The position numbers and the translations under genes are program-made. Positions 1 to 59,063 of a stretch of 59,063 nucleotides of DNA are shown piece after piece (position 1 is the first letter of the stretch; each line of letters begins with the position of its first letter). This DNA is from Planctomycetota bacterium (GTDB lineage Bacteria > Planctomycetota > Planctomycetia > Planctomycetales > Planctomycetaceae), in the NCBI GenBank assembly GCA_003670925.1, contig QWQG01000169.1, positions 1 to 59,063 on the forward strand, in the 5' to 3' direction. The notes beneath the pieces are model-generated. The model was not told the DNA's origin and made no database searches. It worked only from the letters and a program-made list of their open reading frames with translations.

Positions 1-896
1 ACGTGACGACGACCCGGCAACACCGTTGGCAGAGTAATCGTATCCGTCAGTCCGTTCGCAGAAATGAGTTCTTCGTAACGCGCAGCATTGCGGGCTCGTC
101 CTGCCGTCCAAGAATCTAGATGCCGCAGTTTTACACGCAGCACTGCAGCCTGCAATGCATCCAGACGGCTGTTGAAACCCACTTCTACATGGTTGTATCC
201 ACCCTTATCACCGTGGACTCGTAGGCGTTTCAGCCGCTCGGCAATTTCAGGATTATCGGTTGTCATGATCCCGCCGTCTCCAGCACCACCCAGATTCTTG
301 GTGGGGAAGAAGCTGAAGCAACCGACGGAACCCAACACACCTGCACGGCGACCTTGGTATTCAGCCCCGATCGCTTGAGCAGCATCTTCGATAATTGGAA
401 TGCCGTGCGCTGCCGACAAACGCCACAATGGATCCATCTCGGCACACTGACCAAAGAGGTGAACCGGCATGATGGCCGTTGTCTTCGATGTAATCGCGCG
501 TTCAACCTGTTCCGGGCAGATGTTGAAACTGTCCGGTTCGATATCAACCAGCACCGGAATCGCACCTACCCGATGAATGGCCCCAGCTGTCGCAAAGAAA
601 CTGAACGGGCTGGTGATGACTTCATCACCTGGTTTGACTCCAACGGCCAAGAGGGCCAAGATCAAAGCATCTGTTCCAGACGCGCAGCCGATGGCATATC
701 TAGAATCGCAGTAGGCAGCGATTTCCTGTTCCAGCAGCGTAACTTCATCACCCAAAATAAAATGTTGCATTTCGAAGCAGCGATCGACAGCTTCACGGAC
801 TTCGCTTCGAATCGTCTGGTACTGTGGCACCAAGTCGATGAAGGGAATCGGCTGAGATAATTCTGCAGAATGAGTGTGGGGTTGGCGGGCGGACAT
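1..896 (-). CDS. DegT/DnrJ/EryC1/StrS family aminotransferase, partial (C-terminus beyond window)
   Basis: A PLP-dependent sugar aminotransferase, the family that aminates nucleotide-linked keto sugars for surface polysaccharide or antibiotic sugars. The ATG is at 896 and the frame stays open to base 1, giving about 298 residues of a usual 370-400. Visible family marks are the N-terminal IPFIDLVPQYQTI segment, the substrate/PLP loop CASGTDALILALLAVGVKPG, the PLP-contacting EDAAQAIGAEYQGR and the Schiff-base lysine in FFPTKNLGGAGDGG, followed by RVHGDKGGYNHVEVGFNSRLD. The fold-type I signature is complete, so an active enzyme is expected if the missing end is intact. The sugar substrate cannot be told. 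The next gene upstream on this strand is 327 bp away, so it probably has its own promoter. Confidence 0.93.
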   Translation of the reverse strand, partial: MSARQPHTHSAELSQPIPFIDLVPQYQTIRSEVREAVDRCFEMQHFILGDEVTLLEQEIAAYCDSRYAIGCASGTDALILALLAVGVKPGDEVITSPFSFFATAGAIHRVGAIPVLVDIEPDSFNICPEQVERAITSKTTAIMPVHLFGQCAEMDPLWRLSAAHGIPIIEDAAQAIGAEYQGRRAGVLGSVGCFSFFPTKNLGGAGDGGIMTTDNPEIAERLKRLRVHGDKGGYNHVEVGFNSRLDALQAAVLRVKLRHLDSWTAGRARNAARYEELISANGLTDTITLPTVLPGRRH

Positions 897-1223
897 GAAG
901 CGACTCCATTCGCTGCTGTAGTTCAACGACTCGGGCTCGGCCTGAGTTGTGGTCGGAAGGTAAGGCTTTTGCGGGGACATTGTCAAGACGAACGAATCAG
1001 CAAAATTTGCTGATAAACGCCTGTCCAAAAACAACTTACAGCCACGCAGTTGCCAGATCACGCTCTCTCGTTATCGTCTCCTAGACTCGGTAAGTTGGAT
1101 CGATGATTCCGGATTTTCAGGGGCGGGAATGAATGATGGTAAGCGAAGGGGGCTGTTAGTAGTCAACCTAGAGCTTGCAGATTGCCTGGTTGTGCGTGAT
1201 TGCAAGCGGTTTCCCCCGTTGTT
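897..1223. other. Intergenic region, 327 bp
   Basis: No gene is seen. It separates the aminotransferase start from the stop of the large membrane protein gene, both on the minus strand, so it should hold the aminotransferase promoter. The only structure seen is the palindrome at 996-1014. Confidence 0.6.
996..1014. promoter_or_regulatory. Palindrome, possible operator upstream of the aminotransferase
   Basis: A 9-bp perfect inverted repeat, ATCAGCAAA/TTTGCTGAT around one central base, lies about 100 bp upstream of the aminotransferase start. The size and symmetry fit a dimeric regulator site, but there is no second copy in the window and no adjacent regulator gene, so the role is a guess. 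Confidence 0.3.
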
Positions 1224-3428
1224 TCAGGGCAGCGGTTCAGAAAATGTCAGCAGATCCTTGAAGTAAGTGCGAAAACGTCCGCCTCGCAGACTTCCGGAAA
1301 CCACCAGATCTCCCTCCGGCTCATCTGCGGCTGTGACCTGAAGCCATTTCCCACCCGTGATTCGGGCATCGTCAAGAAACATTCCCCGTGTTCGGGCGGT
1401 CTTCAGCGGGTAGGCGGATTCCCACAAAATTCTGGGTTCGCGACCGCTTTCCAAGACGATGGCGCGGCGATTGGTGTGGTCCGTGCGTTCCAAACCCAGC
1501 AACCAAGTGCTCGGCAAGGGCTCCTCGAATTCGCCAACCATGCGGCTCAGGTCTCCGTAACAAAACGCGAGAATTTCATCGTCCTGCCGCCGTTCAAGGA
1601 AAGCCCGCGCGACACCGTCCTGCAGCTGATCACAGACCGGCAGATTAGACGAATGCCGTTTCACACTGGATCGCCAAGCGGCTTCCAAGAAATTCTGCAT
1701 GTCCTGAGCCGGACGGCGGAAGTAGCGACTGACTTCACCGGCGAGCTGCTCCACATTCTCATTTGGTGGTTCAGAAATTGTGCAGCAGTGGGCTAGATCT
1801 AGCAGAAAGTCGTCCATGATCTCCGCGCCAGGATCCAGCGACGGCGGCTCAAACGGCTTACCCGCTGCGGCGTGACACGCTGCGGCGATCACTGCCGGCC
1901 GCTCGGATAAAGGGATCCGCGCCGCCACCTGCAGGCCGTCGAATGCCTGGATCGTGGCGGTGGCCGACATTCCGGCCACAGACTGGAGGAATCCGGCCAA
2001 GGCATTGACCGCCGTTTGCAGTTCATGCTGCTCGGAGTCCGATGGTGTCGTGCGAATTCCTTCCAGCGTTAGACGCAGATCAAAACGCTGTTCGAATCCG
2101 TCACGCCATTTTTGGAGATTGGCTTCGGTCGCGCCATGGATATGACTGGTGAAGAACGCTTCCAGCTGTCTGGCAATCACTTCTCGTTCTTCTCGAGTCA
2201 GCATGGCGGGGTCTGCCAGTTGTAGTCCGACAGATCGGTGATCGGCAAGGCAGCGATAAAGATAGACGCGATCGTATTCACTGCGGAGCGGCAACGCCGT
2301 AATCTGCCGTAGGCCGTTGCGCAGACTTTCGCCGGACATCGGGAAACAGTGAATCAATTCTGCTAGTTCCGCTCCCAGAATCCAGCCCGAACCGCGTTGC
2401 CGAAATCCCGTGCCGTAGATTCCCGCGACTTCTACCCCGATCACAGTCACCAGATCATGCAGGGTGGCAATGGCCTGGCGATCAATTGCATTTTCGATAA
2501 CCTTTTGAGCGCCGACTTTGCCAAGTTCTGTTGCTAGCCACCACGCTCCTAATGTCGCCGGGCTGGTCGCTGACAGCAGTCGTCCGGCATACAGTCCTCG
2601 CGAAAGGTACTTAAACCATGGGGCCGCTTTTTGATACACACCGTAGCTGGCAATCGCCTGTTGCATGTAGCCGTAAAGTTTGTTGACGTTGGAATGCTGC
2701 ACGCTAACGGGAAGCTGCTCAAGTAACACCAGCATATGCAGGCAGATGCGACTGGCGGCCCGCGCCAGTTGATCGAAGCTAGTTTCCAGCAGGGGATTCT
2801 GACTGCTTGGATTATAAATTTTTGCAACCCGTTGCATGAGTTGCAGGGTTTCATCGCGGATTGCATTCACATCCACTTTGTGGTTAACGGTGTAACCGTT
2901 GCGGCGAATTTTTTCGTAGACTCGTTCCGCTTCTGCTTCCAGAAGTTGCCGCACGCTGCGATCCTGTTCGCTCAGCTTCTGAAGTTGTCCCGAGGACTTT
3001 TCTGCATGCATATCTTCGAAGGGGTATTCGAGGAATTCATGAAACCTGGCAAACCGAGATGCCAGATCGCGCTCTCTTGCTTCCAGTCGTTCCGCCCGAA
3101 AAGACAGTTCGGTTTGCAACGCTTGGCGGACGCGATCAAACTCCTGCTGTTGTTCGAGCTGCCGATTCTGTTCGAAGGTCAGTTTCACCCGCAATGCCAC
3201 AATCTCCGGATCGTGATCGCGGAGGCGCGGCCAAAGCCAGAAAAGGCTGCTCTGCCCGATGGCCGCTGCCGCCATCAGAGCCCACCATGCAGGAGTCGCA
3301 GTTTGCAGGCTTGTCACGGTAACACCGATCATCGTGACCGATGCTGAAGTGATCAATGACGCAGCAATCCAGAATCGTCGGCTGGTCATTGAACGTATTC
3401 CCTGCAGCATTGCCGGACGATGAACCAT
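1224..3428 (-). CDS. Hypothetical membrane protein with coiled coil
   Basis: I do not recognise a family. The 734-residue product has two hydrophobic segments near the N-terminus (about residues 20-36 and 46-58), a charged, Gln/Glu/Arg-rich stretch at about 70-130 that should form a coiled coil, and then about 600 mainly helical soluble residues. The C-terminal 100 residues look beta-rich (SGSLRGGRFRTYFKDLL near the end). This suggests an anchored cytoplasmic protein. The start may be the first Met or Met14 (MTSRRFWIAA), which gives a more usual short N-terminus before the first helix. The upstream end abuts repeat copy A (3431-3560). No operon partner is evident. Confidence 0.75.
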   Translation of the reverse strand: MVHRPAMLQGIRSMTSRRFWIAASLITSASVTMIGVTVTSLQTATPAWWALMAAAAIGQSSLFWLWPRLRDHDPEIVALRVKLTFEQNRQLEQQQEFDRVRQALQTELSFRAERLEARERDLASRFARFHEFLEYPFEDMHAEKSSGQLQKLSEQDRSVRQLLEAEAERVYEKIRRNGYTVNHKVDVNAIRDETLQLMQRVAKIYNPSSQNPLLETSFDQLARAASRICLHMLVLLEQLPVSVQHSNVNKLYGYMQQAIASYGVYQKAAPWFKYLSRGLYAGRLLSATSPATLGAWWLATELGKVGAQKVIENAIDRQAIATLHDLVTVIGVEVAGIYGTGFRQRGSGWILGAELAELIHCFPMSGESLRNGLRQITALPLRSEYDRVYLYRCLADHRSVGLQLADPAMLTREEREVIARQLEAFFTSHIHGATEANLQKWRDGFEQRFDLRLTLEGIRTTPSDSEQHELQTAVNALAGFLQSVAGMSATATIQAFDGLQVAARIPLSERPAVIAAACHAAAGKPFEPPSLDPGAEIMDDFLLDLAHCCTISEPPNENVEQLAGEVSRYFRRPAQDMQNFLEAAWRSSVKRHSSNLPVCDQLQDGVARAFLERRQDDEILAFCYGDLSRMVGEFEEPLPSTWLLGLERTDHTNRRAIVLESGREPRILWESAYPLKTARTRGMFLDDARITGGKWLQVTAADEPEGDLVVSGSLRGGRFRTYFKDLLTFSEPLP

Positions 3429-3430
3429 CT

Positions 3431-3560
3431 GCAGGATGGAGATTCAGGTCCGTCGCATAGCCGTGAAACGTTTTCGAAGCGAAGACTATTGGGCATCGAA
3501 AGTTTTCCAGCGATGGACCGTTGTCTGGTGAACGTCTCGGACATGGATGTCCAAGCTACG
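3431..3560 (-). repeat. Dispersed inverted-terminal repeat, copy A
   Basis: A 130-bp element. Read on the minus strand it begins GTAGCTTGGACATCCATGTC at 3560 and ends with a degenerate partner, CTATGCGACGGACCTGAATC then TCCATCCTGC, near 3431. Both ends match those of copies B-E (34087, 36104, 48189, 57311), while the interior differs. Each end carries its own small palindrome around GGACATNNATGTCC. It fills the gap between the gpx terminator and the start of the membrane protein gene. Confidence 0.75.
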
Positions 3561-3588
3561 GAATCTCAGCACGTAACATCAAACAAAG

Positions 3589-3622
3589 AAACGCCAGCGA
3601 GACATTCAGCTCGCTGGCGTTT
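3589..3622 (-). terminator. Rho-independent terminator of the glutathione peroxidase gene
   Basis: Perfect inverted repeat AAACGCCAGCGAG/CTCGCTGGCGTTT with an 8-nt loop, flanked by A and T runs on either side. It lies 66 bp past the gpx stop on the minus strand and could work in both directions. Confidence 0.85.
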
Positions 3623-3687
3623 TCATGAAGTCGCAACACACAGTCGCCTGCAGCTTGCCGTTAAACAATCAATTATTTCATCGTCGC

Positions 3688-4236
3688 TTACTTCTTCAGT
3701 TCGGATTCAATGACACTGACTACTTCAACCGCATCCGGCTTTGTCTTCGTACTGAAGCGACCGGCGACCGTGCCATCCTTACTGATAACGAACTTTTCAA
3801 AGTTCCATTTCACGTCATCTTTGCTTTCGGCATTGGCCTTCAGAAACTTGTACAGCGGCGCCTGTTTTTCCCCGTTCACATCCACTTTGCTCATCATCGG
3901 AAATGTGACTTTGTACTTGTCGGTGCAGAACTTCTGAATGTCTTTTTCTGTGCCGGGTTCTTGGCCGCCAAATTGATTGCAAGGAATCCCAACGACGACG
4001 AGACCTTTTTCTTTGTACTTATCCTGCAACGCCTGAAGCTGTTCGTACTGCGGTGTCGCTCCGCACTTGCTGGCAACGTTCACGACCAGCAGCACTTTAC
4101 CCTTGTACTCGGAAAGTTCGACATCCTTGCCTTCAATGTTTTTGAGCTTGAAGTCGTGAATGGAGTCCGCTGCCATCGAGGTTGTCCCTACTACGCAAAT
4201 GATGCCAAGAGCCAGAGTTTGCCAGAATTTCGTCAT
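3688..4236 (-). CDS. Glutathione peroxidase family protein, exported
   Basis: A thiol peroxidase that reduces hydrogen peroxide or lipid hydroperoxides. The 182-residue protein starts with a signal peptide (MTKFWQTLALGIICVVGTTSMAA) and so should act in the periplasm. Peroxidatic Cys lies in NVASKCGATPQY, the Gln in GIPCNQFGGQEPG and the Trp/Asn in DVKWNFEKFVI, completing the Cys-Gln-Trp-Asn tetrad. KFCTDKYKVTFPM carries a likely resolving Cys, which points to a thioredoxin-type rather than a glutathione-dependent enzyme. The catalytic residue is Cys, not selenocysteine. Monocistronic, with a strong terminator downstream. Confidence 0.95.
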   Translation of the reverse strand: MTKFWQTLALGIICVVGTTSMAADSIHDFKLKNIEGKDVELSEYKGKVLLVVNVASKCGATPQYEQLQALQDKYKEKGLVVVGIPCNQFGGQEPGTEKDIQKFCTDKYKVTFPMMSKVDVNGEKQAPLYKFLKANAESKDDVKWNFEKFVISKDGTVAGRFSTKTKPDAVEVVSVIESELKK

Positions 4237-4489
4237 TTCATTTTCCCCTGAGAAAACCTTACCAAGACGACCGGCAACCGGAACACTTTACAAAAGTCGG
4301 ATACCCGCTTTCCTCACCCGGTGCCGTTACATCGTCGAACTTCGCCGCTATTGTTACCTCCAGTGGCGAATAGGCAAGCGTTCATCTGCTTTGCCGCCAT
4401 CCTCCATCCTTGAATTTTACGGAGACTGCCATAAAACAGGCGGAGTGTCCGGGGATGCTCGGCAGTTTTTCAGGAGTTCACGACAATTC

Positions 4490-5059
4490 ATGTCCAATCG
4501 ATGGGATTTGACTCGCGCGTCGCTGGCGCGGCACTTTTTCCTCGCAACCGTCCTTCAGGCTGGCGTGATTCTGCTGCTGGGCTTTACTTTTGGAGTGGTG
4601 TGCGGACATCCTGAGCCCACGGAAAAGTTGGAGTTGCCGACCGCTTTTCAGTATGGAACCATGTTTCTGGCGATTGGCAGTTGGTGCCTGCACGACGCAC
4701 AGACGAACGTCCGCCGAGAACGCCAACGTCGGTTTCGCATCGCATTGCTGCTGGCCCTGAGTACCGCAGTGTTGTTTGTGTCGGTTCAGTCTTACGGCAT
4801 GTGGGCACTCGTCAAATCCATTTCGCCCCAACTGGAAATGCAGACCAGCATCCACGGAATGGTCATCATGTTCGCGGCAATTCACGCCATGCATTTTATC
4901 GTCGCGCAGTCCATCCTGTTGTGGGTGACGCTCTCAGCCTTCACAGATCGCTACGACCACGAATACTCTTGGGGCGTCACCTTCGCCGCTTGGTGCTGGC
5001 ATGTCCTCGGCATCGTCTGGATTGCCATCCTGTGCATCTTTGCCATCGCTGCCGTCTAG
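4490..5059 (+). CDS. Haem-copper oxidase subunit III-like membrane protein
   Basis: A 189-residue protein with about five membrane helices, resembling the five-helix form of cytochrome c/quinol oxidase subunit III. Family-like features are the two-helix start, the charged loop DAQTNVRRERQRRFR, the HGMVIMFAAIHAMHFIVAQ helix and the C-terminal WCWHVLGIVWIAIL, which matches the WHF-D-VW end of subunit III. The ATG at 4490 is preceded by CAGGAG at 4471. It is an orphan: no subunit I, II or IV gene is in the window. It diverges from gpx across 253 bp. The family call is fairly safe; the partner oxidase is unknown. Confidence 0.8.
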   Translation: MSNRWDLTRASLARHFFLATVLQAGVILLLGFTFGVVCGHPEPTEKLELPTAFQYGTMFLAIGSWCLHDAQTNVRRERQRRFRIALLLALSTAVLFVSVQSYGMWALVKSISPQLEMQTSIHGMVIMFAAIHAMHFIVAQSILLWVTLSAFTDRYDHEYSWGVTFAAWCWHVLGIVWIAILCIFAIAAV

Positions 5060-5141
5060 ACCGCGTCGCCAACACGCCTCACATTGGCGGAGGCGGAACG
5101 TTTTTCGTGTCGATAAAGCTGCAAGGAGCGATATAACCGGA

Positions 5142-5330
5142 ATGCGTCCGCAAAAAAAACCAAATAACTTCGGCCTATTTGACATGCACGGCAATCTGTG
5201 GGGATGGTGTCAGGATGTGTATTCTGACACTGCTGACTACCAGCAAAATGTCACTGTGACCAATCCTTCCGCCGGCCGTAAATCGACGTATGATTGGGTG
5301 CTACGCGGCGGGTCATGGTGGTACAACGCC
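5142..5330 (+). pseudogene. Formylglycine-generating enzyme/SUMF1-domain fragment
   Basis: About 60 residues match the C-terminal core of the sulfatase-modifying-factor family: NNFGLFDMHGNLWGWCQDVY, then DWVLRGGSWW. The normal N-terminal two thirds and the final R..LGFR segment are absent, and the frame runs on into sequence that is antisense to the GAP1-like fragment. In the usual motif the residues are GNVWEWCQD; here W-E is replaced by W-G. This is a relic, probably cut by a rearrangement at about 5325. Confidence 0.75.
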
Positions 5331-5705
5331 GTCCCAGTGGTCCACGACAACACTTGCGTCAGCCAGCAGCCTTGCCGGGCCGGGAGTCAGATGCACAACG
5401 CTGTCAATCACAATGTGGTGAGCCAGCTTATTGCTGCGACCCGTGTAGTCTTGCCCTGCATCTGCCACCCGCGAAAGAACATGCAGTTTCTTGGCGGCAA
5501 TGCGCATCGTCACATGGGAGTAATTGACAGGGTTCAGCGATGACTGGGGATGATTGAGCGGGAATGCCTGCCGATAGCCGCTCATCGATGCGAGTCGTTC
5601 CGCGATATTCAGGGCCATCCCGGATGTGCTCACGACTGTCCAGAAGCCGCGACTTTCTTGTTTCAGGCCTTTTTCGGCCGATGTGTAAATGATTTCTTCA
5701 ATCAT
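5313..5705 (-). pseudogene. GAP1-like (GTPase-associated protein 1) N-terminal fragment
   Basis: The 130-residue frame begins MIEEIIYTSAEKGLKQESRG and includes NPVNYSHVTMRIAAKKLHVL, SRVADAGQDYTGRSNKLAHH and a terminal W-D-G. From memory this is the N-terminal domain of the GAP1 proteins that accompany a P-loop GTPase in predicted NTP-dependent conflict systems. Full GAP1 proteins are several hundred residues longer, and here the frame ends where the SUMF1 fragment begins on the other strand. With the broken GTPase at 6069-6475 upstream on the same strand, it appears to be the leftover of a once intact pair. Confidence 0.65.
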
Positions 5706-5727
5706 ACGATGTGATCTCCCATGCGCT

Positions 5728-5970
5728 TCACTCTGGCGGTCGCCTTAAGCCGAGAACTTCGGTGCAAAGTTGCCGCAACAGCGGAGTCGTCCCATGCAAT
5801 TCAGTCCATCCGAATATGTATTTCCAGTCCAGTTGTTCATGGTTATCCGCATCTTTTGTTGAACGAGGAATGCTGTACACATTGGTCGCAAGAGCCCCGA
5901 CGAGGACATACTTTACCGAGAGTGATTCGAGTGCCACCAGTGTTCGTCGAACTGCATCAAAGCTGTTCAT
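5728..5970 (-). pseudogene. Nucleotidyltransferase fragment with internal deletion
   Basis: The frame starts MNSFDAVRRTLVALESLSVK and contains YVLVGALATNVYSIPRSTKD-A-D, the nucleotide-binding G-x-[AS] and metal-binding region of small nucleotidyltransferases of the AbiEii/DUF6036 type. It then jumps to LDWKYIFGWTELHGTTPLL, which resembles the C-terminal end of the same family. The roughly 100 residues between are missing, so the protein is about 80 residues and not expected to be active. Its ATG overlaps the end of the small frame at 5957-6100, as in an operon. Confidence 0.6.
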
Positions 5971-6100
5971 TGATTGCATCCAACGGGCGGTAGCGATCCC
6001 CGTCGTCGATCCGCTTGGCGATTTCAAGTCGGCGGAAAATTTCGTTGTTGACCTGTTGTTCATTATACTCAGGGTAGCGCATGCGGATCCTCGTACTCAT
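5957..6100 (-). pseudogene. Small partner of the nucleotidyltransferase, remnant
   Basis: A short frame with RIRMRYPEYNEQQVNNEIFR and RRLEIAKRIDDGDRYRPLDA, charged and helical. Its stop overlaps the nucleotidyltransferase start by 14 nt, so the two were probably translated together. I cannot name a family. The upstream end runs into the broken GTPase-like frame, so the true start has been lost or moved. Confidence 0.4.
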
Positions 6101-6475
6101 GCAACTTGTGGTTGGCGATTGGATCAGCGTCTTCAAAACTGATTCCAAACTTCTGCCCTAAAATGGTTCGAAGCTGCCACAGTGATGCGGACAAGAAATA
6201 AGACTTGCCGGAACTTGGCGAACCCAAAATTGAAAAGAAAGCTAAAGGAAGTTCCCAGACATCACGAGGCAGACTCAGATGACATCGCGGACAAGCCAGC
6301 TCGAGCACGACTCACCTTTCGCATCGATCGCCTGCCCTGAGATGTCGCATTGAGTGGGAAGAAACCGCCGATGTCCTTCCGGCACATTGGGGTCATCCTG
6401 CAGGCTCGGATGTACGGAAATCCATTTCGTATCATACGATGGGAACTAAAACCAGCAGTGTGGACAGGTGATGTT
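6069..6475 (-). pseudogene. P-loop GTPase-like gene with zinc ribbons, frameshifted N-terminal remnant
   Basis: Read on the minus strand it encodes ITCPHCWF, a stop (TAG, bases 6446-6448), then KWISVHPSLQDDPNVPEGHR, RFLPTQCDISGQAIDAKGES-C-S. After a one-base deletion near 6300 it continues ELACPRCHLSLPRDVWEL and FFSILGSPSSGKSYFLSASL, breaking off after FEDADPIANHKLHEYED. Two CxxC ribbons plus a Walker A motif (GSPSSGKS) match, from memory, the GTPase encoded next to GAP1. With one stop, one frameshift and truncation before the rest of the GTPase domain, it is dead. Confidence 0.65.
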
Positions 6476-6479
6476 TGCT

Positions 6480-7369
6480 TGCAGCGATGCGGAGTCCGTG
6501 GACATGTTTGAGGTCACCTCATTCCCAAGCTGGAATATCGGGGTTGCCATGGAACGGAAATTTTTTTAACCGCACGAGAATTGCATGAAGAATCCCCGGA
6601 AAGCCCTCACCCTCGAAACAGTTATGGCAGTTAATTGCACCAAATCGCGGTTACGGGCCGTCAAATTCTGAGAATATGCAACATGATATTAGGTCTTTTG
6701 CGGGCCCACGTGGCGTGTCTCCGTGTTCGCAAAAATTCTAGGTGTGGCTGAATTCACGGCCGAAGCCGAGCGTATCCGGCGACAACTAAAAATCGCAAGC
6801 AATCCCACGCGGGCGAGACACTGGATGTTGGCAACGGCGGAGCCCCGGGTGTTTTGCCACGCTGGGGCAAAAAGGGGCAAGGGCGTGTAAGCGTGTTTGG
6901 TATTCTCGATATCTTCGTCAACCAGATTCAGCGAACATTTTTGTAATCTCTGCGTCTCTTGTTTACGGATTTACAATCGAGGCTGGACAGGCTCGTCAAG
7001 GTCTGCTGAATGTGAGCTATATTTTGGGGCAGGGCAGTGAGCGGGTGAACACACTTGTGTCTCCGGCTGAGTTGGATTGCGGGCTCTCCGGCAGCAATTT
7101 TGGCAATTCGTGGTGAGCATGTGCGAATCTTGCCGGAGAAACTGTGCGGAACGCGGTTGGTAAGGGAGTCACGGGGTGGAGTAGCTTCATTCGGGAAGTT
7201 CTTACAGGGAGTGGCTCGGCATTTGCGGTCAGCACGACTGTCGATCGGGACTTGTTGGCAAACGGCAGCGGTTCGTGCGGCAAATTGAGTGCATAAAAAT
7301 CGCGGTCCACAGCGTGAAGCATGGGATTCGTGAGTTTCAGCGGCAAATGTAAAGGCAAGGGAGCTAGGC
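6480..7369. other. Intergenic region, about 890 bp, no gene recognised
   Basis: Short frames occur on both strands, but none has family features or a convincing start. The stretch borders the decayed cluster and may be further eroded coding DNA. The right-hand part must hold the promoter and leader of the sigma factor gene. Confidence 0.5.
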
Positions 7370-8500
7370 ATGGTCAGCACAAGTCCAATGGTCGATTCAA
7401 AAAGCAACATGTATCAAAACGCTGAAGCACAATCGCTGTTGTCGGGGTTGCCTCTGCAGGGCAGTATTGGTCAAGATTCGCAGCATTTGAATCCTAGTTC
7501 GCGTCATGCTTGGAATTCCGCTGCGGAACGGAATGTCTGTCTGCTTGAGCGTGCCTTATTGGGCGAGAGTGTCGCGTGCTTGGCAAAAGCATTTTCGATG
7601 AGCAAAACGGCTGTGCACGGAGGGCTGATGGAAGCCCGCGTGCACAGGCTGACGGAAGCGGATGTTGCCTACATTGACAGCGACGAATTTCGTCAGCGAA
7701 ATGCGGAAAGCGTGATCTGCGATACGATGCCGGGATTGGATGAGGCGACGGTCGGTCGGGTTCCAACGGGCCTGCCGGGATATCTTGGTGAGTTGTATCG
7801 GGTGCCGTTGCTTACAAAGAAGCACGAGCAGTATTATTTTCGGCGGATGAATTTTCGGAAGTTCCAGTTTTCGGAGCTGCGGAACGAGTTGGATGTCAAT
7901 AAGCCGTCGGCTCGGATCGTATCAAAGCTGGAGTCATTGCTCGCAGAGATCACTGACATAAAAAACCTCTTGATTCGGTCCAATTTGAGATTGGTGGTCT
8001 CGATCGCCAAGCGGTATCTGAAAGCGAATACGGGTTTCTTCGAACTCGTGAGCGACGGCAATATCTCCTTAATCCGGGCGGTTGAAAAATTTGACTATGC
8101 TCGCGGATTCAAGTTCTCAACTTATGCATCGTGGGCCATTCTGAAAAACTTCGCACGATCAGTGCCAGCTGAACAGCAGCGACAGGACCGCTTCCGAACG
8201 GGCAACGACGAAGTGTTCGCGCAGTCGTCGGAGCAGAAAGGTTCATTCTTCATCGATGAGCACATGAATCTGACGCAGCGCGCCGTGATCCAAGAAATGA
8301 TGCAGGAACTTGACGGACGCGAGCAGAAAGTCATCGCTTGCCGCTTTGGCTTAAGTGCGGGGGAACAGCCGGAAACACTCGAGCAGGTTGGCAATCGTCT
8401 GGGGGTCACCAAAGAACGCGTCCGCCAGATTGAAGTTCGCACTTTGGAAAAACTCCGCCGGATCGCAGAACGCCGGGCGTTTGAAATTCCCGGGTTCTAA
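7370..8500 (+). CDS. RNA polymerase sigma factor, sigma-70 family (RpoD-like)
   Basis: A 376-residue sigma factor that directs core polymerase to promoters. Region 1.2 is seen at GYLGELYRVPLLTKKHEQYY; region 2 at LRLVVSIAKRYLKANTGFFE to YARGFKFSTYASWAILKNFA (2.4/2.3 with the melting aromatics); region 4.2 at LEQVGNRLGVTKERVRQIEV. The stretch between regions 2 and 4 is short (about 50 residues), so region 3 is reduced. The first 120 residues hold a helix-turn-helix-like segment (ESVACLAKAFSMSKTAVHGG) that is not usual in RpoD. The ATG at 7370 follows AAGGGAGC. It is probably a group 2 or accessory sigma factor rather than the primary one. Confidence 0.88.
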   Translation: MVSTSPMVDSKSNMYQNAEAQSLLSGLPLQGSIGQDSQHLNPSSRHAWNSAAERNVCLLERALLGESVACLAKAFSMSKTAVHGGLMEARVHRLTEADVAYIDSDEFRQRNAESVICDTMPGLDEATVGRVPTGLPGYLGELYRVPLLTKKHEQYYFRRMNFRKFQFSELRNELDVNKPSARIVSKLESLLAEITDIKNLLIRSNLRLVVSIAKRYLKANTGFFELVSDGNISLIRAVEKFDYARGFKFSTYASWAILKNFARSVPAEQQRQDRFRTGNDEVFAQSSEQKGSFFIDEHMNLTQRAVIQEMMQELDGREQKVIACRFGLSAGEQPETLEQVGNRLGVTKERVRQIEVRTLEKLRRIAERRAFEIPGF

Positions 8501-8686
8501 CGCGGTTCTGTGCGATCAGCGATCCGAGGCACTGAAGGGATCTGATCGGAGAACTCTCCTCCGCGCGGGTTTGCTTGAGTGTTTTATTGTCGGCGGACAG
8601 CGCAGATCGTGATTCCGGCATGTCGGCCACCTCATGGAACGGCACTTCCTTGGGTTCCGCTTGTGGTTTCAAACTTCGCGAACAAG

Positions 8687-8713
8687 AGCCCTGCGTTATT
8701 TAACCGCAGGGCT
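8687..8713 (+). terminator. Hairpin, likely terminator of the sigma factor unit
   Basis: Perfect 9-bp stem AGCCCTGCG/CGCAGGGCT with a 9-nt loop, followed by GTTTGCG. The T run is weak, so it may be an imperfect intrinsic terminator or an RNA-stabilising hairpin. Confidence 0.5.
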
Positions 8714-9238
8714 GTTTGCGTTCAGGAGGGGCTGAGGAAGGGCGGGTAGAATGCGACGGTTATCAGGAATGAGTTGTGGGGTGCCGCATGCGGGCGGAGC
8801 TTGGCTGTGAGCTTAGCGCGTGCCGCCCGATCGAAGAAAGCGGATGCCATTGGGCGACTGCCCACGTGGCAGCGGATGGAAATGAGCGCAGAACAACGCG
8901 TGATGTTGCCAATTTTTGTCACACGGTGAGGAAATTCGAAATCTGAGAAACGGGCACGGATTTGACCGCTGGTGGATTTCTGAAATGCGAGGGTTCTTAA
9001 AAATCTGTAGATTAATCGCGTGCCAATGTCGATAGCCGATCGGCGGAATTTATTGTCAGCGACAGGCTGCCGAAAGTAAAAGGGCTACGGATTTGAGGAT
9101 GAAATTGCAAGCCTTGCTCAGTGGGTGAAGCCGAGGCCATCAGAGTTTGATGGGGCGCTTGTCGCGTCAAATTTGAGAAGTCGCTGGATCGTGATGTGCT
9201 GAGTTTGCCCCGTTGTTGGGAGCTTTCGGGGATCTGCC

Positions 9239-9266
9239 TTGTCTGGCAGAAACCGATTGCTATACT
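9239..9266 (+). promoter_or_regulatory. Sigma-70 type promoter of the tRNA-tuf operon
   Basis: TTGTCT (9239-9244) and TATACT (9261-9266) are separated by 16 bp, close to the housekeeping consensus. Transcription would begin at about 9273, some 20 bp before tRNA-Thr(TGT). A GC-rich stretch (CCGCCGC) lies just after the -10 element, as often in stable-RNA promoters. Confidence 0.6.
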
Positions 9267-9294
9267 CCGCCGCTCGCTATCGCACGCGGTTCGC

Positions 9295-9367
<73 letters not shown>

Positions 9368-9457
9368 TTAGCAGATGAATTGACCTGTTTCTCTTGCGGT
9401 TTCGAAGCCTGTTTGAGGATAAAAATAATAGGGTAGCGAGTCAAGAAAAGATTAAAG

Positions 9458-9540
9458 GGGGGAATACCCGAGTGGCCAAAGGGGCCAGACTGTAAATCTG
9501 GTGGCGTAAGCCTTCGCAGGTTCGAATCCTGCTTCCCCCA
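9458..9540 (+). tRNA. tRNA-Tyr (anticodon GTA)
   Basis: An 83-nt class II tRNA. Acceptor GGGGGAA/TTCCCCC, anticodon loop CTGTAAA in the CAGA/TCTG stem, long variable arm (GGCGTAAGCC) and T-arm GCAGGTTCGAATCCTGC. CCA is not encoded. The long variable arm with GTA fixes it as bacterial tRNA-Tyr. Confidence 0.97.
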
Positions 9541-9665
9541 TTCTCTCCTATGGGGCTCTGAAAGAGGGAGGCTTGTGTCTGGGGTGTTGAGATGTGAGCA
9601 GGGCGTGCGGCATTGTAGATTTAGGCATGTGAGAATAGTGCTTGCAAAAATGCGGATTAAACAAT

Positions 9666-9736
<71 letters not shown>

Positions 9737-9771
9737 CTTTGCGTTCTGGGGGCAGTTTGATCGCGAAGATT

Positions 9772-9844
9772 GCTGCTGTAGCTCAGTTGGTAGAGTACGT
9801 CCTTGGTAAGGACGGGGTCAAGGGTTCAAGTCCCTTCAGCAGCT
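9772..9844 (+). tRNA. tRNA-Thr (anticodon GGT)
   Basis: 73 nt. Acceptor GCTGCTG/CAGCAGC, anticodon loop TTGGTAA on GTCC/GGAC, T-arm AAGGGTTCAAGTCCCTT. CCA is not encoded. It is the last tRNA before tuf, 160 bp upstream of the start. Confidence 0.97.
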
Positions 9845-10004
9845 TTCCTGCTTTTTGGGCAGTGGGTGTTTAGTGTTACAGGCTAAGTCAAGTGGGTGAT
9901 TGCAGTTGATGTGAGGGCGTCTCGCGTGGGGATGCCGAGTTGTTTTGGCGTGTTTGCCGGGCTACGAGAAGTGACCTGGCGCAGACTGATCTGGAGTTGG
10001 GGTA

Positions 10005-11201
10005 ATGGCAAAGGGTACCTTCGAGCGAACGAAGCCGCACGTCAATGTGGGCACTATTGGTCACATTGACCACGGCAAGACAACAACAACAGCAGCGATC
10101 TTGGCTGTTCAGGCTGCAAAAGGCTTGGCAACCGTAAAGGCGTATGCGGACATTGCGAAGGGCGGGACAGTTCGTGATGCCACTAAAACGGTTACGATTG
10201 CTGCGAGCCATGTTGAATACGAAACACCGAATCGTCACTACGCGCACATCGATTGTCCGGGACACGCGGACTATATCAAAAACATGATCACCGGTGCTGC
10301 TCAGATGGACGGCGCGATCTTGGTGGTATCTGCTGCTGACGGTCCGATGCCGCAGACTCGCGAGCACATTCTTTTAGCGCGCCAAGTGGGCGTACCAGCG
10401 TTGGTCGTGTTTCTGAATAAATGCGATCTTGTTGACGACTTGGAGTTGTTAGATCTCGTGGAAATGGAAGTTCGCGAGTTGTTGACAAAGTATGGGTTTC
10501 CTGGCGACGATATCATTTTGGTGAAGGGTAACGCTCGCGGCGCATTGGACAATCCGGCAGATGAAAAGTTCAGTGCGTGCATCACAAATTTGATGGAAGC
10601 CCTCGACTCATCCATTCCAGAGCCAAAGCGTGCAATTGACAAGCCGTTTATGATGGCTGTTGAAGATGTGTTCTCGATTGAAGGTCGGGGAACTGTGGCA
10701 ACGGGGCGAATCGAAGCTGGCGTTGTAAAAGTTGGCGAAAAGATTCAGATCATCGGTCTACGTGACACGCAAGAAACAACTGTGACTGGCGTTGAAATGT
10801 TCCAGAAAACGCTGGATCAAGGAATTGCCGGCGACAACGTTGGTTTGTTGCTTCGGGGTCTAAAAAAAGAAGACATTCAACGTGGCCAAGTATTAGCCGC
10901 AAACAACTCGATTAAGCCGCACACGGTGTTCGAGGCTGAAGTTTATGTGCTTAGCAAAGAAGAAGGCGGCCGTCATACGCCGTTTTTCACCGGCTATCGT
11001 CCGCAGTTTTACTTTCGCACAACCGACGTGACTGGGTCAACCAAGTTGCTGGCTGGAGCTGAAATGTGCATGCCTGGTGACAATGTACGCGTGGAAGTCG
11101 AACTTGGTAAGCCGATCGCGATGGAAGAACAGAGTCGTTTCGCTATCCGTGAAGGTGGCAAGACGGTCGGTTCCGGGGTCGTGACGAAGATTCTCAAGTA
11201 G
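10005..11201 (+). CDS. tuf: Elongation factor Tu
   Basis: The GTPase that brings aminoacyl-tRNA to the ribosome. The 398 residues are full length. Motifs: G1 [11 protein letters not shown]3 DCPGHADY, G4 NKCD, and domain II/III up to [14 protein letters not shown]. The G5 segment reads [14 protein letters not shown] instead of the common RGSALKAL, a divergence I recall from other planctomycetes. The ATG at 10005 follows GGAG at 9993. It is cotranscribed with the four tRNAs and followed by rpmG, trnW and secE, the classical tufB-secE-nusG order. Confidence 0.98.
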
Positions 11202-11317
11202 TCTGAAGAGTGCAAGAATTTTGGCTGCCTGCCGGCGGTAATGTCGGCAGGCAGTTTTGCTTTGAGTCGCGTTGGCTCTCGACTTGTTTTCAGTATCTGG
11301 TAAGAAGGTTTTTTGTC

Positions 11318-11470
11318 ATGCGTGAGTATGTGTGGCTTGAATGCACGGAGTCCGGACAGCGGAACTACCGAGTGATCAAGGAGACTCGCGGCACGGAGCG
11401 TCTGGAGTTGATGAAATATTGCCCAAAACTACGGAAACATACGCTTCATAAAGAATCGCGTAAGAAGTAG
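11318..11470 (+). CDS. rpmG: 50S ribosomal protein bL33
   Basis: A 50-residue ribosomal protein of the large subunit near the E site. The sequence begins MREYVWLECTESGQRNYRV and ends KLRKHTLHKESRKK. Only two cysteines remain (C9 and C34), so the four-Cys zinc ribbon of the C+ form is lost. The ATG at 11318 is chosen over upstream frame because the family begins here. It lies 116 bp after tuf and 24 bp before tRNA-Trp, as in many bacteria. Confidence 0.95.
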   Translation: MREYVWLECTESGQRNYRVIKETRGTERLELMKYCPKLRKHTLHKESRKK

Positions 11471-11494
11471 GGCGAGATCATCGCCTTGGGTTGA

Positions 11495-11567
11495 ACGGGT
11501 GTAGCTCAATTGGCAGAGCACCGGATTCCAAATCCGGCGGTTGGGGGTTCGACTCCCTCCGCCCGTG
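11495..11567 (+). tRNA. tRNA-Trp (anticodon CCA)
   Basis: 73 nt. Acceptor ACGGGTG/CGCCCGT, anticodon loop TTCCAAA on CCGGA/TCCGG, T-arm GGGGGTTCGACTCCCTC, discriminator G. Between rpmG and secE, its conserved place in many bacteria. Confidence 0.97.
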
Positions 11568-11631
11568 CTTTGGTAACTGTCATTCGTTAGCGTCTGTGGT
11601 GTTTTTCTGATTCATTTTTTTGAGTGTTCAG

Positions 11632-12075
11632 ATGTCGAGCAAGAGTGCCAGTGCCTCACTGCTTCCAGAGTTGTTCCGATTTGGCATACACAAGTCAAAT
11701 CAGGGGCGAATGGTTCGCCAGTTTACGTTTTTTGCAATAGTGGTCGTGTCGGCCTTTGGGTGCATCACGCTCGCAAACGGTCCTTTGATGACATATGCAA
11801 AAAACGTACAAGTGGGTGTGCCAGTTGCATTATGGCTGGTTTGTGGCTGGGTGGCGTTCCGGATGGTGAACTACCCTCGGTTCGCAGATTTCCTAGTTTC
11901 GGTTGAATCGGAACTGGAGAAGGTCACTTGGCCGGGACGTCATGAAGTTCTGCAGGCCACTGTGGTTGTGCTCTGTACGATGTTTTTTCTTGGTTTGTTT
12001 CTGTTCTTGATCGATTTGCTGTGGACGTGGCTGTTCAGTTTTATCGGATTTACGGAATACGACGCTACGAAGTAG
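11632..12075 (+). CDS. secE: Preprotein translocase subunit SecE
   Basis: The small essential subunit of the SecYEG protein-export channel in the inner membrane. The 147-residue form has two early membrane helices (about 31-50 and 63-82) and then the conserved SecE core: ADFLVSVESELEKVTWPGRH followed by EVLQATVVVLCTMFFLGLFL as the essential helix. That core is universal, while the additional N-terminal helices resemble the longer forms seen in some bacteria. ATG at 11632 is preferred; a TTG four codons earlier is possible. It sits between trnW and nusG. Confidence 0.93.
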   Translation: MSSKSASASLLPELFRFGIHKSNQGRMVRQFTFFAIVVVSAFGCITLANGPLMTYAKNVQVGVPVALWLVCGWVAFRMVNYPRFADFLVSVESELEKVTWPGRHEVLQATVVVLCTMFFLGLFLFLIDLLWTWLFSFIGFTEYDATK

Positions 12076-12192
12076 GCGACTGATTGGCGGCAAGTTTCAA
12101 ACGCTGAGCCGTGACAGTTGCAATTTTCTCTGTTCGTGATCACCATACGCGGTTTCGAATTTTTTTGCGGGATTGCACAGGAGTTTGTCTTC

Positions 12193-12762
12193 ATGGCCAA
12201 AGACGCAGCGAGTAGTAATTCTGCGGCCGGCGGCATGCTCTGGTTTGTCCTGAAAGTGCAGACGAACAGAGAGCGCACAATTCGAGAGTCGTTGCTGAAA
12301 AAAGTGAAGCTCGAGGGGTTGGAGGAGTTTTTTGGTGATATTGTGATTCCGTCTGAGAAGGTGGTTGACACTCGCGGTGGTGCACCAAAAGAGCATGACC
12401 GGAAGTTGTTTCCGGGTTACATCATGATTCAGATGATTCTGAACGATGATACTTGGTATTTGGTTCGGGACACTAGCGGCGTTGGTGATTTTGCGGGGGC
12501 GGCTGGGAAGCCCATGGCGATGGAGCAACATGAAGTTGACCGGATGCTTGGCCGTGCTGAGCAGCAGGCGACGGCAGCCCCTAAAGTACAAATTCAGTTC
12601 TCCTCTGGCGATGTGGTGAAAATCCGGGAGGGAACATTTGAGAATTTCGAAGGAACTATCGAAGCCGTTGACGAGCACAATGGAAAAATCTCGGTGTTGA
12701 TCGAGATCTTTGGGCGGTCGACGCCAGTGGAGTTAGATCATTGGCAGGTAGAGGCAATTTGA
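12193..12762 (+). CDS. nusG: Transcription termination/antitermination factor NusG
   Basis: Binds RNA polymerase and couples it to Rho or the ribosome. The 189-residue protein has an NGN domain ([49 protein letters not shown]) and a C-terminal KOW domain ([20 protein letters not shown]). ATG 12193 is chosen because AGGAG lies at about 12180 and the family begins here; the frame continues upstream without conserved sequence. A 13-residue N-terminal tail precedes the NGN fold. It lies between secE and rplK. Confidence 0.95.
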
Positions 12763-12816
12763 GCGGTTTGCTGGTGTGGTGACGTTTTTTTGTTTTAGCG
12801 ACTGGGTTGAGCGGTC

Positions 12817-13248
12817 ATGGGTAAAAAGCGTGCGGTTACGGCACAGATCAAAGTTCAGGTGACAGGTGGTCAGGCAACTCCAGCGCCTCCAGTTGGTACG
12901 GCTCTTGGTCCGCATGGCGTCAACATTGGGCAATTTGTCCAGCAGTTCAATGAGCGTACTCGTGATATGATGGGGATCACGATTCCGTGTGTGATCACCG
13001 TGTATAATGATCGCACGTTCGAATTTGTTCTGAAGAGTCCGCCGGCGGCGGTTCTGTTGAAGAAAGTGGCTGGCGTAGCGAAAGGGTCGGGAAGTCCTCT
13101 GAGAATGAAGGTTGGAAGCGTGACGACCGCGCAGTTAGATCAGATCGCAAAGCAAAAATATGAAGATCTAAACGCATCATCGCTCGATCAGGCTCGCAAA
13201 ATGATTGCTGGTACTGCTCGGAGCATGGGAATCGAAGTAATTGATTAG
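12817..13248 (+). CDS. rplK: 50S ribosomal protein uL11
   Basis: Large-subunit protein at the GTPase-associated centre that binds 23S rRNA with the L10-L12 stalk. 143 residues, of usual length, from MGKKRAVTAQIKVQVTGGQA through the conserved PPVGTALGPHGVNIGQFV to RKMIAGTARSMGIEVID. It contains the proline pair (PAPPVG) of the thiostrepton-binding N-terminal domain. First gene of the rplK-A-J-L run. Confidence 0.98.
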   Translation: MGKKRAVTAQIKVQVTGGQATPAPPVGTALGPHGVNIGQFVQQFNERTRDMMGITIPCVITVYNDRTFEFVLKSPPAAVLLKKVAGVAKGSGSPLRMKVGSVTTAQLDQIAKQKYEDLNASSLDQARKMIAGTARSMGIEVID

Positions 13249-13310
13249 TTTGGTGTGTGTCTGGATTTGTGTTTCACTAGTGGTCCTGGTTGGCAGATTT
13301 GGGTGGAAAA

Positions 13311-14015
13311 ATGGCACGTCAGTCAAAACGTATGAAGTCACTATCCAAAAAGGCGGCTGGCCTTGGGGTGCTTGGATTGCCGGAAGCAGTTAAGGCTTTG
13401 AAAGGCCTTGAAGAATCGATGCCAAAGGCGATCAAGCGGATCGGATTTGACCAGACAGTCGAGATCGCAGTGCGGTTGGGGGTTGATCCACGGCAAGCTG
13501 ATCAGATTGTGCGAGGCTCGATCGTGTTGCCGCACGGGATTGGTAAATCGCAGCGGGTGATCGTGTTTGCTCAGGGCGAAAACGTGAAGATCGCGCAGAC
13601 GGCTGGGGCTGACATTGTGGGTGGAAAAGAACTAGCAGACAAGATTAAAGACGGATGGCTTGAGTTTGACGTCGCCATTGCAACGCCTGACATGATGGGA
13701 GTAGTCGGGCCGTTGGGCCGCGTGCTTGGGCCGCGTGGGTTGATGCCCAGTCCGCGAGCTGGTACGGTCACTCAGGACGTGGCTACAGCCGTGCGCGAGT
13801 ACAAGGCTGGTAAGGTCGAGTTCCGGGTTGACAATGGATCTAACGTGCACTGCGTTGTCGGCCGAATGTCATTCGATGTAGAGAAGTTGACGGAAAATAT
13901 AGAATCGCTGTTGAGCTTTATACGAAGCTTAAAACCAAGTGCTTCAAAAGGTGTTTATGTTCGTGGGATAGTTGTGTCCGCGACGATGATGCCCGCTATT
14001 CTGGTTGCCGTTTAG
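13311..14015 (+). CDS. rplA: 50S ribosomal protein uL1
   Basis: Forms the mobile L1 stalk at the E site and is usually the autogenous repressor of its operon. 234 residues with [20 protein letters not shown] and [20 protein letters not shown], both hallmark stretches. ATG 13311 follows GGTGGA at 13302; an upstream TTG at 13290 in the same frame would add seven residues and is less likely. 62 bp after rplK. I cannot see an L1-binding site mimic with confidence. Confidence 0.96.
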
Positions 14016-14069
14016 GCACGGAGTGGTGGGTTTCTGTTCAATCGGCTAGTTTTTGGTGAGTGGTCAGCA

Positions 14070-14678
14070 ATGGGTCGACACGTGAAAGACATGGTAATTT
14101 CGGATATCCAATCTCGAATTGGGGATGCGAAAGATTTTATCGTAGTCGATTGCTCAAAAATGGATGCAATTTCCGCGAATCGCTGGCGATTGGGTCTGGC
14201 GAAAGTTCGGATCAAGGCTTTAACGGTTAAGAATTCTATCGCGGCAAACGCGCTGAGGAAGAAAGGGATCGAAGGGTTAGATCCGATTTTGGCCGGTCCG
14301 TCAACTTTGTTGTGGGGAAGTGACGACGTTGTTGCGTTGTCCAAAGCCGTCGCTCAGTACGCGAAAGAGATCCCAAAACTTGAAATTAAGGGTGGCAGCG
14401 TTGAGGGGCAAACCCTGAATGCCGCTGCTGTCGATAGTCTCAGCAAGAGTGCCGGTCGCCTCGAGACGATTGGTCAGATTGCTGGCATATTGCTTGCTCC
14501 GGGAGGCCGGTTGGCTGGTTGTCTACAAAGTCCAGGCGGCCAGTTGGCCGGTCAGTTGAAGACGGTGTCGGAGCGGGAGGGGTCTGAGGAGGGTTCATCT
14601 GAGGAAGGTGCTTCTGCGGAAGTTGCACCGGTGGAAGGTGGATCTGGAGAAGAGCCTGTGCAAGAGACTTCTGAGTGA
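14070..14678 (+). CDS. rplJ: 50S ribosomal protein uL10, acidic tail
   Basis: Base of the L7/L12 stalk that recruits translation GTPases. The N-terminal rRNA-binding domain is MGRHVKDMVISDIQSRI to GLDPILAGPSTLLWGSDD and the L12-binding helix lies near the RLAGCLQSPGGQLAGQLK region. After about residue 170 there is an acidic, Gly/Ser/Glu-rich tail (GSEEGSSEEGASAE, VQETSE) that typical E. coli L10 (165 residues) lacks. The tail is low complexity and its role is unknown. Confidence 0.95.
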   Translation: MGRHVKDMVISDIQSRIGDAKDFIVVDCSKMDAISANRWRLGLAKVRIKALTVKNSIAANALRKKGIEGLDPILAGPSTLLWGSDDVVALSKAVAQYAKEIPKLEIKGGSVEGQTLNAAAVDSLSKSAGRLETIGQIAGILLAPGGRLAGCLQSPGGQLAGQLKTVSEREGSEEGSSEEGASAEVAPVEGGSGEEPVQETSE

Positions 14679-14755
14679 TTCAGCGGCTAGGTGTTCTGCC
14701 GATGTAATTTAGGTGTTAACGAAAAGCGTGTTTCCGAAAGAGAAAGGTATTGGCA

Positions 14756-15160
14756 ATGTCTGCAGAAGCAGCCACTGAATTTGACAGCAAGACGAAAGAG
14801 CTTGGCGACAAGATAGTCGGTTTGACCCTATTAGAAGCCAAGCGAGTTGTGGATTACCTGAAGGAAGTTCACGGTATCGAGCCAGCGGGTGGCGGTGCAG
14901 TGATGATGATGGGCGGCGGAGCTGCTCCGGTCGAAGCAGCTGTCGAGCAGACGGAATTCAACGTCGTTCTGACTGGTTTCGGCGAGAACAAGATTGCCGT
15001 GATCAAGGTTGTCCGCGCGATGACGGGCCTTGGTTTGAAAGAAGCAAAAGACTTGGTTGAAGGTGTACCAAAATCCTTGAAGGAAGGTGTTTCCAAGGAA
15101 GACGCAGAGAAGCTGAAGGCTGAAGTCGTTTCGGCTGGTGGTACCTGCGACATCAAGTAA
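14756..15160 (+). CDS. rplL: 50S ribosomal protein bL12
   Basis: Stalk protein, present in several copies on L10, that binds EF-Tu and EF-G. 134 residues: an N-terminal dimerisation helix ([20 protein letters not shown]), a Gly/Ala/Met hinge ([20 protein letters not shown]) and a C-terminal domain with [20 protein letters not shown] and [23 protein letters not shown] at 14756, with AGAAAGG ahead of it; a TTG two codons earlier is an alternative start. Confidence 0.97.
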
Positions 15161-15576
15161 TTGATGTTTGGAAACTCTGCGACATTGCTTTTCGTTTGCA
15201 CTCGCCGGGACGGTCGTTGATCGTTCCCGGTGCTGGCATAGGTTTGTGCTTGCAACGCACTGGTCCGTTAGTGAATGAAGGCTCGGCACTTGGTCTCTAG
15301 CCAGCGTTCGGCGGTCTCAATATTTGTGGATGGCTCAGAGAAGCAGGCAACTGTCGAGTTGGTCGACAGGTGCCTTTCGTCGCGCGCCGTTCGGCTAGGA
15401 CGACGTGGCGGGGCGAAGAGTGTTGCTTTGCAGCGTGGAAATTGGTGCAGCATCAAATGCTGTGGCGAAGTTGGCTGCGGGTAGGTTAATAGGTTGGTAG
15501 GTTGGGTTTGGTTTATTGATCGCGAGTGTTGTCACACTCGCGGCTTGCGATATCTTCAGCGAAGGCAGGGCTCCGT
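15161..15576 (+). promoter_or_regulatory. rplL-rpoB intergenic leader, 416 bp, with two hairpins
   Basis: Gap of the type that in other bacteria holds the attenuator and RNase III site between stalk genes and rpoBC. Two inverted repeats stand out: an imperfect one at 15205-15230 (CCGGGACG/CGTTCCCGG) and a perfect one at 15521-15542. Neither is followed by a T run. A 69-codon frame inside (15275-15484) has no family features and is not called. Confidence 0.5.
15521..15542 (+). promoter_or_regulatory. Perfect hairpin ahead of rpoB
   Basis: CGCGAGTGT/ACACTCGCG, a 9-bp perfect stem with a TGTC tetraloop, ends 34 nt before the rpoB ATG. It could mark a processing or attenuation site; it lacks the T run of a terminator. 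Confidence 0.45.
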
Positions 15577-18500
15577 ATGCCGATTCCGTCTGTTCGTACT
15601 ATCGACCAGGACGAAGTTCGAAACTTCGGAAAAATCAACGCAGAGTATGAGATTTCTGGTCTCACTCTGATTCAGACCGCTTCTTACGCTCGATTCTTGC
15701 AGGCCGACAGGTCTTCACGGGATCGACTGGACATAGGTCTTGAAGCGATTCTGCGTGAAGTTTTTCCGATTGAAAGTTACGACTCTCAGTTTCGACTTGA
15801 GTACATTCGGTATGAACTTGGGAAGCCGCGGTACACTCCGGAGGAGTGCCGGCAGTTGCGTTTGACTTACGGGATGCCATTCCGGGTTTGGCTGCGACTG
15901 GTCAAGGAGCAGCCAGTTGAAGAGGAAGTGTATCTCGGCGACATCCCGATCATGGTGGGTGGCGGGGAGTTCATTATCAACGGTGCCGAGCGGGTGGTAG
16001 TCAGTCAGTTGCATCGCTCGCCTGGCGTAGACTTTGTGATGGCTGAGGAGACAGCTAGCAGCGACCGAAAGACGCAGTCTTGCCGGATTATCCCGGAGCG
16101 TGGAAGCTGGATCGAGTTACTAGTCAGCAAGCGTGAAGCGATTGGCGTGCGGATCGATCAGAGTGGCAAGTTTTCTGCCGTGACGTTGTTGCGCGCCATG
16201 TCGAAGGAATATTCATCGGACGCTGAGATCATTCGGCTATTTTACGCGACGGACACGGTCAAGATCACAGCGAAGACTGTTGCCAAGGATTTGGAGGGGA
16301 AATATTCGGTTGACAACGTAGTGTTCCCGGATAAGCACGACCGTGCCGGCGAGATTGTCGTGGACGCGGGTTATGAGATTACGGAGTTAGTTTCGGAAGA
16401 GCTGCTCACATGTGGAGTAAAAAGTGTTGAGGTCGTGAAGGATTCCACGGATCTGCTCATGCTGAAGACGTTAGCGGAAGACGGGACTTCAACGCATGAA
16501 GAGGCGTTATTGAAGATTTACCAGAGGCTACGTCCGGGGAATCCGCCGAACTTGGATAAGGCGAGCGATCTGTTCAACGAGAAGTTCTTTGACGTGAATC
16601 GTTACCGCTTAGGTCGGGTAGGTCGCTTCCGTATCAACCGCAAATTTGCGCAGGCTATCTCTGACGACGAGATGACACTGAAGCCGGAGGACTTCATTAA
16701 CGCGATGAAGTATATCGTTCGTCTGCGGATTGGAGACAATACGGCTCAGATCGACGACATCGACAACTTGGGTAACCGGCGGTTGCGGACGATTGATGAA
16801 TTAGCGGCTGATGAAATCCGCAAGGGTTTTTTGAAACTGCGACGTACCGTGCAGGAGCGGATGAGTCTGAAGGAAGTTGATGGCATGACGCCTCGGACGC
16901 TCATCAATCCGAAGAGTGTATCTGCGGCGATCGACTATTTTTACGGTCGCAGTGAATTGTCTCAGGTGGTGGACCAGACAAATCCGCTTTCGATGTTAAC
17001 GCACGAGCGGCGATTGAGTGCGCTGGGGCCAGGCGGCTTGAATCGCAAGCGTGCTGGGTTTGAGGTGCGAGACGTGCATATTTCGCACTATGGTCGTATT
17101 TGTCCGATTGAGACGCCGGAAGGCACAAATATCGGTCTGATTTCCAGCCTCAGTATTTACGCGCGTGTCGACGATTATGGCTTCCTCATCTCTCCATATC
17201 GCGTGGTGAAGAACGCGAAGGTGACGGATGAGGTTGTGTGGCTGCGGGCCGATGAAGAGGCGTCCGGGATGGTGTGTCCAGCCGATACGCTCGTTGAGAA
17301 AGGGATGATTGCTGAAGAGCGGGTTCTCGCTCGCACACAAAGCGACGTGCTTTGGGTTGATCGCAATGAAGTGCAGTACATTGACGTCGCCCCGTGTCAG
17401 ATGGTGGGAGTCTCAGCTGGTCTGATTCCGTTCCTTGAGCATGACGACGCGAACCGTGCTTTGATGGGATCTAACATGCAGCGTCAGGCTGTGCCGCTGC
17501 TGATCTCAGAGCGACCGGTTGTTGGGACCGGCATGGAGCAGTATGTTGCGCAGAATTCCGGGATGGTATTGCGGGCAGAGAAGTCTGGAAAGGTGACCTT
17601 TGTCGATGCGTGTAATATTGAAATCGACGGACGACGCTATCCGCTACGCAAGTTCACCCGGTTGAACGAACGCACATGTTTGAACCAAAAGCCGATCGTG
17701 AAGATGGGTGAACGCGTCAAGGCAGGGCAGATCCTGTGTGACAGTGCGGCGACGAAAGACGGTTCGTTGGCGCTTGGTCGCAACGTGCTTGTGGCCTTCA
17801 TGTCATGGGAAGGGTACAACTTTGAAGACGCAATTATTTTGTCCGAGCGTCTGGTGAAAGAGGATGTTTATACGTCGATTCATCTTGACGAGTTTGATGT
17901 CGAGATTCGCGAAACGAAGTTGGGCCGTGAAGAATTCACGCGTGACATTCCGAACGTCAGCGAAAAGGCTTTGCGTCATCTGGATGACACAGGAGTCGTG
18001 AAGGTCGGGACACGCGTCAATCCTGGCGATATTTTGGTCGGCAAGGTTTCACCGAAGGCGAAGTCGGAACTTACGCCGGAAGAAAAACTGCTGCACGCAA
18101 TCTTTGGGCGTGCCGGCGAGGACGTGAAGAATGAGAGCTTAGAAGTCCCGAGCGGTGTCGGCGGGATCGTAATTCACACGGAGAAATTTTCGCGTCGCAT
18201 GAGTCTTTCAGAAATCGAACGCAAGCGTTTCGAGGATGAGCTCAAAAAAGTTGAAAAAGAAAATGAAGTTGCGATTGCGGCATCGTTCACGACGTTCCTC
18301 GTTGAGCTTGAAGCGGTGTTGGAACAGGCAGTCACGGATTCCGATGGTCGGCAAATCGCCAAGTTAGATGATTCCAAGGCGGTCGCCGATTACGCACGTC
18401 GATTTCATACGCATTTTGAGGACATGGACATTCGCAGTCCTCAAAAGAAAACCGCCGCGCGTAAATTGGTGCGTGAAGGTTGGGTGCTTGTTGAAGACGT

Positions 18501-19299
18501 GATTGATCGCGAAGATCACCGTCTGAACAGTATGAAGCGCGGTGATGAATTACCGAGCGGCGTGCTCCAGATGGTGAAAGTTTATGTTGCCTCAAAACGT
18601 CAGATTTCGGTCGGCGATAAAATGGCGGGCCGTCACGGAAACAAAGGGGTGATTTCAAAAGTCCTGCCGATTGAGGACATGCCGTTCCTTGAAGACGGTA
18701 CTCCGATTGACATCATTCTGAACCCGCTGGGTGTTCCGAGTCGTATGAATGTCGGGCAAATTTTGGAAACTCACTTGGGCTGGGCAGCCGCAAAATTAGG
18801 CTATCGTGCCATTTGCCCGGTATTCGACGGAGCAGCCGAAGAAGAAGTCCGACTTGCCATGCAGGAAGCTGGGCTGCCGGAAGACGGCAAGTCGTATCTG
18901 TATGATGGCCGAACTGGTGAACGCCAAGAGCAGCGGACGACAGTGGGGCAGATTTATATGCTCAAACTGCACCACTTGGTGGATGACAAAGTGCATGCTC
19001 GAGCCACTGGGCCTTACTCGCTCATCACACAGCAACCCTTGGGTGGCAAGGCGCGTTTCGGAGGTCAGAGGTTTGGGGAAATGGAAGTGTGGGCTCTGGA
19101 GGCTTATGGAGCCGCCTATATTCTCCAAGAGTTGTTGACGGTGAAGAGCGACGACGTCGAAGGTCGTACTAAGATTTACGAAAGCATGGTTAAGGGAGAG
19201 AACACTTTAGAAGCCGGCACACCAGCGAGCTTCGATGTGTTGAACAACGAAATCCGGGGTCTGTGTCTGAACCTGCAGCTTGAGAAATCAGTTCATTAA
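15577..19299 (+). CDS. rpoB: DNA-directed RNA polymerase subunit beta
   Basis: Catalytic beta subunit, 1240 residues from the ATG at 15577 ([20 protein letters not shown]); an upstream in-frame GTG at 15526 overlaps the hairpin and is less likely. The rifampicin pocket reads [20 protein letters not shown], with Asp, His and Ser at the usual resistance positions, so wild type there. Downstream blocks [55 protein letters not shown] and the C-terminal [20 protein letters not shown] are all conserved. The C-terminus is short (ends [10 protein letters not shown]). Confidence 0.98.
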
Positions 19300-19529
19300 A
19301 ATGACAATATGAAAGCCGCTCTGCTTCTCGGAGTGGTTGATCAGTTTCTGTTTGCTGTTCAGCCGGATTGACGAACTTCAATTTGGACGAGCTTAATCCA
19401 GAAATCAAAAAGCCACCGAAACGCTTGGTGGGTATGCCAAAATTTTTCCAGATCCAAAAGGCGAATTCCGATCCGGACTTTCCTGATCGGACACTGTTTT
19501 TTGAACCTCGACATTGAGGAGATTCGTGC

Positions 19530-23843
<4,314 letters not shown>

Positions 23844-23982
23844 TGCGTGAATTTGAGTGATCGTTGACATGCAAGGTTGACGATCGAGGAAAACGCGGAT
23901 AGAGTGCTGCGTTTTCTGCATTTCCGGTGATATTGTTTTTAACTTCATTTGTCTTGGCTTTCAGCTTTCTGTTTGGCGAACT

Positions 23983-24384
23983 ATGCCCACGATCAATCAA
24001 CTTATTCGGAAACCCCGAAAACAACAGCGCACGAAGTCAAAAACACCCGTACTTGAGGGATGTCCTCAAAAACGTGGCGTGTGTTTGCAGGTGAAAACTG
24101 TCACCCCGAAAAAGCCAAACTCCGCTTTGCGGAAAGTGGCACGTGTTCGCTTGTCGAACAGCAAGGAAGTGACGGTCTACATCCCGGGTGAAGGTCACAA
24201 TCTGCAGGAACACTCAATCGTCTTGATTCGTGGTGGTCGTGTACGTGACCTTCCGGGTGTGCGTTACAAGATTGTCCGTGGTGTGCTTGACACGCTGGGC
24301 GTATCGGACCGTCGGCAAGCCCGCAGTCGCTACGGAGCCAAGCGTCCTAAAGGTGGGGCTGCGCCCGCCGGCAAGAAAAAATAA
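23983..24384 (+). CDS. rpsL: 30S ribosomal protein uS12
   Basis: Decoding-centre protein, 133 residues. [20 protein letters not shown] and [20 protein letters not shown] are intact, with Lys at the two positions where streptomycin resistance arises. The C-terminal tail [14 protein letters not shown] is slightly longer than in E. coli. It is 139 bp after rpoC and 103 bp before rpsG, so is likely in the same operon. Confidence 0.98.
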
Positions 24385-24487
24385 TTTACGATGCTCCCGA
24401 TGCTGTGTTGTCTGGAGTTTGCAATTACTGTAATTCAGTTGCTCCGGTGACTGAGGTTCATGTTTAAGTGATTGAGAGTTTCCCTCG

Positions 24488-24961
24488 ATGGTCAAGAAGT
24501 TCACCGCTAGTCGTAAGCAATTGAAGCCGGACACACGCTTTGGCAGTTTGCTCATTTCGAAATTCGTCAACTGTCTGATGTACGATGGCAAGAAGAGCGT
24601 CGCCTCAGGCGCTTTTTATCGTGCCATGGAAATTGTGCAGAAGCAATTGCCTAACGAAGATCCGCTCAACGTTTTTGTCACAGCCGTGGACAATGTGAAG
24701 CCTGCGATCGAAGTTCGATCGAAGCGTGTCGGTGGTGCTACGTATCAGGTACCGACGCCGGTCAGTTCACGTCGTCAGCAAGCTCTATCAATTCGCTGGC
24801 TGCTTGAAGCGGTGCGTGGTCGCAAGGGGCGTCCGGTCGACAAATCGCTGGCGGAAGAACTGCTGGCAGCTTTTCGCCGTGAAGGTGCCGCTATGAACAA
24901 ACGCGAGAACGTACATCGCATGGCTGACGCAAACAAGGCCTTCTCCCACTTCGCGTGGTAA
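24488..24961 (+). CDS. rpsG: 30S ribosomal protein uS7
   Basis: Primary 16S rRNA 3' domain binder, 157 residues, normal length. Conserved stretches: [40 protein letters not shown] and [19 protein letters not shown]. It is the last gene of this operon; usually fusA and tuf follow, but here a terminator and then ung do. Confidence 0.98.
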
Positions 24962-24999
24962 AGCACAGCACGATCAGTCTCTGATCGAATTCAAACTTC

Positions 25000-25042
25000 A
25001 AAACGCCGGACAGGATTTACAAAAATCTTGGCCGGCGTTTTT
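25000..25042 (+). terminator. Terminator of the tuf-rpoBC-rpsLG operon
   Basis: Outer stem AAAACGCCGG/CCGGCGTTTT with an inner stem CAGGATT/AATCTTG, ending in a TTTTT run, 39 bp after the rpsG stop. A good rho-independent terminator on the plus strand. Confidence 0.88.
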
Positions 25043-25182
25043 CTTGCTTCCGCCGCCGTTTTAGCGACATGTAAATTTTAGCCGTCTGATATTCTTAGCG
25101 AGCCGTAATTTTCTCGTGTCTGCTGCTCGACAGAAGTCGCGACCTCCGAAGAATTAATAAGATTGAGGGAGATGCGGCGGTT

Positions 25183-25962
25183 TTGGCGACATTTGAATTT
25201 GTGCGCGGAGAGTTTTCGTTGTCTGAGAGTGCAAACATTCCGTCGGGTTTTCCGGCAGGTTGGCGAGCGGTTGCAGGGGCTGAGTTTTCGGAAGTATATT
25301 TTCGGGAACTTCAGGCGTTCGTAGAGACGGAGCGGCGTCAATCTTCGGTATTTCCGGCTGGAGGAGACGTCTATCGGGCGTTTCAATTGACGCCACTGTC
25401 GGAGGTGCGTGTCGTCATTCTGGGGCAAGATCCGTATCACGATGGCGGCCAGGCGGATGGATTGAGTTTCTCGGTCAGACCCGGTGTGAAGTCACCGCCT
25501 TCTCTCCGAAACATCTTTAAGGAACTGCATTCAGACCTTGGGACAGTTCCGGCGAATCATGGTTGCCTTGAAGCATGGGCTCGCCAGGGCGTGCTGCTGC
25601 TGAACACTGTTCTCACGGTGCGCGCGCATCAGGCGCATTCGCATCGCGGCAGGGGGTGGGAGAAATTTACGTCACGCATCATCCAGGCGATCAACCAGCA
25701 GTCGCGTGTCGTGTTTGTGCTTTGGGGCAAGCCGGCGCAGGAGATCGCAGGTACGCTGGCTGACCGTCACTTGGTGATCGCGAGTCCGCATCCGTCGCCG
25801 CTGTCTGCGTATCGAGGCTTCTTCGGCAGTCGCCCGTTTTCACGGATTAACGCATTTCTGAAGCAGACAGGTCAGGTCGAAATTCAGTGGGAACTCCCCT
25901 CCGAAAGCAGGCTCGCAGCACCGCTGGACAACAGTTGTTCGGCGACTAGGACGCCAACCTGA
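25183..25962 (+). CDS. ung: Uracil-DNA glycosylase (family 1)
   Basis: Removes uracil from DNA in base-excision repair. Motifs of the family-1 enzyme: VVILGQDPYHDGGQADGLSF (catalytic Asp in GQDPYHD), LLLNTVLTVRAHQAHSHRGR, VLWGKPAQEIAG and the DNA-intercalating HPSPLSAYRGFFGSRPFS. The start codon appears to be TTG at 25183 (GAGGGA at 25165); no ATG is in frame. UNG normally ends near the INxQL-like segment (here VEIQWELP); about 20 further residues run into the 3' end of hemC on the other strand, a 79-bp overlap. Confidence 0.95.
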   Translation: MATFEFVRGEFSLSESANIPSGFPAGWRAVAGAEFSEVYFRELQAFVETERRQSSVFPAGGDVYRAFQLTPLSEVRVVILGQDPYHDGGQADGLSFSVRPGVKSPPSLRNIFKELHSDLGTVPANHGCLEAWARQGVLLLNTVLTVRAHQAHSHRGRGWEKFTSRIIQAINQQSRVVFVLWGKPAQEIAGTLADRHLVIASPHPSPLSAYRGFFGSRPFSRINAFLKQTGQVEIQWELPSESRLAAPLDNSCSATRTPT

Positions 25963-26813
25963 TCCGCACAGTCAGCCGATCCTGATGCGGTCTGTTCCAG
26001 CCGCGTTGTGCCATCGAGACTCAGCAACACACCGGTCAGTGTAAGTCGCTCGCCCTCCACCTGTGTCCATGCGCCGAGTGGCGCATGGCAACCAGCGCGG
26101 AGTGTTCGGAGCAGGGAGCGTTCGGCAAGGACTTCGGCAAGAGTTGTGTTACAAGTGATCTGTTGCAGCAGTGCGCGAGTGGCTTGATCCGCAACGCGGC
26201 ATTCGATTCCCAAAGCGCCTTGGCTGACGGCGGGATAGACGGCGGGCGGTTCAAGCATGAGAGAAATGCGACCAGCAAGTTCCAGCCGCCGCAGCCCGGC
26301 TTCTGCCAAGACGATTGCGTCGTACTGACCTTCGTCTAATTTCCGAATACGTGTATCGACGTTACCTCGAATCTCACACAACTTGAGATCCGGCCGTAGA
26401 TGCAGCAGTTGAGCTTGTCGTCGAGGACTGCCCGTACCGATTTTCGCGCCATGCGGAATATCGTCGAGACACTGGACAGCAGCAACGGTCAGTGGCAGGA
26501 GCAAGGCATCGCAGCGTCGTTCCCGTTCTGGCACCGCGGCCAAGACTAAACCGTCGGCTGATAGTGTGGGCAGATCTTTAAGACTATGCACGGCAATCTC
26601 TGCGCGACCGTCTAGCACTGCCTTCTGGACTTCAAGCGTGAAGACGCCCGTGCCCCCAAATTGCCGGAGGGCGTCGGTTTGATTGGCATCACCGATGGTA
26701 ACGATTGGTACCAGTTCGACCTCAGGCGCTGCAGGCAGGCTTCGCAGCCGATCCGCTAGATAATGAGCCTGCCAGAGTGCAAGCGCACTTTTTCGTGTCG
26801 CGATTCGGATCAT
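25884..26813 (-). CDS. hemC: Hydroxymethylbilane synthase (porphobilinogen deaminase)
   Basis: Joins four porphobilinogens into hydroxymethylbilane in haem and cobalamin synthesis. 309 residues, near full length: MIRIATRKSALALWQAHYLA, HSLKDLPT, KIGTGSPRRQAQLLHLRPDL, IRGNVDTRIRKLDEGQYDAI, and RAGCHAPLGAW whose Cys holds the dipyrromethane cofactor. Its 3' end is convergent with ung and overlaps it. It diverges from the glucosidase across 254 bp. Confidence 0.97.
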   Translation of the reverse strand: MIRIATRKSALALWQAHYLADRLRSLPAAPEVELVPIVTIGDANQTDALRQFGGTGVFTLEVQKAVLDGRAEIAVHSLKDLPTLSADGLVLAAVPERERRCDALLLPLTVAAVQCLDDIPHGAKIGTGSPRRQAQLLHLRPDLKLCEIRGNVDTRIRKLDEGQYDAIVLAEAGLRRLELAGRISLMLEPPAVYPAVSQGALGIECRVADQATRALLQQITCNTTLAEVLAERSLLRTLRAGCHAPLGAWTQVEGERLTLTGVLLSLDGTTRLEQTASGSADCADQVGVLVAEQLLSSGAASLLSEGSSH

Positions 26814-27067
26814 GGATCGCCAAATTTTCTTCCAAAGTGGCCAGTACGTTGCAGAGCCTTGGTTCCAAAGCGTCCCGCGAGCTTTGGCAAAAGTGGAATG
26901 ATAGCAACCAAGCCATTCTGTGCGCTACTCGCGGAAACGCTCCCGGGTTCGGTTTCAGCGCGGCTTGGGTTACAAAATCTTGGGGTATTTTGCGGAACGA
27001 GCGGTATACTGCGAGGCGTAATCGACCCCTCCCATCTCCCATCATCACTGACTTTAAGGGCGAGCGC

Positions 27068-29767
27068 ATGCTGGCAGAAGAACTTCGACTCAAGCAGTCA
27101 CGCGAGCGGAGTGCAAATTGGCAGCGTTGGGGACCATACTTGTCGGAGCGGCAATGGGGCACGGTGCGCGAAGATTATTCAGCTTCTGGTGACTGCTGGA
27201 ATTACTTTCCGCATGATCATGCCCGCAGTCGTGCGTATCGGTGGGGTGAAGACGGGCTGCTGGGAATCAGTGATCGAGAATGTCGTCTGTGCTTTGCGGT
27301 GGCGCTCTGGAATGGCAAAGATAGGATCCTCAAGGAAAGACTTTTCGGCCTGACGGGGCCAGAAGGCAACCATGGGGAAGATGTGAAGGAGAGCTATTTC
27401 TATTTAGATTCCACACCGACGCATTCCTACATGAAGTCTCTTTATAAATACCCGCAGGCAGAATACCCCTATGGGACATTGGTCGAAGAAAATCGCAGAC
27501 GTGGAAAGTATGATCTTGAATACGAGCTTGCCGATACGGGGATCTTTGATCACAGTCGTTACTTCGACGTTTTTGCGGAATACGCAAAGGACTCTGCGGA
27601 CGACATTCTGATCAGGATCACAGTCGCTAACCGTGGTGACCTTGAGTCCACAATTCATGTGTTGCCGACGCTATGGTTTCGCAACACTTGGTCTTGGGGG
27701 TGTACGCATGAGGGCTGTGAAGTCAAGCCGGCGATCACGCGGCAGGCGGATGGGTCGTTATTGTCGGAACACGCGACCTTAGGCCAATTTTTGTTGCACA
27801 TCGATCAGAACTTCAGTGGAGCAATGACGAGCCCAAGCGAACCATTGACATTGTTGACGGAAAACGAAACCAACAGTGAGCGGCTGTTTGCGGCACCGGA
27901 GTCCGGAGCGTTGGCCAAAGATGCGTTTCATGACTACGTGCTTGCGGGTGAAAAACGGGGCGTACTGGATCGGAGATGCGGCACGAAAGCCGCTCGGTAT
28001 TTCGTGGTGACAATTCCGCCCGGTGGTGAGATAAGCCTAAAACTGCGGTTAACGAAAGCGGAGATCAGCACGCCTGATCCATTCGGGCCGGAATTCGAGC
28101 AGATTTTCCGAAGTCGAATTATCGAGGCCGATGCCTTCTATGCAAAAACTTTACCAAAGCAGGCGACAGGCGCAGAAGCCAACGTCGCACGCCAGGCGCT
28201 AGCCGGTCTGTTGTTGAGCAAACAGTTTTATCACTATGACGTTCAGAATTGGCTCAACGGCGACCCGGATGAGCCTCAGCCACCGGAGGCGCGGCGCAAC
28301 GGGCGTAACTGTGAATGGACGCATTTGTTTAACCGTGACATTATCTCGATGCCGGACAAATGGGAGTATCCGTGGTATGCCGCGTGGGATCTGGCGTTCC
28401 ATATGATTCCCATGGCGACGGTCGATCCGGACTTTGCGAAATCACAATTACTGCTGATGCTACGTGAATGGTACATGCATCCAAACGGCCAGATACCGGC
28501 TTATGAGTTTAATTTTTCGGATGTCAATCCACCGGTTCACGCATGGGCCTGCTGGCGTGTCTATAAAATGACGGGACAGCGACGAGGGCGTGATCGTGAT
28601 TTTCTGGTCCGTGCCTTTCAGAAATTGTTGATCAACTTTACTTGGTGGGTCAATCGGAAGGACGTGAATGGTCGGCACTTGTTTTCTGGTGGGTTTCTGG
28701 GACTGGACAATATCGGCGTCTTTGACCGTTCGAAGCCTCTGCCGACAGGTGGTTATTTGGAGCAGGCCGACGGCACGGCATGGATGGCCTTCTATTGCGC
28801 GACAATGCTGTCGATTTCACTGGAACTCGCTCGTGATGATGCGGCGTATGAGGACATCGCTTCAAAGTTTTTCGAACACTTTGTTGCGATCACCGATGCC
28901 ATGAATTGTCTCGGTGGCACAGGACTTTGGGACGATCAAGACGGGTTTTATTACGATCAATTAAGAGTCGGGGACGATGCGCATCGGCTAAGAATCCGTT
29001 CAATCGTGGGCATTATTCCGTTGTTTGCCGTAGAAGTCTTGGACGAAGAGTTGCTGCAGCAGTTGCCGGGCTTCCGCAAACGTATGGATTGGTTTCTGAC
29101 GCATCGAAAAGATCTTTCACGGCAGATTTCGTATCTCGAAAGTGAAGCGCAGGACGGTCACCAGCGGAGCCATCGGTTGCTGGCGATTCCGTCCCGAGAA
29201 CGGCTGACACACGTCTTAAAGTACGTGCTAGATGAATCCGAGTTCCTGTCACCGCACGGTGTGCGCGCGTTGTCAAAAATCCATGAATCGAATCCCTACT
29301 CATTTTGGGCCGGGGGCGAAGAATACCGTGTGACGTACGTGCCTGGTGAGTCGACCGGCAGGATGTTTGGAGGAAACTCGAACTGGCGGGGGCCGATCTG
29401 GTTTCCCGTCAATTATTTGCTGATTGAAGCACTCGAACGGTATCACCATTTTTACGGTGATTCGTTCGAAGTAGAATGTCCGGTCGGGTCGGGAACGATG
29501 ATGAATCTTGAGCAGGTTGCGCATGAACTGAGCCGCCGATTGGCCTCGTTATTTTTGCCGGACGCTTCAGGGCGTCGTCCGTGTCATGGAGATGAGTCTC
29601 GATTTGCAGAGGATCCTCACTGGCGCGATCTTGTGTTGTTCCATGAATACTTTCATGGAGATACGGGACGCGGGATGGGTGCCAGCCATCAGACTGGCTG
29701 GACAGCATTGGTGACGCGCCTGCTGGGTAAGGCCGCAAGCAGTCGGAATGCCGCTGGGGCTCAGTGA
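27068..29767 (+). CDS. Glucosidase, GH63/MGH1-like family
   Basis: Predicted alpha-glucosidase of the GH63-type (alpha/alpha)6 barrel, 899 residues from the ATG at 27068. Family-like segments: ADTGIFDHSRYFDVFAEYAK near the N-terminus, PWYAAWDLAFHMIPMATVDP (likely general acid Asp), GQIPAYEFNFSDVNPPVHAW, LFSGGFLGLDNIGVFDRSKP, GGNSNWRGPIWFPVNYLLIE and FHEYFHGDTGRGMGASHQTG (likely general base Glu). No signal peptide is seen, so it is probably cytoplasmic and may act on glycosylated compatible solutes or oligosaccharides. The frame upstream of 27068 overlaps hemC and is not conserved. Confidence 0.88.
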   Translation: MLAEELRLKQSRERSANWQRWGPYLSERQWGTVREDYSASGDCWNYFPHDHARSRAYRWGEDGLLGISDRECRLCFAVALWNGKDRILKERLFGLTGPEGNHGEDVKESYFYLDSTPTHSYMKSLYKYPQAEYPYGTLVEENRRRGKYDLEYELADTGIFDHSRYFDVFAEYAKDSADDILIRITVANRGDLESTIHVLPTLWFRNTWSWGCTHEGCEVKPAITRQADGSLLSEHATLGQFLLHIDQNFSGAMTSPSEPLTLLTENETNSERLFAAPESGALAKDAFHDYVLAGEKRGVLDRRCGTKAARYFVVTIPPGGEISLKLRLTKAEISTPDPFGPEFEQIFRSRIIEADAFYAKTLPKQATGAEANVARQALAGLLLSKQFYHYDVQNWLNGDPDEPQPPEARRNGRNCEWTHLFNRDIISMPDKWEYPWYAAWDLAFHMIPMATVDPDFAKSQLLLMLREWYMHPNGQIPAYEFNFSDVNPPVHAWACWRVYKMTGQRRGRDRDFLVRAFQKLLINFTWWVNRKDVNGRHLFSGGFLGLDNIGVFDRSKPLPTGGYLEQADGTAWMAFYCATMLSISLELARDDAAYEDIASKFFEHFVAITDAMNCLGGTGLWDDQDGFYYDQLRVGDDAHRLRIRSIVGIIPLFAVEVLDEELLQQLPGFRKRMDWFLTHRKDLSRQISYLESEAQDGHQRSHRLLAIPSRERLTHVLKYVLDESEFLSPHGVRALSKIHESNPYSFWAGGEEYRVTYVPGESTGRMFGGNSNWRGPIWFPVNYLLIEALERYHHFYGDSFEVECPVGSGTMMNLEQVAHELSRRLASLFLPDASGRRPCHGDESRFAEDPHWRDLVLFHEYFHGDTGRGMGASHQTGWTALVTRLLGKAASSRNAAGAQ

Positions 29768-29939
29768 GGCGTTGTGGATTCGCAGGGTTCGCTGCGAAAC
29801 GGCCGGCGAAAAGATCCAGTGGCCGCAACGCAATTGCCAAAACCGTTTTTCCCACCGATCCTTTACAATCTGGCGATTGATGCGAGAGTATGCGGGATTG
29901 CTGCTGCTTTTGATGGGCATATGTGTGGAGTTCAATGCG

Positions 29940-32918
29940 ATGCGAGAGAGTTGCGTGATTGGCCTGAATCGGACGCGAGATTGCTTACGACCGTGGGCTC
30001 ATGTGAGTCGTATGACTCTGTTCGGAATTCTTGTTCTCATGCCGCATGTCGCTTTCAGTCAGGTGGTGCGTCCAGCGTGGACAACATCCCGCATCAGTGG
30101 TTCTCCTGAACCAGCGCCGCCGTTGCAGACCGTGCAGAAATTTTCGGCGTTGAAGTTTGATCGGCCTTTACTCATTCGAACGGACTCGGCAGCACTGCGA
30201 CTGTGGGTTGTCGAGCAGGGTGGAGCGATCCATTCATTTCCTGATGATTCGAACGTCACTGCAGCGTCCTTGTTCGTTGATTTCCAGAAGTCGTTTGCCC
30301 AACTCACACCGCATCCGGATGCCAGTGGATTCGGCTCTGCCTATGGATTGGCTTTTCATCCGCAGTATCCTCAGGTACCTGTCTGCTGGATCACATATAC
30401 ACTCAACTCGGCCAAACAGAATCATCTGGAAGATGGAACGCGGTTATCGCGATTTGAAATTGTGTTCGATGAGGCAGGTGTTCCGCACTGCAATGTTGCC
30501 AGTGAAAAAGTTCTGCTGACATGGTTGGAAGGTGGTCACAACGGGGCGTGCCTAGAATTCGGTCCGGACGGATTTCTGTATGTTTCCGCGGGCGACGGTG
30601 AAGCTCCTAATCCACCGGATCCGCGGGATGCGGGACAGGACGTCAGCAATATTTTGTCGACCGTTTTGCGGATTGATGTGATGCCGCATGGCAATGATCC
30701 GCTGTACAAAGTTCCTGCCGATAACCCTTTCGTCGCACTCACAAATGCGAGGCCGGAAATCTGGGCTTATGGATTTAGAAATCCATGGAAGATGACGTTT
30801 GCCCCGGACGGCGAACTCTGGCTCGGTGATGTGGGTTGGGAACTCTATGAAATGGTCTATCGCATCCGCAAAGGCGGCAATTATGGCTGGAGTATCATGG
30901 AAGGGCCGCAACAGGTTCGGCCGAATGCCCGCCGCGGGCCAACGGAAATCCTGCCCGCTGCGATTGCGTTGCCGCATACAGATGCCGCTTCAGTCACCGG
31001 AGGATATGTGTACCGGGGCCAGCGTTTTCCTGACCTGGTAGGCACCTATATTTTTGGCGATTATGAAACTCGTCGCATTTGGTCCGCGCGGTTTGAGGGC
31101 GAGAAACTGACTTCGCTTACCGACCTTGTGCGTCCATCGTTGCGGCTTGTTGCATTTGGCGAAGACACGGCACATGAACTGCTGATGCTCAGTTACGAAG
31201 ACGGCACGATTCATGAACTGCAACTCGGAAAACCCGCGGAATCTATTCATCCCTTTCCCATTCGCCTGAGCGATACGGGTCTGTTTAACGATCTAAAATC
31301 GCTGCAACCAGCCACCGGGGTCATCGGGTTTGAGGTCAACACTCCGGTGTGGAACGACGGTGCCGAGGCGGAACGATTACTGGCGGTACCGGGCGAGGGA
31401 AAAATCGAAGTGTTGAAGGACGGTATTCGGCGTGCCAACTGGATGTGGCGTGAGACCATGCTGTTTCCCAAGGACTCGGTGCTGGCCCGGAACGTCACTT
31501 TACCGGACGATGCTGCCCGCGACGTCCGGCTAGAAACGCAGTTGCTGCATTACGATGGCATCGACTGGAACGGATACAGCTATGCGTGGAGTCCTGATCA
31601 GAGCGATGCCGAACTTGTTCCCGCCGCCGGTCGCGAACTTGAGTTGGCGGACTATGGCAACTTCCGCACGGCGGCAACTGCGACATGGCGGATTCAGTCA
31701 CGCACCGAATGCCAGCGGTGCCACAATCATTGGATAGGTGGCCCACTCGCCTTTACGCCCCCGCAATTGAATCGGAGTGTCACGACAGCGAGCGGTTCCA
31801 TGCTCAACCAACTTCATGCGTTGCGCGATGGTGGCTGGTTGACCGGCGAAATTCCAGACGATCCCCAGTCGGCTGTTTCGCAAGCCGCCGCGTTGACGGA
31901 CCCCGGAGATGAGTCAGCAGACACAGTTCTTCGAGCTCGTTCATGGCTGGCGGCGAATTGCAGCTATTGTCATCAGCAACACGCTGGCGGGACCGCGACA
32001 ATCGACCTCCGGCACACAATTGAAACTTCAGACATGCGTTTGCTTGGAGTGAACCCGGTCCAAGGCGCCTTTAATCTGAATGCGGCGTTGCTGGTTTCGC
32101 CCGGACATCCGACCGACAGTGTTTTGCTGTATCGGATTTCCACAGCTGGACGCGGTCACATGCCGCACATCGGTTCCGCGACACCGGATCCTCGTGGAAT
32201 TTCTGTTGTGCGCGACTGGATTCAGACACTTGCTCCCAACGCAACCGAACCCGCGACTTTAACGAAGGGCAGTCCTCCGGCAGAATTGACAAGCACCTCA
32301 CAGGCTCTGGAATGGATGCTTGCCTTGCACGACAATTCGCTGGCAGCGGACGATCGACAACGGTTGTTGGAGGCAGCGCGTCGTGCACCGCCGGAAATCA
32401 GCAATTTGTTCGAACGCTTTCAACCTGTTGAACTTCGACGTCGGATTCGGACCATGATCGATCCGGGCGGTGTGTTGGCAATCGCTGGCGACGCGAGCGC
32501 GGGGCGCGACATGTTCTTCGACAAACGCACGCAGTGTATGGTTTGTCATCGGATTGGAACTCAGGGCGGGGCAGTGGGGCCAGCCTTGGATGACATTGGC
32601 ATCCGACAGACGCGGGCTGAAATTTTGGCGAGCCTGCTTGAACCGTCGAAGAAAATCGATCCAAAGTTCGCCACTTGGGTTGCTCAGACCACGGATGGCA
32701 AGGTGCATTCCGGGCTGCTTATGAGCCGCGACGGACAGAAAATCGTGCTGCGAAATGCCAAAGCCGAAGATGCAAGCCTCAACGCGACCGATGTTGAAGA
32801 GCTTCAGCCGCAGGCCATCTCACTGATGCCTGAGAAGCAACTTAACGACTTGAGTGATGCAGATATCGCCGGTCTGCTAGAGTTTCTGAGTCAGCAGAAA
32901 TCGTTGCCTTTAAGGTAG
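29940..32918 (+). CDS. PQQ-dehydrogenase-like/TIGR03806-type protein with c-type haem motifs
   Basis: A secreted fusion. After a signal-like stretch (MTLFGILVLMPHVAFSQ, Met at 30012; the start may also be 29940 or 29880), a soluble glucose/sorbosone dehydrogenase-type propeller follows: FGSAYGLAFHPQYPQVPVCW, DGFLYVSAGDGEAPNPPDPR and WAYGFRNPWKMTFAPDGELW. A middle domain (GFEVNTPVWNDGAEAERLLA; ECQRCHNHWIGGPLAF; NCSYCHQQHAGG) resembles the TIGR03806 group and carries two CxxCH sites. The end has QCMVCHRIGTQGGAVGPALD, the planctomycete haem-binding domain, a third CxxCH. It may oxidise a sugar and pass electrons to haem; the substrate is not known. Confidence 0.85.
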   Translation: MRESCVIGLNRTRDCLRPWAHVSRMTLFGILVLMPHVAFSQVVRPAWTTSRISGSPEPAPPLQTVQKFSALKFDRPLLIRTDSAALRLWVVEQGGAIHSFPDDSNVTAASLFVDFQKSFAQLTPHPDASGFGSAYGLAFHPQYPQVPVCWITYTLNSAKQNHLEDGTRLSRFEIVFDEAGVPHCNVASEKVLLTWLEGGHNGACLEFGPDGFLYVSAGDGEAPNPPDPRDAGQDVSNILSTVLRIDVMPHGNDPLYKVPADNPFVALTNARPEIWAYGFRNPWKMTFAPDGELWLGDVGWELYEMVYRIRKGGNYGWSIMEGPQQVRPNARRGPTEILPAAIALPHTDAASVTGGYVYRGQRFPDLVGTYIFGDYETRRIWSARFEGEKLTSLTDLVRPSLRLVAFGEDTAHELLMLSYEDGTIHELQLGKPAESIHPFPIRLSDTGLFNDLKSLQPATGVIGFEVNTPVWNDGAEAERLLAVPGEGKIEVLKDGIRRANWMWRETMLFPKDSVLARNVTLPDDAARDVRLETQLLHYDGIDWNGYSYAWSPDQSDAELVPAAGRELELADYGNFRTAATATWRIQSRTECQRCHNHWIGGPLAFTPPQLNRSVTTASGSMLNQLHALRDGGWLTGEIPDDPQSAVSQAAALTDPGDESADTVLRARSWLAANCSYCHQQHAGGTATIDLRHTIETSDMRLLGVNPVQGAFNLNAALLVSPGHPTDSVLLYRISTAGRGHMPHIGSATPDPRGISVVRDWIQTLAPNATEPATLTKGSPPAELTSTSQALEWMLALHDNSLAADDRQRLLEAARRAPPEISNLFERFQPVELRRRIRTMIDPGGVLAIAGDASAGRDMFFDKRTQCMVCHRIGTQGGAVGPALDDIGIRQTRAEILASLLEPSKKIDPKFATWVAQTTDGKVHSGLLMSRDGQKIVLRNAKAEDASLNATDVEELQPQAISLMPEKQLNDLSDADIAGLLEFLSQQKSLPLR

Positions 32919-32921
32919 TCT

Positions 32922-34100
32922 TTACCACTTATCCACCGGGCCGCTGGGGACGGGGATTTCTACGTCGGTGAGAACGCCACTGCGGTTGCCGTCGATGGGG
33001 CCGGACTTTTGAATCTCAGCGATGGCAGCGTTCATTTCTGCTCGGGAGCTCACCTGCTGAAAATCGCCGCGAAGGCGTTTCAGAATTCGCATGCCTTTTA
33101 GGTACCAGTGAGCCATCTTGCGAAAGCGAATGATCGCGCGTTCGCTGCCATGGCGTTCTTCCAGACACGCATATTGCTGCAGCATGAGCTGCAAACGTTC
33201 GTCAAAGGTTCCTGCCGGAGCATAACTGCCCGTCTGTTCCCATTCGACCAGTTGGCGAAAGATCCATGGGTTGGCCAGGGCGGCACGACCGATGGAAATT
33301 CCATGGCAGCCCGTTTCTTTGAGCATGCGAGCAGCATCAGCGACGTTGCGAATATCTCCGTTACCGATGACTGGAATTTTTTCGACCGCTTCGACAACCG
33401 CGCGAATTCCGGGCAACGAAACCGTGCCGCCAAAACCCTGTTCTCGCGTGCGCCCATGAATGGCTACGGCAGCCACGCCCACTTGTTCGAACTGCCGCGC
33501 GAAGAAAGGGGCGGAGAGGCTGCTACTGTCCCAGCCGAGTCGCATCTTGACACTGACGGGAATTGAAACGGCCTCGACAACGGTTTGCACGAGCTTGAGC
33601 GTTCCATCGATGTTGCACATCATTCCGGCGCCCGCCCCGGCTCCGGCGATGCGATTAACGGGGCAACCCATATTGATATCAATTGTATCGACGCCCAGTT
33701 CGACCAGCAGTTGCGCGGCGTCCGCCATGATTTTCGGTTCACTGCCGAAAATTTGAACGGCAAACGGACGATCTTCCGGATGCGTTTCGACCATCTCCAT
33801 GGTGCGTTCGTTGCGACTGATGAGTGCTCGTGAATTCACGAGGTCTGTGGTCGCGAGGCCAACACCACCAATCCTCCGTACGATGCGGCGAAACGGCAGC
33901 GTCGTGAATCCTGCCAGCGGGGATAAAAGATACCGGCTGACCAGTGGTAGTTGTCCGTACTTCAGCGCGTCCCGAAATGGCACACGATCCACTTCGGTGC
34001 GCGTGGCGGAACTGGCGGAAGGCTGGCGAAAGACGTCTGGAATGGCGCTGCGAATGAGTTTAGTCCTTTTTGAGACTGGATTCTTATGTAGCTTGGACAT
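32922..34100 (-). CDS. tRNA-dihydrouridine synthase (Dus family)
   Basis: FMN enzyme reducing uridine to dihydrouridine in tRNA. Core: YLLSPLAGFTTLPFRRIVRR, FAVQIFGSEPKIMADAAQLL, DTIDINMGCPVNRI with catalytic Cys, VSVKMRLGWDSS and HGRTREQGF, plus NGDIRNVADAARML. The length (392) includes a roughly 50-residue non-conserved N-terminus. The only ATG is at 34100, inside the end of repeat copy B, so the first five codons (MSKLH) come from the repeat. Closest in look to DusB, but the subfamily is not certain. It ends 3 bp from the convergent gene at 29940. Confidence 0.93.
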   Translation of the reverse strand: MSKLHKNPVSKRTKLIRSAIPDVFRQPSASSATRTEVDRVPFRDALKYGQLPLVSRYLLSPLAGFTTLPFRRIVRRIGGVGLATTDLVNSRALISRNERTMEMVETHPEDRPFAVQIFGSEPKIMADAAQLLVELGVDTIDINMGCPVNRIAGAGAGAGMMCNIDGTLKLVQTVVEAVSIPVSVKMRLGWDSSSLSAPFFARQFEQVGVAAVAIHGRTREQGFGGTVSLPGIRAVVEAVEKIPVIGNGDIRNVADAARMLKETGCHGISIGRAALANPWIFRQLVEWEQTGSYAPAGTFDERLQLMLQQYACLEERHGSERAIIRFRKMAHWYLKGMRILKRLRGDFQQVSSRAEMNAAIAEIQKSGPIDGNRSGVLTDVEIPVPSGPVDKW

Positions 34101-34214
34101 TCATGTCCGAGACGTGCACCAAACAAAGTTGCAATCGCAAGTATGGTCACCTGAGCCCAATCTTAACCTCAGCGGCAATACTTGGCCACACGACGCACAT
34201 GAATGTCCATCCGC
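34087..34214 (+). repeat. Dispersed inverted-terminal repeat, copy B
   Basis: 128 bp. Starts TGTAGCTTGGACATTCATGT then CCGAGACG, ends GGCCACACGACGCACATGAA then TGTCCATCCGCC. Both ends match copies A, C and D; the interior does not. It supplies the ATG of the dus gene on the minus strand. Confidence 0.8.
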
Positions 34215-34433
34215 CGTCACGTCACGGGACTCGCGGGCCAAAAGACGCGCGAAAATCTGCAGTTTTTGCTGGCGGGTGTTGGTCTTCGGCGGTGACCGAT
34301 TGTTGATTTGGGGAAAACAGGTCGGTGTTGATTTCGCGTGTGTAAAGTGGCGAGAAAGTGATTGCCCGGATTGGGTTTTTCGGATAGGAATGTCCGTAGT
34401 GCGCCCCTAAAAGGCGATAAGGCAACAACAGAC
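34215..34433. other. Rest of the dus-MFS intergenic region
   Basis: With copy B this makes a 333-bp gap between the divergent dus and MFS starts. No gene is seen. It should hold the MFS promoter. Confidence 0.5.
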
Positions 34434-36080
34434 ATGACGCGTGTTTTCGCGTTGAATTATGGCAGCTTCGGAAAACCGAAGCGGCGTGCTCCGATGATTA
34501 TGCAGACGCAAACTGTACCACGCGGAAAAATCCTGCGGCGGAATTTGACAGCCATGAACGCAGATGGATTTTCCTTCAGCGTCATGGTCGGGATCGCAGA
34601 AACCTATCTCCCAGCCTTCGTCCTTGCACGCGGTCTGGGAGAGGTGAACGCCGCGTTGATCGCTACTATTCCAGTCTTGTTGGGAAGTGTGTTGCAACTG
34701 CTCTCGCCCATGGCATTGCAGCGTCTGAAGTCCTATCGCCGCTTCGTCGTGATGACAGCTTCGATTCAGGCCAGCAGTATGTTGATTCTGATGACGATGG
34801 CACTGCTGCCGCATGTTCCTGCATGGGCCATATTTATTCCGGCGACATTGTATTGGGCGGCCGGGCTGGCTACTGGTCCGGCGTGGAACACATGGGTGGA
34901 GTATCTGGTTCCTCAGAGAATCCGTAGCGGATTTTTTGCGCGTCGCAGTCGGATGTGCCAGATTGGTGTCCTGCTGGGATTGATCGCGGGAGGCCTATTT
35001 TTGAAATGGTCCGTCGCTCACAATCTAACTGTCGCTGTGTTTGCAGTGCTGTTTGGGATCGGTGCGATTGGCCGTTATGTGTCAGCCCTTATGCTGGCGC
35101 GACAAACCGAACAGCCGAACTGGCACGGGGCGGGAAATGGGGACGAAGATGATCAATTATCTGGCGATCCTCGGCAGCTTGGGGACGGCACGGACGAGCA
35201 TGGCAAGCAGGATGCTTATCCCACGGAATTCCCGAACATTGTATCGGCGAAAGAACGCTTCGCAGCGATTGTGCAGGCTCTGAAACACCCAGGATCGGCT
35301 GGTCGCTTGGTATTGTTTCTCATGGTTGTGCAAACAGCCGTGCATGTCTCGGGCCCATACTTTACGCCATATATGCTTAGAGTTCTGAAGATGTCGTGGA
35401 TGGAGTACATGTGTCTGCTCTCGCTGGGTTTTTTCGGGAAAATGCTTGCGCTTCCATGGGCCGGCCGGTTTGCAAATCGATTCGGATCGGATCGCCTGTT
35501 ATGGGTAGGTAGCATTGGGATCGTGCCTGTGAGCGCGATGTGGTTCTTTTCGCAGAACATCTGGTGGCTGGCGGGGATTCAGATTCTGAGCGGCCTCGTC
35601 TGGGGTTGCTATGAACTTGCCATGTTACTGCAATTCTTCCACCAGATTCCTAGTGAAAGACGTGTGGCAGTCCTAACGCTTTACAATCTCGGCAATTCGG
35701 CTGCAATGGTGCTAGGAACTGTCATTGGTGGATTATTTTTGAATGCACTCGGACGTGGGACGGATGCGTATCTGACGCTCTTTGTTGCGTCCGGCTTTAT
35801 GAGATTCTGTGCTCTTCTGGCAATGCCTGGCAGGCATGTGGCTGTCCATACGACGCGCGGAGTCGTCTCGGCATGGATGGGGAGATCGGTTCGCCGCTAT
35901 GTGCATTCAGCGCATGCGATGCGTGCGGTTCAGGGCGTGCACATGAATGTTTCTCAAGCGTCTAGGGTCAGCGACGTGGTGTTGAGTATCCACGAAGGAT
36001 CATCGATTACGTCACGTGTGATCGATGATGGCGGAACCACGAAACGCCGCGATGGTTCGTCGGTGTCGCAAAGTGGATGA
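34434..36080 (+). CDS. Major facilitator superfamily transporter
   Basis: A 548-residue inner-membrane transporter with about 12 helices: FSFSVMVGIAETYLPAFVLA begins the first and LTLFVASGFMRFCALLAMPG is near the last. The central loop (about residues 220-270) is acidic and hydrophilic (GNGDEDDQLSGDPRQLGDGT). About 80 residues follow the last helix, probably cytoplasmic, Arg/Ser-rich. ATG at 34434 follows GATAAGG; Met22 later is an alternative. The substrate cannot be told. Repeat copy C begins 24 bp after the stop. Confidence 0.85.
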   Translation: MTRVFALNYGSFGKPKRRAPMIMQTQTVPRGKILRRNLTAMNADGFSFSVMVGIAETYLPAFVLARGLGEVNAALIATIPVLLGSVLQLLSPMALQRLKSYRRFVVMTASIQASSMLILMTMALLPHVPAWAIFIPATLYWAAGLATGPAWNTWVEYLVPQRIRSGFFARRSRMCQIGVLLGLIAGGLFLKWSVAHNLTVAVFAVLFGIGAIGRYVSALMLARQTEQPNWHGAGNGDEDDQLSGDPRQLGDGTDEHGKQDAYPTEFPNIVSAKERFAAIVQALKHPGSAGRLVLFLMVVQTAVHVSGPYFTPYMLRVLKMSWMEYMCLLSLGFFGKMLALPWAGRFANRFGSDRLLWVGSIGIVPVSAMWFFSQNIWWLAGIQILSGLVWGCYELAMLLQFFHQIPSERRVAVLTLYNLGNSAAMVLGTVIGGLFLNALGRGTDAYLTLFVASGFMRFCALLAMPGRHVAVHTTRGVVSAWMGRSVRRYVHSAHAMRAVQGVHMNVSQASRVSDVVLSIHEGSSITSRVIDDGGTTKRRDGSSVSQSG

Positions 36081-36103
36081 CCGGGTTCGTTGGGTGGGAT
36101 TTA

Positions 36104-36234
36104 TGTAGCTTGGACATTCTTGTCCGAGAACTCACCAGCCAGCGTGCCATCCCTACCGTGATTCATGTTGCGGCACAGCTTCCGTCTAGATGGTGTTTCT
36201 TGGCCATGCGACGAACATGCATGTTCATTCTACA
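36104..36234 (+). repeat. Dispersed inverted-terminal repeat, copy C
   Basis: 131 bp with the most complete ends: TGTAGCTTGGACATTCTTGT at the left and CATGCATGTTCATTCTACA at the right, so TGTAG...CTACA. It fills the gap between the MFS gene and mobA (convergent). Its right end supplies the TAG stop of mobA. Confidence 0.82.
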
Positions 36235-36850
36235 AGAGGGCCTGCTTGACATGTTCGTAATCCTCGGGTGTGTTGCAATTTAGCAGGCTGTCGAGATTCT
36301 GATCGACCGTGCGAATTGCATCCAGCGGCAACCAAGATGTTCGCAGGTTTTCTGACAACGCGGCAGCGCGGTGCTGGCCGGATGTGATGAGTCTTGCTGC
36401 GGTAGCGGCGGCAGCGATGCGGTAGATCGCGCATAAGGGATAGGCGAAATTGGAGTCACGGACGACGACAGCGTCGAATTCTTCCGTGAGCTGATTTCGC
36501 AACAGACGGATCAACTCCGGTTTTAGGAGTGGAACATCGCATGACGTGACGAACGCGGCGGCGGGTGCGTCTTCAGTCGTCTGCAGATATGTCAATGCCT
36601 GCGCAATTCCAGCCAGTGGTCCGGCATCACGGATTTCATCGCGCAGTACCTCGATGTTGCTCTCCGATTGGGGAATTTGCTGATCAACTGCCGCTACGAT
36701 GAGAATCCGTGACACTTCCGGCTGCACAATTCGGCAGATTCGTTGAAGTAGAGTTTCGCCGAGGACCACCAGTCGGTATTTTTCCTTTCCCATTCGACGA
36801 CTTTTGCCGCCGCACAGGACAACCCCGGCAAGTTGCTCGAGTTTAATCAT
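36230..36850 (-). CDS. mobA: Molybdenum cofactor guanylyltransferase
   Basis: Adds GMP to Mo-molybdopterin. 206 residues with the N-terminal nucleotidyltransferase motif GVVLCGGKSRRMGKEKYRLV, DAGPLAGIAQALTYL, VTSCDVPLLKPELIRLLRNQ and a C-terminal NTPEDYEHVKQALL close to the NTPEE of MobA. The stop codon TAG (36230-36232) is part of the repeat end. No other molybdenum gene lies next to it. Confidence 0.92.
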   Translation of the reverse strand: MIKLEQLAGVVLCGGKSRRMGKEKYRLVVLGETLLQRICRIVQPEVSRILIVAAVDQQIPQSESNIEVLRDEIRDAGPLAGIAQALTYLQTTEDAPAAAFVTSCDVPLLKPELIRLLRNQLTEEFDAVVVRDSNFAYPLCAIYRIAAAATAARLITSGQHRAAALSENLRTSWLPLDAIRTVDQNLDSLLNCNTPEDYEHVKQALL

Positions 36851-36932
36851 TCAGAAATATCTCCAGTGACGGGGCGACCGTGTCCGCCAAATCGCTCAAC
36901 GCATTTTACAGTTAAACCACAAGGATCGTATC

Positions 36933-37415
36933 GTGTCCGAAGAACAATTGCCTCAACTGACCGGGTTGGAACAGACCGGTTTCGAACAGGGGCCACCAGA
37001 CCAGCCCGGTCCATGGTATCGCGATGGCCTGCCGTTTACATGTTCGCAGTGTGGAGATTGCTGCACAGGGCCTCCGGGAGTTGTCTGGGCGAGCGAAGAA
37101 GAGCTCCTTGAGATTGCGGAATATCTGGGGAAACCCATTGGTGAAATCCGACTGTTTCATACACGAATTGTCCGTGGCCGAGTTTCGCTGACGGAGTTTG
37201 CGAATGGCGACTGCACATTTTTCGATTCAAAAAGTCGCAAGTGTACGGTCTATCCGGCGCGGCCCGTCCAGTGCCGCACATGGCCCTTCTGGAACTCGCA
37301 CCTTGCGAGCGAAACCGCGTGGAAGAAAGTCTGCGACGTCTGCCCCGGTGCAGGCGTCGGCGCATTCTTCAGCTTGGAGCAGATTGAAGAGCGGGCCAAG
37401 CGAATCGACATGTGA
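36933..37415 (+). CDS. YkgJ-type cysteine-cluster protein
   Basis: 160 residues of the YkgJ/CxxCxxCC family, predicted to bind zinc or an Fe-S cluster. The cysteines are FTCSQCGDCCTGP, a Cys in NGDCTFF, KCTVYPARPVQCRTWPFW and KKVCDVCPG. The start is GTG at 36933 with AAGGA at 36921. It is 82 bp from the divergent mobA and 162 bp before ilvD. Role not known. Confidence 0.9.
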   Translation: MSEEQLPQLTGLEQTGFEQGPPDQPGPWYRDGLPFTCSQCGDCCTGPPGVVWASEEELLEIAEYLGKPIGEIRLFHTRIVRGRVSLTEFANGDCTFFDSKSRKCTVYPARPVQCRTWPFWNSHLASETAWKKVCDVCPGAGVGAFFSLEQIEERAKRIDM

Positions 37416-37577
37416 AACGTCCTCTCGTTAGCAATCTCGCGCAATCAAGAGCACCGTGTTTGGTGGGAAAAGGTGGCGTCGTCTTTGCGAGTTTCGATGC
37501 GGACTGTTATCGTTCGACAGCTCATGGAATGTTTGTTCATTTCTCATCTCTGTCCTGATTGCCAAAGTGTGTTTGTT

Positions 37578-39263
37578 ATGACTCAAATCAATAAATTCAG
37601 CCGTCGTATTACGCAGCCAGCTTCTCAGGGTGCCTCCCAGGCGATGCTTTATGCCACCGGGATGGATAAGGCTGACATGGACAAGGCTCAGGTCGGTATC
37701 AGCAGCATGTGGTACGAAGGCAATCCGTGCAACATGCACCTGATGGACCTCGCCGCCAAAGTGCATGCTGGCGTGCAGGCGGAGAATATGATTGGCATGC
37801 GATTCAACACGATCGGTGTCAGCGACGGCATTTCGATGGGCACGGATGGGATGTCCTATTCGCTGCAGTCGCGCGACCTGATTGCGGATTCGATTGAGAC
37901 TGTCATGTCGGCTCAATGGTACGACGCAAACATCTCGTTGCCGGGTTGCGACAAGAACATGCCTGGCTGCATCATGGCGATGGGACGTTTGAATCGTCCG
38001 TCGCTGATGATCTACGGTGGCACGATCAAGCCGGGATGCGGACTCAAGGGCGAGAAGCTAGATATCGTTTCCGCATTTCAGTCCTACGGTGAATACCTCG
38101 GGAAAAAAATCACGGAAGAAGAACGAGCCAGCATCGTCCGGCGCAGCTGTCCCGGAGCTGGTGCCTGTGGCGGTATGTACACGGCCAACACCATGGCGTC
38201 GGCGATTGAGGCGATGGGTATGTGTCTGCCCTACAGTTCATCGACTCCTGCAGAAGATCCGGCGAAGCTGGATGAATGTTTTGCGGCCGGTAATGCGATT
38301 CGGAATTTACTGGAAAAGGATATCAAGCCGCGTGACATCATGACACGGGCGGCATTTGAAAATGCGATGGTGATCATTATGGCGACAGGCGGATCAACGA
38401 ACGCCGTCCTGCATCTGATCGCGATGGCTCGTGCAGTGGAAGTGCCGTTGACAATTGATGACTTCCAGAAAGTCAGCGATCGCGTGCCCTATATTTCGGA
38501 CTTGAAGCCCAGCGGCAAGTTCGTGATGGAAGATTTGCACATGATCGGCGGCACGCCGGCTGTGCTCAAGTATCTGCTGGAAAAAGGTTTTCTCGACGGC
38601 AGTTGCATGACGGTGACCGGCAAGACGCTGGAGCAGAATCTGAAGAATCTGCCTGGACTGAAATCCGGTCAGCAGATTGTGCATCCGCTCGAAAATCCGA
38701 TCAAGGAAAGTGGGCATATTCGCATCATGCGGGGCAACGTGTCTCCCGACGGTGCCGTGGCCAAGATCACTGGCAAAGAAGGTCTTGTCTTCAGCGGTAC
38801 GGCTCGCTGTTTCGATTCAGAAGAGCTGATGTTAACCGGTCTGGAACAAGGGAAAATTCAAAAGGGCGACGTCGTCGTCATTCGCTACGAAGGACCAAAG
38901 GGTGGCCCCGGGATGCCGGAAATGCTCACGCCGACCTCTGCCATTATGGGCGCTGGTCTTGGCACAGATGTGGCATTGCTGACCGACGGTCGTTTCAGCG
39001 GCGGTTCGCACGGATTCATCGTGGGGCATATCACGCCGGAAGCTCAGGTCGGTGGTCCGCTCGCGCTGCTGAAGGATGGTGACAGGATTACCGTTGATGC
39101 TGAGAAGAATGAAATCAACGTTGATTTGTCCGTGAGTGAACTCGCCGCGCGGAAGGCGGCTTTTGTAGCTCCACCGTTCAAGGCGACGCGCGGTACGCTG
39201 GCCAAGTACATCCGCTGCGTGAAGTCAGCTTCGGAAGGCTGTGTGACGGACGAAGAATTGTAG
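37578..39263 (+). CDS. ilvD: Dihydroxy-acid dehydratase
   Basis: Dehydrates dihydroxy-acids in valine, leucine and isoleucine synthesis, with an Fe-S cluster. 561 residues from ATG 37578: [60 protein letters not shown] and [20 protein letters not shown]. The three cluster-type Cys (NPCN, GCDKN, GACGGM) are present. The frame extends 35 codons upstream without conserved sequence. It stands alone, with no other ilv genes nearby. Confidence 0.97.
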
Positions 39264-39531
39264 TCGCCGAGCCGTAACAGCGCACGCATATGGCATTGGC
39301 TCGTTCAACCTCGTGCCCAGCGGGCCGCGATTGTTCTATTTGAAATTTCGTATTTGTGATTTCAAATACGAAGCGCGAGGCGTTGCCCACGCGGTTAAAC
39401 GAATGTGCCTTCCTCAACCGCTCGCGGTCCAGTCGCCGAGACAGCATCTTCCATCAGGCGGATCCACAAGGTATGCTGCACAACTGATCAATCCTCGAAT
39501 CCATGTGGGGCCATCAAACCAGAGGTGAATT
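39264..39531. other. ilvD-Uma2 intergenic region with hairpin 39347-39372
   Basis: A perfect 10-bp stem TTCGTATTTG/CAAATACGAA with a 6-nt loop lies 84 bp after ilvD. It is AT-rich and not followed by a T run, so its role as terminator is uncertain. No gene is seen. Confidence 0.5.
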
Positions 39532-40179
39532 ATGGTAAATGCAGCAGTCAGTTCGTCAATGGCCGAACGACTTGAGGAACTGGGCCATATTTCAGCCGAC
39601 CGACTGCGTCTGTCTCCGGCACCGGGAACCGCTACGGTCGACGACTTGATGGATGCCAATACTCATCGCAAACCGCTTTGTGAGTTGATCGATCAAACGC
39701 TTGTGGAGAAAGCCGTGGGGTTTGAATCATCTGTGGTCGCGGCCACGATACTTGCAATTCTTCATCATTTCGTGGCTCCTCGCCGACTGGGTTTCGTGGC
39801 TGGGGCCGATGGAATGTTCCGGCTGCTGGCCAGCACCGTTCGGGCTCCCGATGTCGCGTTTGTATCCCGCGAGCAACTGCCCGAGGGTAAATTTCCGGCA
39901 GAAGCGTACCCACCATTCTCACCGGATCTCGTGGTCGAAGTGCTGAGCCCAGGAAACACGAAAGCCGAAATGTCACGGAAGCGGGTCGAGTACTTTCATT
40001 CGGGCACGCGGCTGGTCTGGATGGTCGACTGCGTGAATCGCTCCGTCGCCGTCTATACGTCGCCCAGTGCGGTGCGTATCCTGAATGAAGAAGCGACCAT
40101 CGACGGTGGCGAAGTTCTGCCGGGATTCTCCAGTCCGGTCGCGGACTTCTTCGCTGATCTGGACCTCGACTGTGAATGA
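39532..40179 (+). CDS. Uma2 family endonuclease-like protein
   Basis: PD-(D/E)XK-fold protein, 215 residues. Visible core: RKPLCELIDQTLVEKAVGFE, RAPDVAFVSREQLPEGKFPA, FSPDLVVEVLSPGNTKAEMS, with the D...E..S order of Uma2, and a C-terminal GEVLPGFSSPVADFF. ATG 39532 follows AGAGGTGA. The family is abundant in planctomycetes and cyanobacteria; no function in the cell is proven. No partner gene seen. Confidence 0.88.
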   Translation: MVNAAVSSSMAERLEELGHISADRLRLSPAPGTATVDDLMDANTHRKPLCELIDQTLVEKAVGFESSVVAATILAILHHFVAPRRLGFVAGADGMFRLLASTVRAPDVAFVSREQLPEGKFPAEAYPPFSPDLVVEVLSPGNTKAEMSRKRVEYFHSGTRLVWMVDCVNRSVAVYTSPSAVRILNEEATIDGGEVLPGFSSPVADFFADLDLDCE

Positions 40180-40268
40180 TCCGATTGACACATCTGTGGC
40201 GTGACTCACAACATTGGTCCTTGTGCCGGTCAATGCTCTCTTGAAACTGTCATCAGATTTTGTGCATC

Positions 40269-40640
40269 TCAGTGACTGTGCGCATGCTGTGGCTGTTGGC
40301 GGATGAAGCCGTCGAGATCTTCGGCTGCATCCTGCCATTTGCCGTCGCGGGCCTGCTGGATGATGTCGGCCAGTGCTTCAAAGGCTTTGGCCGACAGTTG
40401 ACCGTCATCCCTGAGTTTCTTCAGTCGTCCTGCGGAGTCATCGAGCAGTTCGGTGCGGCGTGAAGTGATGGCTGTGTACAGGGCATCGGTGGTCAATATC
40501 GCTTCTTCAGATTCCAATGCAGGTGGCCCGCCGCAGCCCAAAACTGACAGCAGCAGCAGACTCAGCAGCAGGATAGATGGCAAACCCTTGAGATACGTGA
40601 TTAGAATTCTCCCAGGACTTCGCCACCGCCGCGCGTACAC
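40269..40640 (-). CDS. Small hypothetical lipoprotein
   Basis: About 120 residues. The hydrophobic [19 protein letters not shown] has a lipobox (SVLGC), so it should be a lipoprotein with about 90 soluble residues rich in charged helices ([20 protein letters not shown]). The ATG at 40640 overlaps the end of the DUF1559 gene by 40 bp; a start closer to the hydrophobic segment (TTG at about 40583) would remove the overlap. Small lipoproteins of this kind often follow DUF1559 genes in planctomycetes. Role unknown. Confidence 0.7.
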
Positions 40641-41689
40641 AAACCAGCCCAGACAAAACCATCCATGTACTGCGAAATAAAACGTACCGAACCGTCACCA
40701 AGCAGGCAGTGGCAGCCGCCCGCATGTTCGGATTCCAGCTGATCCGGATGCCGGGCAGGATGATTGGGCTGATGAATAATCACCTGAGGATGGTCGTGCA
40801 GGTCTGGCCCGCTGTGGGCCTGAACCAAGGCTCCGCCGCTGTCGCAATCGTCCGTGAGCGTCCCGTTGACTTTTTTGCAGGTGACAGAATACGGCACCAC
40901 ACCGACCCATGTTTTGTCGCTCAGGCGTGATGTGTGCTCACCCACAAAAATGGTGTTGGATGTGCCGTCCGGAATGTCCGCCATGCGGATCCTGCTGTTG
41001 CGATAAAAGGCTCCGTCGATTGTCGCAGATCCAGCATTGGGTATGGGCTCAGGAATGGAGAAGTCAGTCGAATATGCCGCTGGCCGTGCCCATGGTCCCT
41101 GCGTTCCAGCCATGGTGACGTAGTGAGCGTGCGCTATAAAAATTCCCGGAGCATACGGCTGCGGATTTCCTGGTTGCTCGTGATCACCGGATGTATATCT
41201 TCGCAGCGAAAACCCATCACTGCCGCCGACTGCACTTGGACACAGAAACATGGCCAGCTTGACTTTCATGGCCGCCGCATGTTGAGGCGCCCACAATGGA
41301 AGCGTCGGATCAAACTGCTGATACAGCGACAACTGTTCAAGTTGCGGCAGTATCATCACGCCCCAGCCCAGCCCTGATGCGCCATTGCGATTGTCATCCG
41401 GGTAACTCACGCCAAACGCTGACCCCGAGACCACAGGGCTCCCCAGATAGGCGGGGGGCAACACCTGATGGACGTCATGATAGTTGTGAATCGCGAGTCC
41501 AATCTGCTTCAGATTACTCTTGCACTGCGTCCGCCGCGCGGCCTCCCGCGCCTGCTGGACTGCTGGCAACAGCAACGAAACCAGAATTGCAATGATCGCA
41601 ATGACTACGAGCAATTCAATAAGCGTAAATGCTCGCGAGCGACGCGATAGTCGCCCAGAAGACAATCGGCATATCAAATTTTGATTCAT
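40601..41689 (-). CDS. DUF1559 domain protein with prepilin N-terminus
   Basis: 362 residues. [20 protein letters not shown] is a type IV prepilin/pseudopilin cleavage motif with Phe and Glu5, followed by the family segment [20 protein letters not shown] and [20 protein letters not shown] at the end, as in DUF1559. [10 protein letters not shown] is another family mark. ATG 41689 is preferred over a frame extension to 41743. The family is greatly expanded in planctomycetes and probably forms surface or periplasmic filaments, but this is inference. Confidence 0.95.
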
Positions 41690-41774
41690 ATGGATGAACT
41701 CTGTGGTAGTCAAAGTCGTAACTGGCGACGACACCGATTGCAATTCAGGCCCCGGAGATCTGCGGCAGCCATCT

Positions 41775-41815
41775 TGTAGCTCGCGCTACACTTGAGGATT
41801 GTAGCATGTGCTACA
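41775..41815. repeat. Tandem pair of TGTAGC/GCTACA hairpins
   Basis: Two 16-bp palindromes (TGTAGCTCGCGCTACA and TGTAGCATGTGCTACA), each a 6-bp stem with a 4-nt loop, separated by 9 bp, about 90-130 bp upstream of the DUF1559 start. They may be tandem regulator sites or a small repeat. Confidence 0.55.
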
Positions 41816-41895
41816 TTAGCGTCAATGTCGGATTTCAAAGATTCTGCGCGTGCTCGTCGTGGCGAAACGGTTGGTGAATGGCAGGCCATTGATGT

Positions 41896-41954
41896 GTGCC
41901 ACTGGGTCTGCCAGTGCTTCCTGCAAATGGGAGCACTGGCAAAGCCAGTGGCAC
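41896..41954. repeat. Long nested hairpin, CACTGG/CCAGTG type
   Basis: The arms GTGCCACTGG and CCAGTGGCAC lie at the outer ends of a 23-bp stem with two mismatches and a 13-nt loop. Each arm also holds its own CACTGG/CCAGTG palindrome, giving the doubled structure of REP/BIME-like elements. It lies past the stop of the radical SAM gene and could double as its terminator. Confidence 0.65.
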
Positions 41955-41989
41955 GCAACCCGGCAATGAGTGCGTGACAGAGCACTCAT

Positions 41990-43075
41990 TCAAAACAAAT
42001 ATCGCTGGCCCGCCGAATCTCGGGGAGGCTTGAACAGGTCTGTTCGGGACGCGGGCAGTGTGGCGTCAAGGCCACAGCGTTGGCGGGAGAGTTTGAAGAG
42101 AGCGGAGATCTGATCGGCGAACGGGCCGGTACCTCGCATCCGAATGCGGAATTCGCTTTGACTGAGCTTGCCTTCTCGAACAGCCCGTAAACGTGATTCA
42201 ATTTTGTCCGCATGAGTCGGGCGATGGCGTTTGATCCAGTCGATAAAGATTGTTTCGACAGTCAGCGGTAACCGGACCATAATGTAACTGGCGGATTTGG
42301 CTCCGGCTTCCGCCACAGCTTTCAGCACGGCGGGCATTTCATCGTCGTTTAGCCCCGGTATGATGGGGGCCACCATGACGTGGACGGGAATTCCGGCTTC
42401 CGCAAGTTTCCGGATCGCTTCCAGCCGACCGGCGGGTGCCGTGCAGGCGGGTTCAAGAACTTTCGTGAGTCCCTGATCCAGACTATTGATACTGATGGCG
42501 ACTCTGCACAGATTCATGGACGCAAGTTCGCTCAGCAAATCGACATCGCGCGTCACCAGCGAGTTTTTGGTGATCAACGACATCGGCTGCCGGGCTTCCA
42601 GAGCGACCTCAAGGCACTGGCGCGTGATCTGCAGTTTGCGTTCGATCGGCTGATAACAGTCGGTGACTCCTGAGAACATCACTGGTTCGCATTTGTACTT
42701 TGGTCGTGCGAGCCAGTCGCGAAAAAGAGTGGGAGCGTTCCGTTTGACGAAGATCTTCGTTTCAAAATCCAGTCCGGCGCTCAGCCCGAGGTATTCATGC
42801 GTGGGCCGGGCGTAACAATAACTGCAGCCGTGCAGGCAGCCTCGATACGGATTAAGACTGTATCGAAACGGGATGTCTGGGCTGTCGTTTTCGGAAATGA
42901 CAGACTTTGACGAATCATCGAAGTACCGCGTAGTGGGGCGTGCAAGCTGCTGCAGGAATTCGTCGTCGAATTCCAGTTGTTCGAAGTCTGCTTCGTGAAT
43001 GACGGTCAGGAATCTGTTCGCCGGGTTGTCAGCGGCGCCTCGCCCAACAGGATCTCGTCCGGGATTTCTTGACAT
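41990..43075 (-). CDS. Radical SAM protein, PA0069-like
   Basis: 361 residues from the ATG at 43075. The cluster motif is GCLHGCSYCYARPTHEYLGL (CxxxCxYC), preceded by YSLNPYRGC and the PA0069-like N-terminus VGRGAADNPANRF. Others: FSGVTDCYQPIERKLQITRQ and AGIPVHVMVAPIIPGLNDDE. Related to the spore photoproduct lyase-type group; the reaction is not known. A TTG at 43090 is a less likely start. Confidence 0.9.
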   Translation of the reverse strand: MSRNPGRDPVGRGAADNPANRFLTVIHEADFEQLEFDDEFLQQLARPTTRYFDDSSKSVISENDSPDIPFRYSLNPYRGCLHGCSYCYARPTHEYLGLSAGLDFETKIFVKRNAPTLFRDWLARPKYKCEPVMFSGVTDCYQPIERKLQITRQCLEVALEARQPMSLITKNSLVTRDVDLLSELASMNLCRVAISINSLDQGLTKVLEPACTAPAGRLEAIRKLAEAGIPVHVMVAPIIPGLNDDEMPAVLKAVAEAGAKSASYIMVRLPLTVETIFIDWIKRHRPTHADKIESRLRAVREGKLSQSEFRIRMRGTGPFADQISALFKLSRQRCGLDATLPASRTDLFKPPRDSAGQRYLF

Positions 43076-43372
43076 GAGAATCGACGACAACGCGAAAATG
43101 GAAATGCGGAGGCTGTAAAACGCTGGCTCCGACGGTACTCTACGCGGGCTGGCCCGAAATGTTGAGGCTGAACCTCAAATCAGCCGAAACGCGCAGCGGT
43201 CTCTTGATTTAGAGGCCCTAACAAAACAGCTACGAAGGGCGGTTAGGCGTTCTTAGGCTGAATTCCGCGTGGGCCAGGGCGTCCAGGCTGGCATCGAATG
43301 CAGAAAACTCCACGTTTTTTGGAATGCACTGACAAGCTGGAAGCTTATCCCACGATTACATGAGGACCACAC

Positions 43373-44179
43373 ATGAAGAATTCGCGGCCCCAAGGGTCGG
43401 TAGCCTACAAGAACGCCGGACGGGTGATTTTGGTGAGTGGTGGTGCAGGCGGAATCGGGCGCGCGATCTGCGAGGCATTTGCGGCTTCCGGGGCAAACGT
43501 CGTGTGTCTGGACATTAACGCAGATTCTGCGGCCGATCTGCCGGACGGGATTGCATTTGTCGCGGGCGACACTTCGCTCGAGGACGACTGCCGCAATGCC
43601 ATCGAATTCGCAGTCCAGACGTTTGGCGCTCTGGATGTGCTGGTGAATAACGCCGCCATTCAGCCTCCGTCTTCTTATGCCCCGCTGCATGAGTTTCCAA
43701 CAGAACTGTGGGAACGCATGGTGGGAGTCAACTTCACAGGCTATTCACTGCTGGCAAAACATGCGTTGATACAGATGCTGAAGCAGGACAGTGGTGTGAT
43801 CGTGAACATCGCCAGCGGTCAGGCGCATCGGACGACTCGAGGGGTTCCCGCCTATGGTCCGATCAAGGCAGCGAATCTGCTCCAGACGCGGCAATGGGGC
43901 GTCGAGTACGCTCGTGAGGGAATTCGCGTTGTGTCTGTTTCGCCGGGTGCGATCAGGACGCCGCTTGTCGAAGCGACATTACATGAGCAAGGCGGTGAGG
44001 CACAGTTAGCGAATCGCCATCCACTGGGTCGCATCGGTCGACCGGATGAAGTTGCCGCCGCCGTGCTGTGGCTTGCCAGCGACGATGCGTCATTTGTCAC
44101 GGCCACGGATTTAGAAGTCGATGGTGGCCTGGGCGCATTCGGAGCTTTTGCTGATCCGTATCCATGTCCACCGCTGTGA
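43373..44179 (+). CDS. SDR family oxidoreductase
   Basis: Short-chain dehydrogenase/reductase, 268 residues. Cofactor motif VSGGAGGIGRA, NNAA motif in LDVLVNNAAIQPP, catalytic Ser in VNIASGQAHR, Tyr/Lys in AYGPIKAAN, C-terminal DEVAAAVLWLASDDASFVTA. CLDIN after beta-2 suggests NAD preference. The substrate is unknown. The stop overlaps the first possible start of the S46 peptidase. Confidence 0.93.
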   Translation: MKNSRPQGSVAYKNAGRVILVSGGAGGIGRAICEAFAASGANVVCLDINADSAADLPDGIAFVAGDTSLEDDCRNAIEFAVQTFGALDVLVNNAAIQPPSSYAPLHEFPTELWERMVGVNFTGYSLLAKHALIQMLKQDSGVIVNIASGQAHRTTRGVPAYGPIKAANLLQTRQWGVEYAREGIRVVSVSPGAIRTPLVEATLHEQGGEAQLANRHPLGRIGRPDEVAAAVLWLASDDASFVTATDLEVDGGLGAFGAFADPYPCPPL

Positions 44180-44229
44180 AAATCGTCCACAAGCAAAATG
44201 GCTGTCCCTTCAGGCTAACGAGTCCGCGC

Positions 44230-46377
44230 ATGTCCAGTCTTCAACTTTCGATTGCAACTCTGCTTATGAGTCTTATGAGTGTGTCGCCGATTGTCGCGGA
44301 GGACGGCATGTTTCCGATGAGCGAACTGCCGCGTTTGAATCTGGCTGACAAGGGCATCGAGCTGACGGCCGATCAGCTGTTCAATCCTGATCACATCAGT
44401 CTGGTTGATGGGATTTGCCGCGTGAACGGATGCACGGGATCGTTTGTCTCGGACAGCGGCCTGATCATCACCAATCATCATTGTGCGTTCGATGCGATCC
44501 AGAAAGCCAGCACTCCGCAAAACGACCTGCTTGCCAATGGATTCAGCGCGGCGGCGCATGAACAGGAGATTTCCGCCCCGGACTATCAGGTCCGCATTAC
44601 GGAGAACTACCATGACATTTCCAGTGACGTGCTGGCAGCGGTCACAGACGAGATGTCGTTTCTGGAACGCACAAAAGCGATCGATAAGCGCCGCAAAGAA
44701 TTGGAAGTCGCCGCAGAAAAAGAGCATCTGGGGCTGCGGGCCGAAGTCGCTGAAATGTTCGCGGGCAAGACGTATGTGCTGTTTCTTTACACATATCTGA
44801 AAGACGTGCGACTAGTCTTCGCACCTCCGGCGTCTATCGGCAATTTCGGTGGCGAAGTAGACAACTGGGAGTGGCCTCGGCACACCGGTGACTTTTCATT
44901 CATGCGTGCCTACACGGCTCCGGATGGATCATCGGCGACCTATGCGACGCAAAATATCCCTTACAAACCGAAGCGCTTCATTCAGGTGGCACCGGAAGGC
45001 GTCGAGGAAAACGATGCTGTGTTTCTGCTCGGCTATCCCGGCCGTACGGCGCGTCATCGGACCGCCAGCTTTCTGCGATACGAACAGGACGTACGACTGC
45101 CGACGATTGTGGAACTCTACAACTGGCAGATCGATGAAATGGAGAAAGCCGGTGTCAAAGATCGCGCGGTGGAGATCAAACATGCCTCGCGCATGAGGTC
45201 ACTCGCCAACACAGAGAAGCGATCCCGAGGTCAGTTGTTGGGACTTCGCCGGGCAAAAATTGTCCAGACGAGGGCTCAGCAGGAAGCAGAACTGCAGGCG
45301 TTCATCGACAGCGATGCGGCGCGGTCGGCGAAATATGGAACACTGTTCAAGGACATTGGAGCCGTCGATGCAGAATTGTCAGCCGCCGGGCCTTTTGAGC
45401 TCAATCTGGTCCAGCTGCGACAGGCTTGCCGAGCTGCGGCGTTTGGTTACTTTGTCTACGATGCTGCTGTGGAGCGTGGGAAGGCGGATCTTGAGCGCGA
45501 AACACCGTACATGGATCGCAATTTTTCGCAATCCGTGCAGGAACTTCAGGTCTCCATGAGCGACTGGCATCCGCCGACTGATCAGATCCTGCTGGCAGGC
45601 ATGCTGGAACGCCTGAGCCGGATACCGATGGCCCGCGAGACCGAACCGCTCAAGTCGTTCCTGGGCGAACCGGGGACGCTGGCAGCAAAGACTGAGGCCT
45701 TGATCACGAAGACGCGATTGGGCGAGCTCAGCTTTGTTCTGGAGTGTCTAAAAAAAACACCCGCTGAGTTGCAGCAGGTCGATGATCCATTATTGCGTCT
45801 GATCGTGCAGCTCCACCCGGTTTATATGAAACTGCGAGAAACGGACAAGACCCGTGATGGAAGGCTGGGGCAGTTGTATGGTTCGCTGATTGAGGTCAAG
45901 CAGCAGTTTCTCGCCACCAGTTTTATTCCCGATGCCAACTCAACGCTGAGATTTACCTGTGGCCGCATCAAGTCCTATTCGCCGGCAGACGCCGTGATCA
46001 GAACGCCGATTTCGACGCTACGCGGCGTGATCGAAAAGACGACCGGGGTCGAACCGTTCATTACTCCTGATCGTGTGCTGAAGAAGTATGAAGCCGGTGA
46101 GTTTGGTCGCTTCGTGCATCCGCGTCTGGGTCAGGTTCCTGTGGCCATCCTGTACGACACTGATACCACGGGAGGCAACTCTGGCAGTCCTGTCCTGAAT
46201 TGCCGAGGCCAGCTTGTCGGAGTCAACTTTGACCGCTGCTTTGAAGCGACCATCAACGACTTTGCGTGGAATAAAGACTACAGCCGTTCGATCGGCGTGG
46301 ATATCCGCTATGTGCTGTGGATCACGGGCATCGTCTATGAGGCGGATCACTTGTTGAAAGAGTTGGGTGTAGAGTAG
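44230..46377 (+). CDS. S46 family dipeptidyl peptidase
   Basis: Exported serine exopeptidase of the DPP7/DPP11 family. Signal peptide MSSLQLSIATLLMSLMSVSP before IVAED; ATG 44230 is preferred over 44164 for this reason. Catalytic His in SGLIITNHHCAFDAIQ and Ser in TTGGNSGSPVLNCRGQLVGV. An Arg follows in GVNFDRCFEATIND, where DPP11 has Arg and DPP7 Gly, suggesting Asp/Glu preference in P1 (inference). Length 715 residues, as usual. 50 bp after the SDR gene, possibly cotranscribed. Confidence 0.93.
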   Translation: MSSLQLSIATLLMSLMSVSPIVAEDGMFPMSELPRLNLADKGIELTADQLFNPDHISLVDGICRVNGCTGSFVSDSGLIITNHHCAFDAIQKASTPQNDLLANGFSAAAHEQEISAPDYQVRITENYHDISSDVLAAVTDEMSFLERTKAIDKRRKELEVAAEKEHLGLRAEVAEMFAGKTYVLFLYTYLKDVRLVFAPPASIGNFGGEVDNWEWPRHTGDFSFMRAYTAPDGSSATYATQNIPYKPKRFIQVAPEGVEENDAVFLLGYPGRTARHRTASFLRYEQDVRLPTIVELYNWQIDEMEKAGVKDRAVEIKHASRMRSLANTEKRSRGQLLGLRRAKIVQTRAQQEAELQAFIDSDAARSAKYGTLFKDIGAVDAELSAAGPFELNLVQLRQACRAAAFGYFVYDAAVERGKADLERETPYMDRNFSQSVQELQVSMSDWHPPTDQILLAGMLERLSRIPMARETEPLKSFLGEPGTLAAKTEALITKTRLGELSFVLECLKKTPAELQQVDDPLLRLIVQLHPVYMKLRETDKTRDGRLGQLYGSLIEVKQQFLATSFIPDANSTLRFTCGRIKSYSPADAVIRTPISTLRGVIEKTTGVEPFITPDRVLKKYEAGEFGRFVHPRLGQVPVAILYDTDTTGGNSGSPVLNCRGQLVGVNFDRCFEATINDFAWNKDYSRSIGVDIRYVLWITGIVYEADHLLKELGVE

Positions 46378-46741
46378 GTGCAAGGTCGGCCGATTTCCTT
46401 CGGAGTGAAAGTACCCTGATCTAAGTTCCGCGTGTTGACTTGGTTTTCTGTCCTGCAATGTTCCATCGGACTGGCGCAATCTGACGTCCCCGATGGCAAC
46501 GGTAGCATGCGTGGACGATTCGGAGATTTTGACATTGTCATCACAACAACCGCCCGTCTTGCGGGTGCGATTCATTCGCTGACTTTGCGATCAGAACCCC
46601 GCCGCGGCGGGGTGCCACGAGATGATAGTTGAACGGATGTGCCCAGATAACTAAAATGAGGAGTTGCACGGGACGTACTTCTGGCGCAGCCTGAATTGCG
46701 TCGCCGGGATATTTAGAAATTATTTGCAACTAGGGCTTTTC
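46378..46741. other. Intergenic region, 364 bp, with GC palindrome
   Basis: No gene is accepted. ACCCCGCCGCGGCGGGGT (46596-46613) is a perfect 18-bp palindrome, about 220 bp after the peptidase stop; it may be a repeat or termination hairpin. Confidence 0.55.
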
Positions 46742-47596
46742 ATGAAGATTCAAGCAACGTGTCCGACTTGCCAAGTGGCCATTGCCGTCGCTGCGGAGCA
46801 TGCAGGCAAGCGGGTACGTTGTCCGAAATGTAGTGGCGCGATTTCGATCCCAGGTGCTGCGGCATCCCAATCTCCTCCTGGACCTCCGGGAAAGTCGAAG
46901 CCGCAGGCATCCCCACTAGGAACGTCGCAACCAAGCAGCGCATCGGCATCGAATTCGCCGCGGCGCGATCAACCGGAAGCACCGCCCGGAAAAGCTCGAC
47001 GAACCAACGAAGTCCCGGGCGAACGGCCACCAGAAAAAGGCAAATCGGCACCGCAGCGTCGACGTCAGGAGCCCACTGGTGACGACGTCTGGAATCAGCC
47101 ACTCTCCAGTTATTCATCGCCTGCAATCGAAGAAGAACACTTTGATGCGTTTGGCATTGCTCCCAAAAGTGGGCATGGTCAAGGCGAACGCCATTCAAAC
47201 GCGGGGCAGCGGAAAGGCGGCACCTCCAACATGTCTTCATCGCCTAGCTTGAAAATTCCACTGATCATGGCGGCGATCGGAATCGGATCTGCGTTTCTGT
47301 TTGGCGCGATCGGACTCGCCTTTCCGCCTGCGCTCATCGGGCTGGCGATTGGTGGACTGGTGAGCGCCGTGTTGGCAATCTGGGGGTCGATCAAATTTCT
47401 GATGAACGCGTTTGAAGTAGCTCCCATGACTGGATTTCTGTGTTTTTTCTGCAGCCCATATGCGCTTTACTTTTTGGTCTCACGCTGGGACATCAACAAG
47501 AATGCCTTTTTGATTTATTTGCTAGGTTGTCTCGTAGGCGGTATTTCATTCGTGGTCGTGCTCGTAAGTGGCGGCTTAGTTTCAGTTAGCCCATAA
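46742..47596 (+). CDS. Zinc-ribbon, Pro-rich linker, membrane protein
   Basis: 284 residues from the ATG at 46742. An N-terminal zinc ribbon (ATCPTCQVAIAVAAEHAGKR then VRCPKCSG, two CxxC), about 120 residues of Pro/Ser/Arg-rich linker, then about four membrane segments (LKIPLIMAAIGIGSAFLFGA; PPALIGLAIGGLVSAVLAIW; TGFLCFFCSPYALYFLV; LIYLLGCLVGGISFVVVLVS). This layout is common among planctomycete membrane proteins with no known role. 21 bp before the next gene, likely one operon. Confidence 0.75.
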   Translation: MKIQATCPTCQVAIAVAAEHAGKRVRCPKCSGAISIPGAAASQSPPGPPGKSKPQASPLGTSQPSSASASNSPRRDQPEAPPGKARRTNEVPGERPPEKGKSAPQRRRQEPTGDDVWNQPLSSYSSPAIEEEHFDAFGIAPKSGHGQGERHSNAGQRKGGTSNMSSSPSLKIPLIMAAIGIGSAFLFGAIGLAFPPALIGLAIGGLVSAVLAIWGSIKFLMNAFEVAPMTGFLCFFCSPYALYFLVSRWDINKNAFLIYLLGCLVGGISFVVVLVSGGLVSVSP

Positions 47597-47617
47597 GTTC
47601 AGCAGCCGGAACAGCGT

Positions 47618-48193
47618 ATGTCCAATTCTGCCAACGTGAATTCGGTCGATGCGATCCGGCTGTTTGCCGCGGCGGTTATGAAGTTTCAGGAGGAAGCACG
47701 ACTGTGTCTCAGCATGATGGATGCGCAGTTGCGGCAAATTCTGTTTTGGCTAGAACGCGATCGACCGGGATTTTGGAAGCATGAGATTGAAAACTGTATG
47801 CGTGAGGTTGCCGAAGCACGTGTGCGGCTGCATCAGTGTCGCATGAGGAGGATGGGTGACTTCCGCCCGTCGTGTATTGAAGAAGTGAAGGATCTGGAAA
47901 AATCCCAGCACGACGTTGAGTTCGCTCAGAAGCAGATTCCGAATGTGAAACGCTGGTTCGGCGAAGCAACGCATGAGGCCGAAGAATATCGGGGGCGAGC
48001 CGCGCAGTTGACTCAAGCCGTCGAACGCGATCTCCCACGATTGATGGCACTCTTGGCGTTTACGATCGATCGGCTGGAAGCCTATGCCGCTGTCAGCAGT
48101 CCGAGTGGGATGCCGGAAGCGGCGCGCATGCCACAGATCAGCGCGGAGCTCGAGGCATTCCTGAAGACGGCGCAGCAGGACGATCTTATGTAG
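47618..48193 (+). CDS. Helical coiled-coil protein, conserved in planctomycetes
   Basis: 191 residues, strongly helical, opening ANVNSVDAIRLFAAAVMKFQ and rich in heptad-like stretches up to about residue 165. It resembles, from memory, a group of planctomycete proteins with a WXG100-like helical hairpin, but no W-X-G motif is seen; this likeness is weak. Its stop TAG is part of repeat copy D. The upstream zinc-ribbon gene suggests shared function. Confidence 0.65.
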   Translation: MSNSANVNSVDAIRLFAAAVMKFQEEARLCLSMMDAQLRQILFWLERDRPGFWKHEIENCMREVAEARVRLHQCRMRRMGDFRPSCIEEVKDLEKSQHDVEFAQKQIPNVKRWFGEATHEAEEYRGRAAQLTQAVERDLPRLMALLAFTIDRLEAYAAVSSPSGMPEAARMPQISAELEAFLKTAQQDDLM

Positions 48194-48251
48194 GATGGAC
48201 ATTCATGTCCGTCGCACGGCTAATATCTCGGACATGAATGTCCAAGCTCTA
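48189..48251 (-). repeat. Dispersed inverted-terminal repeat, copy D (short)
   Basis: 63 bp. Holds both ends of the family, TGTAGGATGGACATTCATGT on the left and CGGACATGAATGTCCAAGCT on the right, but nearly all the interior is gone: a deletion form of the roughly 130-bp copies. The left end supplies the TAG of the 47618 gene. Confidence 0.8.
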
Positions 48252-48264
48252 GGAATCGCAGCAC

Positions 48265-48933
48265 TTGTCATACCTTCTCGCACGCGATCGATACCAGAGA
48301 TTCCTCTTTCTGTTCTTTCTGCTGTTCTTCGCCGGTAGTTGCATTTCTCCGCCGTATCGACAATTTTTGCTGATGCAGCACGTGCCGACGGTACTCGCCG
48401 CCTTGTTGCTGGCTTATTTGGCGAACCGTTTTGTTATCGGTCGGTGGAGTTTTTTGTCGATCATCATGTTTCTATGCCTGCATACGCTGGGCGCCCGTTA
48501 TCTGTACTCGTACGTGCCGTACGATGTCTGGTCACAGGAGCTGCTGGGTGTCACCGTAAGTGAAGTCTTTGGCTTCCAGCGTAATCATTACGATCGCGTC
48601 GTGCATTTTTCTTACGGACTGCTGCTGGCCGTTCCCGTTCAGGAATTCGAACGTCGGTATCTCCGACTGTCCAAAGTCATGTCGTCGTTGCTGGCCCTTG
48701 AGTTCATCCTTGCGACGAGCGCGGGTTACGAATTGCTGGAATGGCTGGTTGCGGTTGTCTTTACACCGGAATGGGCCGATAAATTCCTCGGACAGCAGGG
48801 CGACATCTTCGACGCCCAGAAGGACACGGCCCTTGCGACGGGGGGAGCGGTCGTGTCCATCTGCGTGATGGCATTGACCGACCGGTGGCCCATGTTCCGT
48901 AGCGGAATTCGCAAGAATTCAGAGCTTCCCTAA
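48265..48933 (+). CDS. DUF2238 family membrane protein
   Basis: 222 residues with about six membrane segments (FLFLFFLLFFAGSCISPP first), and the DUF2238/YjdF pattern GFQRNHYDRVVHFSYGLLLA and SAGYELLEWLVAVVF, then GDIFDAQKDTALATGGAVVS. The start codon is TTG at 48265; a TAG is in frame at 48250-48252, so no other start is available. It lies directly after copy D. Function unknown. Confidence 0.85.
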   Translation: MSYLLARDRYQRFLFLFFLLFFAGSCISPPYRQFLLMQHVPTVLAALLLAYLANRFVIGRWSFLSIIMFLCLHTLGARYLYSYVPYDVWSQELLGVTVSEVFGFQRNHYDRVVHFSYGLLLAVPVQEFERRYLRLSKVMSSLLALEFILATSAGYELLEWLVAVVFTPEWADKFLGQQGDIFDAQKDTALATGGAVVSICVMALTDRWPMFRSGIRKNSELP

Positions 48934-48986
48934 ATTTTTACAAATTCAGCTACACAAACTCTTTTCTGCCAGCTTCGCTGGGCAAA

Positions 48987-49021
48987 CAAAAAAGGCTGTC
49001 CAGTGTTGCCACTGGACAGCC
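48987..49021 (-). terminator. Terminator of the glutamine synthetase gene
   Basis: Perfect 12-bp stem GGCTGTCCAGTG/CACTGGACAGCC with a 4-nt loop (48994-49021). Read on the minus strand it is followed by TTTTTTG. It lies 110 bp past the glnII stop. Plus-strand reading lacks a T run. Confidence 0.85.
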
Positions 49022-49130
49022 CGGGAGGATTGATCGCGGGGATTACTCCCCACGATCAGCAGTGACTCCCAATCCAGCCACCCGTCTCCTTAACGGACGA
49101 ACCGCTACGATTCGGGATGAGTGGATTCGT

Positions 49131-50144
49131 TCAGATTTTCACAGACTTAACAGTCCGGATGATCTCCGCAGCTACCTTATAAGGATCAGCATTGGAGGCA
49201 GGACGACGATCTTCCAGCCAGCCCTTCCAGCCATTCTGGACAGTCGCGATCGGAATGCGGATCGAAGCACCGCGATCGGACACGCCGAAGCTGAACTTGT
49301 CGATCGTTTGTGTTTCATGCTTACCTGTCAAACGCAGATGGTTATCTGCACCGTAGACCGCGATGTGTTCTTTGACACGTGGCGCGAATGCATTGCAGAT
49401 CTTTTCGTAGGTTTCTTTGCTCCCACAGGTACGCAACGCCGTATTTGAAAAGTTGGCGTGCATGCCGGAGCCATTCCAATCGGTATCACCCAGCGGTTTA
49501 CAGTGCCAGTTGATGGAAAGGTTGTACTTCTCTGCGGTACGTTCCAGCAAATACCGAGCCAGCCAGACCTCGTCCCCTGCGCGTTGAGCGCCTTTCGCGA
49601 AGACTTGGAATTCCCACTGGCCAGTGGCCACTTCCGCATTGATGCCTTCGATATTGATGCCCGCCTGAATACACATATCCAGATGCTCTTCAATTAATTC
49701 GCGACCAAAGGCATTTTTCGCACCCACAGAACAGTAATAAGGTCCCTGTGGAGCAGGGTAGCCGCCAACCGGGAATCCCAAAGGCAGATTAGTTTCGCGC
49801 TCCCAAAGGAAATATTCCTGTTCGAAACCGAACCAGAAATCGTCGTCGTCATCTAAAATCGTGGCTCGGCCATTCGACTCATGGATGGAACCATCCGCAT
49901 TCAAGACTTCCGTCATCACCAAGAAAGCATCCATCCGACCGGGGTCCGGCAGGATGGCGACGGGCTTTAGCAGACAGTCTGAGGATCCGCCCGGAGCCTG
50001 ATTCGTGGAACTCCCATCGAAGCACCAGATCGGGCATTCTTCAAGAGTGCCACCAAAATCCTTCACCACTTTTGTTTTGGCTCGCAGCCCTTGGGTGGGT
50101 TTGCTGCCGTCCAGCCAAATGTACTCCAACTTTGCTTTCGACAT
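49131..50144 (-). CDS. glnII: Type II glutamine synthetase
   Basis: Glutamate-ammonia ligase of the eukaryotic-like GSII class, 337 residues. EYIWLDGSKPTQGLRAKTKV, IWCFDGSSTNQAPGGSSDCL, WFGFEQEYFLWERETNLPLG, GINAEVATGQWEFQVFAKGA, LSINWHCKPLGDTDWNGSGM and FSFGVSDRGASIRIPIATVQ are all class II marks. Length and lack of the long GSI insertion fit class II. Terminator downstream at 48987. Confidence 0.96.
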   Translation of the reverse strand: MSKAKLEYIWLDGSKPTQGLRAKTKVVKDFGGTLEECPIWCFDGSSTNQAPGGSSDCLLKPVAILPDPGRMDAFLVMTEVLNADGSIHESNGRATILDDDDDFWFGFEQEYFLWERETNLPLGFPVGGYPAPQGPYYCSVGAKNAFGRELIEEHLDMCIQAGINIEGINAEVATGQWEFQVFAKGAQRAGDEVWLARYLLERTAEKYNLSINWHCKPLGDTDWNGSGMHANFSNTALRTCGSKETYEKICNAFAPRVKEHIAVYGADNHLRLTGKHETQTIDKFSFGVSDRGASIRIPIATVQNGWKGWLEDRRPASNADPYKVAAEIIRTVKSVKI

Positions 50145-50592
50145 GCTCTGTCTATCCTCCCGGAAAAACCTGTAGAATCGCGGTATCGCTGGGCATTCAC
50201 GGCACTCCCATCACACGAGAAACGGGATGAAATTTTCTACCCAACCTGCTCTGCTTCCCGCGACGGAAGCCGCATCCTTGCAGGAACTCACCGGGTGTCG
50301 CCAGACACTGGCGACCAGAAGACACTTGCCCGTTTTGCCCCCGTCAGCCGAACGATGAGGAATCGGCTGCTGTTTTAATAAGCAGAGGTGCCCCATCCAA
50401 AGGCACTTGGCTGCAATTTTTCTTGATTATTGCCACCCGAATTGTTGTACGCATTCGCTGTTCCAATTGCACGCGATTGGCAGCGACATGTGGGAAACGA
50501 GTCTGGATTTCTCAGCTGTTGGTAAGTGGAACGGGCACTGTCTAAACTGCCGCGGCAGTTATGCAGTTTTCCATCACGAGGCACATTTGGAA
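50145..50592. other. Intergenic region, 448 bp
   Basis: Divergent promoters of glnII and the CNNM gene should lie here. A frame continuing upstream of 50593 to 50407 has no conserved features and is not called coding. No other feature is seen. Confidence 0.5.
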
Positions 50593-52113
50593 ATGGTGAT
50601 TCTTTATCTGTTTCTGGCGATTATACTCATTTTGATCAATGGGTTTTTTGTGCTGGCGGAATTTGCCGCGGTCAAGATGCGGCCTTCTAGAATTCGTGAA
50701 CTCATGGATGACGGTGTTCTTGGGGCGGCGGCGGCGAAACATGTGCAGGACAAACTTGACGAATACTTGTCCGTCTGTCAGGTGGGGATCACGTTCACTT
50801 CGATTGGACTGGGGTTCGTGGCGGAACCCGCGATCGTCGTCCTGATCGAACCTCTGTTGAAGTGGACAGGCCTGTTTCCTGAAGAAAGCGATGTCACTTT
50901 TCTGACGACACATGTCATTGCATCTGCCATTGGCCTGCTGATTGCGAGCTATCTACATACGCTTATCGGTGAACTCATTCCAAAGTCCATGGCGATTCGG
51001 CGCACCGATCGATCAGCACTCCTGACGGCTGCACCTCTGAGAGTCATCCGCACGCTGTTCGTAATCCCGCTATGGGTTCTCAATGGTTCGGCCAACGGGC
51101 TGCTCAGGTTGATGGGACTGGGTGGTTCAAAGCACCATGAAACTCACAGCGAAGATGAACTCCGCATTTTGCTGAATCAGTCTCAATCAACTGGAATGAT
51201 GACCTTTCGGCGGCTGCTTTTTCTCGAAAACGTCTTCGACCTCGGCGACCTCGTCGTGCGAGATGCGATGCGACCACGTTCGCAGGTACGATGCATGAGG
51301 ACTCAAAATACATGGGAAGAAAATCTTCAAATCGCGCGGCGTTATCGCTTCAGTCGTTATCCACTGTTGGATGAAAACGATAAGAATCCGATCGGAAGTG
51401 TGCATTTGAAAGACGTACTGTTTGCCGGTGAACATGGAGACGATCTGAAGCCGCTGCTGCGTCCATTGCTGACAGTGACTGAGACGGCTCTGCTGGAATC
51501 AGTGCTGGCTGAGATGCAGAAGAAGCGGATCCATGCGGCAATCGTGAAAGATGCGAAAGGTGTCTGGACGGGTTACCTGACATTGGAAGATGTGATTGAA
51601 GAAATCGTCGGGACAATTCGTGATGAATTTGAAGACGAAGAGCCAATTCACTTGTCGGATTCTCTGCTCGAAGATCGCGTGCATCTGCAGATCGAAGCTG
51701 AGAGCACAATCGAGGCGGTTCGCATGGCCTTGTCACGCATGAAAAGCGAATCGCTGCCGGTCCCAGCGGACCAGATTATTCGGGCCGTCGAAGAGCGAGA
51801 GCGTTTGATCGAGACTTATCTGGGTCGCCATCTTGGGATGCCTCACGCCCGCTTACCGGGTCTGCAGAAAGCGATTGTGCTCGTCATTCGTTCAGAAAAA
51901 GGCATCCCCTATCGCGGTACGATCGAACGCGCTCATCTGCTGTTTGTGCTGTTAACCCCCATGGGGCAGCCGCGCGTGCATCAACGACTCCAAGCAATCA
52001 TTGCAACACTGCTGGATGAAAGCGAATTTATCCCCGAACGCCTCCGCACCGTCCGCACACCCGCTGAAATCGTCGATATTCTCCGCACCGGCGAACAGGC
52101 CACGCTGGACTAA
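50593..52113 (+). CDS. CNNM/CBS membrane protein with PTS EIIA-like C-terminus
   Basis: 506 residues from ATG 50593. An N-terminal CNNM (DUF21) membrane domain (ILILINGFFVLAEFAAVKMR; IASYLHTLIGELIPKSMAIR), then a CBS pair (RDAMRPRSQVRCMRTQNTWE; HAAIVKDAKGVWTGYLTLED; VIEEIVGTIRDEFEDEEPIH). Instead of the usual CorC_HlyC domain, the tail looks like a PTS EIIA type-2 domain: DQIIRAVEERERLIETYLGR, HLGMPHARLPG with the phosphorylatable-type His, and AHLLFVLLTPMGQP. The tail call is inference. Confidence 0.85.
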   Translation: MVILYLFLAIILILINGFFVLAEFAAVKMRPSRIRELMDDGVLGAAAAKHVQDKLDEYLSVCQVGITFTSIGLGFVAEPAIVVLIEPLLKWTGLFPEESDVTFLTTHVIASAIGLLIASYLHTLIGELIPKSMAIRRTDRSALLTAAPLRVIRTLFVIPLWVLNGSANGLLRLMGLGGSKHHETHSEDELRILLNQSQSTGMMTFRRLLFLENVFDLGDLVVRDAMRPRSQVRCMRTQNTWEENLQIARRYRFSRYPLLDENDKNPIGSVHLKDVLFAGEHGDDLKPLLRPLLTVTETALLESVLAEMQKKRIHAAIVKDAKGVWTGYLTLEDVIEEIVGTIRDEFEDEEPIHLSDSLLEDRVHLQIEAESTIEAVRMALSRMKSESLPVPADQIIRAVEERERLIETYLGRHLGMPHARLPGLQKAIVLVIRSEKGIPYRGTIERAHLLFVLLTPMGQPRVHQRLQAIIATLLDESEFIPERLRTVRTPAEIVDILRTGEQATLD

Positions 52114-52121
52114 ATCTGACA

Positions 52122-52886
52122 TCAGCCAAACGCTGCAATTCCCAATCTGGCTCGTTTCAGCGAAACCGTCTTGATGCCAACGCCGAGTTCTTTGGCGACG
52201 TCGGTGTCGGTTGCTTTGCCAAGTCGCTGAATCATCTTTTTGGTCCATGGCTCAATGAAATGTTTTTGAAAAGGGGCGATTCCCAGCGACTCGCGTTTAC
52301 TGCGGACGTGCCGTCTGCCACGTTTCGTTACCTGTGCAACATGCGTGTCCGGAAAACGCCCGAGCATATTCAGTTCAGCGTCCGTCCACGGTTTACGAAT
52401 TTCGTACGGCTTCCCCGTCGAAGCAATTCCCCGTGACTTTCGTTTGGCAGCCACAGTATCTGTACTCACTCCGAACATCGCTGCGAGTCTGGCGTCTGGA
52501 ATCGTTCCAAGTCTCTTGATTTCGCGGGCACTCCAGACGTGTCGTGCTTCCTGCAAAGAAGGGCCGAAGGCCGGGATCCCCAACCGCATTCGTTTCGAAT
52601 AAATAGTTGTCGCTACAACCCCCAGTTTCCTTGCGACTTTTTTATCGGACATGGTGCCGAGCAGTTTGATTTTATCTGGCGTCCAGTCGACTCGACCAAA
52701 CGGCGGGATTTCGAGACGTTGTCGTGCCTGACGCACGGTAGCGAGGTCTAGGCTGAAGAGTCGCGCTACCTCCGTGTCAGCAGTCTTCCCCAGCTTGCTG
52801 ACGACAGCACGCGGCAAAATTTTCGCTCCGCGTGCCACCGATACCGATGTTGGATGCGCACGTTCGACGTTTGATTTTCGGACCAT
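52122..52886 (-). CDS. Protein of five tandem helix-turn-helix units
   Basis: 254 residues from ATG 52886; frame upstream overlaps the nuclease gene and is not conserved. Five repeats of about 45-50 residues, each of the pattern W-T-x3-I-x2-LG-x2-D-x2-VA-x2-LG-V-x3-T-V-x3-R-x2-LGI-x2-FG. Examples: IKLLGTMSDKKVARKLGVVA with KRMRLGIPAFG, and MIQRLGKATDTDVAKELGVG with KRARLGIAAFG; one unit (THVAQVTKRGRRHVRSKRES) is degenerate. Looks like Myb/homeodomain-like DNA-binding helices in array. Target and regulation unknown. Confidence 0.75.
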   Translation of the reverse strand: MVRKSNVERAHPTSVSVARGAKILPRAVVSKLGKTADTEVARLFSLDLATVRQARQRLEIPPFGRVDWTPDKIKLLGTMSDKKVARKLGVVATTIYSKRMRLGIPAFGPSLQEARHVWSAREIKRLGTIPDARLAAMFGVSTDTVAAKRKSRGIASTGKPYEIRKPWTDAELNMLGRFPDTHVAQVTKRGRRHVRSKRESLGIAPFQKHFIEPWTKKMIQRLGKATDTDVAKELGVGIKTVSLKRARLGIAAFG

Positions 52887-52968
52887 CAGGATATCCTTCG
52901 AACAGGGTGAAGTGGCAATCTGCTGCCGTGGATTTCTTCGAATTGTACACGGTACATGTCGCACACTT

Positions 52969-55900
52969 TCAAGGGAAACGCAAGGAGAGATCGTCAATTG
53001 ACTCCTCAACCACGGTTCGGCCCGGCCAATGTGGTATCCACGGCATACCACGATCAATGACGGTGTCTTGGCAGATGCGGGAGAATTCAGTTGACCGACG
53101 GTCTCCTGATGGAACGATGTCGGTGATTTTCAGATCAATGATGTCGGCCGCGATGATGCGGGCTAGGTTTTCGGCTTCCAGCAATTCTGCGTCGGACCAG
53201 TCTGCCAGATCTTCACCGATTTTCGAAAGATCGCCCGGAAGCTGGATATAGCCGAGTTCCACGTTGCTGGTGATTCCATCCGACCGGACCAGCAATCGAT
53301 ACAGCGGCAGTTGCAGATCGATCCATTCGTGCTTACTGCGATGTGTGGTCTTGGGGGGCAGGGCGGATTCACTTGTTTTGTAGTCCAGCACGCGAAACTG
53401 GCCGGTCTGCACATGCTTATCGATTCTGTCTACACGGCCAATCAGCGCGACAGGGCGATCTTGGATATCCGTGAAGTCCGTGTACTCGTACTTCTTCTCA
53501 GTCTGATGAATTCGCCAGCCAGCTTTGCAAGTCTCTGCCTGCCATTTTGCGAAGGCCGTGAGGCGCGATTCGATCATCTTGAGCTGCACGCTGACGGTCG
53601 CCGAACGTGTGCGGCCGAATCGTCCGAGGGCTGCCTTTTGAAGGGCATCCAAGAGAAAGTTCCGGATCGCTTCATCGTCAAACGCATCGCGAACAGTTGA
53701 CTGCCCGAACTGATTAAGGACTTCATGGATCAGACTTCCAAAAGCGCGTGCGTCGAGTTCACGGACATCGTCTTCAACCAGTCGCAGCTTCAATTCGCGA
53801 CCAAGGAAGTAGCGATACGGACAGGCGAGATATTCGCGAAAACTGGTGACCGAAATTTCTGTGGGAGCGGACGGCACCGACATCAGCGGAGGCACAAGAA
53901 AACCACTCTGCCGCGGCGGTGCAGCTTCGGGTTCCGTCGGGATGGGCAACGCGGTGGCAATGTCACTCACGGAAGCCGGATCGTAAAATTGGCGGACTCG
54001 TTCGGTGAGCGATTTCGGATCGGCTGCGAACCACAATCGACTGGGAGCAAGTGGATTGCCCTTTACATCTGTCCGTCCGGTAATCACGATGACGCGCCGC
54101 CGACTGTGCAGCACGGACGTCAGCGCGTATGCGTCGCGGGCATAGCGGCGGCGGTTGTCGGTGAGTTCCAGCCGCGTGCGAAGACTGTTCGGCATGAAGG
54201 CATCGGCGTTGATTGATTCCGGAATTTTGCCTTCATTGAATCCGGTCAGCACCAGCACCGGGCTGTCATCGAGCGTCAGTTCCAGCCAGCCGAGTAGCTC
54301 GACGGCTTGGTCATTTGCTTCCGGTGGAATCGAAGTCTCACCAATCTGCCGCAGCAACAACTGCAGCGCCTGGCTGGCGGTGCATGCGGGCAGCACGCTG
54401 GCCGGAATTCGTCGCAGTTGTTCGTTGAGTTCCTGCAGGCGGGTCACGCAGGCGACAATGCCGCGGTCGGCTTCGGAATCACTGTGTAATTCCCGATCAC
54501 GGTAGATCGTAGCGAGAATCCTCACGGCTCCATCGGCCCATTCCGACAGCGACCGTTTTTTTTCCAGTTGATGCGTGAGCGACGCTTCGGCGGCGTCTTC
54601 CAGATCGTCGAGCGTTCTTTGCTGCGGTCGCTTCCTATCCTTTGCGATCGGGGTTGCGCGACCCACGGCCGATCGAGCACTCTCCGCTTCTGTGGCACTA
54701 GGAATCAGGCAGCGCAACAGGAATTCCACTGCGCGGCAGACTTCGGCCACGATGGATCGTCGAGGTGCGGTACCGAGGAGCACGCCAGGTGTGAGTTGCA
54801 GATGTTCGGCGAGGTATTGATCGAGTTCATTGAGCCAAGCGTGGCGACGTGTGAAGGCATCGTCGTCGTTGAGATTTTGGTTCAGATGTTCGTTGACCCA
54901 GTCGTACACGTCCGGATGGCGGACGAAGTCGGCCAGTGTAGTAAAATCCGGCGGCATCTCATCGCGGGCCGATGCCACATGCAGAGCCATGGCCGACAAC
55001 AGTTGAAACGGTCGCGAATCGCGGAGCAGCATGCCGATCGGCCATTGCCCGGCAATCCCGGCATCGGCCATCGCCTGGGTGAGCGTCGGAACCATCGCAT
55101 CATCTGCCACGCCGATCGTAATATCGTCGGCTCGAAACCTCCCATCGAAGCTGGCGAGTTCCACCATGGCCAACTGTGCCTGCTGCAGCGGAGAATCTGC
55201 AATGCGAGTGTTTTCCAAGGGAATGTTGAGCAGTCGTGTCTCCCATTGTTCGGGACGCACGCAGCCGTATTCGTCAAAAGCGTCCGCTTCGGATTCCGGC
55301 GCGTGAATGATGGTCGTGACCCGATCGGCGACCTGATCAAGCATCTGCCGGATGATGCGATTCATATCCACCGTGCCGATGAGAATAATGTCGCTGTCGG
55401 TGCGGCATTCTTGCCTCTTTACGGCAACCAGTCGCGCAGCTTGGCGGTCCCAAAGTTGCAGCTCATCCATCTGCCGGAGATATTCTGCCTGAACGTGGTG
55501 CAACGCTTTCCAGCGTTCGGCTTCTTCGGAATGGCCGAGTTCGACCAACTTTAGATAGACCTGATTAAATTCCATTCCGTCAGCCGCAAGTTCGTTGTGC
55601 TGCTTGCGGAGCGATTCGCAGAGTGCCAGCCATGAGGAGACAGAATTTTCATCAGGTCGATTTGGCAATGCCGCGCGAATCTCCTGCGGACGGACGGCAT
55701 ACAACGCTTTTCGCCAGACCAACAGTTGCGTCAGATCATCGGCCAGTTTTTGCTGTTGCGGATAAAGCAGTTCCGGAAACTGCGTGAACGTCACCATCCG
55801 CGGTGGCACCAACGCGGGCCACTTTGAGCCACCGCGCTGAACCAAGAGTTCCAGCATCCGGCGCGCCGCGCGGCGTCCAGGGAAAACGAGGATTACGTGC

Positions 55901-56004
55901 GCGAGGTTCAGCTGGTCGCCGTGGGCATACCGACTGATCAAATAATCAGCCACCGCTGTTAAAGCGGGCTTGTTCCAGTCCAGAAAATGTCGCAAGATCG
56001 CCAT
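52969..56004 (-). CDS. AddB/RecB-like PD-(D/E)XK nuclease protein
   Basis: 1011 residues, likely involved in double-strand break processing. An inactive-helicase-like N-terminus (HVILVFPGRRAARRMLELLV; LVLTGFNEGKIPESINADAF), then the nuclease at the C-terminus: SVTSFREYLACPYRYFLGRE, LIGRVDRIDKHVQTGQFRVL with D-Y-K next and LQLPLYRLLV. This fits AddB. The Fe-S staple of AddB needs four Cys; here only the Cys in LACPYRY and one in RICQDTV are apparent, so the cluster is probably lost. No addA is in the window. Confidence 0.85.
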   Translation of the reverse strand: MAILRHFLDWNKPALTAVADYLISRYAHGDQLNLAHVILVFPGRRAARRMLELLVQRGGSKWPALVPPRMVTFTQFPELLYPQQQKLADDLTQLLVWRKALYAVRPQEIRAALPNRPDENSVSSWLALCESLRKQHNELAADGMEFNQVYLKLVELGHSEEAERWKALHHVQAEYLRQMDELQLWDRQAARLVAVKRQECRTDSDIILIGTVDMNRIIRQMLDQVADRVTTIIHAPESEADAFDEYGCVRPEQWETRLLNIPLENTRIADSPLQQAQLAMVELASFDGRFRADDITIGVADDAMVPTLTQAMADAGIAGQWPIGMLLRDSRPFQLLSAMALHVASARDEMPPDFTTLADFVRHPDVYDWVNEHLNQNLNDDDAFTRRHAWLNELDQYLAEHLQLTPGVLLGTAPRRSIVAEVCRAVEFLLRCLIPSATEAESARSAVGRATPIAKDRKRPQQRTLDDLEDAAEASLTHQLEKKRSLSEWADGAVRILATIYRDRELHSDSEADRGIVACVTRLQELNEQLRRIPASVLPACTASQALQLLLRQIGETSIPPEANDQAVELLGWLELTLDDSPVLVLTGFNEGKIPESINADAFMPNSLRTRLELTDNRRRYARDAYALTSVLHSRRRVIVITGRTDVKGNPLAPSRLWFAADPKSLTERVRQFYDPASVSDIATALPIPTEPEAAPPRQSGFLVPPLMSVPSAPTEISVTSFREYLACPYRYFLGRELKLRLVEDDVRELDARAFGSLIHEVLNQFGQSTVRDAFDDEAIRNFLLDALQKAALGRFGRTRSATVSVQLKMIESRLTAFAKWQAETCKAGWRIHQTEKKYEYTDFTDIQDRPVALIGRVDRIDKHVQTGQFRVLDYKTSESALPPKTTHRSKHEWIDLQLPLYRLLVRSDGITSNVELGYIQLPGDLSKIGEDLADWSDAELLEAENLARIIAADIIDLKITDIVPSGDRRSTEFSRICQDTVIDRGMPWIPHWPGRTVVEESIDDLSLRFP

Positions 56005-56210
56005 GAAGTCGGGCTTCCATTTTGCCGTTCAGCTTTAGGTCTTTTCTGCCGGAAAGGACTCGCGCCGGAACACGCACCGTCAATCCGCAAGAGCGATCCC
56101 ACGCCAGAAGGCCGCAAGAGTCCAATGTCGGATCCGTGACGACAATTGAATTTTTGTCTATACTAGGGGGAGTCACCTCAATCAATCAAGCCTCTGCAAG
56201 CACAAGTTCC

Positions 56211-57242
56211 ATGAAAGCCATTCGACTCGAAGAACCAAAGAACTTTCAATACGTCGATGTTGCTGATCCAGGGCAGCCTGGGCCGGGACAGGTGCTGGTG
56301 CGGACGCATCGGATGGGGGTCTGCGGAACGGATCTCAGCGGCTGGCTTGGGAAATTTCCGTTCTTTCGCTATCCCCGGATTCCGGGCCATGAACTGGGAG
56401 TCGAAGTGCTGGCGGTCGGCGAGGAAGTGACGAACGTCGTCGCTGGTGATCGCTGCAGCGTGGAGCCCTACATGAACTGCGGAACATGTTTTGCTTGTCG
56501 GCGTGGCCAAGAAAACTGTTGCTGCACATTGAATGTCATCGGCGTGATGATCGATGGCGGACTGTGCGAACGTTTTTTGATTCGAGCAGACAAGCTGCAT
56601 TCTTCGAAAAAGTTGACGTATGAACAACTGGCGCTGGTGGAAACGCTGGCGATCGGTTGTCACGCGACTAATCGCGGAGCCTCGCAGCAGGGCGATCATG
56701 TGCTGATCATCGGGGCGGGGCCGATTGGGCTCGCGACGTTGGAGTTTACGCGACTCACGGGTGCGACCGTGACGGTCATGGACATGGTGCCGTCACGTCT
56801 GGAATTCTGTCAGCAGAATTATGGAATCGAACACACGATTCCATTTAAAGGCGATGGCAGTGAACTGGCACAAATGCAGGCCATCACGAACGGTGATATG
56901 TATCCTGTCGTCACGGATGCGACTGGTAACAAACATTCGATGGCGTCTGCCATGAAGTATGTGGCGCATACCGGATCGCTGGTTTATGTGGGAATCACGA
57001 CCGAAGAAATCACATTCGCACATACGACATTGCATCGTCCGGAAATAACCCTCAAGGCATCACGGAATGCGATCCCCGCGGATTTTCGTCGCATCATTCG
57101 CCTGATTGAAGACGGTACGATCAATACCACACCATGGATTACACATCGGACGCCGTTCCAGAACATGGTGGCTGACTTTGAAGCCTTCACTCGTCCTGAA
57201 ACGGGTGTCCTCAAAGCCATTGTGGATGTTTCCGTGGCGTGA
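56211..57242 (+). CDS. Zinc-dependent alcohol dehydrogenase family protein
   Basis: Medium-chain dehydrogenase, 343 residues from ATG 56211 (MKAIRLEEPKNFQYVDVADP). Catalytic zinc: MGVCGTDLSGWLG and GHELGVEVLAVG. Structural zinc: NCGTCFACRRGQENCC. Cofactor fold: VLIIGAGPIGLATLEFTRLT, with D in VMDMVPSR suggesting NAD. The frame upstream to 56022 lacks conserved residues. The substrate is unknown; sugar or polyol is possible. Confidence 0.93.
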   Translation: MKAIRLEEPKNFQYVDVADPGQPGPGQVLVRTHRMGVCGTDLSGWLGKFPFFRYPRIPGHELGVEVLAVGEEVTNVVAGDRCSVEPYMNCGTCFACRRGQENCCCTLNVIGVMIDGGLCERFLIRADKLHSSKKLTYEQLALVETLAIGCHATNRGASQQGDHVLIIGAGPIGLATLEFTRLTGATVTVMDMVPSRLEFCQQNYGIEHTIPFKGDGSELAQMQAITNGDMYPVVTDATGNKHSMASAMKYVAHTGSLVYVGITTEEITFAHTTLHRPEITLKASRNAIPADFRRIIRLIEDGTINTTPWITHRTPFQNMVADFEAFTRPETGVLKAIVDVSVA

Positions 57243-57310
57243 TAGTTCAGCAGTAGCGTCTGCATTTGGTGAGCGGTGCGGCGTCAGCCCACAGGTACAA
57301 CAGCGATTTC

Positions 57311-57445
57311 TGTAGCTTGGACATCCATGTCCGAGATCCTGGCCATGGACCGTCGTATTGACGACCGACCGTCACCGCACAATAACGATGGCGTATGGAG
57401 GAACGTGACGTACCGCTGGCAACGGCATGAACATGCAGATTCATG
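57311..57445 (+). repeat. Dispersed inverted-terminal repeat, copy E (right end poor)
   Basis: The left end TGTAGCTTGGACATCCATGT then CCGAGA is clear. The right end GAACATGCAGATTCATG is only weakly like the copy C right end, but the length (about 135 bp) is the same. It runs into the broken DUF5615 gene. Confidence 0.55.
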
Positions 57446-57670
57446 ATTGACATGAACTTGTCCCCCGATTGGGTTGCCGAGTTGGCCAAACATGGTTGGT
57501 CGTCAACACATTGGACCGCAGTTGGTGATCCGCGAGCAACCGATCGTGAAATCATGGACTGGGCGCGATCAAACGGTTTAGTGGTCTTCACGCGTGACCT
57601 TGGACTTCGGAACAATGCAGGCTTTGATGCCAACGGCGGATAGTATCTCCCGCGTTAAACATTTCACGCC
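57433..57670 (+). pseudogene. DUF5615-like (PIN-like toxin) gene, frameshifted
   Basis: The frame at 57443 begins MIDMNLSPDWVAELAKHGWS and THWTAVGDPRATDREIMDWA, then NGLVVFTRDL, then leaves the family. Removing one T near 57605 restores DLDFGTMQALMPTADS. A single extra A near 57442 likewise explains the lost first residues (ATGCAGATTC then TG). The usual length is about 110 residues; nothing recognisable follows, and no DUF433-type antitoxin gene is next to it. It is dead. Confidence 0.75.
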
Positions 57671-57701
57671 CTAACTTCATGAGCTGGTTTCAAGTGGTGA
57701 A

Positions 57702-57983
57702 TTAGTTGTTCTGCGGCTCTTTCTTTTCGAAGATTCCCGGGCAGAGCGGTGACATCTCGGCATTCAACGCCTGATACTCTTTCCATTGTTCAGGAAGATT
57801 GGCGTCCATGAAGATGGCTGAAGTTGGGCACTCGTGAGTGCATGCCTCGCAATCGATACACTTCTCCGGGTCGATAAACAGCATGGATTCACCTTCGTGA
57901 AAGCAGTCGCAAGGGCAAACGACAACACAATCTGTGTACTTGCAGTTAAAACACGGTTCGACGAATTCTAGCGGATCTCGAAT
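57702..57983 (-). CDS. Ferredoxin with two clusters (FdxA-like), start unclear
   Basis: Electron carrier. Read on the minus strand: EPCFNCKYTDCVVVCPCDCF, HEGESMLFIDPEKCIDCEAC, THECPTSAIFMDANLPEQWK, ending FEKKEPQNN. Both cluster motifs are intact, as in FdxA-type 7Fe/8Fe ferredoxins. The only ATG (57884) would delete the first motif. Upstream of EPCF there is no ATG, GTG or TTG in frame; ATT at 57983 is a possible start. That start lies 5 nt from the kinase ATG. Confidence 0.82.
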   Translation of the reverse strand: MRDPLEFVEPCFNCKYTDCVVVCPCDCFHEGESMLFIDPEKCIDCEACTHECPTSAIFMDANLPEQWKEYQALNAEMSPLCPGIFEKKEPQNN

Positions 57984-57988
57984 CGCAG

Positions 57989-58942
57989 ATGCGACTGCGA
58001 CATGGCCTCCACGAGAGTGAGACGATTCGAATCGTCGCTTGTCCGGAGGTCAGAGCCCCGGATTTACGTTTCCCCAAAGACGAACCGATCTGCCGGTTCT
58101 CATTTGCCGATCTGGTCCTGAACCAACTTATCGGTGCTGGCGGTATGGGGAAAGTCTATCGAGCTGTTCATAAAGCGACCGGCCAGGACGTAGCAGTGAA
58201 GTTTCTGCGCAAGGAACTTCAGGATTCACCACCAATCGTCGAAAGATTTCTGGCCGAAGCGGCCGTCGTAAAGCGGCTGCAGCATCCCGGCATTGTGCGC
58301 GTCAACGGGATTGGACAGACCAAGGCCGGAGTCTGGTTTATCGTGATGGACTTGATCGAAGGCAAGAACCTTGCCGATCGGATCTCTGCTGGCGTTCCCG
58401 CAGTTGACGACGCAGTAAGCTGGACCACGCAGGTGGCCGAGGCACTTCATGTTGTCCATGAGGCGGGCATTGTGCATTGCGATTTGAAGCCTGCAAATGT
58501 GCTGGTAAATTCTGACGGGCGCGTCGTCATCACGGATTTCGGACTGGCGCGAACCACCATTTCGGCAAGTGGTTCTGAGAACACCATTGCTGGGTCTGCG
58601 CCCTGGATGTCACCGGAACAGATTGATCCAGTATTTGGGACGATCGACCATCGGACCGATATCTATGGCCTCGGTGCGCTGCTTTACCCATTACTGACGG
58701 GCCTGCCTCCATTTAGGGCGTCCCGCATTCCTGATATCCTCGCTCAGATTGTTAGTGAACCTCCGATTGCGCCGTCTCAATTCCGCTCCGAAATCCCGCC
58801 GGATCTTGAAGCTCTGTGCATGCAGTGTTTGATAAAAAGCCCGGCGCAACGCAACGCATCCGCAGCTGAGTTTCTGCGCGCGATTCGGGCCTGTGCTGAA
58901 ATTCAACGAAGAAATTCTGACGACACGGCCAATATGATCTGA
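57989..58942 (+). CDS. Serine/threonine protein kinase
   Basis: 317 residues, essentially a lone kinase domain. GAGGMGKVYRA is the glycine loop, VAVKFL has the Lys, HCDLKPANVLVNSDG holds the catalytic Asp, ITDFGLARTT is the DFG motif, SAPWMSPEQIDP the activation segment end and RTDIYGLGALLYPLLTGLPP subdomain IX. The catalytic loop is H-C-D instead of H-R-D, so it is a non-RD kinase. No membrane helix or sensor domain is seen. The first 38 residues precede the kinase fold. Confidence 0.92.
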   Translation: MRLRHGLHESETIRIVACPEVRAPDLRFPKDEPICRFSFADLVLNQLIGAGGMGKVYRAVHKATGQDVAVKFLRKELQDSPPIVERFLAEAAVVKRLQHPGIVRVNGIGQTKAGVWFIVMDLIEGKNLADRISAGVPAVDDAVSWTTQVAEALHVVHEAGIVHCDLKPANVLVNSDGRVVITDFGLARTTISASGSENTIAGSAPWMSPEQIDPVFGTIDHRTDIYGLGALLYPLLTGLPPFRASRIPDILAQIVSEPPIAPSQFRSEIPPDLEALCMQCLIKSPAQRNASAAEFLRAIRACAEIQRRNSDDTANMI

Positions 58943-58951
58943 AACGATCCA

Positions 58952-59062
58952 TTAACCATGACATGCCGAGCACTGCCGATCAACCGTGTCGTTGGTGAAC
59001 CAGAAGTTGAAAGAGGTTCGCAGGCAGCGGCTGCAGGACATGGGTTCCATCTTTTTCAGCAT
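58952..59062 (-). CDS. Possible C-terminal or small zinc-ribbon frame, partial
   Basis: A minus-strand frame ends at 58952 and carries MSCSRCLRTSFNFWFTND then RQCSACHG, two CxxC pairs as in a zinc ribbon. It is short and close to the window edge, so it may be the end of a longer gene or chance. Convergent with the kinase. Confidence 0.3.
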   Translation of the reverse strand: MLKKMEPMSCSRCLRTSFNFWFTNDTVDRQCSACHG

Positions 59063-59063
59063 C

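Follow-up and report, generated by a model that had tools for sequence, protein, structure and literature searches.

Remains of a probable DO-GTPase/GAP1-N2 gene cluster upstream of a sigma factor gene in a planctomycete

Passages of Kaur et al. 2020 (Kaur, Burroughs, Iyer and Aravind, eLife, PMC7159879) describe DO-GTPases that have zinc ribbons and are found with GAP1 proteins of type N2, and they class the DO-GTPase/GAP1-N2 combination as a predicted conflict system. The partners given there for GAP1-N2 systems of planctomycetes are FGS or GYF proteins, with FGS as effectors. According to the predicted model in these passages, the GTPase acts as a switch, the threshold at which an effector is released near the membrane is set by GTPase and GAP1 together, and GAP1 couples sensing to this release. 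The whole stretch of DNA analyzed here, the window, is 59,063 nt in length and represents contig C113 of a 5.78-Mb draft genome (G000). The window and its relatives are similar to the described system in that a zinc-ribbon GTPase is followed by an N2-type GAP1 in a planctomycete host, and the intact relatives display the GYF partner that the same passages give for planctomycetes. They differ in that the window copy is broken, the GTPase family falls below the Pfam DO-GTPase2 cut-off, and a gene for a helical protein of ~980 aa, with no Pfam match in two copies scanned, is common in intact loci. The initial annotation had assigned the stretch to a class of predicted conflict systems, and this is borne out, the scraps being the remains of a DO-GTPase/GAP1-N2 locus as that class is described in the passages cited. 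The system is already described, intact copies are common in relatives, and the remnant is another copy of a known predicted system. An immune or self-recognition role is a prediction, made by analogy to the class.

Three GTPase-GAP1 families, labeled X, Y and Z here, are separable by identity in the genus, and the window remnant belongs to family X. The closest complete relatives in the genus are on contigs G011:C264 and G008:C535. They have a GTPase of 505–510 aa, a GAP1 of ~1,000 aa and a 983-aa protein, which is cut by the contig end in G008:C535; G011:C264 also shows a GYF-domain protein next in line. Both GAP1-N2 and GAP1-M are matched in the G011 GAP1, and GAP1-M is present in 5/5 intact relatives scanned. 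An intact cluster would encode a zinc-ribbon P-loop GTPase, GAP1, the ~980-aa protein, which is long and helical, and a protein with a GYF domain. Such clusters are found, e.g., in Rhodopirellula and Stieleria. Among loci from named genomes (the best 80 of 309 by GTPase alignment), GAP1 is found in 75, the ~980-aa gene in 59 and GYF in 42, and these counts are lower limits, with many loci cut by contig ends. Four of the five loci that show no GAP1 end at a contig end. However, locus L231 has no GAP1 despite ~3 kb of downstream DNA, so GAP1 does not lie beside every such GTPase.

Comparison of intact GTPases with Pfam DO-GTPase2 shows that five of six reach 18.3–25.0 bits against a cut-off of 27, and one has no match at E ≤ 0.01; a seventh has no DO-GTPase2 match at E ≤ 0.001. 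The P-loop residues and a DNAGE motif are invariant among 14 aligned relatives. In the PDB, a model of the predicted GTPase fold (pLDDT 80.6) matches the GTPase domain of atlastin best (E = 2.1e-6), followed by EF-Tu-like GTPases, with low TM-scores of 0.17–0.28 on the query among the 50 matches listed. A search of solved structures by sequence gave E = 0.042 at best. The third gene of intact loci (L065:10320–13271 and relatives), which encodes the ~980-aa protein, gave no Pfam match when two copies were scanned. In its model (pLDDT 80.7, pTM 0.40), most of the chain is helical and the C-terminal part is rich in beta structure, from which we infer that the protein would be a scaffold, and a hydrophobic helix near residues 369–397, located by eye, suggests a membrane anchor. 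PADLOC matched 0/10 proteins, NCBIfam gave one weak match below its cut-off in seven proteins, and no DNA match was found in phage and plasmid collections.

Four minus-strand scraps are found in the window between two plus-strand genes. The left flank is a COX3-like gene (positions 4493–5059, PF00510). The right flank is a sigma-70 family factor gene (positions 7370–8500, PF04545 and PF04542) that has orthologues across the genus. It is preceded on the plus strand by a leader at positions 6894–7369, which by blastn is common to the sister genome G001 and partly to G014 and G012. Positions 6923–6999 of the leader are conserved in G001 and G014 and, at 76–77%, in G012, G004 and G005. This segment may represent a promoter or an RNA element; an Rfam scan of the window gave tRNAs only and none at 6923–6999. 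Other features of the region are a short stretch (6722–6811) that recurs elsewhere in G000 at 74–88% identity (C112, C55, C19, C86 and C25) and a short repeat (3630–3674) with many matches in G004, G014, G015 and others, adjoining a perfect hairpin read off the sequence at 3592–3619. A 734-aa protein encoded at 1224–3428 has counterparts in G001 and G014, with no Pfam match at E ≤ 0.01 and no NCBIfam match.

The GTPase remnant is at positions 6088–6505 on the minus strand and corresponds to ~140 codons from the beginning of a gene for a zinc-ribbon P-loop GTPase, identified by homology to relatives. It has, in order, a start codon, the zinc-ribbon region, a TAG stop codon, a one-base gap and the P-loop, and it breaks off at 6088. 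Homology reaches the start codon at 6503–6505, which is further 5' than had been annotated. The zinc-ribbon cysteine pairs and the P-loop are both present, and the region of the DNAGE motif falls in the lost part. The aa identity to the GTPases of G011 and G008 is 75–76% over 72 residues, and the nt sequence identity to a longer copy in G014 (contig C219) is 85% over ~400 bases. The initial annotation of a minus-strand P-loop GTPase is therefore correct, as are its two disruptions: the TAG is at 6446–6448, and the missing base, previously placed near 6300, is near 6305 when read off the alignment with the G014 copy. The frames of 79, 63 and 111 aa that represent the GTPase and nucleotidyltransferase remains have no Pfam match at E ≤ 1, and these pieces were identified by comparison with relatives and not by Pfam.

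The GAP1 remnant is at positions 5313–5705 on the minus strand, where a GAP1-like N-terminus had been proposed. It matches the Pfam GAP1-N2 domain (PF20013) with E = 8.8e-24 and 84.6 bits against a cut-off of 24, which confirms the proposal. Approximately 127 of ~1,000 codons are kept, i.e., the GAP1-N2 domain only, with GAP1-M and the rest lost. The G011 and G008 GAP1 proteins share 63–65% identity with the remnant across 128 residues, and a truncated G014 copy shares 88% across 109 residues. The sole GAP1-M (PF20014) match in G000 is on contig C48 and not in the window. A search of the rest of the G000 assembly for the family X ~980-aa gene and for GAP1 sequence past residue 130 found neither. 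A locus that is split rather than deleted was considered and rejected, the missing GAP1 and ~980-aa gene parts being absent from the assembly.

The GAP1-N2 piece has an open frame of 130 codons with an ATG and, upstream of it, GGAGA, a plausible ribosome-binding site, and because of this it may not be fully dead. It would then be a small stand-alone protein, e.g., one that serves the intact GTPase-GAP1 locus on C48 as a decoy or regulator. The GAP1 of G014 is likewise cut, at about residue 109, and dN/dS between the two pieces is about 0.12, but this constraint may stem from the time when the gene was whole. The ends of the two pieces also differ and look accidental (an FGE scrap in G000, a transposase-like scrap in G014), and the counts of seven amino-acid-changing and five silent changes on the G000 branch, compared with six and 14 on the G014 branch, suggest relaxation. 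Retention as a stand-alone protein is considered very unlikely. The window copy has lost its function, with a stand-alone GAP1-N2 piece as the most that could be left.

Remains of a nucleotidyltransferase and a small partner gene are located between the GTPase and GAP1 scraps, also on the minus strand. The C-terminal part of the partner gene (positions 5957–6090) is fused to the GTPase break point. It was recognized by aa and DNA homology to a longer copy on contig C32 of G001, with 79% aa identity over 48 residues and DNA homology that stops at 6090. The longer copy is weakly similar to the Rv0078B antitoxin, with a PF18993 match below the cut-off. The nucleotidyltransferase remnant (positions 5728–5973), of DUF6036 type by BLASTP against an intact relative, consists of 43 residues from the N-terminal end fused in frame to 26 from the C-terminal end, with ~114 residues between them lost. 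The similarity to DUF6036 nucleotidyltransferases with a small partner gene is that two intact relatives match PF19502 above the cut-off and that the partner weakly resembles the Rv0078B antitoxin; one copy has weak AbiEii similarity. The window differs in that a complete nucleotidyltransferase with an adjoining partner gene is not present, only the gene ends, and these are lodged within a GTPase-GAP1 locus.

The nucleotidyltransferase segment is much more similar between G000 and G001 than its surroundings. At positions 5844–6090, 232 of 247 bases are identical, compared with 343 of 472 in the nearby non-coding sigma leader, and the difference between piece and leader has a Fisher p of 3e-12 (blastn counts 15/247 vs 134/511). 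The dS value, which rests on 72 codons, is 0.096 compared with 0.58–0.86 for four neighboring gene frames, i.e., the scrap is six to nine times less diverged. The pair is also present in 0/80 intact loci (best 80 of 309 found by GTPase alignment). On the strength of the low divergence and this absence, the nucleotidyltransferase would be a later intruder in the GTPase-GAP1 locus, and the pair appears to have arrived after the split of the G000 and G001 lineages or to have been exchanged between them. The earlier annotation was correct that scraps of a nucleotidyltransferase pair lie between GTPase and GAP1, but that the pair belongs to the same gene combination is not supported. As a regular cluster member it was rejected, being absent from all 80 loci (best 80 of 309) and far younger than the rest. 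In a more far-reaching proposal, which we hold to be hardly likely, the site would be a live turnover point for conflict genes at which, in two or more lineages, the pair recently entered a GTPase-GAP1 locus by transfer or interspecies recombination and contributed to its death, with GAP1-N2 kept as a decoy or regulator of the intact locus.

On the plus strand, a fragment of an FGE-sulfatase (SUMF1) gene with both ends missing (positions 5148–5339) runs tail to tail into the GAP1 remnant. The fragment itself is as annotated: its 64 residues match positions 169–227 of the 255-position PF03781 profile with E = 3.5e-11. Neither this E-value nor that of the GAP1-N2 match can be ascribed to chance. 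The fragment is alike to FGE-sulfatase genes in its profile match, but its membership in the cluster is doubtful. FGE was found in 2/80 GTPase loci (best 80 of 309) and in 2/32 loci of a smaller survey, the latter two being loci where the GTPase and GAP1 queries matched nothing; 14 of the 32 loci had no GTPase or GAP1 match and are uninformative on the GTPase/GAP1 family. FGE genes are common, with 4–34 matches per genome in each of 18 genus genomes, and the suggested link of SUMF1 to the system is weak. SUMF1 as a regular cluster member is not supported by the 2/80 (best 80 of 309) and 2/32 counts. Both known GTPase/GAP1 remnant sites of G000, the window and contig C7, adjoin FGE sequence. 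With respect to a linked effector or variable gene, the FGE scrap adjoins the remnant in the window and no GYF gene was seen at the site. The scrap is not specific, and its relevance to the cluster is doubtful.

Comparison of the same site in relatives shows different states. In the more distant G012, whose sigma protein is 76% identical, the COX3 frame ends at position 1249 and homology to the sigma leader starts at 1270, with nothing between, and the site is empty. In G001 (sigma 83%), a GTPase remnant is found upstream of the sigma gene, then a longer nucleotidyltransferase pair and an S9 peptidase gene; the gpx and COX3 genes are on another contig. The G001 remnant keeps GTPase C-terminal sequence but has lost ~616 bases relative to the G014 copy, and GAP1 is gone. 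It overlaps the G000 remnant by only 39 bases, of which 34 are identical. A NUDIX-TIR-NB-ARC-TPR protein of the immune-type STAND class is encoded ~3.4 kb from this remnant (G001:C32, L053:4271–8278). In G014 (sigma 83%) the site is unreadable because the contigs break off within about 800 bases of the sigma gene, 150 of COX3, 0 of the GTPase gene and 120 of the truncated GAP1 gene. The G014 GTPase adjoins a release-factor gene, and a second GTPase piece on another contig is 98.8% identical in DNA over 324 bases. With contig ends falling within or close to its GTPase and GAP1 pieces, the G014 locus may be more complete than it looks.

An intact GTPase-GAP1 locus at this site, which the initial annotation had proposed to look for in relatives, was found in 0/9 genus relatives with at least 1 kb of sequence upstream of the sigma gene. 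Seven of the genomes with this much upstream sequence (G004, G005, G007, G009, G010, G011 and G013) have no match there to any of the pieces of GTPase, GAP1 and nucleotidyltransferase from the window. Of 112 GTPase/GAP1 locus records, of which 105 are distinct, none has a gpx, COX3, sigma or 734-aa gene within the record at E ≤ 1e-10. The suggested loss of an island from the site is thus upheld in part: the copy is broken and its missing parts are absent from the assembly, but no intact locus was found at the site.

These comparisons bear on whether a complete cluster was ever present between COX3 and sigma. The GTPase, nucleotidyltransferase, GAP1 and FGE pieces might have come separately to a rearrangement-prone site as mosaic debris, in keeping with the empty site in G012, the different left neighbors in G001, the far younger nucleotidyltransferase piece and the abundance of FGE genes. 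However, the GTPase and GAP1 scraps are in the usual order and orientation, each from its own start codon, and G001 has the C-terminal sequence of the GTPase at the same site. We regard a separate arrival of the pieces as improbable. G001, G014 and most of the other relatives are draft genomes, and misassembly or strain mixture may affect the site in such genomes. An assembly that joins strains with and without the locus could be reflected in five X-like GTPase/GAP1 fragments in G014, G002 and G013 that reach a contig end or come to within ~120 bases of one, as expected at variable or repeated loci. The window scraps are internal to a 59-kb contig and carry point disruptions, and a different remnant is present at the same site in another genome (G001), and we give an artefact of this type very little credence.

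The divergence of the scraps is informative on timing. Compared with G014, the GAP1 and GTPase scraps have dS values of 0.47–0.83 and dN values of 0.02–0.12, and four living gene frames of the region have dS values of 0.55–1.01 and dN values of 0.04–0.16 (this set omits the antisense frame 3625–4251, and the COX3 frame used includes an upstream extension). Since dS is like that of living genes and dN is low, the scraps have probably been inherited, and been under constraint, through most of the G000–G014 divergence time. When changes are polarised with four outgroup copies, leaving out 32 unpolarised changes, 16 changes on the G000 branch alter an amino acid and 13 are silent, compared with nine and 28 on the G014 branch (Fisher p = 0.02). 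The signal is uneven, in that on the G000 branch one part of the GTPase has no amino-acid-changing and six silent changes and the other part has nine and two. These polarised counts, together with a silent divergence that resembles that of living genes, suggest that death of the GTPase/GAP1 locus was probably recent.

The stretch most probably represents a recently dead copy of a DO-GTPase/GAP1-N2 cluster that was ancestral upstream of the sigma gene, was later entered by the nucleotidyltransferase pair and was then deleted differentially. Judging from the shared remnant, the ancestor of G000 and G001 would have had the cluster upstream of the sigma gene. The DUF6036 pair would later have been inserted near the GTPase end of the locus, and deletions, the stop codon and the frameshift would then have stripped most of the locus, differently in each lineage. 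This reading builds on direct observations of scrap identity, the disruptions, the different deletions, the empty site in G012 and the absence of the missing parts from the assembly; the order of events and the ancestral position are deduced, and so is the immune role. Opposed to it are the failure to find an intact locus at the site in the relatives and locus records searched, the GTPase family scores of at most 25.0 against the DO-GTPase2 cut-off of 27, the overlap of only 39 bases between the G001 and G000 remnants, the draft state of the genomes and the open frame of the GAP1-N2 piece.

Copies of the three families are scattered in the genus. In G000, X and Y are present as fragments and Z is apparently intact on C48; in G001, X is a remnant and both Y (C83) and Z (C31) are apparently intact. 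Family Y in G000 is represented only by a 54-residue GTPase fragment (C7:21956–22114, L120:4457–4630) with 87% identity to the Y copies of G005 and G001. At the DNA level, 211 bases can be aligned with the Y locus on G001:C83. A 405-aa FGE-sulfatase frame starts about 110 bases away from the fragment. Searches of 18 genus genomes with the GTPase, GAP1 and ~980-aa genes gave no match in G003, G007, G010 and G012, and in G009 and G016 the matches were all weak and confined to the zinc-ribbon end of the GTPase; G007 has a divergent GAP1-N2. Contigs C219, C69 and C190 of G014, C1058 of G002 and C45 of G013 end inside or within about 120 bases of X-like GTPase/GAP1 sequence, which would fit a locus that is repeated or differs between strains. 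The scattered X, Y and Z copies show the birth-and-death pattern expected of defence-like genes, which is no proof of function. The window illustrates the loss of a predicted conflict locus, and this loss can be given a rough relative date.
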